DNA of 64,000 nt from Veillonella denticariosi JCM 15641 (GTDB lineage: Bacteria > Bacillota > Negativicutes > Veillonellales > Veillonellaceae). Within the stretch, counting starts at the first letter, position 1. The number at the start of each line of letters is the position of its first letter. The position numbers and the translations under genes are program-made. This document shows, one piece after another, positions 1 to 64,000 of this stretch. The DNA lies in assembly GCF_002959855.1 (NCBI RefSeq), contig NZ_PPDB01000003.1, positions 1 to 64,000 on the forward strand, in the 5' to 3' direction. The notes beneath the pieces were generated by a model. It made no database searches. It was not told the DNA's origin and worked only from the letters and a program-made list of their open reading frames with translations.

Positions 1-89
1 AAGCAAGCTTCCGTCGCTCTTCGTTCGACTTGCATGTGTTAAGCACGCCGCCAGCGTTCGTCCTGAGCCAGGATCAAACTCTCCAAGAT
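1..89 (-). rRNA. rrs: 16S ribosomal RNA, 5' end (partial)
   Basis: The complement carries the universal bacterial 16S start (AGAGTTTGATCCTGGCTCAG, the 27F primer site, at about 63-82) followed by the conserved ACGAACGCTGGCGGCGTGCT block. The gene is read leftwards and leaves the window at base 1, so only the first 90 or so bases are present. The mature 5' end is placed near 89 by E. coli numbering. The variable stretch after the conserved block resembles Veillonella 16S as I remember it; this is the best taxonomic clue in the window. Confidence 0.97.
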
Positions 90-158
90 ATCTTGAAGCT
101 ATTTGAATAGCTCATTTGTTTTGTTGTCGCTACACTTAAGTAGCTTTGAATTATGGTT

Positions 159-179
159 GGTTTTGACATCGTCAAAACC
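159..179 (-). other. Stem-loop in the rRNA leader
   Basis: A perfect 9-bp inverted repeat (GGTTTTGAC / GTCAAAACC) with a 3-base loop lies between the rRNA promoter and the 16S gene. It probably folds in the leader transcript, as part of pre-16S processing or antitermination. The role is inferred from position only. Confidence 0.5.
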
Positions 180-225
180 CGCACTCTGGCATATGTTCAA
201 TCGTTTTGATTGATTACCTATCATT

Positions 226-243
226 GTTCAGTTTTCAAAGATC
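226..243 (-). promoter_or_regulatory. boxA-like antitermination site in rRNA leader
   Basis: On the minus strand the leader reads GATCTTTGAAAACTGAAC, which resembles the Firmicute rRNA boxA (TTCTTTGAAAACT). It sits about 30 bases after the predicted transcription start, where Nus-factor antitermination signals of rRNA operons are normally found. Confidence 0.6.
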
Positions 244-276
244 TGTTCATCAGGTTCTCACCTAACGACTTGTATA

Positions 277-305
277 AGTATAGCAATCATTTTTTAAATC
301 GTCAA
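277..305 (-). promoter_or_regulatory. rRNA operon promoter
   Basis: On the minus strand, TTGACG (300-305) is followed by a 17-base spacer and TATACT (277-282). This is a strong sigma-70/A type promoter. The predicted start is near 270, giving a leader of about 180 bases before mature 16S. Confidence 0.85.
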
Positions 306-400
306 CCTCTTTTTCATGAGATTTTCAATTTACTTTTACCCAAAATTTCTCGCCATATTTATACTCACAATCACAACCAAATTCTCTAAAAATAGAGATA

Positions 401-430
401 GAAAACTCACAAACCTAAGTTTGTGAGTTT
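401..430 (-). terminator. Terminator of the tRNA operon
   Basis: A perfect 12-bp inverted repeat (403-414 with 419-430, 4-base loop) lies directly after tRNA-Lys in the direction of transcription. The following U-tract is short and interrupted, so termination may be partial. It separates the tRNA transcript from the rRNA promoter. Confidence 0.7.
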
Positions 431-435
431 AAATT

Positions 436-511
436 TGGTGACTCACCCGCGACTCGAACGCGGGACACCCTGATTAAAAGTCAGGTGCTCTGCCAACTGA
501 GCTAGTGAGTC
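436..511 (-). tRNA. tRNA-Lys (anticodon UUU)
   Basis: A 76-base cloverleaf with a 7-bp acceptor stem GACTCAC/GTGAGTC, discriminator A and encoded CCA. The anticodon loop is CTTTTAA, giving anticodon TTT. It is the last tRNA of a three-gene operon (His-Gln-Lys). Confidence 0.97.
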
Positions 512-515
512 ATGT

Positions 516-590
516 TGGCAGGGGTGGCTGGGATCGAACCAGCGCATAACGGAGTCAAAGTCCGTTGCCTTACCACTTGGCGACACCCCT
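516..590 (-). tRNA. tRNA-Gln (anticodon UUG)
   Basis: A 75-base cloverleaf with acceptor AGGGGTG/CACCCCT, encoded CCA and anticodon loop CTTTGAC (anticodon TTG). It is the middle gene of the tRNA operon, only 4 bases from tRNA-Lys. Confidence 0.97.
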
Positions 591-614
591 ACATTGATTA
601 TGATGTGTAGGTTA

Positions 615-691
615 TGGGGTGAGTAGTGGGGATCGAACCCACGCGTAACGGAGCCACAATCCGCCGTGTTAACCGCTTCACCATACCCACC
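615..691 (-). tRNA. tRNA-His (anticodon GUG)
   Basis: The cloverleaf has anticodon loop TTGTGGC (anticodon GTG), encoded CCA and the histidine-specific extra 5' G (position -1) opposite discriminator C. It is the first gene of the tRNA operon. Confidence 0.97.
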
Positions 692-734
692 ACCTTGTAG
701 GTATCAAAGGCATGTTGCCTTTGTAACAAAAAGA

Positions 735-763
735 ATTATATCGGTTTTAGAGAGTAGTGTCAA
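735..763 (-). promoter_or_regulatory. tRNA operon promoter (consensus)
   Basis: On the minus strand a perfect TTGACA (758-763), a 17-base spacer and a perfect TATAAT (735-740) lie 44 bases before tRNA-His. This is a full consensus sigma-70/A promoter. Confidence 0.9.
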
Positions 764-825
764 CACCTTTTTATAACTTTCTCATATTTTCCGGGCGCAC
801 AAGGAGTTGACCTTTTATACATAGA

Positions 826-915
826 AAATCCTCTTTTATATATTTCCGCCTCTTACTATGAGAATTGTTTCATTTCAATACTCAAAGACTCGTACCAATA
901 TATAAAAGAGGATTT
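826..915. repeat. Perfect 17-bp inverted repeat with structured interior
   Basis: The arms at 826-842 and 899-915 are exact reverse complements, separated by 56 bases. The interior contains a weaker stem (GAGAATTG / CAATACTC, one mismatch). It starts 16 bases after the spermidine synthase stop codon and may be its 3' structure. It lacks a U-tract, so it is not a normal intrinsic terminator. Confidence 0.6.
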
Positions 916-931
916 AACTATTTATAGGTTA

Positions 932-1771
932 TCACTTCTTAGGCAAGTATGCTTTCACAAAATTAGGCAATGCAAAAGCCGCCTTTTGAATATCCTGATT
1001 ATAATATTGAGTTTCAAAATTTTGTTCGCGATTAGGCGTCCACGTTAAAGGATCAAAGGTTTTAGATCCCAACGTAAAGCAATGCATGCCCGCCGGATAA
1101 ATCGGAATAAACGCCATGTAGAGTCGCGCAATCGGAAAATGGCTGTTAACATATCCGAACACCTTTTTCACCAGCGGTTGATGCAACATAGGTGATTCTG
1201 TCTGTTGCACAAATAAACCGTCCTTTTTTAGCGCTTTCAGAGTATTCTTATAAAAATCTTCAGTAAACAGGCCTTCCCCCGGACCGATCGGGTCGGAGCA
1301 GTCCACGATAATAACATCATAGTAGTCTTCGGCTTCCGCCATGAATCCTATACCGTCACCGATTTTCACTGTCAGCTTAGGGTTGTTCTCAATCATAGCT
1401 TTAGCGATGGTTGGCAAATATTGTTTTGCCAATTCCACAACCTTGCCGTCGATTTCAACCATTGTTACTTCTTTCACACAGTCATGGCGCACACATTCCC
1501 GTGCCACACCGCCATCGCCGCCGCCGATAATCAACACGCGTTCCGGACTAGGATGTAAAAACAAAGGTACGTGACTCATCATTTCATGATAGATAAATTC
1601 TTCGCGCTCGGATGTTTGGAATACACCGTCCAACGCGAGCATCATTCCATATTCTTTGGACTTAAATACTTCGATTTTCTGAAATTCAGACTCACCGGAA
1701 TATACGACCTCTTCCGCCTCGGCACTGAGACGCAAATAAGGTGTCTGCTCCTCTGTAATCCATTGACTCAC
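932..1771 (-). CDS. speE: Spermidine synthase (polyamine aminopropyltransferase)
   Basis: A 279-residue protein of the family's usual length. It transfers an aminopropyl group from decarboxylated S-adenosylmethionine to putrescine in the cytoplasm. The nucleotide-binding motif GGGDGG is at residues 83-88, an acidic VEID follows at 105-108, and the active-site VDCSDP is at 156-161. Translation starts at GTG with AGGAGG eight bases upstream, so the start is well supported. It appears monocistronic. No AdoMet decarboxylase gene is seen nearby. Confidence 0.93.
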   Translation of the reverse strand: MSQWITEEQTPYLRLSAEAEEVVYSGESEFQKIEVFKSKEYGMMLALDGVFQTSEREEFIYHEMMSHVPLFLHPSPERVLIIGGGDGGVARECVRHDCVKEVTMVEIDGKVVELAKQYLPTIAKAMIENNPKLTVKIGDGIGFMAEAEDYYDVIIVDCSDPIGPGEGLFTEDFYKNTLKALKKDGLFVQQTESPMLHQPLVKKVFGYVNSHFPIARLYMAFIPIYPAGMHCFTLGSKTFDPLTWTPNREQNFETQYYNQDIQKAAFALPNFVKAYLPKK

Positions 1772-1887
1772 GATAAATACCTCCTACTGCTTACAACCTA
1801 CTGTTAAAAACCTATTTGACTATAGAAAATTAATACAATTACATAATAGTGAACTTAACTATATATACTCGACTAATTAATAATATA

Positions 1888-1913
1888 ACGCATCGCAGAA
1901 AGCTGCGATGCGT
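1888..1913 (-). terminator. Terminator after the cyclophilin operon
   Basis: An 11-bp perfect stem (1888-1898 with 1903-1913, loop AAAG) is followed on the minus strand by a TA-rich, U-containing tail. It lies 29 bases beyond the end of the C39-like gene and closes the glyoxalase-to-C39 operon. Confidence 0.65.
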
Positions 1914-1942
1914 ATAGAACAATATCGATAACCTTATACGCC

Positions 1943-2572
1943 CTATCCCTTGCGACTAATATAGCAGAAGCCGCCGCCTAAAATGGTATCTTTCATCCAC
2001 TTCGCTAATGAAAAGTCACGAATTTCACCTTCGTCAAAGATGCCGCAACGAATATCGTCACCAGCGTTAAAAATCTTATAAATAGGAACCCAATGCCATG
2101 TGTAAAGAGCTCGTTCCTTACCTTTATGACGATTCAAAAATGCTACGGGCACATCTTGCGCCAACGCATCACGGATAAATTTAGCTGCCGCTTCCACCTC
2201 TACACGAGAGGCACAGAACGGAGAGACAGTAAGCATATGTACCTCATAAGGTAAACTTTCATCACCTAAAAGGCGATCCAAGCCACGTTCCATCCATTGC
2301 GTTTTATATAAACCGCCACCAAAACGCGGTTTAACATAATTCCACACCAGATTCATGCGTTCTAATGCAAGCGCCTGATCAGATGTAGTCGCAACATCGA
2401 GCACCCCATCACGAAACTGTGAATAGCTCAATACTTGTGTGGCCGTCGTCGGACCGCAACCGGCCAAACGTTGCCACTCGTCCTTAAACCATTCCTGATC
2501 ATAACCATGTGATATCTTACCGTTCACATCGATATATAACCACTCAGGATGTTTAATCGATACATCAGTCAT
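1943..2572 (-). CDS. C39-like (papain-fold) protein of unknown function
   Basis: A 209-residue soluble protein. From the chosen ATG, Cys39 sits in a GCGPTT motif typical of papain-like/C39-like cysteine peptidases, and His160 lies in TWHWVPIY; Asp180 could complete a triad. There is no signal peptide, so it is predicted cytoplasmic. An upstream TTG at 2587 is in frame, but the ATG at 2572 has AAGG eight bases before it and is preferred. It starts 4 bases after the cyclophilin stop and is the last gene of a tight operon. Substrate and activity are unknown. Confidence 0.65.
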   Translation of the reverse strand: MTDVSIKHPEWLYIDVNGKISHGYDQEWFKDEWQRLAGCGPTTATQVLSYSQFRDGVLDVATTSDQALALERMNLVWNYVKPRFGGGLYKTQWMERGLDRLLGDESLPYEVHMLTVSPFCASRVEVEAAAKFIRDALAQDVPVAFLNRHKGKERALYTWHWVPIYKIFNAGDDIRCGIFDEGEIRDFSLAKWMKDTILGGGFCYISRKG

Positions 2573-2576
2573 CTTA

Positions 2577-3011
2577 CTAGCCTTCAATTACTTCTACGGT
2601 TTCCATGATATCTCCTTGATGGATACCGTCCACAACATCCATGCCTTCAATCACTTTACCGAATACGGTATGCACGCCATCTAAATGAGGTTGCGGTTCA
2701 TATACGATAAAAAACTGACTGCCGCCCGTATTAGGGCCGCGATGCGCCATGGACAAAGCGCCTCTTTCATGTTTATGAGGATTACCGATCAATTCGTCTT
2801 TAATTGTATAGCCGGGACCACCTGTACCATTTCCCATAGGACAGCCGCCTTGTGCAACAAAGCCGGGAATAACACGATGGAATGTAAGGCCGTTGTAAAA
2901 GCCCTGCTTAATCAGCTCAACAAAATTTTCCACCGTACCAGGTGCTTCCTTATCAAATAGTTCAATTACAATATCGCCGCCATTAGCCATATGAATTTTT
3001 GCTTGTTTCAT
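2577..3011 (-). CDS. Cyclophilin-type peptidyl-prolyl cis-trans isomerase
   Basis: A 144-residue single-domain cyclophilin that speeds cis-trans isomerisation of peptide bonds before proline. Family signatures visible are [13 protein letters not shown] near residues 44-56 and GSQFFIVY near 97-104. No signal peptide is present, so it is cytoplasmic. Its ATG overlaps the stop of the upstream tcdA gene (ATGA), showing translational coupling, and GGAGG lies 10 bases upstream. Confidence 0.93.
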
Positions 3012-3715
3012 TGTTCAGGTACCTCCAAAATCGTACGCAACACATGGGCTGCTAATATAAAACCCGCCACAGGTGGCACAAAACTGCATGTACCGGGGCT
3101 CGTTTCATCGCCCCGAAACTGTGGCTTCGTCGGTTTTTCTGCAGAAAATAAAACTAACTGTTTTTTTATGCCTCGTTTTTTTAGTTCTCGCCGCATAACG
3201 CGTGCCAACGGACACGTATGGGATTTAGAAATATCGGCAATCATCAGTTTTTCAGGATAAAAACGGTTTCCCCCGCCCATGCAGGAAATTACGGGGATAC
3301 TTTCACGTTGGCACACCTCGATAATATTGATCTTTGCCGTCACCATATCAATGGCATCGATAACATAATCGACACGCAAACTTTCAATAAAACCGGGATG
3401 CGATTCCTCCGTATACATTATATCGTGTATTTCAACGACTGCATCAGGATTAATGGAAAGAGCGCGTTCCTTAGCGACCTCCACCTTGCGTCGACCTATG
3501 GATGCATAGGTCGTAATCATCTGACGATTTAAATTGCTGGGTGCAACCGAATCCCCGTCGATTAAAACTATACGCCCCACACCGGCACGAACAAGTGCCT
3601 CTAAAGCACCGCCTCCGACACCGCCTACCCCAAACAGGGCGACAGATGTATCTTTCAACGTGTCGATTTTATCCGCTCCCACTAACCATTCGAGACGCGT
3701 CAGCATATGTTCCAT
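3008..3715 (-). CDS. tcdA: tRNA threonylcarbamoyladenosine dehydratase
   Basis: A 235-residue E1-like (ThiF/MoeB family) enzyme, also called CsdL/YgdL. It uses ATP to cyclise t6A37 to ct6A in tRNA. The nucleotide-binding loop GVGGVGG is at about residues 29-35 and the Arg finger region SNLNRQ is near 60-65. The C-terminal part has the [15 protein letters not shown] motif typical of TcdA rather than ThiF. Its ATG overlaps the TAA of the glyoxalase gene by one base, and its stop overlaps the cyclophilin start. Confidence 0.9.
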
Positions 3716-4089
3716 TAATATTTACCTGACGGAATAATCTCCGTCCAATACCCATCAGGATCCGCAATAAAATAAATACCCATATCCGTATTTTCATAAG
3801 CTACGACACCCATGTCTTTATGTTTTTTGAGCGCCGCCTCATAATCATCCACATAGAAGGCCAAATGGGATTCATTATCCCCTAAATTATAAGGGCGATT
3901 CCAATCGCGCAACCATGTGAGTTCAAGCTCATGTGCCGTATAAGGGCTCTTCAGATACACGAGGATGAAAGCACCGCTTGGATCCTCCAGCCGACGGGAC
4001 TCCTCCAATAGTAATGCTTCTTTATAAAAAGCAAGACTCTTGTCTAAGTCCTTCACATTGATATTATTATGAGCAAAAGAAAACTTCAT
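3715..4089 (-). CDS. gloA: Glyoxalase I (lactoylglutathione lyase family)
   Basis: A 124-residue protein of the vicinal-oxygen-chelate fold. All four metal ligands of the GloA type are in register: His7, Glu56, His75 and Glu117. It should convert the hemithioacetal of methylglyoxal to S-lactoyl-thiol. Whether glutathione or another thiol is the cofactor cannot be seen here. It is the first gene of a four-gene operon with tcdA, the cyclophilin and the C39-like protein. AAAGGAG lies just before the ATG. Confidence 0.88.
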   Translation of the reverse strand: MKFSFAHNNINVKDLDKSLAFYKEALLLEESRRLEDPSGAFILVYLKSPYTAHELELTWLRDWNRPYNLGDNESHLAFYVDDYEAALKKHKDMGVVAYENTDMGIYFIADPDGYWTEIIPSGKY

Positions 4090-4242
4090 AGAAACTCCTT
4101 TATAAATACAGTATGTTTTTGTAGGAATTATCCTTCTATAATAGTATCACATTTAGCAATTCCATACCATATATTGTAAATCACGGTATCTATCATATTC
4201 CACAACGGATATAACCATTTTTACATCAAATATATAATCCGC

Positions 4243-7200
4243 CTAATTAATAACGAATCGCGCCGTACTGCCAGCATCGCCACGAGTTACTTCAAGATGT
4301 GCCGGTATACGGGATTTCAACTCAGGCACATGGGATATAATGCCGATGAGGCGTCCCGACGATTGTAGTTGCACCAAGGTTTCCATCGCCAGTTCCAACG
4401 TATCCGGATCCAAAGTACCAAACCCTTCATCGATGAAAATCGTATCCATATGGATTCCGCCTGCATAGCTTTGAATAACATCCGCCAAGCCTAAGGCTAG
4501 CGCCATAGATGCGAGAAATGTTTCTCCGCCGGATAATGTATTCGCCGGCCTCGACTGACCCGTGAAAGCATCCATCACGGCTAAATCAAGCCCCTGCTTA
4601 CCTCGTCCGCCGCCAATATAGTCGGACCGTTCTAAAAAATAACGGCTGCGACTCATTCTCTGCAATCGTAAATTCGCCGCGTATACCACTTCATCCAAGA
4701 TAGCACCTAATACATAACGCTCAAAGGTAACATTTTTAAAGCCTTGTGCTCCGCCATTCGCTAAATCATTAAGACGTCCAAGAAATTCCACTTCATCACA
4801 AGCTTCACCCATAGCCGCATCAAGGACTTCTAATTTCCGGAGTGCATCCTCTATTTGTTCTGATTCCTTGTCCCATGTGGCAAGAGCGCCTACTATATCA
4901 TCACGGGATTGTACCGCGGCTTCATACATTTCATCAGATACCATATCTTCAGGCTTTACTGTTGAATCCGATTTCTTTTGTGCCGATTCATATACGGCTT
5001 GTGCCTTCTGATAATCATCATCTAATATTTTTAACTTCTCACGATACGTATCGCATTGTTCATAGTCCGCCAGTTGTTCTTCAAATTCAGACTCTACCAA
5101 GTCTATCGCCGCAAGAGACTGTTCGTACGCTTTACGAACAGTTGCTAAAGATTCTGCCTCCTGTCTAACCTGAGACGTGAACGTATCGACACGACCTTTA
5201 TCACCGCTAACCGTTTGTCGTGCGCTTTCCAGTCGCGTTCGAGCCTTCGTGACATCCTCATCGTATGTGCTTAACTCCGCCTTCAAGTTAGTCAGCTTTA
5301 TCCGCCAAGTATCGATATCATCTATACGCAAATTAACCGATAGCGTATCCGTTTTCGCCTGAACCGTTCCGATTTTCACATCTAATCGGTGAGCCTCTGA
5401 TGCGACAGTATCCTTAGCCTTTTCTAAATCAGAAACCTCCTTCTCCGCAGCAACAAGTGCCTCTTCTTTGTGGCGAAGTGTATCCTGCAGTACCTCGGTA
5501 TCCGTACGCAACGCTTCTAATCGAATCACATCAGCTCGCAAAGACGTATAGGTATCATCGAAAGTATCAGCAGAAAATCCGTCGATCATAGAGGCAATAT
5601 CATCTTGTTGTTTATCAAGAGTTGCTTCAGCTTCAGCTATTCTCTGCGCCAGAGACTCTTTCGCGCCCTGCTCCTTCGCCAACGTTTCTATCAAATCCTG
5701 ATATAACTTGCGAGCCGTGTCCACTTCTTTCTTCGTAGGATATAACTCCGGCTTCTTCGCCAGCGCAGGATGTTCCAACGAACCGCACACAGGGCACGGT
5801 GCGTTATCTTTTACAAGGTCGGCCAGTTCATAAGCGCGCCCCTCCTGTAACAGATGTTCCAAGCGCTCCAACTGTACTTTGGCGGAATGCACCTCATTAT
5901 CTAATTTAGACAATCTCTCGACTTTATTATCCATAGCATGTGAAAGTGTCTGCCATTCAGACTGTACTGTTTTGAAAGTATCCAGTACAGACAGTCTGTC
6001 CTTTACGGTATGAATCCGATCAGTTTCTTTTATATTTGAACTTATCCTGTCCCGCAAAGTCTGTATCTCATGTTGTAGATTTTGAACGTTCTCCCGTCCG
6101 AGCAAAGCGGCTTTCTCAGCTTGTACCACATCATACTCGGCACGTTTTTTTATTAAAGAATCGAGTTCCTTTTGAGTCGACTCTAATTCTATCAAGCTTT
6201 CAGCCTGCTGTTCCCAGTACGTCAACGTTACCCGATTTTTCTGCATCGCATCCGACTGCGCCTGTAGCACCTCATAAGCTTTACAACATTGGGCCTCAAC
6301 CACTTGAGCTGTAACCAGTGACGTCTGTGCCTCCGCCAAGGTTTTCTCTAACGTATGTAAGTTGTCCGCCTTATTTTTATGTTGTTTATATAATTCATAT
6401 ACAGGCTTTAAGGCCGTCAAGAACTGTACTTGCCGAGCCAGTTTACATCGCTCAGGTTCTTTCGCTTTCACCTTATCCAGAGCGATTTGTGCATCAAGCA
6501 AAGACTGTTTCACCTGATTATATAAAGCCCATCTGTTACGCAATGCATCATAATCCGCAACAATGCGCACCGCCTCATCACGTTGTTTCTCAAGTACATC
6601 GCGTTGCGGTACGCGGGACGCTAATAATTGCCGTACATGCTCTATCGTCAATATCGGTGTATCTTCATCGTGGGGAATCGATTGCAAAACAATCTGCTGT
6701 TTAGTCAGATTTTCCTCAATTCCCTGCTTGGACGATTCGTACGCCTCCTTTAAAGCCTCTTGTAATCTTCGGTACAACTCGGTTCTAAACAGCGTATGCA
6801 GTAATTCTTCACGTTCACCCGTAGACGCGACCAGTAATTTTCGAAATTCTCCTTGCGGTAAAAGGACGACCTGTAAAAATTGGTCCTTCCGAAATCCGAT
6901 AATACTTTGAACGGATTCACGTACAGCTGCCGCCGATGTGGCAATCACCTGCCATTCACCGTCCTCCATAGCATACACGGTCGCACTGGCATTCTGTTCA
7001 CGCATACCGGTGCCCCGTTTCTTTGCCACCAACTGCTTCGGTAATCGCTCTATACGATATTCTTTTTCTCCGATGGCAAAGGTGAATTCAACGCGCGTCA
7101 TCGTATGAGGTTCCGCAAAATCGCTACGTATGGCATCCGTCTTGCGCACTTCTCCGCTGGGCTCGCCATATAACGCGTATACGATGGCATCCAGAATAGA

Positions 7201-7326
7201 TGTTTTCCCCGCCCCCGTAGGACCGGAAATAAGAAACATCGAATGACCTTCCAGTGCATTAAAGTCCAATGATATCGTATCGCGATACGGACCGAAGGCC
7301 TGCATAGTCAATGAAATAGGCTTCAT
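4243..7326 (-). CDS. sbcC: SbcC, ATPase subunit of the SbcCD nuclease
   Basis: A 1027-residue SMC-like (Rad50 family) ATPase. Walker A (GPTGAGKT) is at residues 35-42. Two long coiled coils flank a zinc hook (CPVCG) near residue 510. The C-terminal lobe has the ABC signature LSGGE and the Walker B run IFIDEGFGTLD. With SbcD it opens hairpins and processes DNA ends and cruciforms. Its ATG follows the sbcD stop codon directly, so the two are cotranscribed and probably made in a fixed ratio. Confidence 0.95.
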   Translation of the reverse strand: MKPISLTMQAFGPYRDTISLDFNALEGHSMFLISGPTGAGKTSILDAIVYALYGEPSGEVRKTDAIRSDFAEPHTMTRVEFTFAIGEKEYRIERLPKQLVAKKRGTGMREQNASATVYAMEDGEWQVIATSAAAVRESVQSIIGFRKDQFLQVVLLPQGEFRKLLVASTGEREELLHTLFRTELYRRLQEALKEAYESSKQGIEENLTKQQIVLQSIPHDEDTPILTIEHVRQLLASRVPQRDVLEKQRDEAVRIVADYDALRNRWALYNQVKQSLLDAQIALDKVKAKEPERCKLARQVQFLTALKPVYELYKQHKNKADNLHTLEKTLAEAQTSLVTAQVVEAQCCKAYEVLQAQSDAMQKNRVTLTYWEQQAESLIELESTQKELDSLIKKRAEYDVVQAEKAALLGRENVQNLQHEIQTLRDRISSNIKETDRIHTVKDRLSVLDTFKTVQSEWQTLSHAMDNKVERLSKLDNEVHSAKVQLERLEHLLQEGRAYELADLVKDNAPCPVCGSLEHPALAKKPELYPTKKEVDTARKLYQDLIETLAKEQGAKESLAQRIAEAEATLDKQQDDIASMIDGFSADTFDDTYTSLRADVIRLEALRTDTEVLQDTLRHKEEALVAAEKEVSDLEKAKDTVASEAHRLDVKIGTVQAKTDTLSVNLRIDDIDTWRIKLTNLKAELSTYDEDVTKARTRLESARQTVSGDKGRVDTFTSQVRQEAESLATVRKAYEQSLAAIDLVESEFEEQLADYEQCDTYREKLKILDDDYQKAQAVYESAQKKSDSTVKPEDMVSDEMYEAAVQSRDDIVGALATWDKESEQIEDALRKLEVLDAAMGEACDEVEFLGRLNDLANGGAQGFKNVTFERYVLGAILDEVVYAANLRLQRMSRSRYFLERSDYIGGGRGKQGLDLAVMDAFTGQSRPANTLSGGETFLASMALALGLADVIQSYAGGIHMDTIFIDEGFGTLDPDTLELAMETLVQLQSSGRLIGIISHVPELKSRIPAHLEVTRGDAGSTARFVIN

Positions 7327-8502
7327 TTAGTCCTCCTTTACGATACGGTCCCACAAAGAATTGATATAGGATGTTTCCCGCTCCGTCAACGGCTGTTGCC
7401 AGACAGACTCGGCGAATTGATTGAACAGCTCCCGCTCATTAAGCGATTTAAAAATAGGATCCGATATTTCCGCCGTCGGCATTGCAACTCGGCCGACCAG
7501 CTCAATGGTCATACACTGATGATACACTTGCCTCAACTTTGCCATTCCATCCATTACCGGTATCGTATCGAGCAGGCGAACCTGTACATAATCATCACGA
7601 TATGCATTTTGAAGAGCTGTACTATTCAGCAAATCTTCAAAATATCCTTCAAGAATCACCACATCCCGCTTCGCCTCAACAGGAATGGTATCAACCTCAA
7701 CCTGCCCTTTCCCATCCATATCGACAATGGTAAAAGATTTTTTCTGCGCATGCTCATCAAAGGAATATTTTAAAGGAGATCCGCTATAACGAATATAGTC
7801 CGCCCCCATGCGTTGCGGTCCATGCAAATGACCGAGAGCCGTATAATGAAAGTCTTTAAATACAGCCGGATTAACCATCTCGCTGCCCCCAAGTGATAAG
7901 GTGCGCTCTGAACCGCCTACCTCGCCGCCCATCACAAAGGCATGACTAAGTGCGATAGAACGCATACCGTTCGGAACCTGACTCTGCAGATGTTCACTCC
8001 AGGCCTGATACATATGGTCATAACTATGAAGATTAGTAACCGACTCCTCGGCAGATATACTTTCACCAAGTCCTAGACTAACCGCTATACGTCTCGGCTC
8101 GCTAAAAGGCATCGGACAGATTGCCACCGCCCCATCGGAAGCCTCGAAAACATAGGGTTCCAATGAACGTTGCGGAGCCCCCCAGATATGAATACCGGAA
8201 CGGCCGAGCATCGAACGACCGACCTCGAGCCGTTCCGCCCCATCGTGATTTCCGCTGACCACAAACAAGGTAATCTTATAATCCATGGCGAGGCGGGTAA
8301 TGATGGAATCCCATAATTCAACAGCCTCCACAGGCGGTACCGCACGATCGAATACATCGCCCGCCAAAAGCACTCCATCTATTTTTTCATCACGAAGGAT
8401 ATGGAAAAACTGATGTTCTAACACATGGGCCTGATCATCTGTTAAGTATTGACCGTAAAAGATACGCCCCAAATGCCAATCCGCCGTATGTAGCAAACGC
8501 AT
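7327..8502 (-). CDS. sbcD: SbcD, nuclease subunit of SbcCD
   Basis: A 391-residue Mre11-type metallophosphoesterase. Metal-binding motifs are Asp8 and His10 (TADWHLG), Asp49 (LAGDVFDR) and Asn85-His86 (SGNHDGAE), with a later GHLHGPQ motif. It provides the 3'-5' exonuclease and endonuclease activity of SbcCD. The length is typical of SbcD. It is the first gene of the sbcDC pair. A possible -10 (TATAAT, 8552-8557) lies upstream without a good -35. Confidence 0.95.
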   Translation of the reverse strand: MRLLHTADWHLGRIFYGQYLTDDQAHVLEHQFFHILRDEKIDGVLLAGDVFDRAVPPVEAVELWDSIITRLAMDYKITLFVVSGNHDGAERLEVGRSMLGRSGIHIWGAPQRSLEPYVFEASDGAVAICPMPFSEPRRIAVSLGLGESISAEESVTNLHSYDHMYQAWSEHLQSQVPNGMRSIALSHAFVMGGEVGGSERTLSLGGSEMVNPAVFKDFHYTALGHLHGPQRMGADYIRYSGSPLKYSFDEHAQKKSFTIVDMDGKGQVEVDTIPVEAKRDVVILEGYFEDLLNSTALQNAYRDDYVQVRLLDTIPVMDGMAKLRQVYHQCMTIELVGRVAMPTAEISDPIFKSLNERELFNQFAESVWQQPLTERETSYINSLWDRIVKED

Positions 8503-8621
8503 AACAAGCCGCCCTTCCCCAAACTAAAATAACAATCGATTCATTACCCTTATTATACAATGAACACCATCACAATACATCTTGCTAAAATCATGACATA
8601 TACTCTATAGGCCTATATGGC

Positions 8622-8657
8622 CTGTAGACATTATATAGACTGTAAACATTATATGTA
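8622..8657. repeat. Two-copy 18-bp direct repeat
   Basis: CTGTAGACATTATATAGA (8622-8639) is followed at once by a copy with 15 of 18 matches (8640-8657). It lies in the gap between nfo and sbcD. Just before it is the inverted repeat AGGCC-N5-GGCCT. No function is evident. Confidence 0.45.
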
Positions 8658-8728
8658 CTTCTTAAATACTGTATCTGCTTTGTGTAACTCTTTTATCAAA
8701 ACGTTAACCGCTACATATAAAACCAAGA

Positions 8729-9565
8729 TTAAGCATTTTCAACGATGGAGCGAAGCATGCTGATTTCTCGTGCATATCCGTCCAATTCATTAGGCGTCTC
8801 CAAATAAAACGGCAAATTCGTCAACTTCGGATGGGTGACAATTCTTGCGATAGCATCGATGCCGATATGCCCTTCTCCGATTTTTTCATGACGATCCTTA
8901 TGAGCACCGCGAGGATTTTTAGAATCATTGAGATGAATTGCCTTTAAACGGTCTAGCCCTACAAATCGGTCAAATTCATCAAGCACGCCGTCCAAATCAT
9001 CTATAATGTCATAGCCTCCTTCGTGAATATGGCAGGTATCGACACAGACGCCCATATATTCTTTCAGTTTAACGCCATCGATGATGCGGGCAATTTCTTC
9101 AAAACGGGAACCCACTTCAGTACCTTTCCCCGCCATCACTTCCAGCAGAACCGTGGTCTTCATGCCAGGAAACAGCACCTCGTTCAAACAGTCGACGATA
9201 TATTCAATTCCTTGATCCACGCCTTGCTTCACATGACTGCCCGGGTGAAAGTTATACATCTGTCCCGGCAGATATTCCATGCGCTCCAAATCCTCCATCA
9301 TAGACTGTTTAGCAAAATTTCGTAAATCCTCCTTCGCCGCACACGGATTATATGTATACGGCGCATGTGCTAAAATCGTTCCGAAGTTATGTTCCTTCAT
9401 ATATGCATCAAGAGCGTTCATATCTTCAACATCTAATGCACGCATGCCGCCACCACGAGGGTTGCGGGTAAAATATTGGAACGTATTGCCACCGATAGCG
9501 GTCGCTTCTTTCCCCATATGTAAATAACCTTTACTGATTGATAAATGACTACCTATAACAAACAT
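8729..9565 (-). CDS. nfo: Endonuclease IV (AP endonuclease)
   Basis: A 278-residue TIM-barrel enzyme of the Nfo family. It cleaves DNA 5' to abasic sites in base-excision repair and acts in the cytoplasm. The N-terminus ([10 protein letters not shown]) and motifs such as [29 protein letters not shown] and the terminal LETPNE region give the His/Glu/Asp trinuclear zinc ligands. AGAGGTG lies four bases before the ATG. It is probably monocistronic. Confidence 0.95.
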
Positions 9566-9670
9566 AAAACACCTCTAACCTGAAAAATTCTTAAAATCTT
9601 ACAATCTATTAATAATACACCTAACATAAACCTATAAACCAAAATGAATCGTCCCTGTATTAAAACTATA

Positions 9671-9710
9671 AAACCCCTACCGTGAAGGCAGCCCTTCAAC
9701 GACAGGGGTT
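9671..9710 (-). terminator. perR terminator
   Basis: On the minus strand an outer stem AACCCCT/AGGGGTT encloses an inner TGAAGG/CCTTCA stem and is followed by TTTATAGTTTT. It begins six bases after the perR stop codon. Confidence 0.85.
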
Positions 9711-9715
9711 ATGTA

Positions 9716-10135
9716 TTAATGACTTTCTTTTTTAGCACAGGCCGGGCAAACACCTTCAAAGGTAATGTGTTGACCTATAATTCGATAATCGCTACCTTGA
9801 TTAGCAATCTCCGAGATAGCTTTCAAATCGACGCCCATTAAATCCTCCACCTTGTTGCAGCGAATGCAACGGATGTGGCAATGGTCCTCCGTATCCCAAT
9901 CGTAATGAGCCCGTTCATCACCGACCTCTAAAATTTTCACAAGACCGATTTTTTCAAAAATCTCCATTGTCTTGTATACGGTGGCTAAACTCATGCTTGG
10001 ATGTTCCGGACGCAATGTATGATACAACATTTCTGCCGTCGGATGATCATGATGAGCACGCAAAGCATCATAAATCGCAATACGCTGTGGTGTTACCTTA
10101 AACCCCTGACTACGTAAAATCTGTGCGATATCCAT
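9716..10135 (-). CDS. perR: PerR-type peroxide-responsive repressor (Fur family)
   Basis: A 139-residue Fur-family regulator. Every regulatory-metal ligand of Bacillus subtilis PerR is present with a constant offset of six: His31, Asp79, His85, His87 and Asp98 (PerR His37, Asp85, His91, His93, Asp104). Asp98, where Fur has Glu, favours PerR over Fur or Zur. Structural-zinc cysteines are Cys90, Cys93, Cys130 and Cys133. The N-terminal half is a winged helix. In PerR, iron-catalysed oxidation of the two histidines releases DNA. Its own promoter and a terminator make it a single-gene unit. Confidence 0.88.
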   Translation of the reverse strand: MDIAQILRSQGFKVTPQRIAIYDALRAHHDHPTAEMLYHTLRPEHPSMSLATVYKTMEIFEKIGLVKILEVGDERAHYDWDTEDHCHIRCIRCNKVEDLMGVDLKAISEIANQGSDYRIIGQHITFEGVCPACAKKESH

Positions 10136-10174
10136 AATAATCTACCTTTCTCCACTTGGAAATCTACAAGGTAT

Positions 10175-10190
10175 TGGCCATTATCGGCCA
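10175..10190. promoter_or_regulatory. Inverted repeat in the perR leader
   Basis: TGGCC-N6-GGCCA lies in the untranslated region between the perR promoter and its start codon, beside two copies of CTTGTA. It could form a small RNA stem or bind a protein. No known site matches it. Confidence 0.3.
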
Positions 10191-10213
10191 TTTACAAGAA
10201 ATAATTATTCTTT

Positions 10214-10242
10214 ATTATAGCAAAATTCTCACCATTTATCAA
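10214..10242 (-). promoter_or_regulatory. perR promoter with possible PerR-like site
   Basis: On the minus strand TTGATA (10237-10242), a 17-base spacer and TATAAT (10214-10219) form a strong promoter. Overlapping and just after the -10 is AGAATAATTATTTCT, an AT-rich near-palindrome loosely similar to PerR boxes (TTATAATNATTATAA). Autoregulation is plausible but the match is weak. Confidence 0.7.
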
Positions 10243-10269
10243 GATAAACAGTAGCAAGTATTAGGTAAT

Positions 10270-10302
10270 AAAAAATGTGGATTGCCCAAAAGCAATCCAC
10301 AT
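10270..10302 (-). terminator. Terminator of the DEAD-box helicase gene
   Basis: A perfect 11-bp stem (ATGTGGATTGC, 10275-10285, with 10292-10302) is followed on the minus strand by TTTTTTATT. It lies 5 bases after the cshA stop codon. Confidence 0.9.
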
Positions 10303-10306
10303 CATA

Positions 10307-11851
10307 TCAATCTTTAAAGTACGGCTTAAAGCCTTCCCCTTGATGGCGTTGTTTCTTCTCACCGCGTGGACGATCAAACTTTCGATCATCACGGCGACGG
10401 TCACTTCTACGATCACCTTTGCGGTCATCACGACTGCGACGAGAACGATCTCCATCTCGACGACGATCACCGTCACGACGGCGACGGTCGCTGCGACCGC
10501 GACTGCTATCACGGCGACGACGTACGCGCAACGGTTTTTCCTCCGTAATATTAACAGGGGTCGTATCCGGTTCCTTTGTCAACAATTTAAGAGCCGCTGC
10601 TAACAGCGTTACGGAATCCGTATCGTTCAACAACTCCTCGGCACTCGTTTTAAACGGCGCCAATGCCTCTAAATTATCCGTCATTTCAACGAGGCTTTCA
10701 ATTGCCAAACGTTGTTGACCTTCAAGGACTTCACCTAAGGAAGGTGCACGACGGCGTGCGATTTTACGTTTCGTTAAACGCTCGATAGCATGTAAATGCT
10801 CCATTTCACGAAGAATAACGAACGTGAAAGCTTGACCCGCCTTACCGGCACGGCCTGTACGACCTACGCGATGTGTATAGCTTTCAGGATCTTGAGGCAT
10901 ATCATAGTTATATACGTGAGACACGCCGGAAATATCAAGACCACGAGCCGCTACATCCGTAGCAACAAGAATATCGATAGTGCCTTCACGGAATTGGCGA
11001 ATTACGCTGTCCCGTTTTTGCTGAGACAAATCGCCATGGATGCCTTCCGCCATGTAACCGCGTTTCTTAAGACCTTCCGTCACTTCATCAACACGGCGTT
11101 TCGTACGCGTGAAAATGATAGCGAGGTCAGGTGTCTGAATATCAAACAGACGGCAAAGAACATCAAATTTTTGACGGTCCTGTACTTCGATATAGTATTG
11201 TTCAATCAAGTCCATCGTCACTTGAGTCGGTTTCATGCGAATCAAGGTCGGCTCTGTTAAATACGTTTCAGCCAATTGTTGAATGGCTTTCGGCATCGTA
11301 GCAGAGAACAACAATGTCTGATGATCTTCCGGGATAGCCCCTAAAATTTTATTGATGTCATCAACAAAGCCCATGTTTAACATTTCATCGGCTTCGTCCA
11401 ATACGACAACTTTCACATGGTCAAAGTGGATAGAACCGCGATCCATATGGTCCATCAATCGGCCCGGTGTGGCAACGATGATTTGAGGGTTCTTTTTCAA
11501 TGCACGGAACTGACGACCGATATCTTGACCGCCGTAAATAGGCAAGGCCGTGATATTCGTGTACTGAGCCATTTTGTTAAGCTCTTCAGCTACTTGAATA
11601 GCTAATTCTCGTGTAGGGGATAAAATCACTACTTGAACGTGACGCTCGTTCCCGTCTACGCGTTCCAATACAGGTAAGCCGAATGCGGCGGTCTTGCCGG
11701 TGCCTGTTTGAGCCTGACCGATCATATCTTTACCGCTCATGGCTACCGGGATAGCTTCCTGTTGAATTGGCGTAGGCTCTTCAAAGCCCATATCGTTTAA
11801 CGCTCTTAGAACAGGTTCGCTAATCATTAATTGTTCAAATTTTTCTAACAT
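10307..11851 (-). CDS. cshA: DEAD-box ATP-dependent RNA helicase
   Basis: A 514-residue helicase with the usual two RecA-like domains: Q-motif and Walker A (AQTGTGKT) near 46-53, [14 protein letters not shown], and the C-terminal ARGLDI and [10 protein letters not shown] motifs. After about residue 440 comes a low-complexity tail of repeated RRD/RSDRR units, a basic RNA-binding extension typical of CshA/DeaD. It likely works in RNA turnover, ribosome assembly and cold response. AGGAGG is present upstream and the unit ends with a strong terminator. The gene symbol is by family resemblance. Confidence 0.9.
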
Positions 11852-11948
11852 CTAAATGTGTTTCCTCCTATCGCGCACGAACTATGCGCATTTGAATAGT
11901 ATATCATATTTCGAGTGTGAGAGCTATAAGAGTAATTCTGAATCTGAA

Positions 11949-12377
11949 CTAAATAGGATTTCTTCTCCCCCTAAAACGTTCCATTAAAATAATTCCACCT
12001 GTTACACATAGCAAAACAATGTACGATAAATGAATAGACGTATACAAGCATTCAACAAAAACAACCCATAGAATTAATAGTAATTTAGAAATCCATTTTG
12101 TTGTTATTCTATCAGCTATCATAAATATAGATAAATTGATAATTATTTTAATGATTATCGCAGCAATAATAACTATTGATGTAAATTCTGCTCTATAATC
12201 TGTCAGTTCATATAAAGGATATAATAAATAACTCAATAGACCACTAAGTATTATTAAAAACCAAATATTTAGGCCCTTTAAAAGTTTAGATTTACTATAG
12301 TAAAATACTCCAACCAAAAGAAAGAGTAAAACACTAAGTAATACTCCTATAATTAATAGATAATCTAACTGAATCAT
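11949..12377 (-). CDS. Small membrane protein, unknown
   Basis: A 142-residue hydrophobic protein with about four predicted membrane segments (near 6-27, 37-54, 66-90 and 99-130) and a basic C-terminus (RFRGRRNP). I do not recognise the family. Its start overlaps the stop of the 53-residue upstream frame (ATGA), so it is translationally coupled. It is the last gene of an AT-rich island whose base composition clearly differs from the core genes around it. A protective or immunity-like role is only a guess from context. Confidence 0.6.
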   Translation of the reverse strand: MIQLDYLLIIGVLLSVLLFLLVGVFYYSKSKLLKGLNIWFLIILSGLLSYLLYPLYELTDYRAEFTSIVIIAAIIIKIIINLSIFMIADRITTKWISKLLLILWVVFVECLYTSIHLSYIVLLCVTGGIILMERFRGRRNPI

Positions 12378-12535
12378 AGTTTATACTGTCCTTTAATCAT
12401 TTTTTTATTTCTAGAAAATAAATCCTTAACAAATTCAAACACACCTTCTTTTTGTTCTTCCTCTGTAGATGCATTTTCAATATCATATAATGCTGGATTC
12501 CCAGAAATACCAATAGAATAATTATTTGATTTCAT
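12374..12535 (-). CDS. 53-residue hypothetical protein
   Basis: A short frame from ATG at 12535 to TGA at 12374, overlapping both neighbours by ATGA junctions: the decayed gene upstream and the membrane protein downstream. The product starts MKSNNYSIGISGNP and has an acidic stretch (STEEEQKE) followed by FEFVKDLF. I see no membrane segment and recognise no family. The double overlap is the best evidence that it was translated. It could also be a C-terminal remnant. Confidence 0.5.
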   Translation of the reverse strand: MKSNNYSIGISGNPALYDIENASTEEEQKEGVFEFVKDLFSRNKKMIKGQYKL

Positions 12536-12986
12536 AAAAAAGTTTTTCTCAAATAATCATATCCAATCGCCCACTCTACTAAAAATACCGGAATATCCTC
12601 ATTATCATAATCAGAACCTCTCCAAATAGCAGTTTCTCTAAAGTAACTAAGACCATTTTGAACTAATTTGGTTTCTAAGCAGAATTCACCTGCCAAGCTT
12701 ATATTATTCTCTAAAAGTGCACCTCTTATTATTAAACACTCTTATTCCCAACTTTCATAATTTAAATACTCAAAATATCGCAATGCAATTTGAGCATCCC
12801 ACAAGTTATTTATAAGCATAACTTTAAAGAGACTATTTACTACTTCATACTCACTAGATATATAATACTCATTTGTTAACAAAAATCTATATATCTGCTC
12901 ACCTTCATTGCATTTACTTTACCAGGACTCAAAATATCTTGTAGATTATTCATGTTTAACATTTTACTTATTTGAAACTGATCCAT
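12532..12986 (-). pseudogene. Decayed gene with a frameshift and an internal stop
   Basis: Reading starts at ATG 12986 (MDQFQISKML...) and is lost by a frameshift around 12905-12925. The continuing frame (EQIYRFLLTNEYYISSEYEVV...) is then broken by TAA at 12742-12744. It resumes as coding-like sequence (GALLENNISLAGEF, AIWRGSDYDNEDIPVF) to TGA at 12532. Restored, it would be a soluble acidic protein of about 150 residues. Its stop overlaps the next start, so it was once part of the operon. Family unknown. Confidence 0.6.
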
Positions 12987-13007
12987 ATAAAATACGCCTC
13001 ACCTGAA

Positions 13008-13073
13008 CTATACGCACTGGATAAAAGTCAGAAAAATGCAACCAATCCGCTTAAGTACTCTTTTTAAACTCAT
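13008..13073 (-). pseudogene. Truncated duplicate of the 103-residue membrane gene
   Basis: The frame ATG 13073 to TAG 13008 encodes MSLKRVLKRIGCIF..., which matches the start of the gene at 14166-14477 (LKWIGC) and then diverges. It keeps an SD-like GAGAGGG. It is the stump of the second gene of a tandemly duplicated pair. Confidence 0.6.
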
Positions 13074-13523
13074 AAGATCCCTCTCAAAATAACACTTATA
13101 TTAATAAAGTCAAAATTAATATATTTGCTATTTAAAGAATATATTTTTTAATGCATAAGCAGAACCAGCAATACCAAATAGTATAGAAAAAATAGCAAAA
13201 AGGCCGCGTTTATAATACAAACTATTCCGCTTTTGATAAAAACCTGTACACATTGTAAAAAGCACGAATACGCCCCAAGCAACACCAAAGCAGGCCATAA
13301 ACGCATAATCTTTGTCAATTAGAAATTTAAAATTTAATAGAATTATACTTATAATTGCAATTATTGCTAAATACTTGGTTAAATCGCCAAAAGCCCTATG
13401 CCTTTTGATATATTCATACTCTTCATCAATGACACGTTTACTAATCTCAAGTTTATATAACCCTATAGATAACGACATAGACATAAAAACAAAAAAAAAT
13501 CCTAATGTTTCAAGTTTACTCAT
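13039..13523 (-). repeat. Tandem duplication, copy B
   Basis: This segment holds a membrane-protein gene, the spacer (AACACTTATATTAATAAAGTC) and the start of a second gene. It matches 14457-14942 in both coding and non-coding parts. The similarity in the spacer shows DNA duplication rather than protein convergence. Confidence 0.8.
13128..13523 (-). CDS. Small membrane protein, paralogue B
   Basis: A 131-residue protein with about four predicted membrane segments (near 5-22, 50-68, 75-96 and 107-127) and a conserved cytoplasmic-looking stretch VIDEEYEYIKRHRAFGDLTKY between the first two. It is clearly homologous to the product of 14550-14942. An in-frame ATG lies five codons upstream (13538), but the start MSKLETLG matches the paralogue, and GGTGGG lies just before it. 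Function unknown; family not recognised. Confidence 0.65.
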   Translation of the reverse strand: MSKLETLGFFFVFMSMSLSIGLYKLEISKRVIDEEYEYIKRHRAFGDLTKYLAIIAIISIILLNFKFLIDKDYAFMACFGVAWGVFVLFTMCTGFYQKRNSLYYKRGLFAIFSILFGIAGSAYALKNIFFK

Positions 13524-13545
13524 TTTCCCACCATCCACTATATAA

Positions 13546-14142
13546 CTACTTACTCAAATACTGACGAAGTGTTTGATTTTCTAATGGCCCTAATTGTAAC
13601 GCCTTCCGATTTTTAATTGCATTGATGGCTAATGCTTCAAAAGTATCTTTATCAAACTCAGAAAACTCGTTAAAGGAATTAAACACTATAAATCGTTGAT
13701 TCAATAAATTAGGTAATACCTCCAAATCTTTCGTTCTTACTCTATCTAGCTCATTTCGTGCATAAGATTCATATCTCTCATCATCTGCATTATTCTTGCT
13801 AAACCGACCTATATCAAGATTATCAGAATAATAGCTATATATAGCCTTCTGATAGAAATCAATTTTAGTCAATTTTCCGAATTCAAAATTATAATAAGCA
13901 TTATTTCTTAAAATATGCTCACTACCATGCTCACCAATAATAGCCCCTGTAGAAAGATCTACTATATCATTATGCTTAATCTGATTTTCCTTTCTATACG
14001 ATACATAGAAAGGTAGCTTTATAGGATGTCCAGCGTATAAACTTGTATATCGTTGTTTACTATCAAAAAAGATTTCATGCCATATATCTCTATCACTTTC
14101 ATCAAGACTAGAAATATTAGGGTATAACTCATCAAGACTCAC
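13546..14142 (-). CDS. 198-residue hypothetical protein
   Basis: A soluble, Asp/Asn/Tyr-rich protein without membrane segments or signal peptide. The N-terminal VSLDELYPNISSLDESD leads into a predicted mixed alpha/beta body. It starts at GTG with no convincing ribosome binding site, and the frame is open for only five codons upstream. It could therefore be a remnant of a longer protein. It sits between the two copies of the duplicated membrane-protein gene. I recognise no family; a toxin-domain fragment or immunity protein would fit the context but is not shown by the sequence. Confidence 0.5.
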   Translation of the reverse strand: MSLDELYPNISSLDESDRDIWHEIFFDSKQRYTSLYAGHPIKLPFYVSYRKENQIKHNDIVDLSTGAIIGEHGSEHILRNNAYYNFEFGKLTKIDFYQKAIYSYYSDNLDIGRFSKNNADDERYESYARNELDRVRTKDLEVLPNLLNQRFIVFNSFNEFSEFDKDTFEALAINAIKNRKALQLGPLENQTLRQYLSK

Positions 14143-14165
14143 ATTAAATTGCGTTTCTTAAGCAT

Positions 14166-14477
14166 CTATCCGAGGAATGAAAGTGTTATATTTATATCTT
14201 TATTCCAAGCATCTAGCAAACTTACATTTTCATCAAAAATACCAATACCGTCTAAAGTTATGTAATAGAGTTTATTATCCACCTCATGAACAGCAACTAC
14301 ATTATCAGCAATCTTACGATTTTCATTGCCATAGTATAATCCGCTCTCTTGAAGTTCACTTAAATAAATCAAACTATTTTTAAAGTCGCCACCCACCAAG
14401 AAATATATCAATAATCCCGTTATGATGATATAAATCAATATTATTATGATAATGATACAACCAATCCACTTAAGCAC
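14166..14477 (-). CDS. 103-residue single-span membrane protein, possibly restarted
   Basis: One strong N-terminal membrane segment (WIGCIIIIIILIYIIITG) is followed by a soluble domain of about 75 residues, probably outside the inner membrane. The apparent original start (ATG 14490-14492, SD GAGAGGG) gives only MNLK before TGA at 14478-14480; the present start is the GTG immediately after it. The duplicated copy at 13008-13073 has AGA at that codon, so TGA looks like a nonsense mutation. Expression may be weak. Function unknown. Confidence 0.5.
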   Translation of the reverse strand: MLKWIGCIIIIIILIYIIITGLLIYFLVGGDFKNSLIYLSELQESGLYYGNENRKIADNVVAVHEVDNKLYYITLDGIGIFDENVSLLDAWNKDINITLSFLG

Positions 14478-14942
14478 TCACTTTAAATTCATAAGTTCCC
14501 TCTCAAAATAACACTTATATTAATAAAGTCAGAATTGATATATGGTCTATTAAAATAATACATTCCTAAATGCATAAGCATACACAACCATAGCAAATAA
14601 TAAGGAGCACATTGCAACAAGACTCCGTTTAAAATATACACTGTCTCTCTTCTGACAAAGCCCTGTAAGCATTGTAAAAAAGAAGAAAAACAACCAAACA
14701 CTGCCATAACTGACTATAAATTTATAATCTTTGTCGATTATAAATTTAAGATTTAATATTATTAAACTTATAATAGAAGTTATAGATAAATACTTTGTTA
14801 GGTTACCAAAAACTCTATGCTTTTTTATATATTCAAACTCCTCATCAATGACAACTTTACTAATCTCAAGTTTATATAACCCTATAGATAACGACATAGA
14901 CATAAAAACAAAAAAATATCCTAATGTTTCAAGTTTACTCAT
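14457..14942 (-). repeat. Tandem duplication, copy A
   Basis: This is the partner of 13039-13523. It carries the same membrane-protein gene, spacer and start of a second gene. In this copy the second gene is full length apart from an early stop codon. Confidence 0.8.
14550..14942 (-). CDS. Small membrane protein, paralogue A
   Basis: A 130-residue protein with the same layout as 13128-13523: short N-terminal segment, conserved VIDEEFEYIKKHRVFGNLTKY stretch, then three hydrophobic segments. Identity is highest in the first 50 residues and lower in the last two segments, so the copies have diverged. Its ATG overlaps the TGA of an upstream coding remnant (ATGA). Function unknown. Confidence 0.65.
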   Translation of the reverse strand: MSKLETLGYFFVFMSMSLSIGLYKLEISKVVIDEEFEYIKKHRVFGNLTKYLSITSIISLIILNLKFIIDKDYKFIVSYGSVWLFFFFFTMLTGLCQKRDSVYFKRSLVAMCSLLFAMVVYAYAFRNVLF

Positions 14943-15040
14943 TTTTCACCAGTCTCTTTTACAATACACTCTTAGACGTTCTTAATTATAGCATACGACA
15001 GCTCCTCACTTTTAAGATATTGATCTCCTATATTAAACAC
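14939..15040 (-). pseudogene. Coding remnant ahead of the small-membrane-protein island
   Basis: The frame reads VFNIGDQYLKSEELSYAII..., has one internal stop (TAA), continues ECIVKETGEK and ends in a TGA that overlaps the next ATG. The composition and the ATGA junction suggest the 3' tail of a lost gene, perhaps a toxin-like protein upstream of its partner. The call rests on a short sequence. Confidence 0.35.
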
Positions 15041-15066
15041 AAAAAAGCACCTCCTTCAAGGTGCCT
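15041..15066 (-). terminator. Terminator of the aldehyde dehydrogenase gene
   Basis: On the minus strand the stem GCACCT/AGGTGC is followed by six T. It lies 36 bases after the stop codon. Confidence 0.85.
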
Positions 15067-15101
15067 CTTTGTTATAGTTTATTGGAGAAATTGATATGTT
15101 A

Positions 15102-16586
15102 TTAATCTAAGTCGTAGAACCCAGATGGTTTATCGCTCAAGTTTACGATGATATTTTTCATTTGAGTATAGTGCTCAAGGATAACTTTGTGAGTTTCGCG
15201 TCCGATACCGGATTGTTTATAGCCGCCGAACGGAGCGCCTGCAGGGATGGAATTATATGTATTTACCCACATACGACCTGTTTCGATACCGCGAGCTACG
15301 CGGATAGCACGGTTGATGTTTTGAGTGAATACGCCACCGCCAAGGCCGTATAAGCTGTCATTTGCTTGTTCGATAACTTCTTCTTCGCTGTGAAATTTGA
15401 TGACAACGGCTACAGGTCCGAAGATTTCTTCGCGAGCTACGCGCATATCATTTGTAGCATCTGCGATAAGAGTAGGTCTTACGAAGCACCCTTTACCAAG
15501 TTCACCATCAGTAACACGCACACCACCGACTACGACGCGAGCACCTTCTTCTTTTGCAAGGTCTACATAGCTAAGTACTTTGTTAACTTGATCTTCGTAG
15601 ATCAAGGAACCGAGTTGAGTGGATGGATCCCATGGCAAACCGACTTTCACCTTATCGAATAGTGCGGCAAGTTCAGCTACGAATTTATCGTAAATTGTAT
15701 CTTGTACGAAGATACGGGAACCGGCACAGCATACTTGACCTTGGTTGAAGAGGATGCCGAGCATTGCCCCATCAAGAGCTTGTTTCCAGTTCGCATCATC
15801 AAAGAAGATATTCGCAGATTTACCACCTAATTCCAATGTAGCAGGAATCAAGCGTTCAGATGCTGCTTTATATACATCTAGACCTACCTCTGTAGAGCCT
15901 GTGAAAGCAAGTTTACTGAAACCAGGATGATCAAGGATATATTGACCGGATTTAGAACCTTTACCAGTGATGATGTTTACGACACCTGGTGGCAAGATTT
16001 CTTTCAAAATATCGCCTAATACTAAAAGGCTAAGAGATGTGTGGCTAGAAGGTTTGATAACAACTGTACAACCTGCCGCAAGAGCTGGTGCCAATTTCCA
16101 AGCGGCCATCAGGAATGGGAAGTTCCAAGGCACAACTTGACCTACAACGCCAATCGGTTCGCGAACAATAAGGCTTAATGTATTTTCATCAAATACTTGT
16201 GCAGAACCTTCTTCGGAACGAAGCACGCCAGCGAAGTAACGGAAATGGTCAGCCCCAAGTGGAATATCCACGTTCAATGTTTCACGGATAGGTTTACCGT
16301 TGTCATATGTTTCAACTTGCGCCAAATGTTCTTTATGCGCATCGATAGTCTCCGCAATTTTTAACAAATAATCAGCGCGTTCTACTTGAGATACTTTTTT
16401 CCATGTTTTGAAAGCTTCTGTTGCAGCCTCTACAGCTCTATCAACATCATCATTCGTCGCCTCTGCACAGATAGCGAGTTGTTCGCCATTAGCAGGGTTA
16501 TATACATTAAATTCAGCACCGTCAGATGCCTTTACCCATTCATTATTAATTAAAAGTCCATATCTTTCTTTAAGGTTCAAGCTCAT
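15102..16586 (-). CDS. NAD(P)-dependent aldehyde dehydrogenase
   Basis: A 494-residue member of the ALDH superfamily. Landmarks are PWNFPF, the cofactor loop GSTEVG, the general-base Glu in LELGGKS, and the catalytic Cys in GQVCCAGS near residue 300. EEIFGPV and PFGGYKQSGIGRE follow. It oxidises an aldehyde to the acid in the cytoplasm. The close match to AldA/acetaldehyde-type enzymes suggests acetaldehyde or a similar short substrate, but specificity cannot be read. It has its own promoter and terminator. RBS is AGAGGAGG. Confidence 0.92.
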   Translation of the reverse strand: MSLNLKERYGLLINNEWVKASDGAEFNVYNPANGEQLAICAEATNDDVDRAVEAATEAFKTWKKVSQVERADYLLKIAETIDAHKEHLAQVETYDNGKPIRETLNVDIPLGADHFRYFAGVLRSEEGSAQVFDENTLSLIVREPIGVVGQVVPWNFPFLMAAWKLAPALAAGCTVVIKPSSHTSLSLLVLGDILKEILPPGVVNIITGKGSKSGQYILDHPGFSKLAFTGSTEVGLDVYKAASERLIPATLELGGKSANIFFDDANWKQALDGAMLGILFNQGQVCCAGSRIFVQDTIYDKFVAELAALFDKVKVGLPWDPSTQLGSLIYEDQVNKVLSYVDLAKEEGARVVVGGVRVTDGELGKGCFVRPTLIADATNDMRVAREEIFGPVAVVIKFHSEEEVIEQANDSLYGLGGGVFTQNINRAIRVARGIETGRMWVNTYNSIPAGAPFGGYKQSGIGRETHKVILEHYTQMKNIIVNLSDKPSGFYDLD

Positions 16587-16639
16587 TGCATTACCTCCTC
16601 TTTAGGAATATGATTTGGAAATTTCCCCTCTGTGATTCC

Positions 16640-16668
16640 ATCATACTCCTTACATCTAAAATTTTCAA
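16640..16668 (-). promoter_or_regulatory. Aldehyde dehydrogenase promoter
   Basis: On the minus strand TTGAAA (16663-16668), a 17-base spacer and TATGAT (16640-16645) lie about 55 bases before the start codon. Confidence 0.75.
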
Positions 16669-16732
16669 TTAGATATATTGTTTTCGATATATCTGTTCTG
16701 CATTAACATGCATAATTTTTAGCTATATAGAG

Positions 16733-16767
16733 AAACCACACCCTCTAAAACCATAGAGGGTGCGGTT
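16733..16767 (-). terminator. tex operon terminator
   Basis: A stem of about 14 bp (AACCGCACCCTCTA paired with TAGAGGGTGTGGTT, one mismatch) is followed on the minus strand by a U-rich TCTCTATAT. It ends the recQ-thyA-folA-tex transcript. Confidence 0.8.
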
Positions 16768-16844
16768 TTGGGTATAATAACTTTTAGTCAAGAATGACTA
16801 TCATTTTAAATTTGTTAATGTAGATTAACTAGATTTCTAATAAA

Positions 16845-19160
16845 TTATGATTTACGACGATCCCCATTGTTACGAGAACCATTATTGCGATTATCATTTT
16901 GGCGTCCACCATTATTACGGTTATTATTACGGTTATTATTATTTCGACGCTGACCGTTGTTATTTCCATGACGATTATTATCGTTATTCTTAGGCTTTTC
17001 CGGTTGCAATGCTTTTACAGACAAACCGATGCGATTGCGTTTTACGTCAACAGAGATGATTTGCGCTTCGATAATATCACCTACGGCAAGCACATCAGAT
17101 GGGTGCTGACGGCTGTTGCAAAGCTCGCTGCGATGTAATAGACCATTCGTTTTAAGACCAAAGTCCACGAAAGCCCCGAAATCAACTACATTATGAACGG
17201 TACCTTTTACAACTGTACCTACCTTGATATCCTCAAGGCTCACTACGTGTTTTCTGGTCAATGGAGCCGGTAAATCTTCCCGAGGGTCGCGACCCGGTTT
17301 AGCAAGAGCCGCTAAGATATCCCGAACAGTCGGCACACCTGCATCAAGTTTTTTAGCTAACCGCTCCGCATCAACCAACGGAAGTTTCACTTGTAGCGCT
17401 TCCAGTTGTGATTTATCCTGAATATCTTTCAGCGTAAACCCCAATTCACCGATAATGCGTTCCGCCAATTCATAAGACTCTGGATGGACAGATGTATTAT
17501 CTAACGGATTTTTACCATGCTGTAAGAGGAGAAAACCAGCACATTGTGTAAAGGCTGCAGGACCTAAACGAGGTACTTTTAACAATTCCTTACGGCTTTT
17601 AAATACGCCGTTCTCCTGACGGTATGCAACAATATTTTTAGCCACAGCACTAGAAATGCCTGCAACATGCTGCAAGATAGCCGGGGATGCCGTATTTAGT
17701 TCTACCCCGACGTGGTTTACCACGGTTTCCACCACTTGATCCAATGTATGGGTCAATTGCTTCTGATTTACATCATGTTGGTATTGACCGACGCCGATGG
17801 ATTTCGGATCGATTTTAACGGATTCCGCCAATGGATCTTGTACACGGCGTGCAATAGATACGGCACCGCGAATGGTTACATCCAGATCCGGTAGTTCATC
17901 GATTGCCAATTTCGATGCGGAATACACGGATGCCCCCGCTTCATTGGTGATGATATAGTGACAATCCAGTTTTTCCTCTTCAATCATGGTAGATGCAAAC
18001 TGTTCCGTCTCATACGACGCCGTTCCGTTACCGATAGACAAGAGCGTTACCTTGAACTTGCGAATCTTATCCGCTAACACTTTTTGCGCTTCTTTACGAA
18101 GCTTTTCACTGTTCGTTAAGTAGTAAGCACCATAGTCCAGCACATTACCCTGTTGATCGATGATGGCCATCTTGCAACCCGTGCGGTATCCCGGATCAAG
18201 TCCCATGATAACATGCCCTGCTAATGGCGGTTGAAGCAATAAGTTTTTAAGGTTTACGCCGAACACCTTAATAGCTTGTTCATCGGCATGCTCCGTCAAT
18301 TCATTGCGTATATCACGTTCCAATGCCGGGAAAATAAGACGCTTATAGGCATCCGCTACGGCAGCCGCCTTATATTCACTAAATATGGACTTCGGATTTT
18401 TCTCTAACTTTTGAACCATGTAAGCAACATAGGTGTCTCCTGGTACAGTTAGAGCTAATTTCAAAGCACCTAATTTCTCACCGCGATTAACCGCCAAAAT
18501 ACGATGGGACGGCATTTGGCGTACAGGCTCGGCATAGTCCGCATACTGCAGAAATTGCTGCTGTATGTCCTCTTCACCGGATAATTCGGCCTGAATATAG
18601 CCTTCATTCCACATCTTTTTACGCAGATATGCACGAAAATCCACACTGTCGCTGACGATTTCCGCTACGATATCCGATGCGCCTTGAAGAGCCTCTTTCG
18701 CGGTCGGTACCTCTTCCGTAATATAGTCCGCAGCAATTGCAAATGGGTCGCCGCTCGTTTCCGTATCCTCGAGCATCATCATCGCCAACGGCTCAAGGCC
18801 ACGTTCTCGTGCAATCATAGCGCGAGTCCGCTTTTTCGGACGATACGGCAGATACAAATCCTCTAACTCTTGTAATTTCGTAGCCGACTCCAAGGCTTTC
18901 ATCAATTCATCAGTCATCTTCTCCTGATCCGTGACGGATGTGATGATTTCCTGACGGCGTGTTTCCAGATTACGCAAATACTTTATGCGCTCCTCAATCG
19001 TGCGCAACTGCTCATCCTGCAGCTCTCCCGTCACCTCTTTACGATACCGCGCGATAAACGGCACCGTATTTCCTTCGTCCAACAACTCTACTGCCGCCTG
19101 TACCTGCTTCGGCTTAACATTTAATTCACTGCCGATGATGGCAAACATTCTTTCACTCAT
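16845..19160 (-). CDS. tex: Tex, S1-domain RNA-binding transcription accessory protein
   Basis: A 771-residue protein with the usual Tex order: N-terminal helical region, YqgF-like RNase H fold (near MGLDPGYRTGCKMAII), helix-hairpin-helix repeats, and a C-terminal S1 domain (near GTVVKGTVHNVVDFGAF). After the S1 domain an Asn/Arg/Gly-rich tail of about 45 residues is added, probably an unfolded RNA-binding extension. Its ATG overlaps the folA stop (ATGA). Tex binds RNA and affects transcription and stress fitness in other bacteria. Confidence 0.93.
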   Translation of the reverse strand: MSERMFAIIGSELNVKPKQVQAAVELLDEGNTVPFIARYRKEVTGELQDEQLRTIEERIKYLRNLETRRQEIITSVTDQEKMTDELMKALESATKLQELEDLYLPYRPKKRTRAMIARERGLEPLAMMMLEDTETSGDPFAIAADYITEEVPTAKEALQGASDIVAEIVSDSVDFRAYLRKKMWNEGYIQAELSGEEDIQQQFLQYADYAEPVRQMPSHRILAVNRGEKLGALKLALTVPGDTYVAYMVQKLEKNPKSIFSEYKAAAVADAYKRLIFPALERDIRNELTEHADEQAIKVFGVNLKNLLLQPPLAGHVIMGLDPGYRTGCKMAIIDQQGNVLDYGAYYLTNSEKLRKEAQKVLADKIRKFKVTLLSIGNGTASYETEQFASTMIEEEKLDCHYIITNEAGASVYSASKLAIDELPDLDVTIRGAVSIARRVQDPLAESVKIDPKSIGVGQYQHDVNQKQLTHTLDQVVETVVNHVGVELNTASPAILQHVAGISSAVAKNIVAYRQENGVFKSRKELLKVPRLGPAAFTQCAGFLLLQHGKNPLDNTSVHPESYELAERIIGELGFTLKDIQDKSQLEALQVKLPLVDAERLAKKLDAGVPTVRDILAALAKPGRDPREDLPAPLTRKHVVSLEDIKVGTVVKGTVHNVVDFGAFVDFGLKTNGLLHRSELCNSRQHPSDVLAVGDIIEAQIISVDVKRNRIGLSVKALQPEKPKNNDNNRHGNNNGQRRNNNNRNNNRNNGGRQNDNRNNGSRNNGDRRKS

Positions 19161-19651
19161 TTAGCTGCCTTTCTACGATACGTTACAAAACGATGAGGAT
19201 ATTGATTTTTCTCATCTACGATGCCATCCATAACGGATTCAACAAGGAAATCATCCTTTGAAAATTCCGGGAAAAATACATCCCCGTCAAAGTCGTGATC
19301 AACCTCGGTGATGTACATAATATCTACATATGGCAAAAACGCTTCATACACCTGGGCACCGCCGATGATATAAGCCGCATCAAGGGTCTTCGATGCTTCC
19401 ACAACCGCTTCGACGCTATGGAATATACGAACGCCTTCCGGCGCATTAAAACCTTTATCACGAGTAATGACCCAATGCTCCCGATTTGGTAATAAGAACG
19501 GTAAGCTTTCAAATGTCTTACGTCCCATGATAATGACATGCCCCGTCGTTTTTTCCTTAAAAAATTTCAAATCATTCGGCAGATGCCAAATCAGTGAATT
19601 ATCCTTGCCGATGACACGATTACGCGCTACGGCCACGATTAATGCTAACAT
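19157..19651 (-). CDS. folA: Dihydrofolate reductase
   Basis: A 164-residue enzyme of standard length that reduces dihydrofolate with NADPH. Signatures: IGKDNSLIWHLPNDLKFF at residues 14-31, MGRKTFESLP near 42-51 and IIGGAQVYE near 94-102. It follows thyA by 10 bases, which is functionally sensible because ThyA produces dihydrofolate. AGAGGA precedes the ATG. The stop overlaps tex. Confidence 0.96.
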   Translation of the reverse strand: MLALIVAVARNRVIGKDNSLIWHLPNDLKFFKEKTTGHVIIMGRKTFESLPFLLPNREHWVITRDKGFNAPEGVRIFHSVEAVVEASKTLDAAYIIGGAQVYEAFLPYVDIMYITEVDHDFDGDVFFPEFSKDDFLVESVMDGIVDEKNQYPHRFVTYRRKAAK

Positions 19652-19661
19652 AGTATTCCTC

Positions 19662-20453
19662 TTATACAGCCACAGTCATAGATAACTTACCTAAATGCTC
19701 ATACCCTTCGAGCAAAATATCTTCCGGTGTGAAAGCGTAGAAATCCTTCACCTCCGGATTGATGATAATCTTAGGTGCAGGCAATGCCTGTTCTCGACGA
19801 GCCAGCTGTTCACGCAACGCATCCACATGGTTTTCGTAAACATGAGCATTATTAATGACATGAGTAAATTTTCCCGGTTTAAGTCCCGTCACCTGCGCAA
19901 TCATACACACAAGAGCCGCATATTGCGCCGTATTGAAAGGGACACCGAGGCCCATATCACCGCTCCGTTGAATGAGCATACAGTTCAAATAACCATTTCC
20001 TACATCCCACAGTGTTTCATACGCACAAGGCTGAAGCGCCATATCCGGCAGATCTTCGATATTCCAGAGCGTAACGATCATACGACGGCTGTCAGGATCC
20101 TCTTTAATCGTTTTAATAAGGTTATCCAGTTGCTTGTATTTCGCGATTTGATACCCATACGCCTTTCCGATAGTGCCATCTTCGCGCATCCATTCGTCCC
20201 ACACGCGAACATTCATTTCCTGTAGTTTACGCACATCGTTGGATTGCATTTGCCAAATCCACAACAATTCTTTTACAGCCGTTTTGAAAGCGACGAATTT
20301 CGTCGTTAAAATCGGAAATTCCTCCTGCAAATCAAACTGCATGATCTGATGCGGTAATTTGTAAGTCGCCACACCGGTACGATTCTGACCGTAAATCCCA
20401 TTATTCAAAATATTTTCAATAATACCGAGGTATTGTGTATCTGCTAAACTCAT
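19662..20453 (-). CDS. thyA: Thymidylate synthase (ThyA)
   Basis: A 263-residue enzyme that methylates dUMP to dTMP using methylenetetrahydrofolate. The catalytic Cys is in [12 protein letters not shown]. This PCxYET form matches the B. subtilis/phage phi3T type of ThyA rather than the PCHAFFQF of E. coli. Other marks are [23 protein letters not shown] and [12 protein letters not shown]. The ATG overlaps the recQ stop (ATGA). Confidence 0.95.
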
Positions 20454-22282
20454 AAATCCCCCTTATATTCAGAAATGGCCTGCAAAAATGAAAGACCATA
20501 TTTTTTAAGCTTCGCTTCCCCTACACCTTTTACATTAGCGAATTCCCCCAATGTAGTCGGTCTTAAATTAGCTAAATCGATGAGCACCGTATCGGGAAAA
20601 ATAAGGTACGGTCTGAGGTTTTCCTCTTTAGACAACTTTTTGCGATGTTGCCGTAAATGCTCAAAGAGCCCACCTGCAGCATTCCGTGTCCCCGCCGTTC
20701 CCGTACGCGTAGAAACTTTGCTGCGGCGAGATGGCACGGATACATGTTGTCTGATTTCCTCCACCTCTTTACGTCCCGCCAAGACCTCTTCAGCACCGGC
20801 CGTCAATGACAGAACCGGATATTTTCCACCGGAACTGTGCAGATAACCGGATGCTACAAATTGCTGGATAAGGCCTTTTAGAGATTTTTCATCCACATCG
20901 CTGAGAGCACCGAACACCGGCAATGCATCGTGTCCGGCACGTGTAATCCGCTCCGTCCGTTCGCCTCTGACAATGGCGACAATCATCGTCGCCCCGTAGC
21001 GTTCTTCCGTTCCCATAATAGCACGGAAAACGGCCTTCGCCTCTCGCGTCACGTTGACGCGCTCATTATCCCCCTTACAGGAACTGCAGTTATCACAAGA
21101 TGTCCAGACAGTGCTTTCACCAAAATAGCTAAGCATATATTTACGCAGACAGGAACTGCAGAAACAGTAATCGATCATGGCCTGCAACTTACGCATCTCT
21201 ATCTCTTGCCGGATCGGGGACTCAATGGACTGCTCAATCAGATATTTATGCACCTGCACGTCTTGACCGCTGTAGAGAAGAATACATTCCGCCGGCGCTC
21301 CGTCACGGCCGGCACGGCCCGCCTCTTGATAGTAGGATTCCATATTGCGCGGCATCTGGTAATGCAATACATAGCGCACATTACTCTTATCGATACCCAT
21401 GCCGAAAGCGTTAGTCGCCACCATGACCTGTAACGTATCATCTGCATACGCATTTTGCATTTTATGACGCACCTCATCGGACAAACCGCCGTGATAGTAA
21501 CCGGTCTTGATGCCGGCACGGGTCAAATTATCATAAACACGTTCCACATCCTTACGGGTGGAACAATAAATAATGCCGTTTTCACTCATATGTTGACGCA
21601 CATAATGCACCACATAGTCCATGCGCTTCGGCGTGCGAATAACGGAAAATGACAAGTTCGGCCTGTCAAATCCCGTTACATACACATTCGCCTCCTGCAA
21701 TCCCAGCAACTGCTTAATATCATTTTCTACGGACTTTGTCGCCGTCGCCGTGAAAGCGCCGATAACAGGTCGTTTCGGCAACGAACGCAACCATTCACCG
21801 ATGAGTCGATATGACGGTCTGAAATCATGGCCCCACTCGGAGATACAATGCGCCTCATCCACGATGACCTGTGCAATCGGTAACGCCCGCAACACATTGC
21901 AGAAAAAATTGGATCCCAATCGCTCCGGTGCAATGTACAGCAGTTTAATCTTACCGCTTCGCACCTCATACATGGTCTTATTGAACTCGGCCTGCGTCAA
22001 AGTACTGTTGATGAGAGCCGCCGGAATATTCTGCACCACCAGGCCGTCCACCTGATCTTTCATAAGTGAAATAAGTGGTGAAAACACAATGGTCAGCCCC
22101 GATTTACAAAGGGCCGGTATCTGAAAGCAAATAGACTTCCCTGCACCTGTCGGCATGATACCGATGACGTCCTCATCGCGTAAAAGAGAAGCAACCGGTG
22201 CTTCCTGAGCCGGACGGAAAGAGGTATACCCGAAATATGTTTCCAACATGCGCAAGGCCTGTTTAGATATCATTTCGTTCAT
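20450..22282 (-). CDS. recQ: RecQ ATP-dependent DNA helicase
   Basis: A 610-residue 3'-5' helicase for recombination and fork repair. Order: helicase core ([59 protein letters not shown]), the RecQ-C-terminal zinc region (Cys residues in [11 protein letters not shown] and CDNCSSC), then a C-terminal HRDC domain near 530-605. It heads the recQ-thyA-folA-tex operon. RBS is AAAGGGGGG. Confidence 0.95.
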
Positions 22283-22602
22283 CGCCCCCCTTTCATCGCT
22301 ATTTACGGTACATTGTCAGAACGAGAATAATTCAATATACCGTTATTTAAATCATCTCATTGTATTATTTTAGCATATTACAAGTAATTCTTTCAGCATA
22401 TCCGGATAATTATCTTTCCTGAAATATTCTATTCGAGTGCAAAGTAGCCAGCCCCTATCGATTGAGTACTTTCACAGTCATAAGAGTCAAAACGTTGCGG
22501 CAATATGCATTTTATCCACTGTAAAAGCTCATTATATGGTACAATAATAACTACGTATTAATACTATAGAATACAAAACACCTAAGGAGGTCTTATATAG
22601 GC
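22283..22602. other. Divergent control region between recQ and putP
   Basis: This 320-base gap must hold promoters for both directions. Visible items are a 10-bp palindrome TATCCGGATA (22399-22408), TACAAT near 22540 as a possible plus-strand -10 for putP without a good -35, and the putP ribosome site AAGGAGG. No RNA gene or riboswitch fold was recognised. Confidence 0.4.
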
Positions 22603-24090
22603 ATGACACAGGACAATTTAATGATCATAATCGCCTTTGCCTTGTATTTAGGACTCATGATGTATATCGGGGTCTATTATTATCGCAAATCGAACAGCAT
22701 CGGGGATTACATTCTCGGGGGACGTCAGTTAGGACCATGGATTACCGCCCTCAGCGCAGAGGCATCGGATATGAGCGGATGGATGCTCATGGGGGTACCG
22801 GGATTAGCGTATACAACGGGGATTTCCGGTGTATGGATTGCCGTAGGGCTCACCTTAGGAACCTGGGCGAACTGGAATTTCGTATCGAGACGACTGCGCA
22901 ATCACACCGAAGTGGCCAGCGACAGTTTAACCTTGCCGGATTATCTGAAGAACCGATTTCACGATCAATCTCATTCGGTAGCGGTTATTTCCGCACTATT
23001 CATCCTGATTTTCTTCTTGATTTATACATCATCCGGCTTTGTTGCGGGCGGCAAATTATTCAATACAATCTTCGGCCTGGACTACACCACGTCTCTATTT
23101 ATTACCGCAGGCATCGTCGTATTCTATACATTCCTCGGCGGATTTCTCGCCGTATCCTGGACGGACTGCATTCAAGGGGCACTGATGTTCTTCGCCATTC
23201 TCGCCGTGCCGATTACAGCGGCTATGTACCTCGGCGGTCCGATAGAAACATTCCAGCTCATTCAACACGAATTTCCTCAAGGATTAAGCCTGTTCGGAGA
23301 TACAACGGATTTGTTCGCTTGGGTAATCGGTCTGATTTCCGCTCTCGGCTGGGGGCTCGGATACTTCGGGCAGCCTCACATCTTAGTTCGCTTCATGGCC
23401 ATCTCCGACGCGCGTGAACTCAAAAAATCTACAAACATCGCCATGGTATGGGTTATATTATCCCTCTTGGCGGCGATTTCCGTAGGTCTCATCGGCCATG
23501 TATATCTGTTGCCTGATAAATTAGTCGGCACCGATGCGGAAACGATTTTCCTCATCATGACGGAACGCTTATTTACACCATTTATAGCAGGTCTCATCTG
23601 GTCCGCCGTTCTCGCCGCCATCATGAGTACCGCATCCGCGCAGCTCTTGGTAACCGCTTCGGCTATCGCCAATGACTTTTATGCCAACCTCATTCATCCT
23701 AAAGCATCGGATAAAGAGCTCGTCCTGGTAAGTCGTGCAATCGTGCTCATCGTAGCACTCATCGCCATCTATATGGCGATGGATCCGAACAGCTACATCT
23801 TGACGATGGTCGCCTATGCATGGGCAGGCTTCGGCGCCGCCTTCGGTCCGGCCATTCTGTTCTCTCTATTCTGGAAACGCATGACTCGTCATGGCTGTCT
23901 TGCAGGCATCATCGTAGGCGGTCTGACGGTCCTTATTTGGAAACAATTTGAGCCCTTCGGCCTTTACGAAATCGTACCGGGCTTTATCTTCTCCTCCATC
24001 GCCATCTATGTGGTAAGCTTGATGGGCAAAATACCGCCGAGACCTGTTTTAAAGGATTACAAAGAGGCAGAAAAAATGCATGTTCTATAA
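22603..24090 (+). CDS. putP: Sodium/proline symporter
   Basis: A 495-residue transporter of the solute:sodium symporter family, expected to have 13 membrane segments. The N-terminal YYRKSNSIGDYILGGRQLG with the following SAEASDMSGWMLMG motif is characteristic of PutP and carries the sodium-site residues. It imports proline with sodium across the inner membrane. It stands alone on the plus strand with its own terminator-like 3' structure. proC lies far away at 59.4 kb. Confidence 0.92.
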   Translation: MTQDNLMIIIAFALYLGLMMYIGVYYYRKSNSIGDYILGGRQLGPWITALSAEASDMSGWMLMGVPGLAYTTGISGVWIAVGLTLGTWANWNFVSRRLRNHTEVASDSLTLPDYLKNRFHDQSHSVAVISALFILIFFLIYTSSGFVAGGKLFNTIFGLDYTTSLFITAGIVVFYTFLGGFLAVSWTDCIQGALMFFAILAVPITAAMYLGGPIETFQLIQHEFPQGLSLFGDTTDLFAWVIGLISALGWGLGYFGQPHILVRFMAISDARELKKSTNIAMVWVILSLLAAISVGLIGHVYLLPDKLVGTDAETIFLIMTERLFTPFIAGLIWSAVLAAIMSTASAQLLVTASAIANDFYANLIHPKASDKELVLVSRAIVLIVALIAIYMAMDPNSYILTMVAYAWAGFGAAFGPAILFSLFWKRMTRHGCLAGIIVGGLTVLIWKQFEPFGLYEIVPGFIFSSIAIYVVSLMGKIPPRPVLKDYKEAEKMHVL

Positions 24091-24137
24091 TTTAAAATAG
24101 CGATTTATTATACCTATAAAATATGCTGTATAACAAA

Positions 24138-24234
24138 AAAGATAGTCGATTCTCCGAACTGAATCTCCCATATCAGAAATATAAATCTGACATCGGACAT
24201 TCAGTTCATCATGAATCAACTATCTCTTTTTATT
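24138..24234 (+). terminator. Long hairpin terminator after putP
   Basis: A segmented long inverted repeat pairs AAGATAGT...CGAACTGAAT with ATTCAGTTC...ACTATCT and has a small inner stem (TCAGA/TCTGA). It is followed by CTTTTTATTTT on the plus strand. It is much longer than a normal terminator. Confidence 0.7.
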
Positions 24235-24383
24235 TTATACAGTTTTTACAACCGAACCGCATCATATAGCCGGCAATCGGTGTCTACACAACACAACTTA
24301 ACACAATACATATTCATATTCATATTCATTTACATATTCATGATAATGATAATGCAAATGGTATCGTTACAATGTATGTCATT

Positions 24384-25412
24384 CTACGAATATTGGTTAA
24401 GCCCTTCCTGAATGGCCTGCTTTATCTCGGTTACCAACGACTTAGGTGTAAGCACCTTCACACTTTGCATGTATTGAAGCGCCCAATACTTAAACGCCTC
24501 ACGATTAACCCGCACATGACATACAACCTTTGACTTCGTCACTTTCGTGAAATTCACATTCCCGTCAAACCAGTCCAGGATCTGATTAACAATGTCTCGC
24601 TTTGCCTGAAAGCTGACTGAAATCGACTCTCCGCCGAACATATAAATATGCTCTTTCATATATTGAGTCACATTAAATACACGTAATTGTTCGTATCCTT
24701 TAATTTGACGTAACAGCTTCCGGTTCATAGGCAAAATCTTAACCTGACAGATACGATCCATGCGCAATGTAGCCATGTCATCATGATTATCATGATTACC
24801 GACAAGATAATATTGTCCGTGGTTCATAACCAGTTGAAAAGGATTGAACACATACTTTTTCGGCTTGCCGTCGGAATCGAGATTTACATGTAATTTCTTA
24901 TCCACATCAGGTTGGCAATAAGATAATGAAATTTTCCTCCCTGTTTGTATCGCCGTTTCTATGAGGTCAATATTAAGGAAAAGCTCCTGTCGTTTAGGCA
25001 GATACCCCGTAGGACTTTCAATATTATTACCATGAGAAATAAAATGCGGACTGCCTAATTTCGATACGCGTTCAATCAGGTCCTTCCTCTGTGCCGCCGA
25101 AATATGACGCGATGCCAAAAGACCATCTACCAACAAACGCAATTCCGAATCCTCAAAAGGATGAATCATATAAAAATCGGTCCGTCTGACAGTACCGTCC
25201 GTCCCCATTGCAGACTCTTCACATTCGATACCGAAATCACCGGCTTCATAAAGATCATTTAGGTGACGGCCTAATGTTTTCCGATCCACAGATACTTCAT
25301 ACTTCGCGATCAGTTTATTGCGTATCTCCTCCTGAGACAACGTATGATTAGCATCTGTTTCACTTCTCAGGATTTCCAGTATATATACCAGAATAGCCTT
25401 CTTAGATGCCAT
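24384..25412 (-). CDS. WYL-domain transcriptional regulator
   Basis: A 342-residue protein with an N-terminal winged-helix (about residues 1-75, LSQEEIRNKLIAKYEVSVDRKTLGRHL) and a central WYL domain (KYVFNPFQLVMNHGQYYLVGNHD), followed by a WCX-like C-terminus. WYL regulators sense ligands, often nucleic-acid-derived, and many control stress, DNA damage or defence genes. The start is ATG at 25412, with AAAGGAG five bases upstream; the longer open frame to 25490 lacks a ribosome site. No defence genes flank it. Confidence 0.85.
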   Translation of the reverse strand: MASKKAILVYILEILRSETDANHTLSQEEIRNKLIAKYEVSVDRKTLGRHLNDLYEAGDFGIECEESAMGTDGTVRRTDFYMIHPFEDSELRLLVDGLLASRHISAAQRKDLIERVSKLGSPHFISHGNNIESPTGYLPKRQELFLNIDLIETAIQTGRKISLSYCQPDVDKKLHVNLDSDGKPKKYVFNPFQLVMNHGQYYLVGNHDNHDDMATLRMDRICQVKILPMNRKLLRQIKGYEQLRVFNVTQYMKEHIYMFGGESISVSFQAKRDIVNQILDWFDGNVNFTKVTKSKVVCHVRVNREAFKYWALQYMQSVKVLTPKSLVTEIKQAIQEGLNQYS

Positions 25413-25610
25413 AAAAACTCCTTTTACAAATATACAATTTATTGTATCATTCCCAACACGCGAATGATGTACACAAAAATACCCATACATAGTATACCAT
25501 ACGCTTCATGATTAATTCATCTATTTTTCATGAACTTTATTGATTGATTTATATTAATTTGTCATTCTATAATACCTAAATGTAATAATGATTTAAACCA
25601 CGGGCAATAC

Positions 25611-25664
25611 AAAACCCGCTATAGCGATAATTAACAGCTCATGCAACTATCACTATAGCGGGTT
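25611..25664 (-). terminator. Terminator of the methyltransferase gene
   Basis: The stem AACCCGCTATAG(T/C)GAT / ATCGCTATAGCGGGTT on the minus strand is followed by TTGTATT. It lies about 30 bases after the stop codon. Confidence 0.8.
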
Positions 25665-25695
25665 ATTCCCTATACTAAGTCATTATACAGTTATA

Positions 25696-27309
25696 TCAGG
25701 AAACGGATTCAGGCTGCTTATTTCTAACGTAACCTAATTGTTCCATACGCTTTGTCAGTTCCGTGTAAAAGGCCTCAGCCATGGCGGTATGATTTTTTTC
25801 CGACTGCGTTTTATCCGCACTAAAAAGAACATCCTTAATTTGACGAATTACGGTAGACCTGGACTTCGGCCGACTCAACAATTCCATAAAGAGCAAGTCC
25901 TCCGAAGAAATGTCCCCGATAGCATCGTTAAACAGATTCGCCCCATATACATACTCATCGCCGCCGTCCACAATAGCTTTCACAAATCGCGTAAAACGTT
26001 CCGGGATGTATGAAAGTCCATCCATAAACTCCTGTTTCTGCGGGAAGGTTTTATAGAACCGGATACCTCCGCGCACCATGTGCTCTACAATGGCCTTATA
26101 CAATGCGCATACTTCACCCTCCAATGTAGTATCATCATCATGTAAGGCATCATGTGCAGCTTTTAAAACGGCAAGTGCCTCGATCATAGTAAAGGTTCCA
26201 CCGTCCTTTATAAGGGCTTGGAATGTATCGCGCACAATATCATTATCAAACATCGCCAATGCCTCTTCATCAAAAAGGATTTGGAATGTAAATCCATTAA
26301 TGATGGTCCGCACAGGTACACTATTAACCTTCGACGGGTCGGACACATCATAGTTAAGATTCTTGGCGGCCTCAACCTTACAGAAAATAGACTTGCGGAA
26401 TGTGGTATCCAAAATGAAATCCAAATACTGTTCCTGTGCCACATGATTTTCCGGCGCCAATTTCTCCAGCTGCTCCGCCATGCTTTCATCATAGGTACGA
26501 ACCATGGACAGTGTCAAATCAGCATCACATACATAGGCGAGATTATGACGTTCCAGTTGATCATTGAATTGATAAAAATAACACGGATCGTTGTGCGGTT
26601 CCAAATGGTCATGCCCAACGTAATAATCGTCCTTTTGCATAACTGACTTTAGAGCGCCAAGAAACTTGATATTCCGCTCTGTTAAATTTTCGTAGTTAAG
26701 GATTTGAGATCCCACAAAACTGCCCACTGTTTTACCGCGCTTCACCTTCTCCTTATGAGTCAGTTGAGCCTGATCGCGATTTGCAAACACCATCAACTGA
26801 CGAACCTCGTCCATCGTATGCCATCCCGGATAAGCATTGTAAGATACATAAGCAAGACCGTCATCCGTCAAATGATTTTCGATAATTTCAAGAATTTTGT
26901 CCTTCATCGCGTCATCGACCCATGAATAGAGGCCATGCGCAATAATATAGTCAAAGGTGCCCATGGATTCATCAAAATTCATGATATCACCTTGAATCAA
27001 TGACACATTATCAAGGCCTGCATCAGCTATAATCTTATTTCCTTTCTCCACCTGATCCTGTGAAAGCTCAACGCCTATAAAGGTTGCCTCAGGATTATGT
27101 AATGCTTGAGAAATAATATTTCCGCCATACGTAGCCCCCAGCTCCAACACGCGTGCAGTCTTTGCCGCCGGCACGGTAAGCCCTGTCAAGGTACCGTAAG
27201 CCTCTAAATAGGTCGGTGTCGTAAACGGAAACGGATATGATTTATATCCCAGTTCCTTATATATTGTTTGTTGTGTATCGGCCTTCACCTTCGCTGTATT
27301 CTTTGACAT
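25696..27309 (-). CDS. SAM methyltransferase with methyltransferase-regulatory domain (PKMT-like)
   Basis: A 537-residue protein. The N-terminal Rossmann fold binds S-adenosylmethionine: ELGATYGGN near 56-64, IGVELS near 80-85, and a DYIIAHGLYSWV motif near 124-135. After it come the regulatory domain (about 215-300) and a helical C-terminus. This layout matches the family that includes Rickettsia outer-membrane-protein lysine methyltransferases (from recall). A surface-protein substrate is therefore possible in a diderm bacterium, but no target is encoded nearby. It has its own extended -10 promoter and terminator. Confidence 0.8.
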   Translation of the reverse strand: MSKNTAKVKADTQQTIYKELGYKSYPFPFTTPTYLEAYGTLTGLTVPAAKTARVLELGATYGGNIISQALHNPEATFIGVELSQDQVEKGNKIIADAGLDNVSLIQGDIMNFDESMGTFDYIIAHGLYSWVDDAMKDKILEIIENHLTDDGLAYVSYNAYPGWHTMDEVRQLMVFANRDQAQLTHKEKVKRGKTVGSFVGSQILNYENLTERNIKFLGALKSVMQKDDYYVGHDHLEPHNDPCYFYQFNDQLERHNLAYVCDADLTLSMVRTYDESMAEQLEKLAPENHVAQEQYLDFILDTTFRKSIFCKVEAAKNLNYDVSDPSKVNSVPVRTIINGFTFQILFDEEALAMFDNDIVRDTFQALIKDGGTFTMIEALAVLKAAHDALHDDDTTLEGEVCALYKAIVEHMVRGGIRFYKTFPQKQEFMDGLSYIPERFTRFVKAIVDGGDEYVYGANLFNDAIGDISSEDLLFMELLSRPKSRSTVIRQIKDVLFSADKTQSEKNHTAMAEAFYTELTKRMEQLGYVRNKQPESVS

Positions 27310-27397
27310 ACCGCACCTCTATTTAATCAATACTATCATCAAATGTATCATCGCATATGGTTCTTATAAAATATCATTTCGATTTATAATTTATTTC

Positions 27398-27406
27398 ATT
27401 ATACCA
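27398..27406 (-). promoter_or_regulatory. Extended -10 promoter of the methyltransferase
   Basis: The minus strand carries TGGTATAAT, a perfect TATAAT with the TGn extension and no good -35. It lies about 90 bases before the start codon. Confidence 0.55.
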
Positions 27407-27448
27407 AATTGCTTATGTAATACCTATGAGTAAAGATGGGAATTATAC

Positions 27449-27478
27449 AAAAAAGAGGCACCCTCGAAAGGGTGCCTC
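27449..27478 (-). terminator. Terminator of pyruvate:ferredoxin oxidoreductase
   Basis: A perfect 10-bp GC-rich stem (GAGGCACCCT/AGGGTGCCTC) closed by a TTCG tetraloop is followed by six T on the minus strand. Confidence 0.95.
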
Positions 27479-27504
27479 ATATAGGTTACGTCGTCAATAA
27501 TGAA

Positions 27505-30500
27505 TTATTTTACGTCGTCAAAACCTTTTTGTAAGCGAACATAGCTCAAGCGACGTTCTTTAGCGTCTTGTTCAGTTTTAGCGAACAATTCTTCTGCCAC
27601 ATCAGGAGCAGCTTTTGCCAAGGAAGCGTAACGTACTTCACCTTTAAGGAAGTCTTGGAAGCTTTCAGTCGGTTCTTTGGAATCCAAGGAGAATGGATTT
27701 TTACCTTCTTCTTTAAGTAGAGGATTGTATCTGTAAAGATCCCAGTAACCAGCTGCAACAGCTTTGCGTTGTTCTTCTTGAGCTTTGCCCATACCGGCTT
27801 TGATACCATGGTTGATACATGGGCTGTAAGCGATGATTAGGGATGGACCTGGATAAGCTTCTGCCTCTGCCAATGCTTTCATCAATTGGTTTTTGTCAGC
27901 GCCCATAGCTACTTGTGCTACGTATACATAACCGTAGGACATAGCCATCATGCCAAGGTCTTTCTTCTTAGTACGTTTACCGGAAGCAGCGAATTGAGCT
28001 ACTGCAGCAACGTGAGTGGATTTGGAAGCTTGACCGCCTGTGTTGGAGTAAACTTCTGTATCGAATACGAAGATGTTGATGTCTTCGCCGGAAGCTAATA
28101 CATGGTCAACACCGCCGAAGCCGATATCGTAAGCCCAACCGTCACCACCGAAGATCCAGTGAGAACGTTTAACCAAGAATTGTTTCTTTTCAAGAAGTTC
28201 TTTAAGTTCAGGAGTTGTAGCACCTTCAGCTTCGATTGCCGCTACCAAACGAGCGGAACGTTCACGGCTGGAAGCGCCAAGGTTAGCAAATTCTAACCAT
28301 TGTTCCAAAGCTTCTTTCAATTCGCCGGTTGCAGTTTCAGCAGCTTTTGCAGCTACTTCCGCCAACTGAGCGCGAATCTTTTTAACACCGATGTACATAC
28401 CGTAACCGAACTCAGCATTGTCTTCGAACAAGGAGTTTGCCCAGGAAGGACCTTGACCAAGTTGGTTAGTAGTGTATGGAGATGCAGGCATGGAAGCACC
28501 CCAGATGGAGGAACAACCGGTAGCATTCGCAATCATCATACGATCACCGAACAATTGAGTAATCAATTTAGCGTAAGGAGTTTCACCGCAACCTGCGCAA
28601 GCGCCGGAGAATTCGAACAATGGTTGTTCAAATTGGGAGCCCTTAACAGTATCCTTCTTCATAGGATTTTCTTTTACAGGAAGGTTCACACCGTAATTCC
28701 AAGCTTCTGCTTGTTCGATTTCGGAATCGATGGAAGTCATTACGATAGCTTTGCCTTTTGGTGCAGGACAGATATCAACACAGTTACCGCAACCCAAGCA
28801 ATCTAATGGGGATACGGCGATACGGAATTGAAGGTCTTTAGCACCAAGTGCAGGGATTGTATCGAAATGTTCAGGAGCCGCTGCCACTTCTGCTTCAGTT
28901 GCCAAGATTGGACGAATGGTAGCATGTGGACATACGAAAGAACATTGGTTACATTGGATACAGTTTTCAGGTAACCATTTCGGAACGAACAATGCAGGAC
29001 CGCGTTTTTCGTATTTAGCAGTACCGGCAGGTAATGTACCGTCTTCGTAACCAGCAAATGTGGATACAGGAAGATCATAACCAGCTTGTGCATTGATTGG
29101 TTGTGCAATATTTTTAACGAAAGATGGGCAAGATTCGCAACCAGGTTTAACTTTTTCGTGACCTTCGTCAACAGCGTTTTTCCAGTCTGCAGGAACGTCT
29201 ACTTTCACCAAAGCGCCAACGCCTTGATCGATAGCAGCATTGTTCATGTCGACGATGTTCTGACCTTTTTTACCATAGGAAGTTACTACGGATTCTTTAA
29301 GGTATTTAACAGCGTCATCTACAGGGATGATTTCAGTCAATTTGAAGAAAGCAGCTTGCGTTACCATGTTGATACGACCGCCCAAACCGATTTCGGAAGC
29401 GATTTTCGCAGCATTGATGATGTAGAAGTTCAATTCTTTTTCAGCGATTTCGCGACGTAATTTAGCTGGCAAGTGTTCGGACAATTCTTCTGGAGACCAA
29501 GTACAGTTCAATAAGAACGTACCGCCCTTTTTAATGCCACGGATAAGATCGTATTCATGTACATAGGATTGACGATGACATGCTACGAAATGTGGTTCAG
29601 TTACCAAGTATGGTTGGTTGATTGGGTTTTTACCAAAACGAAGGTGAGACATCGTTACGCCACCGGATTTTTTGGAGTCGTAATCAAAGTATGCTTGAGC
29701 ATACATGTCAGTGTGGTCACCGATGATTTTGATAGCGGATTTATTCGCACCTACAGTACCGTCAGAACCGAAGCCCCAGAATTTACATTCAGTTAAGCCT
29801 TCAGTGTGAACGTCTACGTCTTTAGCGCGTTCCAAGGACAAGAATGTCACATCGTCATTGATGCCCAATGTGAAGAATTTCTTGCCGTTTTTATCTGCCA
29901 AGTTATCGAATACAGCAACGATGTCTGCAGGGATAACGTCTTTGGAGCTCAAACCATAACGACCAGCGATAACTTTGATGTTACGGCCACCGTCAACTAC
30001 AGCTGCCTGTACGTCCAAGAACAATGGTTCAGCCAATGCGCCAGGTTCTTTAGTACGGTCAAGAACTGCAATGCGTTCAACAGTTTTAGGAAGTACTTTC
30101 AACAAACGATCTGTTGCGAATGGACGGAACAAGTGAACGTTGATGAAACCGACTTTACGGCCCAATTTGTTGAGGTATTCAACAGTGGATTCTACTACTT
30201 GAGCGGAGGAACCCATAGTTACAACAACGTCAGTCGCATCAGGAGCACCTACATAGTTGAACAATTGGTAATCAGTACCAGCCAACTTGTTGATTTCGTT
30301 CATGTAATGTTCTACAACGTCAGGAACGTTCAAGTAGAATTTGTTAGCTGCTTCGCGATGTTGGAAGTATACGTCAGGGTTTTCTGCAGTACCACGAGTT
30401 ACAGGAGCATCAGGATTCAAAGCATTTTTACGGAATGCTTTTACAGCGTCCATGTCAACCAATGGTTTCAAATCTTCATAATCCCAGATTTGAATTTTTT

Positions 30501-31041
30501 GAATTTCATGGGATGTACGGAAACCGTCGAAGAAGTTGATGAAAGGTACACGAGTTTTAATAGCAGTCAAATGAGCAACTGCAGACAAGTCCATTACTTC
30601 TTGTACGGAGGATTCAGCAAGCATAGCGCAGCCAGCTGCACGAGCAGCCATTACGTCCTGATGGTCACCGAAGATAGCCAATGCATGTGCAGCCAAAGCA
30701 CGAGCAGCTACTTGGAATACACCTGGAAGTAATTCACCTGCAACTTTATATAAGTTAGGAAGCATCAATAACAAACCTTGAGAAGATGTAAAAGTTGTTG
30801 TTAATGCGCCAGCTTGCAAGGAACCGTGGAATGCGGCAGCAGCACCTGCTTCAGATTGCATTTCTACAACTTGAACAGTGTTGCCGAAGATGTTTTTACG
30901 ACCAGTTGCAGCCCATTCGTCAACGTGTTCCGGCATTGGAGAAGATGGCGTGATTGGATAGATCGCCGCTACTTCTGTAAAACCGTAAGAAACGTGAGCA
31001 GCCGCTTGGTTGCCGTCCATAGTTTTAAATTTACGACTCAT
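27505..31041 (-). CDS. nifJ: Pyruvate:ferredoxin (flavodoxin) oxidoreductase
   Basis: A 1178-residue single-chain enzyme converting pyruvate and CoA to acetyl-CoA and CO2 while reducing ferredoxin. Domain order: N-terminal pyrimidine-binding domain (ITPSSPMPEH), transketolase-C-like and gamma-type domains, a 2x[4Fe-4S] ferredoxin insert (CIQCNQCSFVC and CLGCGNCVDIC near 690-760), and a C-terminal TPP domain with GDGWAYDIG and NTGGQ. The cluster ligand CAGCGETPY is also present. Length is typical. It is central to anaerobic pyruvate use. RBS AAGGAGG. Confidence 0.96.
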   Translation of the reverse strand: MSRKFKTMDGNQAAAHVSYGFTEVAAIYPITPSSPMPEHVDEWAATGRKNIFGNTVQVVEMQSEAGAAAAFHGSLQAGALTTTFTSSQGLLLMLPNLYKVAGELLPGVFQVAARALAAHALAIFGDHQDVMAARAAGCAMLAESSVQEVMDLSAVAHLTAIKTRVPFINFFDGFRTSHEIQKIQIWDYEDLKPLVDMDAVKAFRKNALNPDAPVTRGTAENPDVYFQHREAANKFYLNVPDVVEHYMNEINKLAGTDYQLFNYVGAPDATDVVVTMGSSAQVVESTVEYLNKLGRKVGFINVHLFRPFATDRLLKVLPKTVERIAVLDRTKEPGALAEPLFLDVQAAVVDGGRNIKVIAGRYGLSSKDVIPADIVAVFDNLADKNGKKFFTLGINDDVTFLSLERAKDVDVHTEGLTECKFWGFGSDGTVGANKSAIKIIGDHTDMYAQAYFDYDSKKSGGVTMSHLRFGKNPINQPYLVTEPHFVACHRQSYVHEYDLIRGIKKGGTFLLNCTWSPEELSEHLPAKLRREIAEKELNFYIINAAKIASEIGLGGRINMVTQAAFFKLTEIIPVDDAVKYLKESVVTSYGKKGQNIVDMNNAAIDQGVGALVKVDVPADWKNAVDEGHEKVKPGCESCPSFVKNIAQPINAQAGYDLPVSTFAGYEDGTLPAGTAKYEKRGPALFVPKWLPENCIQCNQCSFVCPHATIRPILATEAEVAAAPEHFDTIPALGAKDLQFRIAVSPLDCLGCGNCVDICPAPKGKAIVMTSIDSEIEQAEAWNYGVNLPVKENPMKKDTVKGSQFEQPLFEFSGACAGCGETPYAKLITQLFGDRMMIANATGCSSIWGASMPASPYTTNQLGQGPSWANSLFEDNAEFGYGMYIGVKKIRAQLAEVAAKAAETATGELKEALEQWLEFANLGASSRERSARLVAAIEAEGATTPELKELLEKKQFLVKRSHWIFGGDGWAYDIGFGGVDHVLASGEDINIFVFDTEVYSNTGGQASKSTHVAAVAQFAASGKRTKKKDLGMMAMSYGYVYVAQVAMGADKNQLMKALAEAEAYPGPSLIIAYSPCINHGIKAGMGKAQEEQRKAVAAGYWDLYRYNPLLKEEGKNPFSLDSKEPTESFQDFLKGEVRYASLAKAAPDVAEELFAKTEQDAKERRLSYVRLQKGFDDVK

Positions 31042-31096
31042 GTGATTATTGCCTCCTTAAGCATTTAGCAAAAATAGAACACTTGCTTAATCTATC

Positions 31097-31125
31097 ATTA
31101 TGAATAGGAATAACAACCATTACAA
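31097..31125 (-). promoter_or_regulatory. PFOR promoter
   Basis: On the minus strand TTGTAA (31120-31125), a 17-base spacer and CATAAT (31097-31102) lie about 55 bases before the start. Confidence 0.65.
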
Positions 31126-31239
31126 ACTTGCGTACATGAAAAAATAATGCAATAATATATATGTTATATATAATATGGCATTATGTGCGTGTGCATACTA
31201 TATTGTAATGGGCACAACCATAATTCCTAATATCATAAC

Positions 31240-31268
31240 TTGATATAGCCCTATAAATTCATTATAAC
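31240..31268 (+). promoter_or_regulatory. lysR promoter
   Basis: TTGATA (31240-31245), a 17-base spacer and TATAAC (31263-31268) on the plus strand, about 160 bases before the lysR start. Confidence 0.65.
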
Positions 31269-31428
31269 GTGAGGGCCCTATCAAAGCAATACATACAGTG
31301 ACTGTCGCTTTGCCAATATCGCTATCCATGCTTTACATAAAGTAATAGCTAATTGCATTTAAGTAATAACTATTCTCAGTTAGTCAAGTCACTTCCTATA
31401 GCTAAGTTTTCTAATTAGGGGGTTAATT

Positions 31429-32352
31429 ATGGATTTTCATCATTTGAAATACTTCGTAGAAGTAGCTGATCAAAAAAGCTTCAGTAAAGCTGCGAGAAAT
31501 TTACATATTTCTCAATCAGCAATTAGCCGCACCATTAAAGCTCTTGAGGATGAATTAGGCGTAGTGCTCTTCATGCGAAACGCCAAGTCCGTAGAGCTCA
31601 CTGACGGGGGCACGATTTTCCTCACCCATGCTAAACGCGTTGTATTCATGTTTGAACATCTAAAAACAGATTTTGAAAACGAATTTCGTTTAGAACAGGG
31701 TTCCATTCGAATCGGTATTCCGCCTATTACAGACGCACCGATTTTTGCACAACTTTTAGGGGAATTTAAAAAAGTATATCCGCAAATCGAATTGGAACTC
31801 TACGAACAAGGTTCCAAAAAAGTGGAAATCAGTGTCCAGGAAGGTTTAATCGATATCGGGATTATCTGTACGAAACCTAATCCGAAGGAATTTGAATCGT
31901 TCTATTTAACCAGCGATCCCCTCTCCGTCATCATTCCAAAGTCCAGCCCTTTGGCTAAGGAAAAGGAAATCCGCTTGGAAATGCTGGCTGACGAATCTTT
32001 CGTACTGCACAAGGACGACTTCAACCTTCATGATGAAATTATCAAGGCATGTAAACATACAGGCTTCCAACCTCATATCGTATTCGAGACAAGCCAGCGG
32101 GATCTCATGTTGCAGACGGTCAGTGCCGATCTTGCGATTGCATTATTGCCGTCCCGTCTCTGCCCTGAGGTCGGTGAAAGCTCCGACGTCAGCTCCAAGG
32201 TTGTCGTAAGACCGCTAGTGCCTGAAATCATTCACACCCTCTACGTAATTTGGAAAAAAGGTCACTACCTCTCCCATGCATCTCGCTTGTGGTTAGACTT
32301 TGTAAATTCCAAACTACCATTACCAGGATTACAACTTGAGGAACGCCAATAA
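31429..32352 (+). CDS. LysR-family transcriptional regulator
   Basis: A 307-residue LTTR. The N-terminal winged helix is at residues 1-60 (SFSKAARNLHISQSAISRTIKALE), followed by a linker helix and a periplasmic-binding-protein-like effector domain (about 90-295). It is divergent from pyruvate:ferredoxin oxidoreductase, which may be its target; that is inferred from position. AGGGGG precedes the ATG. Its TAA overlaps the next ATG by one base. Confidence 0.9.
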   Translation: MDFHHLKYFVEVADQKSFSKAARNLHISQSAISRTIKALEDELGVVLFMRNAKSVELTDGGTIFLTHAKRVVFMFEHLKTDFENEFRLEQGSIRIGIPPITDAPIFAQLLGEFKKVYPQIELELYEQGSKKVEISVQEGLIDIGIICTKPNPKEFESFYLTSDPLSVIIPKSSPLAKEKEIRLEMLADESFVLHKDDFNLHDEIIKACKHTGFQPHIVFETSQRDLMLQTVSADLAIALLPSRLCPEVGESSDVSSKVVVRPLVPEIIHTLYVIWKKGHYLSHASRLWLDFVNSKLPLPGLQLEERQ

Positions 32353-32780
32353 TGAATAAACCATCTGGGCTCGCTACTAAATTGCGAGCCCTTTTGAAAG
32401 CTAAACAAACACCCATGTGGGCGGTTATCATCGTGCTGGTTACCGTCATCATCATGCAGCAGATTCAGATAGCGGAACTGCAATGGCGCGTCGACGAGGA
32501 TCACGATGGCTCCACGATTGAAAGCGTGGCTGGACGCCTATATATTTTGGAAGGAATGGCGAACAAGCACAGCGATCAGATTGATGACATCCAGAAAGAT
32601 ATACGGTACCTGCAAAATGAAGGTGCCCGATACGACTGGGAACTGAAACAACTGCAATGGCTTCATCCGGACTTGAAAGTACAGCCGCCGGATGCCAATC
32701 CATACCAATTTAAATCGACGGATCTAAACCTCGATATGAATCCGGGAAAAGTACCGGATGTAACAAAACAAAATCGATAA
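32352..32780 (+). CDS. Single-span membrane protein with coiled coil, unknown
   Basis: A 142-residue protein with a short basic N-terminus, one membrane segment (about residues 23-40, MWAVIIVLVTVIIMQQ), a helical, probably coiled-coil stretch (about 45-105, with heptad-like IESVAGRLYILEGMANKHSDQI) and a Pro-rich tail. It is probably anchored in the inner membrane with the C-terminus outside. It is translationally coupled to lysR. Family not recognised. Confidence 0.65.
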   Translation: MNKPSGLATKLRALLKAKQTPMWAVIIVLVTVIIMQQIQIAELQWRVDEDHDGSTIESVAGRLYILEGMANKHSDQIDDIQKDIRYLQNEGARYDWELKQLQWLHPDLKVQPPDANPYQFKSTDLNLDMNPGKVPDVTKQNR

Positions 32781-32797
32781 AGAAATCAGGAATAAAT

Positions 32798-32864
32798 AAA
32801 AGCACCTTATATACCTACAAAAGTCATCACGAATGACTCTTCTCATAGGATATAAGGTGCTTTT
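32798..32864 (+). terminator. Hairpin element 1 (AAAAGCACCTTATA family)
   Basis: A 14-bp perfect outer stem (32798-32811 with 32851-32864) encloses a CCTA/TAGG segment and an inner stem GTCAT/ATGAC. It terminates the lysR unit on the plus strand and can also act on the minus strand. Its outer stem is shared with the element at 35103-35167. Confidence 0.75.
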
Positions 32865-32929
32865 ATCGTTATTCTATTATAGATTTAATTACTAGTTTTC
32901 CCATACGTCTCTGCAATGACAAGTTGCTT

Positions 32930-33547
32930 CTACTTGCGATACGCTTCTAATTTATATGCATATTCACTTAAAAGATCCTTTGAATAGATTTTTTCATTTT
33001 TTGAATCTCTAACTTCTTTCCAAATAATAGATGCTACTTTTAATTTATTCGAATAATTACCACTACATTCGTCTGCACAAAAATCCTTAAAAAATTGATT
33101 CCATTGACAAACCGAGTCGTCATACTTTGCATAATCTGATTCACCATAATATACTTTCAGCAAATCTCCAATGGTAAAGCTTATATTTTTTTCACTTTTT
33201 ACTTTTCTCCAAGCAGTAGCCATATCAGCATTAAATTTAAATCGTGAAACACCTATTAAATCAGAGAAATATTCTCTAAACTTCGAATTAAAGGAAAAAT
33301 TACATTCAAGTAATGATGTATCTAAAGTAATATTTTCCACCTGTTTTTTTCTATTTTTTATTGATGATTTCTTAATTAAATTGCCGTTAAAGTACTGCTC
33401 AATAATATGATTAAGTTCTTGTTTTATTCCCCTATACTCTAATCCTAGTGATTTACATATTTGTGAAAGTTCATCACGATACCAATAATATTTTTTAAAT
33501 TCATCAAATGATGTAATTTCATCAAACTTAGGTCTACACTCTTTCAA
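32930..33547 (-). CDS. SAP-like / DUF6434-type protein
   Basis: A 205-residue protein, rich in Lys, Tyr and Asn and coded by AT-rich sequence. The N-terminal half (RPKFDEITSFDEFKKYYWY, then ELSQICKSLGLEYRGIKQEL) resembles a SAP-type helix-loop-helix nucleic-acid-binding motif. The C-terminal half recalls DUF6434, by memory rather than a search. It starts at TTG with GAGGAG upstream. A weak extended -10 (TGTTACAAT) lies near 33587-33592. Function unknown. Confidence 0.6.
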   Translation of the reverse strand: MKECRPKFDEITSFDEFKKYYWYRDELSQICKSLGLEYRGIKQELNHIIEQYFNGNLIKKSSIKNRKKQVENITLDTSLLECNFSFNSKFREYFSDLIGVSRFKFNADMATAWRKVKSEKNISFTIGDLLKVYYGESDYAKYDDSVCQWNQFFKDFCADECSGNYSNKLKVASIIWKEVRDSKNEKIYSKDLLSEYAYKLEAYRK

Positions 33548-33657
33548 TATTCTGTCTCCTCAAGTTTAAATAATACTATTTTGTAAATTGTAACATAAAA
33601 TTGAACAGTATCCAAAATCACACTATTGAAGCATTCGTTAAATTTTTTCCTATGAAA

Positions 33658-33683
33658 TTATCTATAATCTAGTTATCTATAAT
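33658..33683. repeat. 11-bp direct repeat around CTAG
   Basis: TTATCTATAAT occurs at 33658-33668 and 33673-33683, separated by CTAG. It lies just after the MFS gene stop. No integrase or attachment context is visible. Confidence 0.4.
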
Positions 33684-33693
33684 ATAGCTCTAC

Positions 33694-35007
33694 TTAATCC
33701 TCTTTATGCTCCATAGTTTTTGGAAGTGTCAAAATTAATAGACCCGCAAGGAACATGCAAGCCCCCATCACATAGTAGCCATAAGCAAAGCTACCAGTGT
33801 GACCATTGATGAATCCAAGCATATAAGGGCCTACCCAGCCCCCCATGTTACCTGAAGAGTTAATGAGTCCCATCGCCCCCGCTGCAGCAGCGCCAGATAA
33901 GAAGGTTGTTGGCATGGTCCACCATACACCCATACCACCGTAAACACCTACAGCAGTTAAGCATATAAAGAATAAGCTAACTTCTGGAGACGGACTGTGT
34001 GGTGTTGCTAAGAAGCCAACAGTACCAATGAATAATGTAGTAGCAACGTGCCAACGTTTTTCATTGCGCTTTTCAGACGAGTAGCCACAGTATACTTGTA
34101 CAAGTAAGGCTGCTGTCATTGGGATAGCAATAGACCATGCTACCACACTTGGTGACCAACCAGATAAGCTTTTAAGAACTTGAGGCATCCAGAAACTAAA
34201 GCCCCAGAAGCCAATCACCCACAAGAAATAGATTAACGCTAAGCGCAATACCTTTGGGTCTTTCAACGCTTGCCAAGTAGTATATTTCTTTACAGCTTGC
34301 TTTTGTTGCTCTTCTTTTTCAAGCTCATCTTTAATATATACCTTTTCTGCACTGGTTACCCAAGATGCATGTTCAGGACGCTCTTTCATCCAGAATGCGA
34401 AAATGAACGCAAAGATCACCGCAGGAATGGCTTCAACAATAAAGAGTGTACGCCAACCATGTAGACCAAAGAATGTTGTATCCAGTAGAATACCTGCCAA
34501 TGGTCCACCGATGATGTTAGAGAACAATAAAGACGTTAACATCAAGGAGATTGCTTTCGCGCGTTCCTTTGGCAAGAACCAATTTGGAATGAGTAATGAA
34601 TAAATTACAGGATATAAAGAAGCCTCACATAGGCCAAGTAAAAATCGATAAACATAAAATTCCAACTCGGTGGTCATCGTCGTCATAAGAATACATACGA
34701 GACCCCAACTAAACATGATACGCGCCACCCAATGCATAGCATTACAACGAGCTGCAATTAAAGATGCAGGCACTTCAAACAAAACATAACCAATAAAGAA
34801 AATGCCTGCCCCCATACCAAATACTTCTGGCGTCAACCATGGTAAATTCTCCTTCATAGTCAAACCTGCATAAGCAATGTTAACACGATCCAAGAAGGCA
34901 ATGATAGAAACAATAAACAATGGTAAGACTACGTGAAGCATACGACGCTTCGTAAAGTCTCTGAAATTGATATCCCCACTTTGAGGCTCTAGTGTAGATG
35001 AGTTCAT
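33694..35007 (-). CDS. MFS transporter, anion:cation symporter family
   Basis: A 437-residue transporter with 12 predicted membrane segments. The sequence IAFLDRVNIAYAGLTM near residues 37-52 and FFIGYVLFEVPASLIAAR are typical of the ACS family, which imports organic anions such as sugar acids, tartrate or 4-hydroxyphenylacetate. The substrate cannot be read. It is a single-gene unit with a consensus-like promoter. It lies between two related hairpin elements at 32.8 and 35.1 kb. Confidence 0.88.
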   Translation of the reverse strand: MNSSTLEPQSGDINFRDFTKRRMLHVVLPLFIVSIIAFLDRVNIAYAGLTMKENLPWLTPEVFGMGAGIFFIGYVLFEVPASLIAARCNAMHWVARIMFSWGLVCILMTTMTTELEFYVYRFLLGLCEASLYPVIYSLLIPNWFLPKERAKAISLMLTSLLFSNIIGGPLAGILLDTTFFGLHGWRTLFIVEAIPAVIFAFIFAFWMKERPEHASWVTSAEKVYIKDELEKEEQQKQAVKKYTTWQALKDPKVLRLALIYFLWVIGFWGFSFWMPQVLKSLSGWSPSVVAWSIAIPMTAALLVQVYCGYSSEKRNEKRWHVATTLFIGTVGFLATPHSPSPEVSLFFICLTAVGVYGGMGVWWTMPTTFLSGAAAAGAMGLINSSGNMGGWVGPYMLGFINGHTGSFAYGYYVMGACMFLAGLLILTLPKTMEHKED

Positions 35008-35047
35008 ATAATTCCTTTCTGCTTATTAAAATATTACATACTTCACC

Positions 35048-35076
35048 ATATTAAAAGAACAAACGTCCTCTGTCAA
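35048..35076 (-). promoter_or_regulatory. MFS transporter promoter
   Basis: On the minus strand a perfect TTGACA (35071-35076), a 17-base spacer and TAATAT (35048-35053), about 40 bases before the start codon. Confidence 0.8.
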
Positions 35077-35102
35077 TGGAATTATATAAAATATAGAAAA
35101 CA

Positions 35103-35167
35103 AAAGCACCTTATATAGTGTCAATACATCTCTATTAAGAGATCATAAACACTACATAAGGTGCTTT
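35103..35167 (-). terminator. Hairpin element 2 (AAAAGCACCTTATA family)
   Basis: The outer stem AAAGCACCTTAT (35103-35114 with 35156-35167) extends into TAGTGT/ACACTA and an inner stem ATCTCT/AGAGAT. On the minus strand it is followed by TTTTGTTTTCTATATTTT, so it terminates the DUF4261 gene. Confidence 0.8.
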
Positions 35168-35195
35168 CATATTTAATAACAATTACCAAATTATA

Positions 35196-36071
35196 CTACC
35201 GAGTTCCAGATGCGTATTCACCCATATTAATATCTAGAACCTCTCGAACGGGCTGGATTAAAGAATCCTCATATTGAACCTTCCATTGAATGTCTGGACT
35301 CATATCTCCATTTTCTAAGCCGGCAATCGTTTCCCCATCACCGATAGGATTGTCGTGCTCAAAAATATAATACAACACACTATACGCATGATTAACTACC
35401 TCATCAGGATTCATACCGTGAAAGTGATACTGAACATCAGGCAAGAATAAGGTACTCATACATAGAGAATCAACCATCATGTCTTCGGTACCTTGAATGC
35501 TAAAATAACGCACATTTACAGCATAATAAATAAACCGAGTTACCGCTTTATCTGAATGATTTTCTATCGATTCACGACTTAAAAACTTATGAGACGGTCC
35601 AAATACAACGGCTTTACAAGACGGATATAACTCTAGCAATGCATCTACATATTTTACAAGCATATCTGCACGTTCTTTGGCCTCTAAACCAGAGGCTAAC
35701 ATATCCGTAGCAAACACCCTGTATTGACACTCTACTAACAACTCATCCACATTAGGACAATCCCACACCTGACTACGTTCAAAATCATCTAATACAGGTT
35801 TATCAATTTTCTCACAATCCATCACCATTAACGTCGGTGAAATATCTGCATCAGTATCCTCGTAATGGACCTTATAATTCTGAGGGGAGAAACCAGCAGA
35901 CTCACGACGGTGATCAAAACAATCAACAGGTCCTAGATGCTTCGTGAATATCTCTATCATTGTATCCCGGTCAGGCATATCACACTGCTTCGGCATTAAT
36001 AACTCAACGAAAAAGATACCACCTGGTCGGACTGAAGTATCTGTTAAATCTTGATTAAAAACTTGGCTCAT
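35196..36071 (-). CDS. DUF4261-type protein
   Basis: A 291-residue soluble protein without signal peptide. The C-terminal half (about 150-285), including SCKAVVFGPSHKFL and a VRYFSIQGTEDMMVDSLCMSTL segment, resembles DUF4261, by memory. The start ATG 36071 has AGGAGAG six bases upstream; an upstream in-frame start at 36110 has none. Its function is unknown. It has its own promoter and terminator and sits next to, but not in, the citrate lyase operon. Confidence 0.7.
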   Translation of the reverse strand: MSQVFNQDLTDTSVRPGGIFFVELLMPKQCDMPDRDTMIEIFTKHLGPVDCFDHRRESAGFSPQNYKVHYEDTDADISPTLMVMDCEKIDKPVLDDFERSQVWDCPNVDELLVECQYRVFATDMLASGLEAKERADMLVKYVDALLELYPSCKAVVFGPSHKFLSRESIENHSDKAVTRFIYYAVNVRYFSIQGTEDMMVDSLCMSTLFLPDVQYHFHGMNPDEVVNHAYSVLYYIFEHDNPIGDGETIAGLENGDMSPDIQWKVQYEDSLIQPVREVLDINMGEYASGTR

Positions 36072-36122
36072 ATGCTCTCTCCTATAGTTAAATCGTAATA
36101 TAAAATGCATCCTTTACCTTAT

Positions 36123-36151
36123 AGTATATCGGATGTTTATAAGTACTACAA
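36123..36151 (-). promoter_or_regulatory. Promoter of the DUF4261 gene
   Basis: On the minus strand TTGTAG (36146-36151), a 17-base spacer and TATACT (36123-36128), about 50 bases before the start. Confidence 0.65.
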
Positions 36152-36177
36152 TTACGTAACCACCGTTTTATAAATAC

Positions 36178-36221
36178 AAAAAGGCCCTCCCTATGAGTCC
36201 GAGGACCATAGGGAGGGTCTT
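36178..36221 (-). terminator. Citrate lyase operon terminator
   Basis: A strong stem (AAGACCCTCCCTATG paired with CATAGGGAGGGCCTT) followed by TTTTTG on the minus strand, about 80 bases after the citF stop. Confidence 0.9.
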
Positions 36222-36300
36222 TATAGTATCTAATCAGCATAGGATGATGAGTTGACAGCGGAACCCAAACGGATTCTACCGGACTCCAACCCTTACTCAA

Positions 36301-37848
36301 TTATAGAGGTTTGCGAACCACGTCTATGATAGAACCGTCGCGGTATTCTACGATAGCGATGATATCTTCATCTTTATCAGATACAGGGATATCTTGTGGT
36401 TTACCTACTAAGTCGAATGCTAATTGTTGTAATTCTTCAATTGTGTAGATAGGCAAATTACTGTCTTTGAAGCGTTCAATCAAATCGGTACGAGCCGGAT
36501 TGATGGCGATACCGTATTCGGTAACGAGTACATCAACGGAGGAGCCCGGTGTAATAACAGTAGCGACTTTGTCGCGGATCATCGGCAAGCGGCCGCGAAT
36601 CAACGGACAAGTGATAACTGTGCATTTAGCACCTGCCGCTGTATCGGAGTGACCGCCGGAAGCGCCCATCAATACACCGTTGGAGTCAGTCATTACGTTT
36701 ACGTTGAAATCAAGGTCGATTTCAGTAGCACCGAGGAATACTACGTCGAGGTAGTTTGTAGTGCAGTCAGTCCATGGATTAGCGTACATGGAAGCGGACA
36801 TTTCGATGTGTGCAGGGTTTTTATCCAAGGAAGCCGCTGCAGTAGTATCGAATGTTTGAGTATCATAAATCGCTTTAATTAAGCCCTCTTCAAGCATACC
36901 GGTCAAGATACCTGTAGCGCCGCCGATAGCGAAACCGCCTACTTCACCGCGTTTACGAAGTTTTTCAGCGATGAATTTCGCAACGGTCAAAGGAGCACCG
37001 CCGGCGCCCAATTGGAATACGAAACCGTCTTTGATGATGCCCGCCTGATCAAGGAATTCACCGGCCAATTCAGCAATCTTAATCTGGATAGGGTTTTTAG
37101 TGAAACCTACCGCACCGGAAGCGATACCTTCCGGATCACCGATGCTTTCAACAGGAACAACATAATCTACGTCAGTTTGAGGAATTGCATAGTTATGTAC
37201 GTAATCAACCAAGTTATCCGTAATGATAACGGTTGTATCTGCATAGTGAGAGTCAACCTTAGCATAACCGAGTGCGCCACATGCGGATTTACCCATACGA
37301 CCGGTTGCATTACCGCGAGGGTCCGCTGTAGGTGCGCCCATGAAAGCTACGTCGATATGAACCTCACCGGATTCGATAGCGCGTGCACGGCCACCGTGAG
37401 AGCGAATCACTACAGGACGTTTCAATACGCCGGGGTTTTGAGTCAAGAATTTACCGAGACGATCGCGCAAACCGGATGTTTCGATAGCTGTTACAGTGCC
37501 GTCCTGAATCATTTCCACCAGGAATTCATGACATGGAGACAAGGAAGAAGATGCGATGGTAATGTCTTTAATACCTTTCGCCTGAACGCGTTCCATAACC
37601 ATTTTCATTATATAGTCACCGTTACGCAAATGATGATGGAAGGACAATGTCATGCCATCTTTTACGCCGGCCTTTTCGATTGCTTCATCGATAGAAGCAA
37701 GTACTTTATTGGTACCCACGCGGCTCATATGTACAGGTTTGCCTGCGCGATGAGCTTTAGGTTCGATTGCGAATTCACCTTGATATACTTCGCGACCTTT
37801 TAATGCGGGAATATTTGTCGGGATATCGCGACCTACTTTATTTAACAT
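36301..37848 (-). CDS. citF: Citrate lyase alpha subunit (citrate-ACP transferase)
   Basis: A 515-residue protein of the CitF family, of usual length. It exchanges acetyl for citryl on the acyl carrier protein. Recognisable stretches are the N-terminal GREVYQGEFAIEPKAHRAGKP-type region, SFHHHLRNGDYI and GGHSDTAAGAKC. It is the last gene of the citD-citE-citF order and overlaps citE by 11 bases with AGGAAGGAG inside citE. Confidence 0.94.
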   Translation of the reverse strand: MLNKVGRDIPTNIPALKGREVYQGEFAIEPKAHRAGKPVHMSRVGTNKVLASIDEAIEKAGVKDGMTLSFHHHLRNGDYIMKMVMERVQAKGIKDITIASSSLSPCHEFLVEMIQDGTVTAIETSGLRDRLGKFLTQNPGVLKRPVVIRSHGGRARAIESGEVHIDVAFMGAPTADPRGNATGRMGKSACGALGYAKVDSHYADTTVIITDNLVDYVHNYAIPQTDVDYVVPVESIGDPEGIASGAVGFTKNPIQIKIAELAGEFLDQAGIIKDGFVFQLGAGGAPLTVAKFIAEKLRKRGEVGGFAIGGATGILTGMLEEGLIKAIYDTQTFDTTAAASLDKNPAHIEMSASMYANPWTDCTTNYLDVVFLGATEIDLDFNVNVMTDSNGVLMGASGGHSDTAAGAKCTVITCPLIRGRLPMIRDKVATVITPGSSVDVLVTEYGIAINPARTDLIERFKDSNLPIYTIEELQQLAFDLVGKPQDIPVSDKDEDIIAIVEYRDGSIIDVVRKPL

Positions 37849-38803
37849 CGTATTCTGCTCCTTCCTCTAATTCAACTTTAATGCCTGCAGCCCGTGCTTT
37901 ATCGACTACGCGCTGCGCACGTACTACGATAGGTCCATCGATCATTTTACCATCTACGGAGATTACGCCTTTATTGTTGCGCAATGCATCGGCATAGCTG
38001 TTCAATACCTTAACGGAATGAGCAATTTCTTTTTCATCAGGAGTGAATACTTCGTGGATAATTTTGATTTGGCTTGGATGAATACAGGACTTGCCGTCAT
38101 AGCCCAACGCTTTAATGAATTCAACTTCTTCGCGGAAACCTTGAGGATCTTTCACGTCGGAGAATACTGTATCGATTACGCGGATGCCTGCTTCACGCGC
38201 CGCATGAAGAATGGTTTGACGAGCGAACAACAATTCGACAGCAGGTTTATGTTTTCCCGTGCGAAGGTCAGCACGATAATCTTCAGCACCGAGAGCGATA
38301 GCCACTACGCGAGGACCGTGACAGATTTCACGAACATTGTACAAGCCTCGAACGGATTCGATAGCCACGATAATGTTGATTGTGCCTTCCGGCCAGCCGT
38401 TAGCTTTTTCCACTTCTTCAATCTTCTTCGCTACGATTTCAACCTCGGATACATCTTCAGTTTTAGGTAAACGAATCATATCAGGTTTAGCAGGAACGAT
38501 GACATCAAGATCATCATAACCATAAGGAGTCTGTGTAGGATGGTTGATACGCACGACCGTTTCAGCTCGGAATTTACGGGATTTTAATGCTTCTGCCGTC
38601 AAAAGACGAGCTGTGTCTTTTTCCGTAACAGGCACGGAATCTTCAATATCGATCATGATGGAGTCAGATCCGTGAATATCTGCACTGTTAATCATTTTAG
38701 GTGTATTACCCGGTACGAACATCATGGAACGGGACAAACGTTTTTTAGCCGCCTCCGTTAATGGGTTTGTTTTAACTTCTGGGAATGTTTTATCGTTAGC
38801 CAT
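37838..38803 (-). CDS. citE: Citrate lyase beta subunit (citryl-ACP lyase)
   Basis: A 321-residue TIM-barrel protein of the CitE/HpcH family that splits citryl-ACP to acetyl-ACP and oxaloacetate. Marks: RSMMFVPGNTPKM near 25-37, the acidic DIEDSVP and the magnesium-site Glu in VAIESVRG. Its ATG overlaps the citD stop (TAATG). It is a few residues longer than the average CitE. Confidence 0.94.
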   Translation of the reverse strand: MANDKTFPEVKTNPLTEAAKKRLSRSMMFVPGNTPKMINSADIHGSDSIMIDIEDSVPVTEKDTARLLTAEALKSRKFRAETVVRINHPTQTPYGYDDLDVIVPAKPDMIRLPKTEDVSEVEIVAKKIEEVEKANGWPEGTINIIVAIESVRGLYNVREICHGPRVVAIALGAEDYRADLRTGKHKPAVELLFARQTILHAAREAGIRVIDTVFSDVKDPQGFREEVEFIKALGYDGKSCIHPSQIKIIHEVFTPDEKEIAHSVKVLNSYADALRNNKGVISVDGKMIDGPIVVRAQRVVDKARAAGIKVELEEGAEYDVK

Positions 38804-39072
38804 TATGCTTTGCTCCCCCTTTCCAATGCGCCCAACACGCGGGCTTTAATCGTGTAATCCCAAGCATTTTTATCTTGTACGATTACTTTTACGCCATCAA
38901 AACCGGCTTCTTTCACCGTGTTCAAGATAACGGATTTAATTTGGTCGCCGTATTGGCGAATAACTTTGGATGTTAATTCGATTTCGATACCGCTAGCAAT
39001 CGGTTCCACCGTTACTAATGCATCATTTTTTTCGTCGAAACCCGCTTGCGCAGCTTTTACTAATTGTGCCAT
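38803..39072 (-). CDS. citD: Citrate lyase gamma subunit (acyl carrier protein), attachment serine missing
   Basis: An 89-residue CitD homologue. The start ATG 39072 has AAGGATG upstream; the longer frame to 39102 is not needed. CitD normally carries a phosphoribosyl-dephospho-CoA group on Ser14 in the motif AGTLESSD. Here the aligned motif is AGFDEKND, with Lys15 at that place and Asn16 next, so the attachment serine is absent. The rest aligns well, including GDQIKSVIL and the C-terminal KARVLGALERG. No citC, citX or citG is in the window. Confidence 0.88.
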   Translation of the reverse strand: MAQLVKAAQAGFDEKNDALVTVEPIASGIEIELTSKVIRQYGDQIKSVILNTVKEAGFDGVKVIVQDKNAWDYTIKARVLGALERGSKA

Positions 39073-39110
39073 GTTGCATCCTTTCCACAAAAAATATATC
39101 AAATGGCAAA

Positions 39111-39137
39111 GACCAGACGTGTCGCGAATGTCTGGCC
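39111..39137 (-). terminator. Hairpin between the transporter and citD
   Basis: CCAGAC (39113-39118) pairs with GTCTGG (39130-39135), with flanking G:C pairs. Only three U follow on the minus strand, so it is more likely a processing or attenuating hairpin inside the citrate transcript than a full terminator. Confidence 0.5.
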
Positions 39138-39175
39138 CCTACCGATAAAACAATGAGTATTATAAATTTATATGA

Positions 39176-40579
39176 TTAACCGATCATACCGATGAAAGTC
39201 CACCAGGGTATACCAACAACGAAGAGTAGAATCCAGCTCAAAATAGCAAGGATCCCACCGGCAGTCCACCAGTCTTTCAAGTTGTTGTAACCTGCGGAGT
39301 AAATGATAGGTCCAGGAGATGCGCCGTAGTGAGTTACGAGACCACCGAACGCATTTGTTGCAAGCAATACGAGACCGAACATAACCGGATCTACACCTGA
39401 TGCCATACCTACCGTCAAGAATACAGGAAGCATGGATGCGATGTATGCGGTACTGGAGGCGAACAAGTAACGGATTACAACACTGATAGCGGACAGAATC
39501 AATACGACTACGAGTGGTGAAAAATCGAGCGCCAAGTTTGTTTGCATAAACGTTGCAAGCCAAGCGAAAAATTTAGCTTTAGTCAACGCTGTGGACAAAC
39601 CGAGGATGGCACCGAACCAGATGAACGTATTCCAAACAGCTTTAGTTTGAACCATGTCATCCCAAGTGATGATGCCGCTCAAGAATACGATAGTCATAGC
39701 GACTAATGCTACTGCGGTCGCGCTTAAATCAACGCCGATGGAAGGCAATGCCCAACCGATAAGAGCAAGGATGAATACAACAGCCAAAATCTTTTCAGAT
39801 ACCTTCATAGGTCCCAATTTAGCAAGACCGTCAGCAGCCAATTTCTTGTTGTCGATTTCCACGCTTTCAGGGCGGTCAATCCAGTAACCGATAAGAGGAA
39901 CAAAGATCAACATTACAAGGCCAGGAAGTGCCAAAGCTAATGCCCACTCGCCCCAAGTCATGCTGAGACCTGTAATCTTGGTAACGAAGTCCAGTGCCAA
40001 CACATTCGGAGCCATAGCAGTTAAGAACATGAAGGATGTAATCTTTGTTACGAAGTAACCGTTCATCAAGATGAAGGAGCCGCCGCGTTTCGCCGTATCA
40101 CCCGGATAAGAACCGATGGATTCGGCGATGGATAAGTTAATCGGATAAATAATACCGGCCGCACGTGCCGTGTTAGAAGGTGTTGCGGGAGATAGAATCA
40201 AATCAAGAAGTGCTGTTACATAACCCAAACGCAATACGGTAGAACCGAATGCACGAATCAGGTGATAAGCCACGCGGTGACCAAGGCCGGTCTTACCAAA
40301 CGCTACGCTCAAGGAGAACGCCGCGATGATCATCCACAATGCCGTGGAGCCATAACCTACTAAAATTTCTTTCGCATTGTCCAAGAATAATGCGGAAGCG
40401 GATAATACAGCTAATAAAATAATTTGAATTGGATACGGTTTTAAAATCAAACCTAAGATACCTGCAATGTAGAAACCAAATAGGCGCCAAGCGGTATCTG
40501 AAAGTCCTTCCGGCGGAGTCGTGAACCAGAGGATAACCGGAATTAGCACGATAACGGCTAATTTTAGAATTCTTTCCAT
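39176..40579 (-). CDS. DASS-family dicarboxylate/citrate transporter
   Basis: A 467-residue membrane protein of the divalent anion:sodium symporter (SLC13/CitT) family with about 11-13 membrane segments. Both substrate/sodium motifs are present: ATPSNTARAAG near residue 130 and SSTAYIASMLP in the second half. Being directly upstream of citDEF, it most likely imports citrate, perhaps in exchange for succinate. The start at 40579 has AAGGAAACGAC upstream; the longer frame to 40633 is unlikely. Confidence 0.9.
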   Translation of the reverse strand: MERILKLAVIVLIPVILWFTTPPEGLSDTAWRLFGFYIAGILGLILKPYPIQIILLAVLSASALFLDNAKEILVGYGSTALWMIIAAFSLSVAFGKTGLGHRVAYHLIRAFGSTVLRLGYVTALLDLILSPATPSNTARAAGIIYPINLSIAESIGSYPGDTAKRGGSFILMNGYFVTKITSFMFLTAMAPNVLALDFVTKITGLSMTWGEWALALALPGLVMLIFVPLIGYWIDRPESVEIDNKKLAADGLAKLGPMKVSEKILAVVFILALIGWALPSIGVDLSATAVALVAMTIVFLSGIITWDDMVQTKAVWNTFIWFGAILGLSTALTKAKFFAWLATFMQTNLALDFSPLVVVLILSAISVVIRYLFASSTAYIASMLPVFLTVGMASGVDPVMFGLVLLATNAFGGLVTHYGASPGPIIYSAGYNNLKDWWTAGGILAILSWILLFVVGIPWWTFIGMIG

Positions 40580-40686
40580 GTCGTTTCCTTTCTTACTAAA
40601 CAAGGCATTAAAATCAATACTAACACTATCCAAGATATACGTAACACGCGACTGTTATCTATGAACCCTGGTCTAAGTCTATCTTC

Positions 40687-40692
40687 ATTATA
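40687..40692 (-). promoter_or_regulatory. Citrate operon -10
   Basis: A perfect TATAAT on the minus strand with only a weak -35 (TTTTCA), as expected for an activator-dependent promoter. It lies about 105 bases before the transporter start. Confidence 0.55.
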
Positions 40693-40733
40693 AATGGACA
40701 TAAGGATTATGAAAAATAGATTAGTTTTATAGG

Positions 40734-40754
40734 GGTTATAAAAACTTTTATACC
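40734..40754 (-). promoter_or_regulatory. LysR-type operator upstream of the citrate promoter
   Basis: A 21-base near-perfect inverted repeat, GGTATAAAAGTTTTTATAACC on the minus strand. Its centre is about 64 bases upstream of the start expected from the -10 at 40687-40692, the usual recognition position for LysR activators, and it matches T-N11-A. The likely binder is the LysR encoded just upstream. Confidence 0.6.
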
Positions 40755-40805
40755 TTCATCTCATACCTTTTATGCATTTTAATTATAGATTTTCATATCA
40801 AAATG

Positions 40806-40848
40806 AAAAAAATGCATGTATACATACACAATTTGATGTATACATGCA
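40806..40848 (-). terminator. Terminator of the citrate lysR gene
   Basis: The stem TGCATGTATACAT/ATGTATACATGCA is followed by seven T on the minus strand, starting 11 bases after the stop codon. Confidence 0.92.
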
Positions 40849-40859
40849 CTTACATGATT

Positions 40860-41771
40860 TTATGCTTTATATTCTCTCAATATACTCTTATCTACTACCG
40901 TATGTTTCTTGTAATAATTACGTACGTATTCGATGAAAGTTTTCACCGCCACAAGGTTTGCCGCATCCTTCGTGTACACCATATTGGTATCGCGCGTAAT
41001 ATACTGCCCTTCCCTATTGCGCAACGGACTCACGTAGATATCTTTATCCTTACAGGACCCGAGGCCCATATAGGTCAAGATGGACCATCCCAGTCCGGCG
41101 CGCACAAAGTGACGACACGTACTCATGGAGTTGACCTCCATCGCAACCATTGGAGGACCTTCAAAATGTTCGGCGCACCAGTTTTCGATAATATTGGCTA
41201 CGGATGCATCCGTCTGGTACCGAATGAACGGCACTTTCTCAAGCGACTCCGGAGCCACCAACTCCTTGTAGACCAGGCAATACGGTTCTTTCAGAAGCAG
41301 TTCCGATTCACCGGACACCTCGTAACCACCGCGGGCAAAGGCCACCATGCAGTCACCGGTGTTGAACATCTTCACCACCTGATGGCTGAAAGCCGTCTTA
41401 ACCTGAATGTGAACATCAGGATATTGTTCACGGAATGATTGCAGCAGAGTCGGCAATTCATAATCCGCAAAATTAATGGACGATGCGATTTTCAAGGTAC
41501 CTTGAATCTTGCCGGATGCGGAATTCATCGCATTTTCCAGTGTCTCCTGTTCCTGCAGCATGCGCTTACAGTATTCATAAAAGATTTCACCCTGTGCCGT
41601 CAGAGCAATACCGTCAGCATTACGCAATAACAGAGAATGGCCCAAAGCTTTTTCCATATGCCGCAACCGATAACTTAAGGCCGGCTGCGATAAAAATAAT
41701 GTTTCGGCCGCTCTCGTAATGTTCCGCTCGTTGACGACAGTTACAAAAGTACGCCATTCTCTATCATCCAT
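40860..41771 (-). CDS. LysR-family regulator, probably of the citrate genes
   Basis: A 303-residue LTTR with N-terminal winged helix (NITRAAETLFLSQPALSYRLRHMEK, about residues 15-40) and an effector domain from about 90. It lies directly upstream of the transporter and citrate lyase genes in the same direction, separated by its own terminator. A CitR-like role is inferred from location and from the inverted repeat at 40734-40754. RBS AAAGGAG. Confidence 0.88.
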   Translation of the reverse strand: MDDREWRTFVTVVNERNITRAAETLFLSQPALSYRLRHMEKALGHSLLLRNADGIALTAQGEIFYEYCKRMLQEQETLENAMNSASGKIQGTLKIASSINFADYELPTLLQSFREQYPDVHIQVKTAFSHQVVKMFNTGDCMVAFARGGYEVSGESELLLKEPYCLVYKELVAPESLEKVPFIRYQTDASVANIIENWCAEHFEGPPMVAMEVNSMSTCRHFVRAGLGWSILTYMGLGSCKDKDIYVSPLRNREGQYITRDTNMVYTKDAANLVAVKTFIEYVRNYYKKHTVVDKSILREYKA

Positions 41772-41788
41772 AATAACTCCTTTATATA

Positions 41789-42532
41789 TTATCTCTTATT
41801 GCCGAAAATCCGCAATAAGGAAAGGAATAGATTAATAAAATCCAGATATAAACTCAAGGCACCTGCAATTTCAACGCGATCAAGAATGCTTTCATCCTCT
41901 GTTAAAGCCAACTCGGTCACGGTATTCTTGATGCGATTCACATCGATAGCCGTAAAGATGGAGAATACCACAACGCCGACATAGCCGAGGATAAGGCTTA
42001 CCGTGTCGCTATATACACTGAGAATTGCCACATTAAAATAACGACCGACCATCATCACAACGGATACGATGATCATCCCCAGTAAAGCAGCCAACACGTA
42101 AGGCGTAAGGGACGATAAATTGCGTTTCGTCATCGCCCCTACAACGGCAAAAGCGATAAAGAACGCCAACGTACCGATCAGCGCAGGAATAACCACCTCA
42201 AATATATTATAGCTCAATGATACTAAGGTTAAAGTAAGTCCGTTCAAAGCGCTATAGATAAAGAACATCGCTCTTAAAGTCATAACGTTGGCACTGTAAG
42301 CGCGAGCACTGAATAAAAACACCACGCCCAGTTCAACCAATAATATAATACTGAAATGTTCATAGGTGAATCGTAACCAGTTCGGCTGCATGAGAGATGC
42401 TAAGCCGACGCCTATAGTTGTAATCAGACCTACAATCATCCACAAGAAAGAACCTTTCAGACGTTGAGATACGATATATTCAACCTGCGCAACACCGATA
42501 TTGCTAGGTTGAGCCGTATTGAATTGATCCAT
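41789..42532 (-). CDS. Bax inhibitor-1 / YccA-like membrane protein
   Basis: A 247-residue integral membrane protein with seven predicted membrane segments of the BI-1 (UPF0005) family. The family's charged C-terminal helix region DINRIKNT-like motif (DVNRIKNTV) and FINLFLSLLRIFG end are present. Bacterial homologues such as YetJ leak calcium and YccA modulates FtsH. It is 17 bases upstream of the LysR start. RBS AGGAGG. Confidence 0.9.
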   Translation of the reverse strand: MDQFNTAQPSNIGVAQVEYIVSQRLKGSFLWMIVGLITTIGVGLASLMQPNWLRFTYEHFSIILLVELGVVFLFSARAYSANVMTLRAMFFIYSALNGLTLTLVSLSYNIFEVVIPALIGTLAFFIAFAVVGAMTKRNLSSLTPYVLAALLGMIIVSVVMMVGRYFNVAILSVYSDTVSLILGYVGVVVFSIFTAIDVNRIKNTVTELALTEDESILDRVEIAGALSLYLDFINLFLSLLRIFGNKR

Positions 42533-42623
42533 AATAATCGCTCCTCCTGATAAATTATAAACATATATGCTATACCAATATAGCGCACGCCTTCTATATA
42601 CAATATATTATCGTGCTACATAA

Positions 42624-44372
42624 TTATCGCGCATTCGCCATGCCCGCAAACACCTTGCCCCGTTCGCCGTCGATTGTCACCTCTTGACCTTCAAGCAACA
42701 CTTCATGAGCATTTTTTGCACCTAAAATGACAGGGATCCCATACGTAATGCCTGCAATAGCGCTATCCGATGTATAGCCGTCCTCCACGGCGATGATGCC
42801 GCCCGCCCGTTTGGCCAGGGCCATCAATTCCGGCTCCATCGTTCCCACCACAAGAATATCTCCGGACTTGAAAGAATCATAATCACCCTTATGATTTGCG
42901 GCGATAAAGAGATTGCCTGTAACGGATTTTCGCAAAATACCGTTGCCGGACAGGAGCACCTGCCCCGCGATATGAACGCGAATCATATTCGTCGTCCCCG
43001 TTGCACCTGACGGCACACCGGCAGTGACCACAACAAGATCTCCGGACTCAATGGCACCGGCGCTGAGGGCTCCGGTAATAGCCCGCTTAACCATATCATC
43101 GGAATTGACGATTTCATTACCCTTAATAGCCTCTACGCCCCAGCATATCTGCATGCGGCGAATCGTTTCCTCATGAGGTGTAACGGCGATAATCTTACAA
43201 TCCGGACGATGGCGAGCCACGCTGATTGCCGTATGCCCCGACTCGGTACACGTGAGGATTGCAGATGCGTCCAGATTATGAGCAATGCGTACGCTCGCTG
43301 CACAGACCGCATCGGTAGTGGTCATATCAGCCTCGTTGCGGGCCCGCTCCTTACTGTCATAAATAGCGGCGCGTTCGGTCACCTCCGCAATGCGTGTCAT
43401 CGTCGTTACCGCTTCCACCGGATAGGCACCGTTTGCAGTTTCCCCTGAAAGCATAATCGCATCGGTCCCGTCGAGGATGGCATTGGCCACGTCACTTGCC
43501 TCCGCACGGGTCGGACGGGGATTCTGAATCATGGATTCCAACATCTGTGTTGCCGTAATCACCGGTTTACCCAAAGCATTACATTTTTCAATCATCATCT
43601 TTTGCAGTACCGGCACCTCTTCGGCGGGAATTTCCACCCCCAAGTCACCACGGGCCACCATAAGACCGTCGGCTACCTTTAGAATTTCGTCAATATTTTT
43701 GACGCCTTCCGCATTTTCAATCTTAGCAATGATTCTGATATCTTTTTGCTCGGATTCCAATATACGACGGATAGCTACGATATCCTTGGCGCGTTGCATA
43801 AAGGATGCCGCAACAAAGTCGATACCTTGTTGGCAGCCGAAGCGCAAATCCGCTTCATCCTGCTCGGACACGGGCGGTAAACTAAGCGCCACACCCGGTA
43901 CGGCCACGCGTTTACGGTTTCCGATTTCTCCGCTGTTTTGAACGGTTGTAACGATATTATTTCCTTCAATAGCATCGATGGTAAGCGTTACAAGACCATC
44001 CGCTAAGAGGATTTTATCCCCTACGGATACGTCCTTTACAAGGCCCTTGTGATTGACGGAACTGATTTCTTTAGTCCCTGCCACATCATCGGCAGTCAAT
44101 GTAAATTGTTGCCCCGCTTCGAGGAACACCTTCCCCTCCTTGAATAAGCCGAGTCGGACCTCAGGTCCCTTTGTATCGAGCATGAGAGCAATCGGTTTAT
44201 TCACAATCATCGCCGCATCACGCACCATCTGCATACGTTCCGCCTGCTCTTCATGAGTACCGTGAGAGAAGTTAAATCGAGCCACGTTCATGCCGGCCCG
44301 CATCATATCTTCCAATATACCGAATTTATCCGTCCCCGGACCCACGGTACATACGATTTTGGTACGTTTCAT
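42624..44372 (-). CDS. pyk: Pyruvate kinase
   Basis: A 582-residue enzyme making ATP and pyruvate from PEP. Core motifs: MKRTKIVCTVGPG at the start, RFNFSHG, IAKIENAEG, ARGDLGVEIP, ITATQML and LSGETANG. Beyond about residue 475 it has the extra C-terminal PEP-utiliser-like (swivel) domain found in Bacillus pyruvate kinase. Start at 44372 fits the family N-terminus and has AGGAGAG before it; the frame to 44402 is a weaker choice. Confidence 0.95.
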   Translation of the reverse strand: MKRTKIVCTVGPGTDKFGILEDMMRAGMNVARFNFSHGTHEEQAERMQMVRDAAMIVNKPIALMLDTKGPEVRLGLFKEGKVFLEAGQQFTLTADDVAGTKEISSVNHKGLVKDVSVGDKILLADGLVTLTIDAIEGNNIVTTVQNSGEIGNRKRVAVPGVALSLPPVSEQDEADLRFGCQQGIDFVAASFMQRAKDIVAIRRILESEQKDIRIIAKIENAEGVKNIDEILKVADGLMVARGDLGVEIPAEEVPVLQKMMIEKCNALGKPVITATQMLESMIQNPRPTRAEASDVANAILDGTDAIMLSGETANGAYPVEAVTTMTRIAEVTERAAIYDSKERARNEADMTTTDAVCAASVRIAHNLDASAILTCTESGHTAISVARHRPDCKIIAVTPHEETIRRMQICWGVEAIKGNEIVNSDDMVKRAITGALSAGAIESGDLVVVTAGVPSGATGTTNMIRVHIAGQVLLSGNGILRKSVTGNLFIAANHKGDYDSFKSGDILVVGTMEPELMALAKRAGGIIAVEDGYTSDSAIAGITYGIPVILGAKNAHEVLLEGQEVTIDGERGKVFAGMANAR

Positions 44373-44437
44373 AATCTCTCCTAATCGAGTATATCTCTTC
44401 ACATTAAGTAATAAATTTATAACATCATATTTACATT

Positions 44438-44446
44438 ATTATATCA
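44438..44446 (-). promoter_or_regulatory. Extended -10 promoter of pyruvate kinase
   Basis: TGATATAAT on the minus strand (TATAAT with TGn extension), about 65 bases before the pyk start and 50 bases after the dnaE stop. Confidence 0.5.
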
Positions 44447-44497
44447 ATACATAGAGTTCTAAGATGTACCCTATGCAACACGAATAGCCATATGAAT

Positions 44498-47400
44498 TTA
44501 CTGAATTTCCACAGCACCTTCGCCCAAAACGGCCTCGATAGCCTTAATCGACTCATCACTGGGATCGAAGCACATGCTGGCCGGCAAGTTGATGCGCTTT
44601 CTCTGACGATGCAAGTATAACGACGTCGGCACGCCACCATCGGTATTCACCAAAATGCGTTTTAACGCCTCACTGTTTTCAGGTGTATCGTATTGGCTGT
44701 GAATATGGATGGCAATATGCTTCGCCTGACCATAATTTACCTTCAGAGGCGAAATCCGGTCAGCAATGATTTGCACACCCTTTTCATCGGCATCGACACG
44801 ACCTTTTACCTTTACAATCATATCGACGGCAAGGAATTGCTGACATTGGCTGAACACCTTTGGAAAGGCCACCACATTGGCCGCACCGGAATAATCTTCG
44901 ATGCGCAAAATGGACATAACCTCATTGCGTTTTGTCATGCGGTCCGATTTATTTTCGATGAGGCCGCCGAATGTAATGGTTTGTCCGTCATATCGCTCAG
45001 GATTTTCCATCAACGCCCCTAATTCAAAGAGTCCATCCAGTTCCTTCGCATATCCTTGCAACGGATGCCCCGTAATGTAAAAGCCGGTATATTCCTTTTC
45101 ATCCTTCAGCTTATCGTCCTCCGGCAAATCCTCCAGATCCGGTACGGCGATGAAATCCGCCGATTCCTCCGTTTCACCGAAGAGACTCACGGTGCCCATG
45201 GCCGCATCCTTCTGCTCCTTGGCACCTACAGCCTGAGCGCTTTCATACATATGGAGCAACTGATTGCGATTTTCCTTGAATCCGTCCATCGCACCGCAAC
45301 GGATTAAGCTTTCAAGAAGACGTTTATTCACGACCTTATTATCAACGCGTTTGCAGAAATCCACAATATCCGTATAGAGGCCATGCTCATTGCGCTCACG
45401 AATCAAACGATCAATGGCATTATCCCCGACGTTCTTGATACCGCCAAGGCCGAAACGAATAGAGTCATCTTGTACGGCAAAGCTGCGCTCAGAATAGTTA
45501 ATATCTGGGCCTAGTACCTTAACATTGTGCTTCTTGCAGGCATTGATATAGTAGGTCAACTTCTGCATGTTCTGCATGAAGCTCGTCATCGTAGCCGCCA
45601 TGAATTCAGGGAAATAATGGGCTTTCAAATATGCCGTCTGATACGCGATGTACGCATACGCCGCACTATGCGATTTATTAAAGCCGTAGCCGGCGAAGTA
45701 TACGAGCAAATCAAATACTTCATTCGCCACGGATTCATCGATACCGTTTTTAACGGAGCCCTGAATAAAGGACTCTCGCTGTGCTTTCAGAACAGATTCC
45801 TTTTTCTTACCCATGGCGCGGCGCATCAAATCCGCCTGACCGAGGGAGAATCCGCCCATGGCGGACGCAATCTGCATAACCTGTTCCTGGTACAGAATAA
45901 CACCGAAGGTATCTTTCAAAATCGGTTCCAAAATAGGATGTAAATAGGTAACCTCTTTTTTACCGTGACGACGGTCGATAAAGTCCGCCACCATACCGGA
46001 TCCTAACGGTCCCGGACGATAGAGCGCCACCAACGGAATCAAATCCTCGAAGTGCTCCGGCTTGAGGTCCATAACGAGTTTCGTAATCCCCTCGGACTCG
46101 AGCTGGAACACACCGGATGTGTCACCCTTTGTGAGAAGCTCACAAGCCGCCGCATCATCGAGCGGTATCGCATCCAAATCCAAATCAATTCCGCGATTCG
46201 CCTTGATGAGCTTTAAGGCATCCCCCATAACAGTCAAGGTACGGAGCCCCAAAAAGTCCATCTTCAAGAGGCCCAGTTCCTCGATATTATCCTTGTCATA
46301 CTGAGTGACAAAGCCTTCATCGTTGGCAGTTTGTACAGGTACGTGATCATCGAGCGGGTCGGCGGAAATTACGACGCCCGCCGCGTGGGTGGACGAATTG
46401 CGCGCAATCCCTTCCAGTTTTTTACCGAAATCAAACAGTTCTTTTACATTTGAATCCGATTCGTACAGAACCTTTAAATCCTTGCCCTGTAAAGCCTTAT
46501 CCAAGGTAATACCCAATTCGTTGGGAATCATCTTGGCGATGCGGTTCACCTCGGCCAGAGGCAAGTCCAAAACGCGACCTACGTCACGGATAACGGCACG
46601 CGCCGCTTCGGTACCGAATGTAATAATCTGCGATACCCGCTCCTGTCCGTATTTTCTCGTTACATACTCGATAGCCTGCCCCCGCTTTTCATAGCAGAAA
46701 TCGATATCGATATCGGGCATGCTGACACGTTCCGGATTGAGGAACCGTTCAAAGAGCAAATCGTATTTTAACGGGTCAAGGCCCGTAATGCCTAAGAGGT
46801 ACGCCACGACAGAACCCGCTGCGGACCCGCGGCCGGGGCCTACTAAGATATCGTGCTCCCGTGCATATCGCACATAATCCCACACGATGAGAAAGTAATC
46901 CTCAAAGCCCATGGTACCGATAACGCCCAATTCATAATCGAGGCGCTTCATCAGTTCATCTGTAGGTTCACCGTAAAGGCGCGGAATTTCTCGTTCACAG
47001 ACGGTACGCAAATAAGACGCCGCCGTTTCCCCTTCCGGCACATCGAAATGAGGCAAATGATGTTCATCGAAATTGAACACCACATTGCATCGATCCGCAA
47101 TTTTTAAGGTATTTTCAATGGCCCCTGGAATATGTCCAAATAGCTCTGCCATCTCATCCCCAGATTTTAGATAAAACTCATCATTAGGGAACTTTAAGCG
47201 ATCCACCTCGGCACGGCGACGGCCTGTAGAGATACAAACCTTGATATCCTGTGCATCCGCATCCTCTTTTAAGACATAGTGAAAATCGTTAGAGGCGACA
47301 ATACCGAGACCATATTCCTTACTGAGCTGGATGAGTTTCTCCTGCGCCTTCAATTCCTCCGGCAATCCGTGATTTTGAATCTCCAGGAAGAAATTATCCT

Positions 47401-47905
47401 TGCCGTACGTCTCGATATACCATTCGATGGAGCGTTTAGCCCCTTCCATATTATCCTGTAAAATATACTGAGGAATCTCGCCTTGAATGCAGGCACTGAG
47501 GGCAATAATCCCCTTACTGTATTGCCTTAACAGCTCGTGGTCCGCACGCGGACGGTATAACATTCCCTCCGTCGACGCCTTCGACACGATTTTAACGAGA
47601 TTCCGATACCCTTCCATGGTCTCTGCCAAGAGGATTAAATGCTTTAAACGCTCCCGGCTGCGCCCCTCCGGACGGTCAAATCGGCTGTTTTCCGTTACAT
47701 ACACTTCACAACCGATAATGGGCTTAACGCCCTGCGCTACACATTCTTTATAAAAGTAAATGGCCGCATACATATTGCCATGGTCCGTAATGGCTAAGGC
47801 CGGCTGATTCAACTCCTTCGCACGACGTACCATGTCAGGCAAACGGCTGATGCCGTCGAGCAAGCTGAATTCCGTATGACTATGTAAATGTACAAATGGC
47901 TGCAT
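44498..47905 (-). CDS. dnaE: DNA polymerase III alpha subunit
   Basis: A 1135-residue replicative polymerase of the DnaE type. Order: N-terminal PHP domain (HLHSHTEFSLLDG, AITDHGNM), polymerase palm with the catalytic PDIDIDF near residue 395, tandem helix-hairpin-helix, and a C-terminal OB fold. No 3'-5' exonuclease insert is present, so this is not PolC. AAAGGAGG precedes the ATG. It is followed downstream by pyk, which has its own promoter. Confidence 0.96.
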   Translation of the reverse strand: MQPFVHLHSHTEFSLLDGISRLPDMVRRAKELNQPALAITDHGNMYAAIYFYKECVAQGVKPIIGCEVYVTENSRFDRPEGRSRERLKHLILLAETMEGYRNLVKIVSKASTEGMLYRPRADHELLRQYSKGIIALSACIQGEIPQYILQDNMEGAKRSIEWYIETYGKDNFFLEIQNHGLPEELKAQEKLIQLSKEYGLGIVASNDFHYVLKEDADAQDIKVCISTGRRRAEVDRLKFPNDEFYLKSGDEMAELFGHIPGAIENTLKIADRCNVVFNFDEHHLPHFDVPEGETAASYLRTVCEREIPRLYGEPTDELMKRLDYELGVIGTMGFEDYFLIVWDYVRYAREHDILVGPGRGSAAGSVVAYLLGITGLDPLKYDLLFERFLNPERVSMPDIDIDFCYEKRGQAIEYVTRKYGQERVSQIITFGTEAARAVIRDVGRVLDLPLAEVNRIAKMIPNELGITLDKALQGKDLKVLYESDSNVKELFDFGKKLEGIARNSSTHAAGVVISADPLDDHVPVQTANDEGFVTQYDKDNIEELGLLKMDFLGLRTLTVMGDALKLIKANRGIDLDLDAIPLDDAAACELLTKGDTSGVFQLESEGITKLVMDLKPEHFEDLIPLVALYRPGPLGSGMVADFIDRRHGKKEVTYLHPILEPILKDTFGVILYQEQVMQIASAMGGFSLGQADLMRRAMGKKKESVLKAQRESFIQGSVKNGIDESVANEVFDLLVYFAGYGFNKSHSAAYAYIAYQTAYLKAHYFPEFMAATMTSFMQNMQKLTYYINACKKHNVKVLGPDINYSERSFAVQDDSIRFGLGGIKNVGDNAIDRLIRERNEHGLYTDIVDFCKRVDNKVVNKRLLESLIRCGAMDGFKENRNQLLHMYESAQAVGAKEQKDAAMGTVSLFGETEESADFIAVPDLEDLPEDDKLKDEKEYTGFYITGHPLQGYAKELDGLFELGALMENPERYDGQTITFGGLIENKSDRMTKRNEVMSILRIEDYSGAANVVAFPKVFSQCQQFLAVDMIVKVKGRVDADEKGVQIIADRISPLKVNYGQAKHIAIHIHSQYDTPENSEALKRILVNTDGGVPTSLYLHRQRKRINLPASMCFDPSDESIKAIEAVLGEGAVEIQ

Positions 47906-47917
47906 GGTACACCTCCT

Positions 47918-48661
47918 TTAAGGGCGATGAGCAAAATACACGTTCAATGACTTCTTACGAGCCTTCCAATCCGGCAGAAACTGGGCAACCAGATTGTGAA
48001 AGTTCTTTGAGTGATCCAGATATTTAAAATGAGCAAACTCATGAACCATAACATATTCAATATATGCCTGCGGGCCTTCCAACAGGCGCATATTCATCTT
48101 GATGAGCTGCTTTGACGGCGTACACGAGCCCCAACGACTCTTCATGCGCTGCTGCTTTACCGTCGGCTTAGGCACATCGATTTGTTGCTGGTGAAAGCGT
48201 TTGTACACAACCTGTGCCCAATGATTAAACACCTTGTCCCCCAGTTGACGCCAAAAAGCCTGCATCAGTTTGTGTTTGTGCTCGTAAGTCGCCTCATGAG
48301 GCACATACATCATGAGATGTGCCTTGCCGTCAAAGCCGATATGAGGCTTTCCGTCCTGCTCGATTACATGCAACGTAATGGGCAAGCCCAGAATAGATAA
48401 ACTTTCACCGTCTACATACTGTAACGCCTCGATCCGCTTGGCATTGAGCGCATCAATCTTGAATCGGGTCCGCTCAATGAACGGCATATTATCCATAACA
48501 AAGGCGTCAATGCGATGCTCCGGCACATAAGCATTCGCCGACACATGGACGACACCATCCTTTGTAATACGCAGATTCATGTTCTTCACGCGCTTGATGG
48601 TCAACTCGTATTCAATTCTGTCGCCATTATAGGTAATAGACCTAGTTATTGAAGTATTCAT
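47918..48661 (-). CDS. YgjP-like M48-type metallopeptidase
   Basis: A 247-residue soluble protein with an N-terminal beta domain and a zinc-peptidase motif HEFAHFKYLDHSKNFH, giving the HExxH ligands and a downstream His. This matches the YgjP/DUF45 family often placed next to restriction or core genes; activity is uncharacterised here. The start is uncertain: ATG 48661 or an in-frame GTG at 48685. It is 12 bases from dnaE and likely cotranscribed. Confidence 0.82.
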   Translation of the reverse strand: MNTSITRSITYNGDRIEYELTIKRVKNMNLRITKDGVVHVSANAYVPEHRIDAFVMDNMPFIERTRFKIDALNAKRIEALQYVDGESLSILGLPITLHVIEQDGKPHIGFDGKAHLMMYVPHEATYEHKHKLMQAFWRQLGDKVFNHWAQVVYKRFHQQQIDVPKPTVKQQRMKSRWGSCTPSKQLIKMNMRLLEGPQAYIEYVMVHEFAHFKYLDHSKNFHNLVAQFLPDWKARKKSLNVYFAHRP

Positions 48662-48744
48662 ACCTTTTATTTTATCATAAAACACTCATAATGACGTAGA
48701 AATCTGGTGAATTTGATAGAATCTCTCGATATTTATAACATAAT

Positions 48745-48787
48745 AAAAAACGGAAGATAGTTAATTAAAGCGAATCAACCATCTTCC
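48745..48787 (-). terminator. Terminator of the second small-protein island
   Basis: The stem GGAAGATGGTT.../...AACTATCTTCC is followed by GTTTTTT on the minus strand, downstream of the gene at 48931-49350. Confidence 0.85.
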
Positions 48788-48930
48788 ATTAAAGATACAA
48801 ACATCAAGTTAAACATAAGTATAATATTATTATAGTTATACAGTAATCAACGCCCTAACTAATAAGATAATAATAGATTAATACAACAATTAGATACGCT
48901 AAGATTTAATAACCTCTTTTTATTTACTAA

Positions 48931-49350
48931 CTACTTCTCTGTCGTCAAAACTACAACGACCCTATTATCAAGAGAATTTTCCTCAAGTTTAACAGTAATA
49001 TCATTATTTAAATCGTAGCCTATTTTATAACTTTTTTTATCTTCACGCCACTTCATTCTCTCATGTGAAAGTAAAGCTTTGACTTTTTCAAATTCAATAT
49101 TCTTATATGTGATTTTAAAATTATAAACCTGACCATTCCTACCTGTAGCATAATGTTCTTCACTTACCTTATGAGAAGATATACTTACAAGCTTTTGCTC
49201 ATATAATTGAAGCTTTTGAATTTGATTCGGTCTATTAAAAAAAGCAGCCATTGTCAATAAAGAAATGATAATCACACATATAAGGGTAAAGCCGAAAATA
49301 AGTTTAACCGATAAAGGCAATAAATTAAAATAAGAAACCATTTTTTTCAT
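48931..49350 (-). CDS. Single-span membrane protein, unknown
   Basis: A 139-residue protein with one membrane segment (about residues 16-37, LIFGFTLICVIIISLLTMAAFF) and a soluble domain of about 95 residues, probably outside the inner membrane (TGRNGQVYNFKITYKNIEF...). It is AT-rich. It starts two bases after the stop of a decayed reading frame that looks like a protein C-terminus. The arrangement, tail then small membrane protein, resembles a toxin tail and its immunity gene, but no family is recognised. Confidence 0.6.
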   Translation of the reverse strand: MKKMVSYFNLLPLSVKLIFGFTLICVIIISLLTMAAFFNRPNQIQKLQLYEQKLVSISSHKVSEEHYATGRNGQVYNFKITYKNIEFEKVKALLSHERMKWREDKKSYKIGYDLNNDITVKLEENSLDNRVVVVLTTEK

Positions 49351-49352
49351 AA

Positions 49353-49517
49353 TTAATCCTCTATTTCAAATTGAGTTCTCATAGCTCGAATACCCAACTC
49401 TTTTGGACTCAGAAGATAAAACCCACTACCAGGTGCATTACCGGCTATACGGGTTGCCGATTCATCAATTTTCTATTTATCAAAGACTTTATTAAGTTGA
49501 TATAAGGTAAATACCAT
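49353..49517 (-). pseudogene. Decayed C-terminal fragment of a larger protein
   Basis: From ATG 49517 the frame reads MVFTLYQLNKVFDK, an internal TAG (49473-49475), then KIDESATRIAGNAPGSGF and YLLSPKELGIRAMRTQ to the stop at 49353. The part after TAG has good coding character. CAG to TAG would explain the break. It looks like the tail of a larger secreted or toxin-like protein, but this is inference. Confidence 0.45.
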
Positions 49518-49562
49518 CAATTACCATACATTTTACTAATATTATTTCCCCTAAGTAGACTC

Positions 49563-50306
49563 TCACTTAGTTGAAATAACATAATACTTTAATCCGCCTG
49601 ATTTACTAAAATCAAAATCAACATTTATTTCATCTTTCTTTATACAAGCGAAATAATCTCTTATATTAATACTTATTGTCTTTAAATAAAATTTTTGGCG
49701 TTTAACATTCAATATGTCATCATTAATATTAATCCTATTGAATTGCTCCATCACTTCAACAAAATACTCAGAGTACTCATAATTTAAATTCATAATGCCA
49801 TTGACAATATTATTTTTAAAAGCAAGAAATGTCTCAGAGAATTGATCATCGAGCTCTATCAAAAAATAGGTATAGCCTAACATAAAAATAGTCATAATAT
49901 ATTCAAAACTCAATAATGAATTAAACTTAATAGTAAGACTAAACTTATTCCCATGCATTTTATCAAATAAGGTAAAAGACTTGAAGCAAGAACGATATAC
50001 AGGATCTAGTAACAAAGCTTTACAATCATAATCAATACCATTTATGGTATCCACTAACAGAATGGTCGGTATAACTCCACCAACCCAAGATTCAACATCC
50101 TCAAGCGCCATCCCTTGAAAAGTAATCTCCTTCAGTTCAGATGATAAATGTTCTTCATTGATTATTTGTAACATATCCATCCTGTAGAATAAAGACTCTA
50201 ATATATTTAAGTCAATACAATTATATCTATAAGCTTGAATTGTCCCCAATGCAATGATTAGAAAATAAAATTCAACATTTCTTTTTTCATTAATTATTAT
50301 CTCCAT
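49563..50306 (-). CDS. Hypothetical protein, N-terminus DUF3969-like
   Basis: A 247-residue acidic, AT-rich coded soluble protein. The first 90 residues (LGTIQAYRYNCIDLNILESLFYR..., then GMALEDVESW) resemble DUF3969, a small family seen among immunity-type genes; this is from memory. The C-terminal two thirds show no recognised domain. AGGAAG lies upstream of the ATG. It sits among eroded fragments in the second small-protein island. Confidence 0.55.
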   Translation of the reverse strand: MEIIINEKRNVEFYFLIIALGTIQAYRYNCIDLNILESLFYRMDMLQIINEEHLSSELKEITFQGMALEDVESWVGGVIPTILLVDTINGIDYDCKALLLDPVYRSCFKSFTLFDKMHGNKFSLTIKFNSLLSFEYIMTIFMLGYTYFLIELDDQFSETFLAFKNNIVNGIMNLNYEYSEYFVEVMEQFNRININDDILNVKRQKFYLKTISINIRDYFACIKKDEINVDFDFSKSGGLKYYVISTK

Positions 50307-50319
50307 ATGTCTTCCTCTA

Positions 50320-50421
50320 TTATAATGGAATATTTAAAGTTCTAAGGTTATCGATTTCCTTAACAATACCAACTATATAATCTGCTCAATCACCAATTTA
50401 ACTATAAATTTTTATATCCAT
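50320..50421 (-). pseudogene. Short degraded reading frame
   Basis: Starting ATG 50421, two bases after the restored stop of the gene upstream, the frame has two internal stops but ends with a coding-like ADYIVGIVKEIDNLRTL run. It is too short to identify. Confidence 0.3.
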
Positions 50422-50423
50422 AT

Positions 50424-50946
50424 TTAATACCGTTCCCAATACATTGAATTAACATATTTATCAAAATCACTAAACCGCCATGGCCACCAATATCTAGGCA
50501 TCAAAACAAGTTGATTATAAATGTAATATTTCCAACCAGTTATTATGAGTTAGAACTACAATATACCCATCATCTTGCGTATTCTTTGTTACATATATTC
50601 TATATGATTGACTTTCATAGACACAACGAGACTCATTTTGTTTAATGAGAGTCCAATTCCCACTTAAGGGTACTATTGATTTTAAATCTGTATGTTGTGA
50701 GTCTTTTTTTATATTAATTGATTGACCTATTGATAAAAGATTTCTTCTATTAGAATCATAAACCTCTCCATCAATCATATAATAATCTCGAGGGAAATAG
50801 AGATTTAAAGCTTGTGTCAACTCTGACCTAGACTTCTCAACAGCATCATAAAAAAAGAATTTATAACCTAAACCACAAATCAGCCACAAGCTAAAGCAAC
50901 CTATAAACATATACCAAATGATAGAATAAATAGTTCTAAATTTCAT
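50424..50946 (-). pseudogene. Frameshifted single-span membrane protein
   Basis: The open frame from 50946 gives 143 residues, with one membrane segment (about 9-30) and a soluble domain, ending at 50515. Just before that stop, around 50545-50556, a shift to another frame continues coding-like sequence (GWKYYIYNQLVLMPRYWW, then PWRFSDFDKYVN) to TAA at 50424. The total length is not a multiple of three. A recent single-base indel is the simplest explanation; the shortened product may still be made. Family unknown. Confidence 0.55.
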
Positions 50947-50964
50947 CCCTACAAATCCTCTATG

Positions 50965-51078
50965 TTACCTATATACAAAATATACGCTCCCTATATTAAA
51001 TTTAATTTGCCGCATTAACTCATCCCCATCAGTTGTATAACCAATAATTTTATTATTAAGTTCCTCTCTCCTTTTATA
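50965..51078 (-). pseudogene. Coding remnant, possible protein tail
   Basis: An open frame without a start reads REELNNKIIGYTTDGDEL, then MRQIKFNIGSVYF, and stops 19 bases before the next gene. Like the fragment at 49353 it directly precedes a single-span membrane protein. It looks like the last part of a lost gene. Confidence 0.35.
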
Positions 51079-51333
51079 TCACTTCCATCTAAATATTAAC
51101 TTATTAATTCGATTATATCTCTCAAAAAAAACATAAAATCAATATTTTTTGTATAAATATGTTTTATATAATCAAGAATTCTCACATCTATAGTCCTATA
51201 AATTAAGGCCTATACTTTTGCAGCGACCGTAGGTCACGAAGAGCAAAGAAGTATAGGCCTTCCTTTTATTTAAATGTAGTTATGTACTGAACCCCATCAA
51301 TATACAAGTACAACAATCATCTATCAAAAATGA
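51079..51333. other. AT-rich gap between the XRE gene and the second island
   Basis: With 50947-51078 this gap totals 387 bases. Apart from the coding remnant and the hairpin at 51205-51261, I see only AT-rich sequence with no gene, RNA or promoter that I can support. Confidence 0.4.
51205..51261. repeat. Hairpin with 11-bp outer and short inner stem
   Basis: AAGGCCTATAC (51205-51215) pairs with GTATAGGCCTT (51251-51261); inside lies GACC-GTA-GGTC (51225-51235). On the plus strand it is followed by TCCTTTTATTT, on the minus strand by TTAATTTATAGG. It may terminate the XRE gene or mark the island border. Confidence 0.5.
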
Positions 51334-51795
51334 TTACTTCTTTGTACCACGACGCGCAGCAAGGCTTCCTGCCGTATTTGCCAGACCGTTACGGTTAATA
51401 TGAGGGTTTCCGTGTTTATAGGTCTTCGGCTTTGTACTGCTGCTTATCTTCGACCGTTCAAAGTCCTCAAACAGGCGGTCCAGTTCACGGAACAGAACGC
51501 GTTTTTGAGATTCTTTCAGCTCGTATACATCACCTTTATAGGCAATATATCTGTTTTTCAGAATCGGATTGAGATCATAAATGGGATTATGAACCGTATT
51601 ATTCACGTCCAACAGTTCATCCAAGGTCAGTCCATAGTAACGGGACAGGGCACAGAGTGTATCTAAATCCGGTTCGCGATACCCTGTTTCGTAATTTGAA
51701 AGCGCCGCATTACTGATACCTACGGCCTTTGCTACTTCGATTTGGCTCTTACCCATGCGCACGCGAGCACGCTTTAAGTTCTTATAAAACTGCAT
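51334..51795 (-). CDS. XRE-family (Cro/CI-type) transcriptional regulator
   Basis: A 153-residue protein with an N-terminal helix-turn-helix (about 2-60: KSQIEVAKAVGISNAALSNYETG) and a C-terminal region with a helical segment and a basic, low-complexity end (AARRGTKK). No peptidase domain is visible. The start is taken as ATG 51795 with AGGTGA five bases before; two in-frame starts lie just upstream (51801 and 51804). A perfect palindrome upstream is a candidate autoregulatory operator. Confidence 0.85.
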   Translation of the reverse strand: MQFYKNLKRARVRMGKSQIEVAKAVGISNAALSNYETGYREPDLDTLCALSRYYGLTLDELLDVNNTVHNPIYDLNPILKNRYIAYKGDVYELKESQKRVLFRELDRLFEDFERSKISSSTKPKTYKHGNPHINRNGLANTAGSLAARRGTKK

Positions 51796-51826
51796 GTTCA
51801 TCACCTATATCGAGAATACACACATA

Positions 51827-51853
51827 CCATAATCAAGTTAGCCTTGATTATGG
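51827..51853. promoter_or_regulatory. Perfect palindrome between hemL and the XRE gene
   Basis: CCATAATCAAG (51827-51837) and CTTGATTATGG (51843-51853) are exact reverse complements with a 5-base centre. They lie 32-58 bases before the XRE start. There is no U-tract on the minus strand, so an operator is more likely than a terminator for hemL. Confidence 0.5.
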
Positions 51854-51864
51854 CTATATTTTAA

Positions 51865-53166
51865 TTACAATGTATCACTGATTTTTTTGAAAGCTTCCTC
51901 AGCCACAGCCAATGTACGCTCAATTTCACTGCTCTTATGACAGATAGACACGAAGTTGCTTTCATAAGGGCTCGGAGCATAATAAATGCCGTGACTCAAG
52001 TTATGATGGAAGAACAGTTTGAAATGTTCTTCATTGCAGGCCGCTGCATCGTCGAAATTCAAGACCAGTTTATCCGTAAAGAACAGTGTAAACATGGACC
52101 CCACGCGTTGCACCGTAGCAGGCACATTATATTTTGCAGCCAACTGCTTGAGTCCGTCACAAAGTGCAATGGTCGCATCCTCCACCTGCTTGAAGATGGT
52201 CGGATCCCGTTGCAAGATGGACAATGTGGCAAGGCCGGAAGTTACGGCAATCGGATTGCCGCTCAACGTGCCGGCTTGGTAAATCGGACCGGACGGAGCG
52301 ACTTGACTCATGATTTCACGAGCACCGCCGAATACGGCCAACGGCATACCGCCGCCGACAATTTTGCCGAGGCAGGTAAGGTCAGGCTTAATCTTGTACA
52401 GTTTTTGAGCTCCGCCGCTGCTCGCTCTGAAGCCGCACATGACTTCATCAAAAATCAAGAGTGCACCATGCGTCTTTGTCACATCCCGCAAGGTTTCAAG
52501 GAATCCTGCTGCAGGAGGCACGCAGCCCATGTTGCCCGCCACAGGTTCCACGATAATAGCCGCGATGGTATCGCCTATATCATCGAATAGTGCACGCACC
52601 GCATCACTATCATTATACGGCAACGTAATTGTATTTTCCGCTACCCCCTGCGGCACGCCCGGGCTGTCCGGTACACCGAATGTAGCGAGGCCGGAGCCTG
52701 CTTTCACCAAGAGAGAATCGCTGTGTCCATGGTAACAGCCTACGAATTTAACGATGCGGTCGCGCCCCGTATAACCACGAGCCACGCGCAAGGCGCTCAT
52801 GGTCGCCTCCGTACCGGAGTTCACAAGGCGAATCATTTCCATGGACGGCATGAAGGCCTGAATTTTCTTCGCCAATTCCGTTTCTAACAACGTAGGCGCT
52901 CCATAGCTGGTACCGCGCGGAATCGCCTCCTGCAGGCTCGCGATGACCTCAGGACTTGCATGCCCCAGAATCATGGGGCCCCAGCTCAATACGTAGTCGA
53001 TGTATTCGTTATTATCGATATCATAAATGCGGCTGCCGCTGGCACTGCTGATGAACGGCGGGTTGGAGCCCACACTGCGATACGAACGCACCGGACTGTT
53101 TACGCCGCCCGGCATATACCGCTTCGCCTCATCAAAAGCTTTTTCAGATTTACCTAACTGTAACAT
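51865..53166 (-). CDS. hemL: Glutamate-1-semialdehyde 2,1-aminomutase
   Basis: A 433-residue PLP enzyme of class III aminotransferases that converts glutamate-1-semialdehyde to 5-aminolevulinate. Marks: PGGVNSPVR at the N-terminus, NSGTEATMSALR, the IFDEVMCGFR motif and the PLP lysine in LTCLGKIVGGGMP. It is the last gene of the tetrapyrrole operon. RBS AAGGAG. Confidence 0.96.
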   Translation of the reverse strand: MLQLGKSEKAFDEAKRYMPGGVNSPVRSYRSVGSNPPFISSASGSRIYDIDNNEYIDYVLSWGPMILGHASPEVIASLQEAIPRGTSYGAPTLLETELAKKIQAFMPSMEMIRLVNSGTEATMSALRVARGYTGRDRIVKFVGCYHGHSDSLLVKAGSGLATFGVPDSPGVPQGVAENTITLPYNDSDAVRALFDDIGDTIAAIIVEPVAGNMGCVPPAAGFLETLRDVTKTHGALLIFDEVMCGFRASSGGAQKLYKIKPDLTCLGKIVGGGMPLAVFGGAREIMSQVAPSGPIYQAGTLSGNPIAVTSGLATLSILQRDPTIFKQVEDATIALCDGLKQLAAKYNVPATVQRVGSMFTLFFTDKLVLNFDDAAACNEEHFKLFFHHNLSHGIYYAPSPYESNFVSICHKSSEIERTLAVAEEAFKKISDTL

Positions 53167-53175
53167 GGCTTCTCC

Positions 53176-54150
53176 TTATTGTTGTAACCATTTTGCAATA
53201 TCAAGGGCATGGTATGTGATGATGATCTTGGCCCCGGCCCGCTTCATGGATAGCATCGTCTCCATCACGAGTCGTTCCTCGTCGATGAGGCCTGCCGCGG
53301 CTGCGGATTTAACCATCGCGTATTCTCCGGACACATTGTATACGGCCACCGGTAATTCATAGCGGTCGCGTGCTTCACGGACGATGTCCAGATAGGACAA
53401 TGCCGGTTTAATCATGATGATGTCCGTGCCTTCCGCAATATCGAGTTCGATTTCTCTGAAAGCTTCCAATCGGTTCCCCGGATCCATCTGATAGGATTTA
53501 CGATCCCCGAATTGAGGTGCGGAGTTTACGGCGCCACGGAACGGACCGTAATAAGCGGACGCATATTTTGCGGCATAACTCATGATGGATACATTTTTAT
53601 ATCCCGCCGCATCGAGGGCTTCACGGATAGCGCCGACACGGCCGTCCATCATATCGGACGGCGCCACCATATGAGCACCTGCTTCCGCCTGGCTCACCGC
53701 CACCTTACAAAGTAGCGGCAACGTTTCATCATTCAGGATTTCGTGATCTTCGATCATGCCGCAATGACCTGTCGATGTATATTGGCACAAGCATACGTCA
53801 GAGATAACCAAAAGATTAGGCACCGCCTGACGAATCGCTTTAATCGCCTGTTGTACAGGCTGCGACATATCCCATGCTGAGGAACCCTGTTCGTCCTTAT
53901 AGGTAGGAATGCCGAAGATTTCTACGCCGCGAATGCCGAGATCGTATGCTTCCTGAGCAACTTTCACGGCCTCATCAACGGACAAATGGTATTGACCCGG
54001 CAACGTGTCGATTTCTTTTTTGATACTTTCACCGGGAACGATAAATAACGGATAAATTAAATCGGATACGTCGAGTGTCGTTTCGCGCACCAAATCCCGC
54101 ATTTCAGGATTGATACGCAAGCGGCGAGGACGATATGTTAAGTCGTACAT
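53176..54150 (-). CDS. hemB: Porphobilinogen synthase (delta-aminolevulinate dehydratase)
   Basis: A 324-residue TIM-barrel enzyme that joins two 5-aminolevulinates into porphobilinogen. The zinc-site region DVCLCQYTSTGHCG (near 120-133) has the cysteines of the zinc-dependent form. Schiff-base lysines lie in MSYAAKYASAYYGPFR and MIKPALSYLD. It is separated from hemL by 9 bases. Confidence 0.96.
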   Translation of the reverse strand: MYDLTYRPRRLRINPEMRDLVRETTLDVSDLIYPLFIVPGESIKKEIDTLPGQYHLSVDEAVKVAQEAYDLGIRGVEIFGIPTYKDEQGSSAWDMSQPVQQAIKAIRQAVPNLLVISDVCLCQYTSTGHCGMIEDHEILNDETLPLLCKVAVSQAEAGAHMVAPSDMMDGRVGAIREALDAAGYKNVSIMSYAAKYASAYYGPFRGAVNSAPQFGDRKSYQMDPGNRLEAFREIELDIAEGTDIIMIKPALSYLDIVREARDRYELPVAVYNVSGEYAMVKSAAAAGLIDEERLVMETMLSMKRAGAKIIITYHALDIAKWLQQ

Positions 54151-54261
54151 GTAATCCTCCTATCGCCCTGTACGGGCTAATTAAAATTGAACGCCAGCTC
54201 ATAAATATGCAATAGAGTATTACCGATTTCATAAACAGAAACCAGCTATGTTCTATCCCAT

Positions 54262-55776
54262 TCAGGCATTAGCATCCTTTACAATGGCATTAACTAGGCC
54301 ATCGGTTGTATATACTTCGCTGATAATGTGCGGATTAAGACCCGCACTCATAGCGGTGGCAGCCGTAATCGGTCCGATACAGGCAATCCTGGTATTAGCC
54401 AATAGTTTTAATGCATCTTCACCCAACAGCTGAATCGTATTTGTCACCGTAGAGGAGCTTGTAAACGTAATGTAATCCACAGAGCCCTCAGTCAACGCAT
54501 TAATCAAGGCCTCCTGTTGAGATGTATCCTGTGTCGTTTCGTACAGGCGCAAAATGTCTACATTCATATCGCGGTGACGCAAGCAGCGCGGAATGACATC
54601 ACGTGCCACCTTCGGTTGAATCAACAATACGGAGTCGCCCGCATTCAGTTCTTCTTCAAGGGCCTCAACGGCGGATTCCGCCTTGTAATCAGCAGGGATA
54701 ATATCCGGCACGATACCGTATTTACCAAGTTCACGGGCCGTCGCACAACCGATGGCTGCCACTTTTGCATAGCCTAAGGCACGTGTATCCTTACCTTCTT
54801 TATAAAGTGCATCGAAGAAATAGCGAACACCTTCACCGGATGTGAATACCACGCATTGATATGTATTGGCATTCGCGATGATACGCTTATCCTCATCGAA
54901 AAGGTCCATCGGTATCGTCTTGATAGCGGCCGCTTCAACCACATTGGCGCCCTGTGCCATCAACTTTTCACGAAAAGCGCTCGCTTGAGCACGGGCTCGG
55001 GTAACAACGACGGTTTTACCGAACAGCGGTTTATTATCGAACCATTGCAATTTCTCCCGAAGATTTACCACATCGCCTACAACGATGATGGCAGGGGCTT
55101 TTAACTGAGCCTTCTCCACATCCTCCACTACATGTTCAAGGGTAGACACCAATACCTCCTGTACAGGCTTCGTACCCCAACGAACGAGCGCGACCGGTGT
55201 AGACGGCGCGCGACCGTAGGTCATCAATTTCTCCGCAATAACAGGCAAATTGCCGACACCCATTACAAAGCAAAGTGTATCCACCGCAGTCGCAAGGCCT
55301 TCCCAATGAATGCCGGAAACGGATTTTGTCGGATCCTCATGGCCCGTAACAACCGCAAAGGATGTGGCCATAGCCCGTTGCGTTACAGGAATTCCCGCAT
55401 AAGCAGGCGCCGCAATCGGCGAAGTAACGCCGGGAACAAATTCAAAGGGAACACCGGCTTCGCCAAGGGCCATAGCCTCTTCTCCGCCACGACCGAACAC
55501 GAGCGGATCACCGCCCTTCAGACGGGCCACGATTTTACCTTCTTTCCCTTTTTGCACCAATAATTCATTGATTTCCCATTGATGCATCGTGTGATCCTTA
55601 CACTGTTTACCCGCATAAATGAGTTCCGCATCGGGACGGGCCCATTCTAACAGATGAGCATCCGCCAAATAGTCATATACAATTACATCTGCACGCTCGA
55701 TGCACTCTCGACCTTTTACGGTAATTAATTTTACATCACCGGGGCCTGCACCGATTAGATATACCATACCTGTCAT
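54262..55776 (-). CDS. cobA-hemD: Fused uroporphyrinogen-III C-methyltransferase / uroporphyrinogen-III synthase
   Basis: A 504-residue fusion. Residues 1-245 are the CobA/SUMT domain (YLIGAGPGDVKLITVKG, and later RLKGGDPLVFGRGGEE), which makes precorrin-2 from uroporphyrinogen III. Residues 255-500 are HemD, closing hydroxymethylbilane to uroporphyrinogen III. The fusion is common in Firmicutes and Negativicutes. Its ATG overlaps the hemC stop (ATGA). It is the branch point between siroheme/cobamide and heme. Confidence 0.94.
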   Translation of the reverse strand: MTGMVYLIGAGPGDVKLITVKGRECIERADVIVYDYLADAHLLEWARPDAELIYAGKQCKDHTMHQWEINELLVQKGKEGKIVARLKGGDPLVFGRGGEEAMALGEAGVPFEFVPGVTSPIAAPAYAGIPVTQRAMATSFAVVTGHEDPTKSVSGIHWEGLATAVDTLCFVMGVGNLPVIAEKLMTYGRAPSTPVALVRWGTKPVQEVLVSTLEHVVEDVEKAQLKAPAIIVVGDVVNLREKLQWFDNKPLFGKTVVVTRARAQASAFREKLMAQGANVVEAAAIKTIPMDLFDEDKRIIANANTYQCVVFTSGEGVRYFFDALYKEGKDTRALGYAKVAAIGCATARELGKYGIVPDIIPADYKAESAVEALEEELNAGDSVLLIQPKVARDVIPRCLRHRDMNVDILRLYETTQDTSQQEALINALTEGSVDYITFTSSSTVTNTIQLLGEDALKLLANTRIACIGPITAATAMSAGLNPHIISEVYTTDGLVNAIVKDANA

Positions 55777-56711
55777 TTTATGATTCCTTCCTCTATAAGG
55801 GCTTCCACAATATGCTTGCCCCCTTCTTCATATAAAGCTCTCGCAAGATTTTTCCCGAGAATTTCACCCTTTTTAGCGGGGCCGGAAATCTCACCTTCAT
55901 ATACGGTCCTGCCGTCAAGGGATGCAATCATCGCCTTTAATCGTAGCTGCCCCTTTTCGATGGTGCCGTGAACGCCCATCGGCACCTGGCAACCGCCGTT
56001 GAGTTGACGCAGAAAACTGCGCTCCCCTTCTACGGCATAACGCGTTGCTTCATCATTGATAGGCGCCAGCATTTCGAGCATTTCCGAATCATCCGCACGG
56101 CACTCGATAGCAAGCGCCCCCTGGCCCACAGCAGGAATCATTTCATCCGCCGTAAACACCTGCGTAATCTGATTCTCCAGACCTAGCCGTTTAAGACCGG
56201 CCTGCGCCAACACGACGCCATCCAGATTGTCCGTCTCTATCTTACTGAGACGTGTCTGTACATTGCCGCGGATAACCTCTACGCGTAAATCGGGACGCAC
56301 ATGAAGCAGCTGTGCCTGACGACGTAAACTGCTCGTACCGATGCGGGCACCTTGAGGCAATTTATCAAGTGTCTTATACTCAGGGCTCACAAGGGCATCA
56401 TAGGGAACTTCACGAACGGATATAGCACCTAAGGTCAAGCCTTCCGGTAATTCCGTAGGCATATCCTTCAGGCTATGTACGGCAATATCGATGTCTCCGT
56501 CGTGCATAGCCGCTTCCAGTTCCGCCGTGAATAATCCCTTGCCGCCCACTTGAGCGAGCGGTTTTTCCAAGATACGGTCCCCTTTTGTATTAAAGTGAAC
56601 CAGCTCCACTGAAACGCCGGGATACAGACGCTTCAATTCCGCACTAATATGTTCAGCCTGCCATAGGGCAAGGGCACTTTTTCGCGTGCCGATACGAATA
56701 TGATCTCTCAT
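55773..56711 (-). CDS. hemC: Hydroxymethylbilane synthase (porphobilinogen deaminase)
   Basis: A 312-residue enzyme that polymerises four porphobilinogens on a dipyrromethane cofactor. Cofactor Cys lies in NGGCQVPMG; RIGTRKSALALWQ and GTSSLRRQAQL are the substrate-binding signatures. The start at 56711 has AAGG eight bases upstream and lies just beyond the hemA stop; the longer frame to 56795 is not credible. Confidence 0.96.
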   Translation of the reverse strand: MRDHIRIGTRKSALALWQAEHISAELKRLYPGVSVELVHFNTKGDRILEKPLAQVGGKGLFTAELEAAMHDGDIDIAVHSLKDMPTELPEGLTLGAISVREVPYDALVSPEYKTLDKLPQGARIGTSSLRRQAQLLHVRPDLRVEVIRGNVQTRLSKIETDNLDGVVLAQAGLKRLGLENQITQVFTADEMIPAVGQGALAIECRADDSEMLEMLAPINDEATRYAVEGERSFLRQLNGGCQVPMGVHGTIEKGQLRLKAMIASLDGRTVYEGEISGPAKKGEILGKNLARALYEEGGKHIVEALIEEGIIK

Positions 56712-56715
56712 GGCA

Positions 56716-57987
56716 TCAGCCTTCTTTCTCAAGATTAAACATATCTTTGAATAATTCCCAGTACAGACCTTCTTCCTCCGTACCTGCGATTTCATTGAAG
56801 TGAATCATAGGTTCCCGTAAAATCTTACGGGTAATCATACGACTCATAGAGTCCATAATGCGTCGCTCCTTATCGGAAATATCCGGTAATTTAGCGAGCG
56901 CCCTGTGTAATTCACGACTTCGTATGCGCTCAGCCTTCTCCGTCAATAAGGCCATCATAGGACGAACGGATAAATAACTTAGCTTATCCAATAAATCTTC
57001 GATGGCTTCGTGAATGATCGGTTCAGCCCGACGCGCCTCTTCCTCGCGTTGCGCCTTATTTTCTTCTACGACGCTTTCAAGAGAGTCAATATTAAATAAA
57101 TAAATTCCATCGATATCAGCCACAGCCGGATCAATATCGCGCGGTACGGCGATGTCGATCATAACAATCGGTTCTCCTTCGCGCAGTTGAACGATTTTTT
57201 TCGCTTCTTTAGGGGTGATGATATAATGCGGCGCCCCCGTCGATGTGATGAGAATATCCGCATTCTTCGCCTGTTCCACGAAATGATCGAGCTTGACCGC
57301 TTTACCGTTGAAACGTTTTGCCAACGCTTCCGCCTTAGCAAAGGTACGGTTCGACACGAATATGGTCTTTACCCCTTTTGCCTGCAAGTGGGTCGCCGTC
57401 AATTCGCTCATCGTTCCGGCCCCTAAGATGAGAACCGTCGCCTCGGATAACGGTTTATCCAGACTGTCCTCCGCAAGATTGACAGCCGTATAGCTGACCG
57501 ATACCGGCGTATTCGCAATACCCGTATTGGTACGTACCTTTTTACCGACACCGATGGCACGTTGAAATAGAATATTAAAAATTGTACCTGTACAGCCTGC
57601 GCTATACGCCTGAATATAAGCCCCCTTTAACTGACTCAAAATCTGGCCTTCCCCCAACACAAGGGAATCGAGACTGGCGGACACACGGAACAGATGCTCA
57701 ATACAATCTCTTTCCTCATAGAAAAAGAATGCTTTCTCATCAATTGCCTCGGCGCCCTTCAAGTCTTGTAACAGCCTTAACATATACGTCTTCGGGCAGT
57801 CCACATCCTCTAAAACGGCATAAATTTCCGTTCTGTTACATGTGGATAATATAACGCATTCTGAAATAGAATCATACTCATAGAGGCGGTTCAGTGCTTC
57901 GACTACCTCGTCCTTTTCAAACGAGAAACGTTCACGCACCTCCACAGCGGCACTTCTATGATTTAGACCTAATACCACTAATTGCAT
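56716..57987 (-). CDS. hemA: Glutamyl-tRNA reductase
   Basis: A 423-residue enzyme that reduces Glu-tRNA to glutamate-1-semialdehyde, starting the C5 pathway. The catalytic Cys is in LSTCNRTEIY near residue 50; the NADPH loop GAGTMSELTA is near 190-199; a C-terminal dimerisation helix follows. Its start lies inside the end of the SirC-like gene (32-base overlap), with GAGGAG before the ATG. Confidence 0.95.
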   Translation of the reverse strand: MQLVVLGLNHRSAAVEVRERFSFEKDEVVEALNRLYEYDSISECVILSTCNRTEIYAVLEDVDCPKTYMLRLLQDLKGAEAIDEKAFFFYEERDCIEHLFRVSASLDSLVLGEGQILSQLKGAYIQAYSAGCTGTIFNILFQRAIGVGKKVRTNTGIANTPVSVSYTAVNLAEDSLDKPLSEATVLILGAGTMSELTATHLQAKGVKTIFVSNRTFAKAEALAKRFNGKAVKLDHFVEQAKNADILITSTGAPHYIITPKEAKKIVQLREGEPIVMIDIAVPRDIDPAVADIDGIYLFNIDSLESVVEENKAQREEEARRAEPIIHEAIEDLLDKLSYLSVRPMMALLTEKAERIRSRELHRALAKLPDISDKERRIMDSMSRMITRKILREPMIHFNEIAGTEEEGLYWELFKDMFNLEKEG

Positions 57988-58603
57988 GGCGTAGTTTCTC
58001 CTCTATACTTCTCCACTCTCCCTTGAGAATGGCTTCAAATGTATCCTCCGTTAAATGGTCCCGCCAGAACTGCTGACGGGCCTCCGGTGTGGGAAGCAGT
58101 AACTTTACTTCTTCTCTAAATATTTTAAGTCCGGGCATAGCCTTTTGCAACTGATCATAATGATTCATCATATCTCGTCTCACCAGCCGATTGATACGCG
58201 GCCCCGCATGATTGGCACCGATGGCGATATGTAAATCACCCAGATCCAGCGAGGACGGCACTGTGAAAGTACACGCTGACGGGTTATCGCTACGATTCGT
58301 CCACACGCGATGGGCCTGACCTAATTCATATAATCGATCATTTAATTCATGATTATCCGTGCAGACAAACAACAATCTGCTTTGAGCGATGAGTGATTCA
58401 TCATCTTCCGTGAAAGCCCTCTCATGCCAGGTGAGACGTTTTTCTCTGTCCCAGGTACCGACCGCTGCCGTCGCAGACGGCGCTATAACCACAATCCGGC
58501 AGGGCTCATCGATAAATAGTCGAATCCGTCTCTCCGCCACCTCACCGCCGCCGATGAACAAAATCATATCTTCAGTTGTGGGTTGAAATGTGATGGATAC
58601 CAT
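57956..58603 (-). CDS. Precorrin-2 dehydrogenase / sirohydrochlorin ferrochelatase-like
   Basis: A 215-residue protein of the SirC/Met8/CysG-N type. The NAD-binding GGGEVAERR is near residues 18-26 and the family motif NRSDNPSACTFTVPS near 102-116. It oxidises precorrin-2 to sirohydrochlorin, with iron insertion possible. It is the first gene of the operon, matching the CobA-HemD fusion. RBS AGGTGA just before the ATG. Confidence 0.85.
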   Translation of the reverse strand: MVSITFQPTTEDMILFIGGGEVAERRIRLFIDEPCRIVVIAPSATAAVGTWDREKRLTWHERAFTEDDESLIAQSRLLFVCTDNHELNDRLYELGQAHRVWTNRSDNPSACTFTVPSSLDLGDLHIAIGANHAGPRINRLVRRDMMNHYDQLQKAMPGLKIFREEVKLLLPTPEARQQFWRDHLTEDTFEAILKGEWRSIEEKLRHAISGIRSKS

Positions 58604-58615
58604 AACTCACCTGCT

Positions 58616-58643
58616 ATAATAAAAAAATCGGCTTGATGGTCAA
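58616..58643 (-). promoter_or_regulatory. Possible promoter inside the ylmH terminator
   Basis: On the minus strand TTGACC (58638-58643), a 16-base spacer and TATTAT (58616-58621), each matching five of six consensus bases. The -35 lies within the terminator hairpin and the -10 overlaps its U-tract. Transcription would start only a few bases before the SirC-like ATG. Confidence 0.45.
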
Positions 58644-58653
58644 GCCGATTTTT
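58621..58653 (-). terminator. Terminator of the division-gene operon
   Basis: The stem AAATCGGCTTGA/TCAAGCCGATTT (3-base loop) is followed by a run of T on both strands, so it can stop transcription in either direction. It begins 7 bases after the ylmH stop. Confidence 0.9.
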
Positions 58654-58659
58654 AATTGC

Positions 58660-59445
58660 CTACATAAATCGTTTAAGGTATACGCCGATACGCCCCTTTC
58701 GGGATGTACCTGTAATGGCTTCCACCTTCATTCGGCCACGACCGCGCATGGAAATGACATCTCCCTCTTTTACCTCTTGAGATGCCCCCTTAGCCGGTTG
58801 CCAGTTTACCTGCAGTAATCCGGCGTTGATAGCGCTCACCAATTTGGTTCGGGATACGCTGAACCCGGAACTTGCCACCGCATCTAAACGCAAAGATGCG
58901 ACAGTAGTACGTACTTCTTTAATTTTTTCTTCCTTCGGGGCAATGTCCGCAAGCTCAATCGGCTCTACAAACACGGAAACCATAGCAATCTTCGTAAAGT
59001 TCTGAATGACAAAGTCCGCTACGCTTTCATCCACCAGGATTTGAGCGCCCCCCTGCTGTACGATTACATCACCGAATTTGGAGCGATCAATACCGAGACC
59101 CATCAAAGAGCCCAGTACATCGCGATGAGTGAGCAATCGGAACCGAGGGTCCCAGTTCACCTTTAACGCGCGGATACCCATGTCCACAGTACCGTTAAAG
59201 TCGCTATCTACAAAGGCGATGCGGATACGTTCCGCCCCTTCATAACCGCCATCGGTTTTCACCGACAGCTGCGGATAATTCGCCTTTATCGCATCGGCGA
59301 TAACAAGGCCCGCAGGGCTCGTAAAGTCCGCCACACGATAGGGCTTGCCCTTTACCACCTGCTCCGCAAGGTCCAGCATACGGCGCGCTTCTTCGCCGCT
59401 ACCGCTGGCTTCAAAATATCGAATTAATTTACTAGTATCTGCCAA
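58660..59445 (-). CDS. ylmH: YlmH-like S4-domain RNA-binding protein
   Basis: A 261-residue protein. The C-terminal S4 domain (about 184-255; RLDAVASSGFSVSRTKLVSAINAG) binds RNA; the N-terminal region is the YlmH-specific domain. In Gram-positives YlmH sits in the division cluster with sepF and has a ribosome-rescue role. It is 2 bases from proC, within the yggS-sepF-proC-ylmH order. Confidence 0.9.
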   Translation of the reverse strand: MADTSKLIRYFEASGSGEEARRMLDLAEQVVKGKPYRVADFTSPAGLVIADAIKANYPQLSVKTDGGYEGAERIRIAFVDSDFNGTVDMGIRALKVNWDPRFRLLTHRDVLGSLMGLGIDRSKFGDVIVQQGGAQILVDESVADFVIQNFTKIAMVSVFVEPIELADIAPKEEKIKEVRTTVASLRLDAVASSGFSVSRTKLVSAINAGLLQVNWQPAKGASQEVKEGDVISMRGRGRMKVEAITGTSRKGRIGVYLKRFM

Positions 59446-59447
59446 AA

Positions 59448-60242
59448 TTATTTCCCCAATTCATTCGACCGAGCAAGGCATGCCGCAACACCGTCCTGGA
59501 TGGCACTGCGCAATCCGCCCTTTTCCATAGCCCCGATACCGGCGATAGTCGTACCTCCCGGGCTCGTTACCTGATCGCGTAACACAGCCGGATGCAGCCC
59601 GCTATCAAGGGCCATCTTACCGGCACCGTACATGGTCTGTGCGGCAGCCTTAATGGCCAGTTGACGAGGCAGTCCGATACGAACGCCCGCATCGGCTAAG
59701 GCATCGAGAATGACAAACATATAGCCGGGACCGGCTCCGGATAAAGCGCCCAATCGGTCAAGATCGGCTTCGCTCACCACCGCCACTTCTCCGACGGCTT
59801 CGAACAAAGCCTGCACACCGCGGGCTACGTCCGTTTCCATATCATCCCCGGTGAGAGCGGTCATGCCTACCCCTATGGCTGCCGGTGTATTAGGCATAGC
59901 TCTGAACCATTTAGCTTGTGGAACAGCTTCTTTCAAAGTATCCAATGTAACCCCGGCGGCTACGGATATCATCGTCGTCCCGTATGCTACTTGGCTCAAT
60001 TCCTCCAGCACAGCCGGTAACACCTGAGGCTTTACGGCCAGCAATATGGTATTATAGTTCCTTACATCAGGCATCGCGGTAAATCCTGCAACACCCAATT
60101 CATCGTTCAATTCCCGGCATTGTTCCTCGCGACGCACCAGAATATGCGTGTCACACGCTTGTAACACGCCATGCTGCAACGCACCGCGAAGCAGAGCTCC
60201 GCCCATCGAGCCGACACCGATACATAAGGTTTTACCTAACAT
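59448..60242 (-). CDS. proC: Pyrroline-5-carboxylate reductase
   Basis: A 264-residue NAD(P)H enzyme that makes proline from pyrroline-5-carboxylate. The N-terminal dinucleotide loop (GVGSMGGALLRG) and the C-terminal ALSGAGPGYMF and QVTSPGGTTIAG signatures are clear. The start ATG 60242 has GGTGA five bases upstream; an upstream ATG at 60257 is an alternative. It is embedded between sepF and ylmH. Confidence 0.94.
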   Translation of the reverse strand: MLGKTLCIGVGSMGGALLRGALQHGVLQACDTHILVRREEQCRELNDELGVAGFTAMPDVRNYNTILLAVKPQVLPAVLEELSQVAYGTTMISVAAGVTLDTLKEAVPQAKWFRAMPNTPAAIGVGMTALTGDDMETDVARGVQALFEAVGEVAVVSEADLDRLGALSGAGPGYMFVILDALADAGVRIGLPRQLAIKAAAQTMYGAGKMALDSGLHPAVLRDQVTSPGGTTIAGIGAMEKGGLRSAIQDGVAACLARSNELGK

Positions 60243-60268
60243 ATTTGTCACCGCCATTTTCAGGGAAT

Positions 60269-60760
60269 TTATTTATTTTGCCAAGAATATTCGTTTTGCT
60301 CGGTGCTGCTTTCATTATCATTGTAATCAATAGAAATGTTAACAGGTACGCACATGAAAATGTCCTTACCTACCTTTTCCAATTTTCCATCCAAGGCAAA
60401 GGTCGCGCCGGATACGAAATCTACAATACGAGCGGCTTCATGAGGATCCGTATTTTCAAAATTGATCAATACGGGACGCATATCGCGCAATTGATGCGTA
60501 ATATTTTCAGAATCCTCAAATACCTTTGGTTCAATAACAATTACTTTCATTGCCGTTGGACGTTGTGTCATTGTAGATTGGCCTCCTACCTTGCGTGGAT
60601 GAAATTCAGATGCGCCGGATACAGGGGCCGCTGCTACAGGAGCGATTTCATCCTCGTATTCCTCTTCATCTTCATAATCGTAATCATCATATTCATAGTC
60701 GTCATCATTTTTCGCTAAGAATAAGTTTTTTGCTTTGTCTAAGTAATCTCCCAATGCCAT
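60269..60760 (-). CDS. sepF: SepF, cell division protein
   Basis: A 163-residue protein with an amphipathic membrane-binding N-terminal helix (MALGDYLDKAKNLFL), a long acidic Asp/Glu/Tyr-rich linker (about 18-45) and a C-terminal SepF domain (about 70-150; PTAMKVIVIEPKVFEDS, INFENTDPHEAARIVDF). It anchors FtsZ at the membrane. It is the usual partner of yggS and ylmH in the Firmicute division cluster. Confidence 0.93.
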   Translation of the reverse strand: MALGDYLDKAKNLFLAKNDDDYEYDDYDYEDEEEYEDEIAPVAAAPVSGASEFHPRKVGGQSTMTQRPTAMKVIVIEPKVFEDSENITHQLRDMRPVLINFENTDPHEAARIVDFVSGATFALDGKLEKVGKDIFMCVPVNISIDYNDNESSTEQNEYSWQNK

Positions 60761-60813
60761 GGATTTTTCCTCCTGATAAAACTAACGCGGTATAAACTGA
60801 GTAATACAAAAAT

Positions 60814-61500
60814 TTAGTAATATACACGTTCCCCAAAGATGGCTGTGCCTACACGAACGATGTTGGCGCCCTCTTCCAAAGCCACCTCAAAGTCGTGAGT
60901 CATCCCCATAGATAAATATTGAATCTGCCCTTCTTCGAAATAGCGTTTCATATCCTCATACAAGGCATGAGCTACGCGGAAGATGGGACGTGCTTCCTCC
61001 GGATCATCAAAGAAAGGCGCGATGCACATCATTCCCCGAACCCGCACATGAGGCAACGTCTTCGCGTAATCCCGAATATCCGGAAATTCCTCGACGGACA
61101 TGCCGGACTTCGACTCCTCACGGGCTATATTGACCTGCAACAATATGTCCTGCACCTTATCGTGCTTTGCAGCCACCTTCTCGATTTCATCCAATAATTT
61201 ACGACTGTCTACGGAGTGAATGAGATCAAACATAGGAACCGCCTGACGCACCTTGTTGACCTGCAGATGACCGATCAAATGCCATGTCAATCGAGGTCCT
61301 TTATAGAGCATCTGCTTTTCCTTCGCCTCTTGTACTCGATTTTCCCCCACATGAGTTACACCGAGACCGGAAATCTCTTCAATAGCGGAAACAGGATGAT
61401 TCTTTGTAACCGCCACCAGAATAGCCGTATCCACGCGACCGGCACGCGCCATAGCATCCGCCATGCGCTGCTGTACTGCGTGCAGGGATTCTTCAATCAT
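60814..61500 (-). CDS. yggS: PLP homeostasis protein (YggS family)
   Basis: A 228-residue TIM-barrel PLP-binding protein. The PLP lysine is in LVAVTKNHP near residue 30, and the phosphate-binding GMTHDFEVA and HLIGHLQVNKV motifs are present. It adjusts PLP and amino-acid pools. It heads the yggS-sepF-proC-ylmH operon. The start is ATG 61500, with GGGGG nine bases upstream; an upstream in-frame TTG is less likely. Confidence 0.92.
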   Translation of the reverse strand: MIEESLHAVQQRMADAMARAGRVDTAILVAVTKNHPVSAIEEISGLGVTHVGENRVQEAKEKQMLYKGPRLTWHLIGHLQVNKVRQAVPMFDLIHSVDSRKLLDEIEKVAAKHDKVQDILLQVNIAREESKSGMSVEEFPDIRDYAKTLPHVRVRGMMCIAPFFDDPEEARPIFRVAHALYEDMKRYFEEGQIQYLSMGMTHDFEVALEEGANIVRVGTAIFGERVYY

Positions 61501-61561
61501 GTGAAAGTCCCCCTTCAATCTCTATATAATAATAAACAAATATATCAGTATAGACTATTCT

Positions 61562-61590
61562 ATTATATAGTATTTAGCCGCGAATGTATA
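61562..61590 (-). promoter_or_regulatory. Promoter of the division-gene operon
   Basis: On the minus strand TATACA (61585-61590), a 17-base spacer and a perfect TATAAT (61562-61567), about 60 bases before yggS. Confidence 0.65.
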
Positions 61591-61671
61591 TCGTTTACCG
61601 CATATACCATGCGAATTTCTGACATGATACAGTATATTTCTACGCATTTTAATTATATTCGCGGTGCGGCA

Positions 61672-62646
61672 TTATCGCGCCCGAAGCATACCGAATAATG
61701 CCATGCGACCTGTTATACCATTTTCACGGCGATAGGAATAACAATCCGCCGCTATCATGCTGTCCGTTCCGCCGATGCAGATATGTTCTTTAGGCACACC
61801 GTGAACAATGAGGCCTTCTTCGATAAAAGCCCACAAATTAACATAGCCTTTATCTCTATAAACGTCTGCAGATGTAGCGTCACGGTCATTCATATCACTG
61901 CCACTTTCCCTACAATTCATTGCGTTATCAGAACTGTCGAAGCTTTCGGAGCAATCCGACGGTATACCATCAAGCGAACTGCTGTTCCTATAACGAACCA
62001 GATCCGTTACCTCCCGATTCGTCATGACCAGCCAGGACTGTTCAAATCGCTTCGCTAACCCGCAGTCTACCTCAAAGGATTCGGGCCCGATGCTGGGACC
62101 CAAGTAAACATAACAGTCTTCGAACTTTGTTCCGTATACAGCATGCATGGTTTCGATAGTCCGAACCGGCAAATGGTCGATAGCGCCGCGCCAACCCGCA
62201 TGCACTACAGCCAATGCATGGTGTGCCGCATCATAAATGCCGACCCCCACACAATCGGCGGTAAATAATAATAACGGCACATTCGGAATCTTTGTAAATA
62301 TGGCATCGCAATCATCGACAGCCGTCTCGCTGTTAAAGGCACCGGCCCCGATATGCTGTTCCGTAATCTCTACAACCTTTAAGCCATGCACCTGATTTCC
62401 GCAGGTAATACGGCCTGCATCAACGCCTAAATAGTCTGTAATAACAGAACGATTTCGACGTACCGACTCCGGATCGTCCCCCACGTGAAAGGCTAAATTT
62501 AAAGAATCATACGGCTTTTCCGACACTCCACCGTGACGGTACGTGTCCCCCATGACAACCGGAAAATGGTTAGCCCACAGAGGTTGCTCATACGACCACT
62601 TCCCATAAGGGCCTTCGACATCAATGCGCTCCACGTCATTTTTCAT
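61672..62646 (-). CDS. pgeF: Laccase-domain protein (PgeF/YfiH family) with an insertion
   Basis: A 324-residue protein of the DUF152 family. The zinc ligands His87 (GNQVHGLK), Cys132 (TADCVG) and His149 (VVHAGWRG) are present. Such proteins are purine nucleoside phosphorylases/adenosine deaminases or edit peptidoglycan. Residues about 220-264 form a Ser/Asp/Asn-rich stretch absent from typical members, which explains its longer length. Function of the insert is unknown. Confidence 0.88.
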   Translation of the reverse strand: MKNDVERIDVEGPYGKWSYEQPLWANHFPVVMGDTYRHGGVSEKPYDSLNLAFHVGDDPESVRRNRSVITDYLGVDAGRITCGNQVHGLKVVEITEQHIGAGAFNSETAVDDCDAIFTKIPNVPLLLFTADCVGVGIYDAAHHALAVVHAGWRGAIDHLPVRTIETMHAVYGTKFEDCYVYLGPSIGPESFEVDCGLAKRFEQSWLVMTNREVTDLVRYRNSSSLDGIPSDCSESFDSSDNAMNCRESGSDMNDRDATSADVYRDKGYVNLWAFIEEGLIVHGVPKEHICIGGTDSMIAADCYSYRRENGITGRMALFGMLRAR

Positions 62647-62725
62647 AAGTTATAAAACGCCCTTTCTATACAGGATTATCAATATGTACTAAGCCATTTA
62701 CATATACAAAGTTACATCCCTAAAG

Positions 62726-64000
62726 TTATTCACATACACCGCAGCGCTTACAGCCGTCCGCACACGGAGGCGTATAGGCTTCATCAAGAGACCGTTTCCA
62801 TTCCATCTCCAGATATCCGTCCCGTAAGCCCATGTCGAGATGGCTCCACGGCAGGCATTCATCAAAGCTGCGTTCCCGATAATTCATATCATCCATATCG
62901 AGGCCGGCCGCTCTCATCTCCGCCTTAAAGGATTTGCTGCCCCTATCTGCCGCACAGGCGGCGATGACGGCGCCTAAGCGTCGGTCTCCGCGAGCAAGCA
63001 CACCTTGAATATAGGCTTCCTTCGGCGATTCTACGAGAACCTCGATGCGGCGATTCTTCTGCAGTGATTTTTTTATGTATTGCAACTTCCGTTCCACATC
63101 TTTCTGATGAGCCATCGCCATCCATTGAAACGGTGTAAACGGCTTCGGTATAAACGGATTGATGCTCAAGGTCAACCGTCCTTTACAGCCCACTTCGGCC
63201 ATATGCGCCTGGGTGCGCTCCGCAAGGCTGATGATGGCATCGATATCTTCATCCGTTTCCGTCGGCAAACCGATCATGATATACAGTCGCATATGTTGAA
63301 TGCCTGATTTGGCGGACAAGGTGGCGGCATTTCGTAAATGCTCCTCGCTGATACCCTTGTTGATAACGCGACGCAAGCGTTCACTGCCCGTTTCCGGTGC
63401 GATGGTAATCGTCTTTTGACCGCTGTCCGCAAGTCCGTCCACAACGGCTTGTGTCAACGAATCGGCCCGCAAGGATGCACAGGAGTAGCGCATATCCTTT
63501 GAACGAATATAGGTCACCAAATCATCCACCTCAGGATAATCGGAGATGGCGGCCCCCATAAGGCCTACTTTCTTACCGAGCTGCTCCGCCCTGTCGACAC
63601 CTTCTTTCAGAACCTCCAAGGAACGTACACGAGGCACTCTGAAACAGTAACCGGCCATACAGAACCGGCAATGACGTCCACAGCCGCGAGCCACTTCGAT
63701 AATGTACATGGCACCGAACTCCGTATAATTCGTCGCCACCACCGTCTCTCCGCCGCTCGTCAACGGCCCGAAGTGACGACGTATACGCTTCGGCGCATCA
63801 CCGGAAATATCATAGCCCGTAAAGCGATTTTTCTCATCATACCGCGGCGTATAGAGCACAGGCACATACACACCGTCGATATTCGCCAGAGATGCTATGA
63901 CCTGTTCCCTGCTTTCACCACGATTGCGTCCCTCCCGAATACGATCCAATACGGAGGTAACAACGCCCTCCCCTTCACCGATAATACAGGCATCGATAAA
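62726..64000 (-). CDS. B12-binding-type radical SAM protein, 5' partial
   Basis: The frame stays open to the right edge, so the N-terminus (in this family a B12-binding domain) is missing; 424 residues remain. The radical-SAM cluster motif CxxxCxxC is in GCGRHCRFC, followed by a TIM-barrel-like domain with IAPETGSERLR. The C-terminus ends in CADGCKRCGVC, a possible extra metal site. It matches the TIGR03960 family from recall; the reaction is unknown. Confidence 0.88.
   Translation of the reverse strand, partial: FIDACIIGEGEGVVTSVLDRIREGRNRGESREQVIASLANIDGVYVPVLYTPRYDEKNRFTGYDISGDAPKRIRRHFGPLTSGGETVVATNYTEFGAMYIIEVARGCGRHCRFCMAGYCFRVPRVRSLEVLKEGVDRAEQLGKKVGLMGAAISDYPEVDDLVTYIRSKDMRYSCASLRADSLTQAVVDGLADSGQKTITIAPETGSERLRRVINKGISEEHLRNAATLSAKSGIQHMRLYIMIGLPTETDEDIDAIISLAERTQAHMAEVGCKGRLTLSINPFIPKPFTPFQWMAMAHQKDVERKLQYIKKSLQKNRRIEVLVESPKEAYIQGVLARGDRRLGAVIAACAADRGSKSFKAEMRAAGLDMDDMNYRERSFDECLPWSHLDMGLRDGYLEMEWKRSLDEAYTPPCADGCKRCGVCE

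Follow-up and report, generated by a model that had tools for sequence, protein, structure and literature searches.

Textbooks treat a covalent arm derived from coenzyme A (CoA) as the hallmark of citrate lyase. In Veillonella denticariosi JCM 15641, the acyl carrier subunit of this enzyme, CitD, has lysine at the place of the serine that bears the arm, and this Lys-type CitD marks a genuine variant of citrate lyase that extends across the family and recurs in other lineages. The citDEF operon probably (with a likelihood of roughly 0.6) encodes a citrate lyase that lacks the covalent phosphoribosyl-dephospho-CoA arm and cycles free acetyl-CoA and citryl-CoA, with CitD kept as a subunit; within this reading we infer that CoA is used in free form, which role CitD plays and that citrate is the substrate. 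Among the matches listed for the literature searched, seen in partial texts and with most subscription journals outside its scope, no description of a Lys-type CitD was found. The variant bears on the annotation of citrate lyase in a major genus of the human mouth and gut.

Organization of the citDEF operon

The window, a stretch of 64,000 nucleotides from one contig, contains citD, citE and citF in close succession (Table 1), with overlaps of 1 base (citD/citE) and 11 bases (citE/citF). The symporter gene has the same orientation and precedes citD across a gap of 103 bases, and the terminator candidate 3′ of citF consists of a strong stem followed by a T run on the minus strand. Beyond it, a DUF4261 protein is encoded (35196-36068, minus strand), and six named Veillonella loci (L123-L128) likewise have one close to the operon.

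Table 1. Coordinates of the operon, its neighbors and related gene fusions
Feature	Coordinates	Strand	Basis
LysR-type regulator, upstream	40860..41771	-	Best match CcpC, 205.7 bits, below cut-off of 400
DASS-family sodium-coupled anion symporter	39176..40579	-	TIGR00785, 401.4 bits; Pfam Na_sulph_symp and CitMHS
citD, Lys-type gamma subunit, 89 aa	38803..39072	-	Above citD cut-offs
Motif AGFDEKND, CitD residues 10-17	39022..39045	-	Class alignment
citE, beta subunit (acyl lyase), 321 aa	37838..38803	-	Best NCBIfam match citE
citF, alpha subunit (transferase), 515 aa	36301..37848	-	TIGR01584 citF, 648.6 bits, cut-off 501.45
Probable intrinsic terminator, 3′ of citF	about 36178..36219	-	Hairpin read by eye, then folded
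citD-citE fusion (D then E) in V. ratti, V. seminalis, V. intestinalis, Veillonella sp. R32 and Veillonella sp. KGMB01456	L138 and L140, 6001-7245; L134, L137, L139		
citE-citD fusion (E then D), 424 aa	G579, L182, 6324-7598		

CitD exceeds its curated cut-offs (PRK13253, 77.7 versus 65 bits; TIGR01608 citD, 73.7 versus 63.5 bits; Pfam ACP, 82.5 versus 25.1 bits), and CitF likewise belongs to its family by score. CitE reaches 344 bits, below the curated citE cut-off of 443.4 though citE is its best family; the CitEs scored against this cut-off are of Lys-type operons only (the window and one clade B sequence, 344.6 bits).

Lysine at the attachment site of CitD

Lysine had been claimed in an earlier note on this DNA to stand at the attachment site, and the class alignment confirms it: Lys15 of the window CitD (codon AAA, 39030-39028 on the minus strand), within AGFDEKND, is aligned to the Ser column of canonical CitD, and the E. 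coli K-12 protein, as given in the record of its genome, reads AGTLESGD at this motif. The window CitD therefore lacks the arm-bearing serine by which canonical membership is recognized. The class alignment comprises 90 CitD rows, 27 of them from the window's family (Veillonellaceae); 48 have Ser in this column, 40 have Lys, one has Thr and one has Pro. Ten loci that represent the window itself or duplicate other loci in the set were omitted from this alignment (L001, L002, L011, L015, L032, L033, L098-L101; L033 is identical to the window), and L089 and L097 have no scorable CitD.

All 28 of the 28 family genomes contain citD, and Lys occupies the site in every one (the 27 alignment rows plus G364 [L033], whose CitD is 100% identical to that of the window). 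The dN/dS ratio of citD against ten relatives is 0.016 to 0.15, with dS saturated in distant pairs, and citD is under purifying selection. Family-wide Lys, seen in the comparison across Veillonella and relatives that the earlier note suggested as a check, and low dN/dS rule out a sequencing error or a pseudogene.

A second signature was considered at the AxDC position, namely Tyr or Phe. Within the class it accompanies Lys in 39/39 scorable rows, with Cys in 43 of the 48 Ser rows; its diagnostic value does not extend beyond the class, as Tyr or Phe is frequent there in CitDs of the Ser type too. The class CitD with Pro at the place of Ser (L077, 4200-4523, in G020) reads AGTMEPSD, and G020 has no citX, no citG and no true citC.

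Distribution and phylogeny of Lys-type CitD

The class survey examined 380 genomes, of which 130 have a PF06857 match. Half of these (65/130) were searched with the window CitD, which matched in 52, and for citX, citG and citC; the remaining 65 were read only where the locus was extracted (L002-L031), with Ser in every aligned one. The sample excludes the class of E. coli. Lys-type CitD is found in named relatives (Veillonella parvula, V. atypica, V. rogosae, V. tobetsuensis, V. magna, V. montpellierensis, V. ratti and V. seminalis), in four Pectinatus species and in Megasphaera paucivorans. A pattern search of named relatives, which was biased toward Lys and is not a neutral sample, returned Lys at 31 of 34 loci, Ser at two (L148 and L154) and one locus that is cut off. 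The clade B profile matched 29 of 398 phylum genomes, 26 of them outside the class, where residues were read by eye.

On CitE+CitF trees of the phylum sample, Lys-type operons form four separated lineages: clade A (Veillonella, Pectinatus and Megasphaera), clade B (L076, L084, L086, L090 and L093), clade C (G709, G747 and G423) and clade D (G579). A single Lys clade within the class is rejected on the CitE+CitF tree (log-likelihood 265 lower; p-AU, 1e-42), and on well-supported branches the Ser/Lys label must have changed at least five times, in some cases perhaps by loss rather than gain. A Ser-type CitD (VGFVESND; L064, 5984-6277) is nested in clade A; the first residues of a neighboring gene product at this locus resemble, by eye, oxaloacetate decarboxylase alpha.

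Absence of the arm-making genes

The observation that no citC, citX or citG lies in the window holds and extends, by Pfam models, to the whole genome. No match to the citX and citG models was found in this genome (99.99% complete), and true citC is absent; the CitC model has only a partial match (25.6 bits) in a 171-aa frame, which is probably CoaD. The genome thus departs from the canonical set in the pair citX and citG as well as in the citC ligase.

The same pattern recurs across the class. The 65 genomes searched comprise 33 with Lys-type CitD only, 4 mixed, 13 with Ser-type and no Lys-type CitD read, and 15 outside these tallies. Each of citX, citG and true citC is absent from the Lys-only genomes of 8 genera (0/33 for each gene), and all three are matched in 4/4 mixed Lys and Ser genomes (G377, G378, G348 and G062; in G348, citG is fragmentary and lies at the end of a contig). 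Ten of the 13 Ser-type genomes have citX, and the exceptions are G020, G021 and G030 (63% complete); G020 also holds the Pro row, and second matches in G021 and G087 are unread. Outside the tallies, no CitD residue was read in G012, G013, G027, G033, G036, G037, G045, G054, G058, G059, G060 and G278; G032 has a Lys-type CitD with a second match unread, and contains citG without citX or true citC; G086 has Thr at the site and true citC without citX or citG; and G273, with an unread CitD residue, has all three genes.

Outside the class, where citX and citC were searched, the Lys-only genomes G709, G747 and G579 lack both (citX, 0/3; true citC, 0/3), and the mixed genome G423 has both. A citX match is present in 12 of the 22 other genomes, in one case (G668) with two stops. 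True citC is absent from all ten genomes without citX (0/10), whose nine readable CitDs comprise eight with Ser and one with Ala. Ser-type citDEF without citX and true citC occurs in eight genomes outside the class and two within it. These genomes are related and the counts are not independent; no significance is claimed. Lys is associated with the absence of the arm genes, but genomes with Ser do not invariably contain them. The serine accordingly does not prove that an arm is present, and loss of the arm may extend beyond Lys-type operons, Lys perhaps being a consequence rather than a cause of it. The Ser clusters whose genomes have neither citX nor true citC (L185, L190, L192, L195, L200, L202, L203 and L205) and one with Ala at the site, read by eye, in a genome of the same kind (L204) are possibly arm-less too. 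In an otherwise canonical Ser-type cluster (L186 in G456, 8086-10647), citF and citC each extend over two frames, through decay or sequencing errors.

The usual group could also sit on another CitD residue, placed there by divergent CitX and CitG that the Pfam models miss. These models detect known families only, and Ser35, the sole invariant serine in the 11-row clade A CitD alignment, would offer a site. The same models, however, readily detect CitX (130 to 184 bits) and full-length CitG (238 to 284 bits) in other genomes of the class, true CitC is absent as well, and Ser35 is present in Ser-type CitDs too, which makes this explanation very unlikely. Another attachment residue, one of the options raised in the earlier note, is thereby disfavored.

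Conservation of CitE and CitF, gene fusions and the CitD model

Both catalytic subunits appear intact, as had been noted from the sequence: their reading frames are open, and the window retains 66/68 CitF columns and 29/30 CitE columns that are invariant in 21 Ser-type rows, including all invariant charged residues of both proteins. Parallel changes between clades A and B amount, at the thresholds used, to two weak positions (CitF Met81 and CitE Asn276, window numbering). In the V. ratti group, citD is fused in frame to citE (the two frames read out encode 414 aa each), and in clade D the fusion has the opposite order. In-frame fusions of citD and citE suggest that CitD still belongs to the working enzyme. 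An AlphaFold model of the V. seminalis fusion (pLDDT, 85.2; pTM, 0.84) has a CitE half that is nearest to malyl-CoA lyase 5ugr (Z, 30.8; rmsd, 2.4; 289 residues).

Decay of the operon into a remnant of citrate lyase would account for the missing serine, the missing citC, citX and citG and the non-use of citrate given in the available part of a review (PMC8757872), yet it is extremely unlikely in view of the low dN/dS of citD (0.016 to 0.15), its presence in 28/28 family genomes, the in-frame fusions, the invariant CitE and CitF residues that are kept and, in the portion of a V. dispar study consulted, the listing of “citrate lyase” as a differentially expressed function (PMC10100942).

In the AF2 model of the window CitD (pLDDT, 91.8), Lys15 lies between strands 8-10 and 18-24. 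VIA-align places 5vit chain C first (Z, 10.9; rmsd, 2.1; 85 residues; 14% identity), tied with translation-factor domains (Z of 10.1 and below), and in Foldseek EF-G-type chains lead, with 5vit_C 16th. We take 5vit chain C to be MdcC, the carrier subunit of malonate decarboxylase; MdcC bears an arm of the same kind on a serine. This predicted fold match is suggestive only, and sequence searches of the PDB gave no significant match for CitD.

Lipoyl and biotin arms are usually attached to lysine, and each of the four lineages has Lys in place of the serine. Lys15 might therefore bear a different covalent acyl-carrying arm, for instance a lipoyl-like one, attached by a recruited or unrecognized ligase. 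No lipoyl or biotinyl domain occurs among the 50 Foldseek rows listed or the VIA-align rows for the CitD model, which argues weakly against such an arm, and we regard it as highly improbable. The recurrence of Lys in each lineage is left unexplained by a free-CoA cycle alone, and enzymes not yet recognized could place another group on it.

Substrate of the Lys-type lyases

Gene neighborhoods of Lys-type operons in clade A suggest citrate as the substrate. CitMHS symporters above the citrate:proton cut-off are encoded at the Lys-type loci of V. magna and Pectinatus brassicae, the two that were scored, and CitMHS is present at 8 of 13 longer Veillonella-family stretches (L102-L114). Other Lys-type loci of clade A have DASS transporters instead, and the Megasphaera locus combines PEP carboxykinase (PEPCK) with a 2HCT transporter (420.8 bits, below the citrate:cation cut-off of 549). 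CitMHS homologues of 725 to 745 bits also flank citDEF clusters with arm genes (L068, L081, L100 and L101). The CitMHS, 2HCT or DASS transporters and PEPCK beside clade A loci point to citrate. CcpC senses citrate and is the best family, always under its cut-off, for the LysR neighbors of the seven Lys-type and three canonical loci chosen. Three of those seven Lys-type loci belong to clade B, where CcpC-like LysR genes also stand beside loci with neighbors unlike citrate genes, so that a CcpC-like regulator is weak evidence for citrate.

A catabolic role is the likelier one, since the window's genome has no match to citrate synthase (PF00285) and its sole aconitase-family open reading frame (419 aa) is LeuC sized. 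The reverse role, as a citrate synthase in a genome without PF00285, was rejected: citrate would have no visible onward route, the aconitase-family frame being LeuC sized.

According to the part of the review that was available, citrate, isocitrate and malonate are not metabolized by veillonellae (PMC8757872); “citrate lyase” is among the differentially expressed functions in the section on V. dispar referred to above (PMC10100942). The Lys-type CitDEF might accordingly be a free-CoA lyase for another 2-hydroxy acid, such as citramalate or a tartrate-like compound, at least in Veillonella. Besides the review, the similar and most probably homologous citramalate lyase (PMC4682846, in the part consulted), the window's DASS-family transporter, which is not citrate specific, and the neighbors of clade B operons would fit a different substrate. 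The CitMHS, 2HCT and PEPCK neighbors at other clade A loci and the lack of methylaspartate ammonia-lyase in the window's genome speak against it, and we consider this alternative unlikely. The suggestion that the enzyme is no longer a citrate lyase may still hold for Veillonella: the review's denial of citrate use favors it, and the citrate-type transporters and PEPCK beside operons of the same clade oppose it.

In clade B, CaiB-type CoA-transferase genes are found at 4/5 loci and HMG-CoA-lyase-like and amidohydrolase-like genes at 3/5. All three types adjoin L119 (= L084), L120 (= L086) and L090, the amidohydrolase-like gene being recognized by eye in two of the three; L076 has the CaiB-type gene only, and at L093 neither a CaiB-type nor an HMG-CoA-lyase-like gene was seen. 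Clade B may therefore cleave another substrate, yet in a free-CoA setting, and these neighborhoods perhaps represent an undescribed degradation pathway.

A proposed citrate lyase cycle on free CoA

In the arm-less citrate lyase proposed here, citrate would receive its CoA from acetyl-CoA through CitF (citrate + acetyl-CoA → citryl-CoA + acetate), after which CitE would cleave citryl-CoA to oxaloacetate and acetyl-CoA. Ordinary acetyl-CoA would be the recycled cofactor, which would make CitG, CitX and CitC dispensable. Lys-type CitD would act as a scaffold, or as a docking surface or noncovalent subunit that holds free CoA; as a guess, Lys15 might contact a phosphate of free CoA. Replacement of the arm by free acetyl-CoA and citryl-CoA would account for the absence of the serine and of CitX, CitG and CitC, for the conservation of CitE and CitF and for the retention of CitD. 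Of the options in the earlier note, a different or noncovalent acyl carrier is thus favored, in the form of free CoA thioesters. The points against the arm-less reading are the citrate-negative review, the Ser-type genomes without arm genes and the Ser-type CitD of L064 inside a Lys clade.

More tentatively, an armed carrier enzyme may have reverted to free CoA several times, with the Ser-to-Lys change making CitD a noncovalent CoA holder and the arm genes being lost. Armless citDEF, of Lys type and in some cases of Ser type, would then be a widespread and unrecognized class in the Bacillota, found in every Veillonella genome examined, a broader account that we regard as possible but doubtful. 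If true, an arm-less lyase in which separate lineages carry one and the same substitution would show how a covalent arm can be lost and provide a simpler enzyme, with three genes instead of six. It makes testable the question of what the arm adds beyond free CoA, and the claim that veillonellae do not use citrate is worth retesting.

Comparison with known systems

The canonical ATP-independent citrate lyase of E. coli has the same three subunits in the same gene order, citD-citE-citF, as the window, but the window's CitD lacks the attachment serine and its genome lacks citX, citG and true citC. In the canonical cycle, as outlined in the portion of the source consulted, CitF converts acetyl-ACP and citrate to citryl-ACP and acetate, CitE cleaves citryl-ACP to acetyl-ACP and oxaloacetate, and the arm is made by CitG and CitX and acetylated by CitC (PMC10798043). 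Transferases of the CitF/MdcA family accept CoA esters in vitro, according to the available text of PMC9813914, and the characterized CitE-like enzymes named in the part of PMC3832036 consulted use free acyl-CoA thioesters.

Citramalate lyase of the Clostridium tetanomorphum type also has three subunits that are most probably homologous to those of citrate lyase and, unlike the window, its gene clusters as published in the excerpt consulted include CitCXG (PMC4682846). The window's genome has no match to methylaspartate ammonia-lyase (PF07476), which places its enzyme apart from the citramalate lyase of the methylaspartate pathway.

Among the free-CoA lyases that resemble CitE (malyl-CoA lyase, CLYBL, M. 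tuberculosis CitE and RipC), malyl-CoA lyase is the one to which the CitE half of the V. seminalis model was aligned above. These enzymes work without CitD and CitF, and the available part of one study describes this for M. tuberculosis CitE (PMC7164622).

The citryl-CoA synthetase and citryl-CoA lyase of Hydrogenobacter share with the enzyme proposed here a free citryl-CoA intermediate. Citryl-CoA synthetase is ATP dependent. The two routes differ in how citryl-CoA arises, through the synthetase in Hydrogenobacter, as given in the portion of PMC3917532 consulted, and, in our proposal, through a CitF-type transferase that would exchange acetyl-CoA for citryl-CoA.
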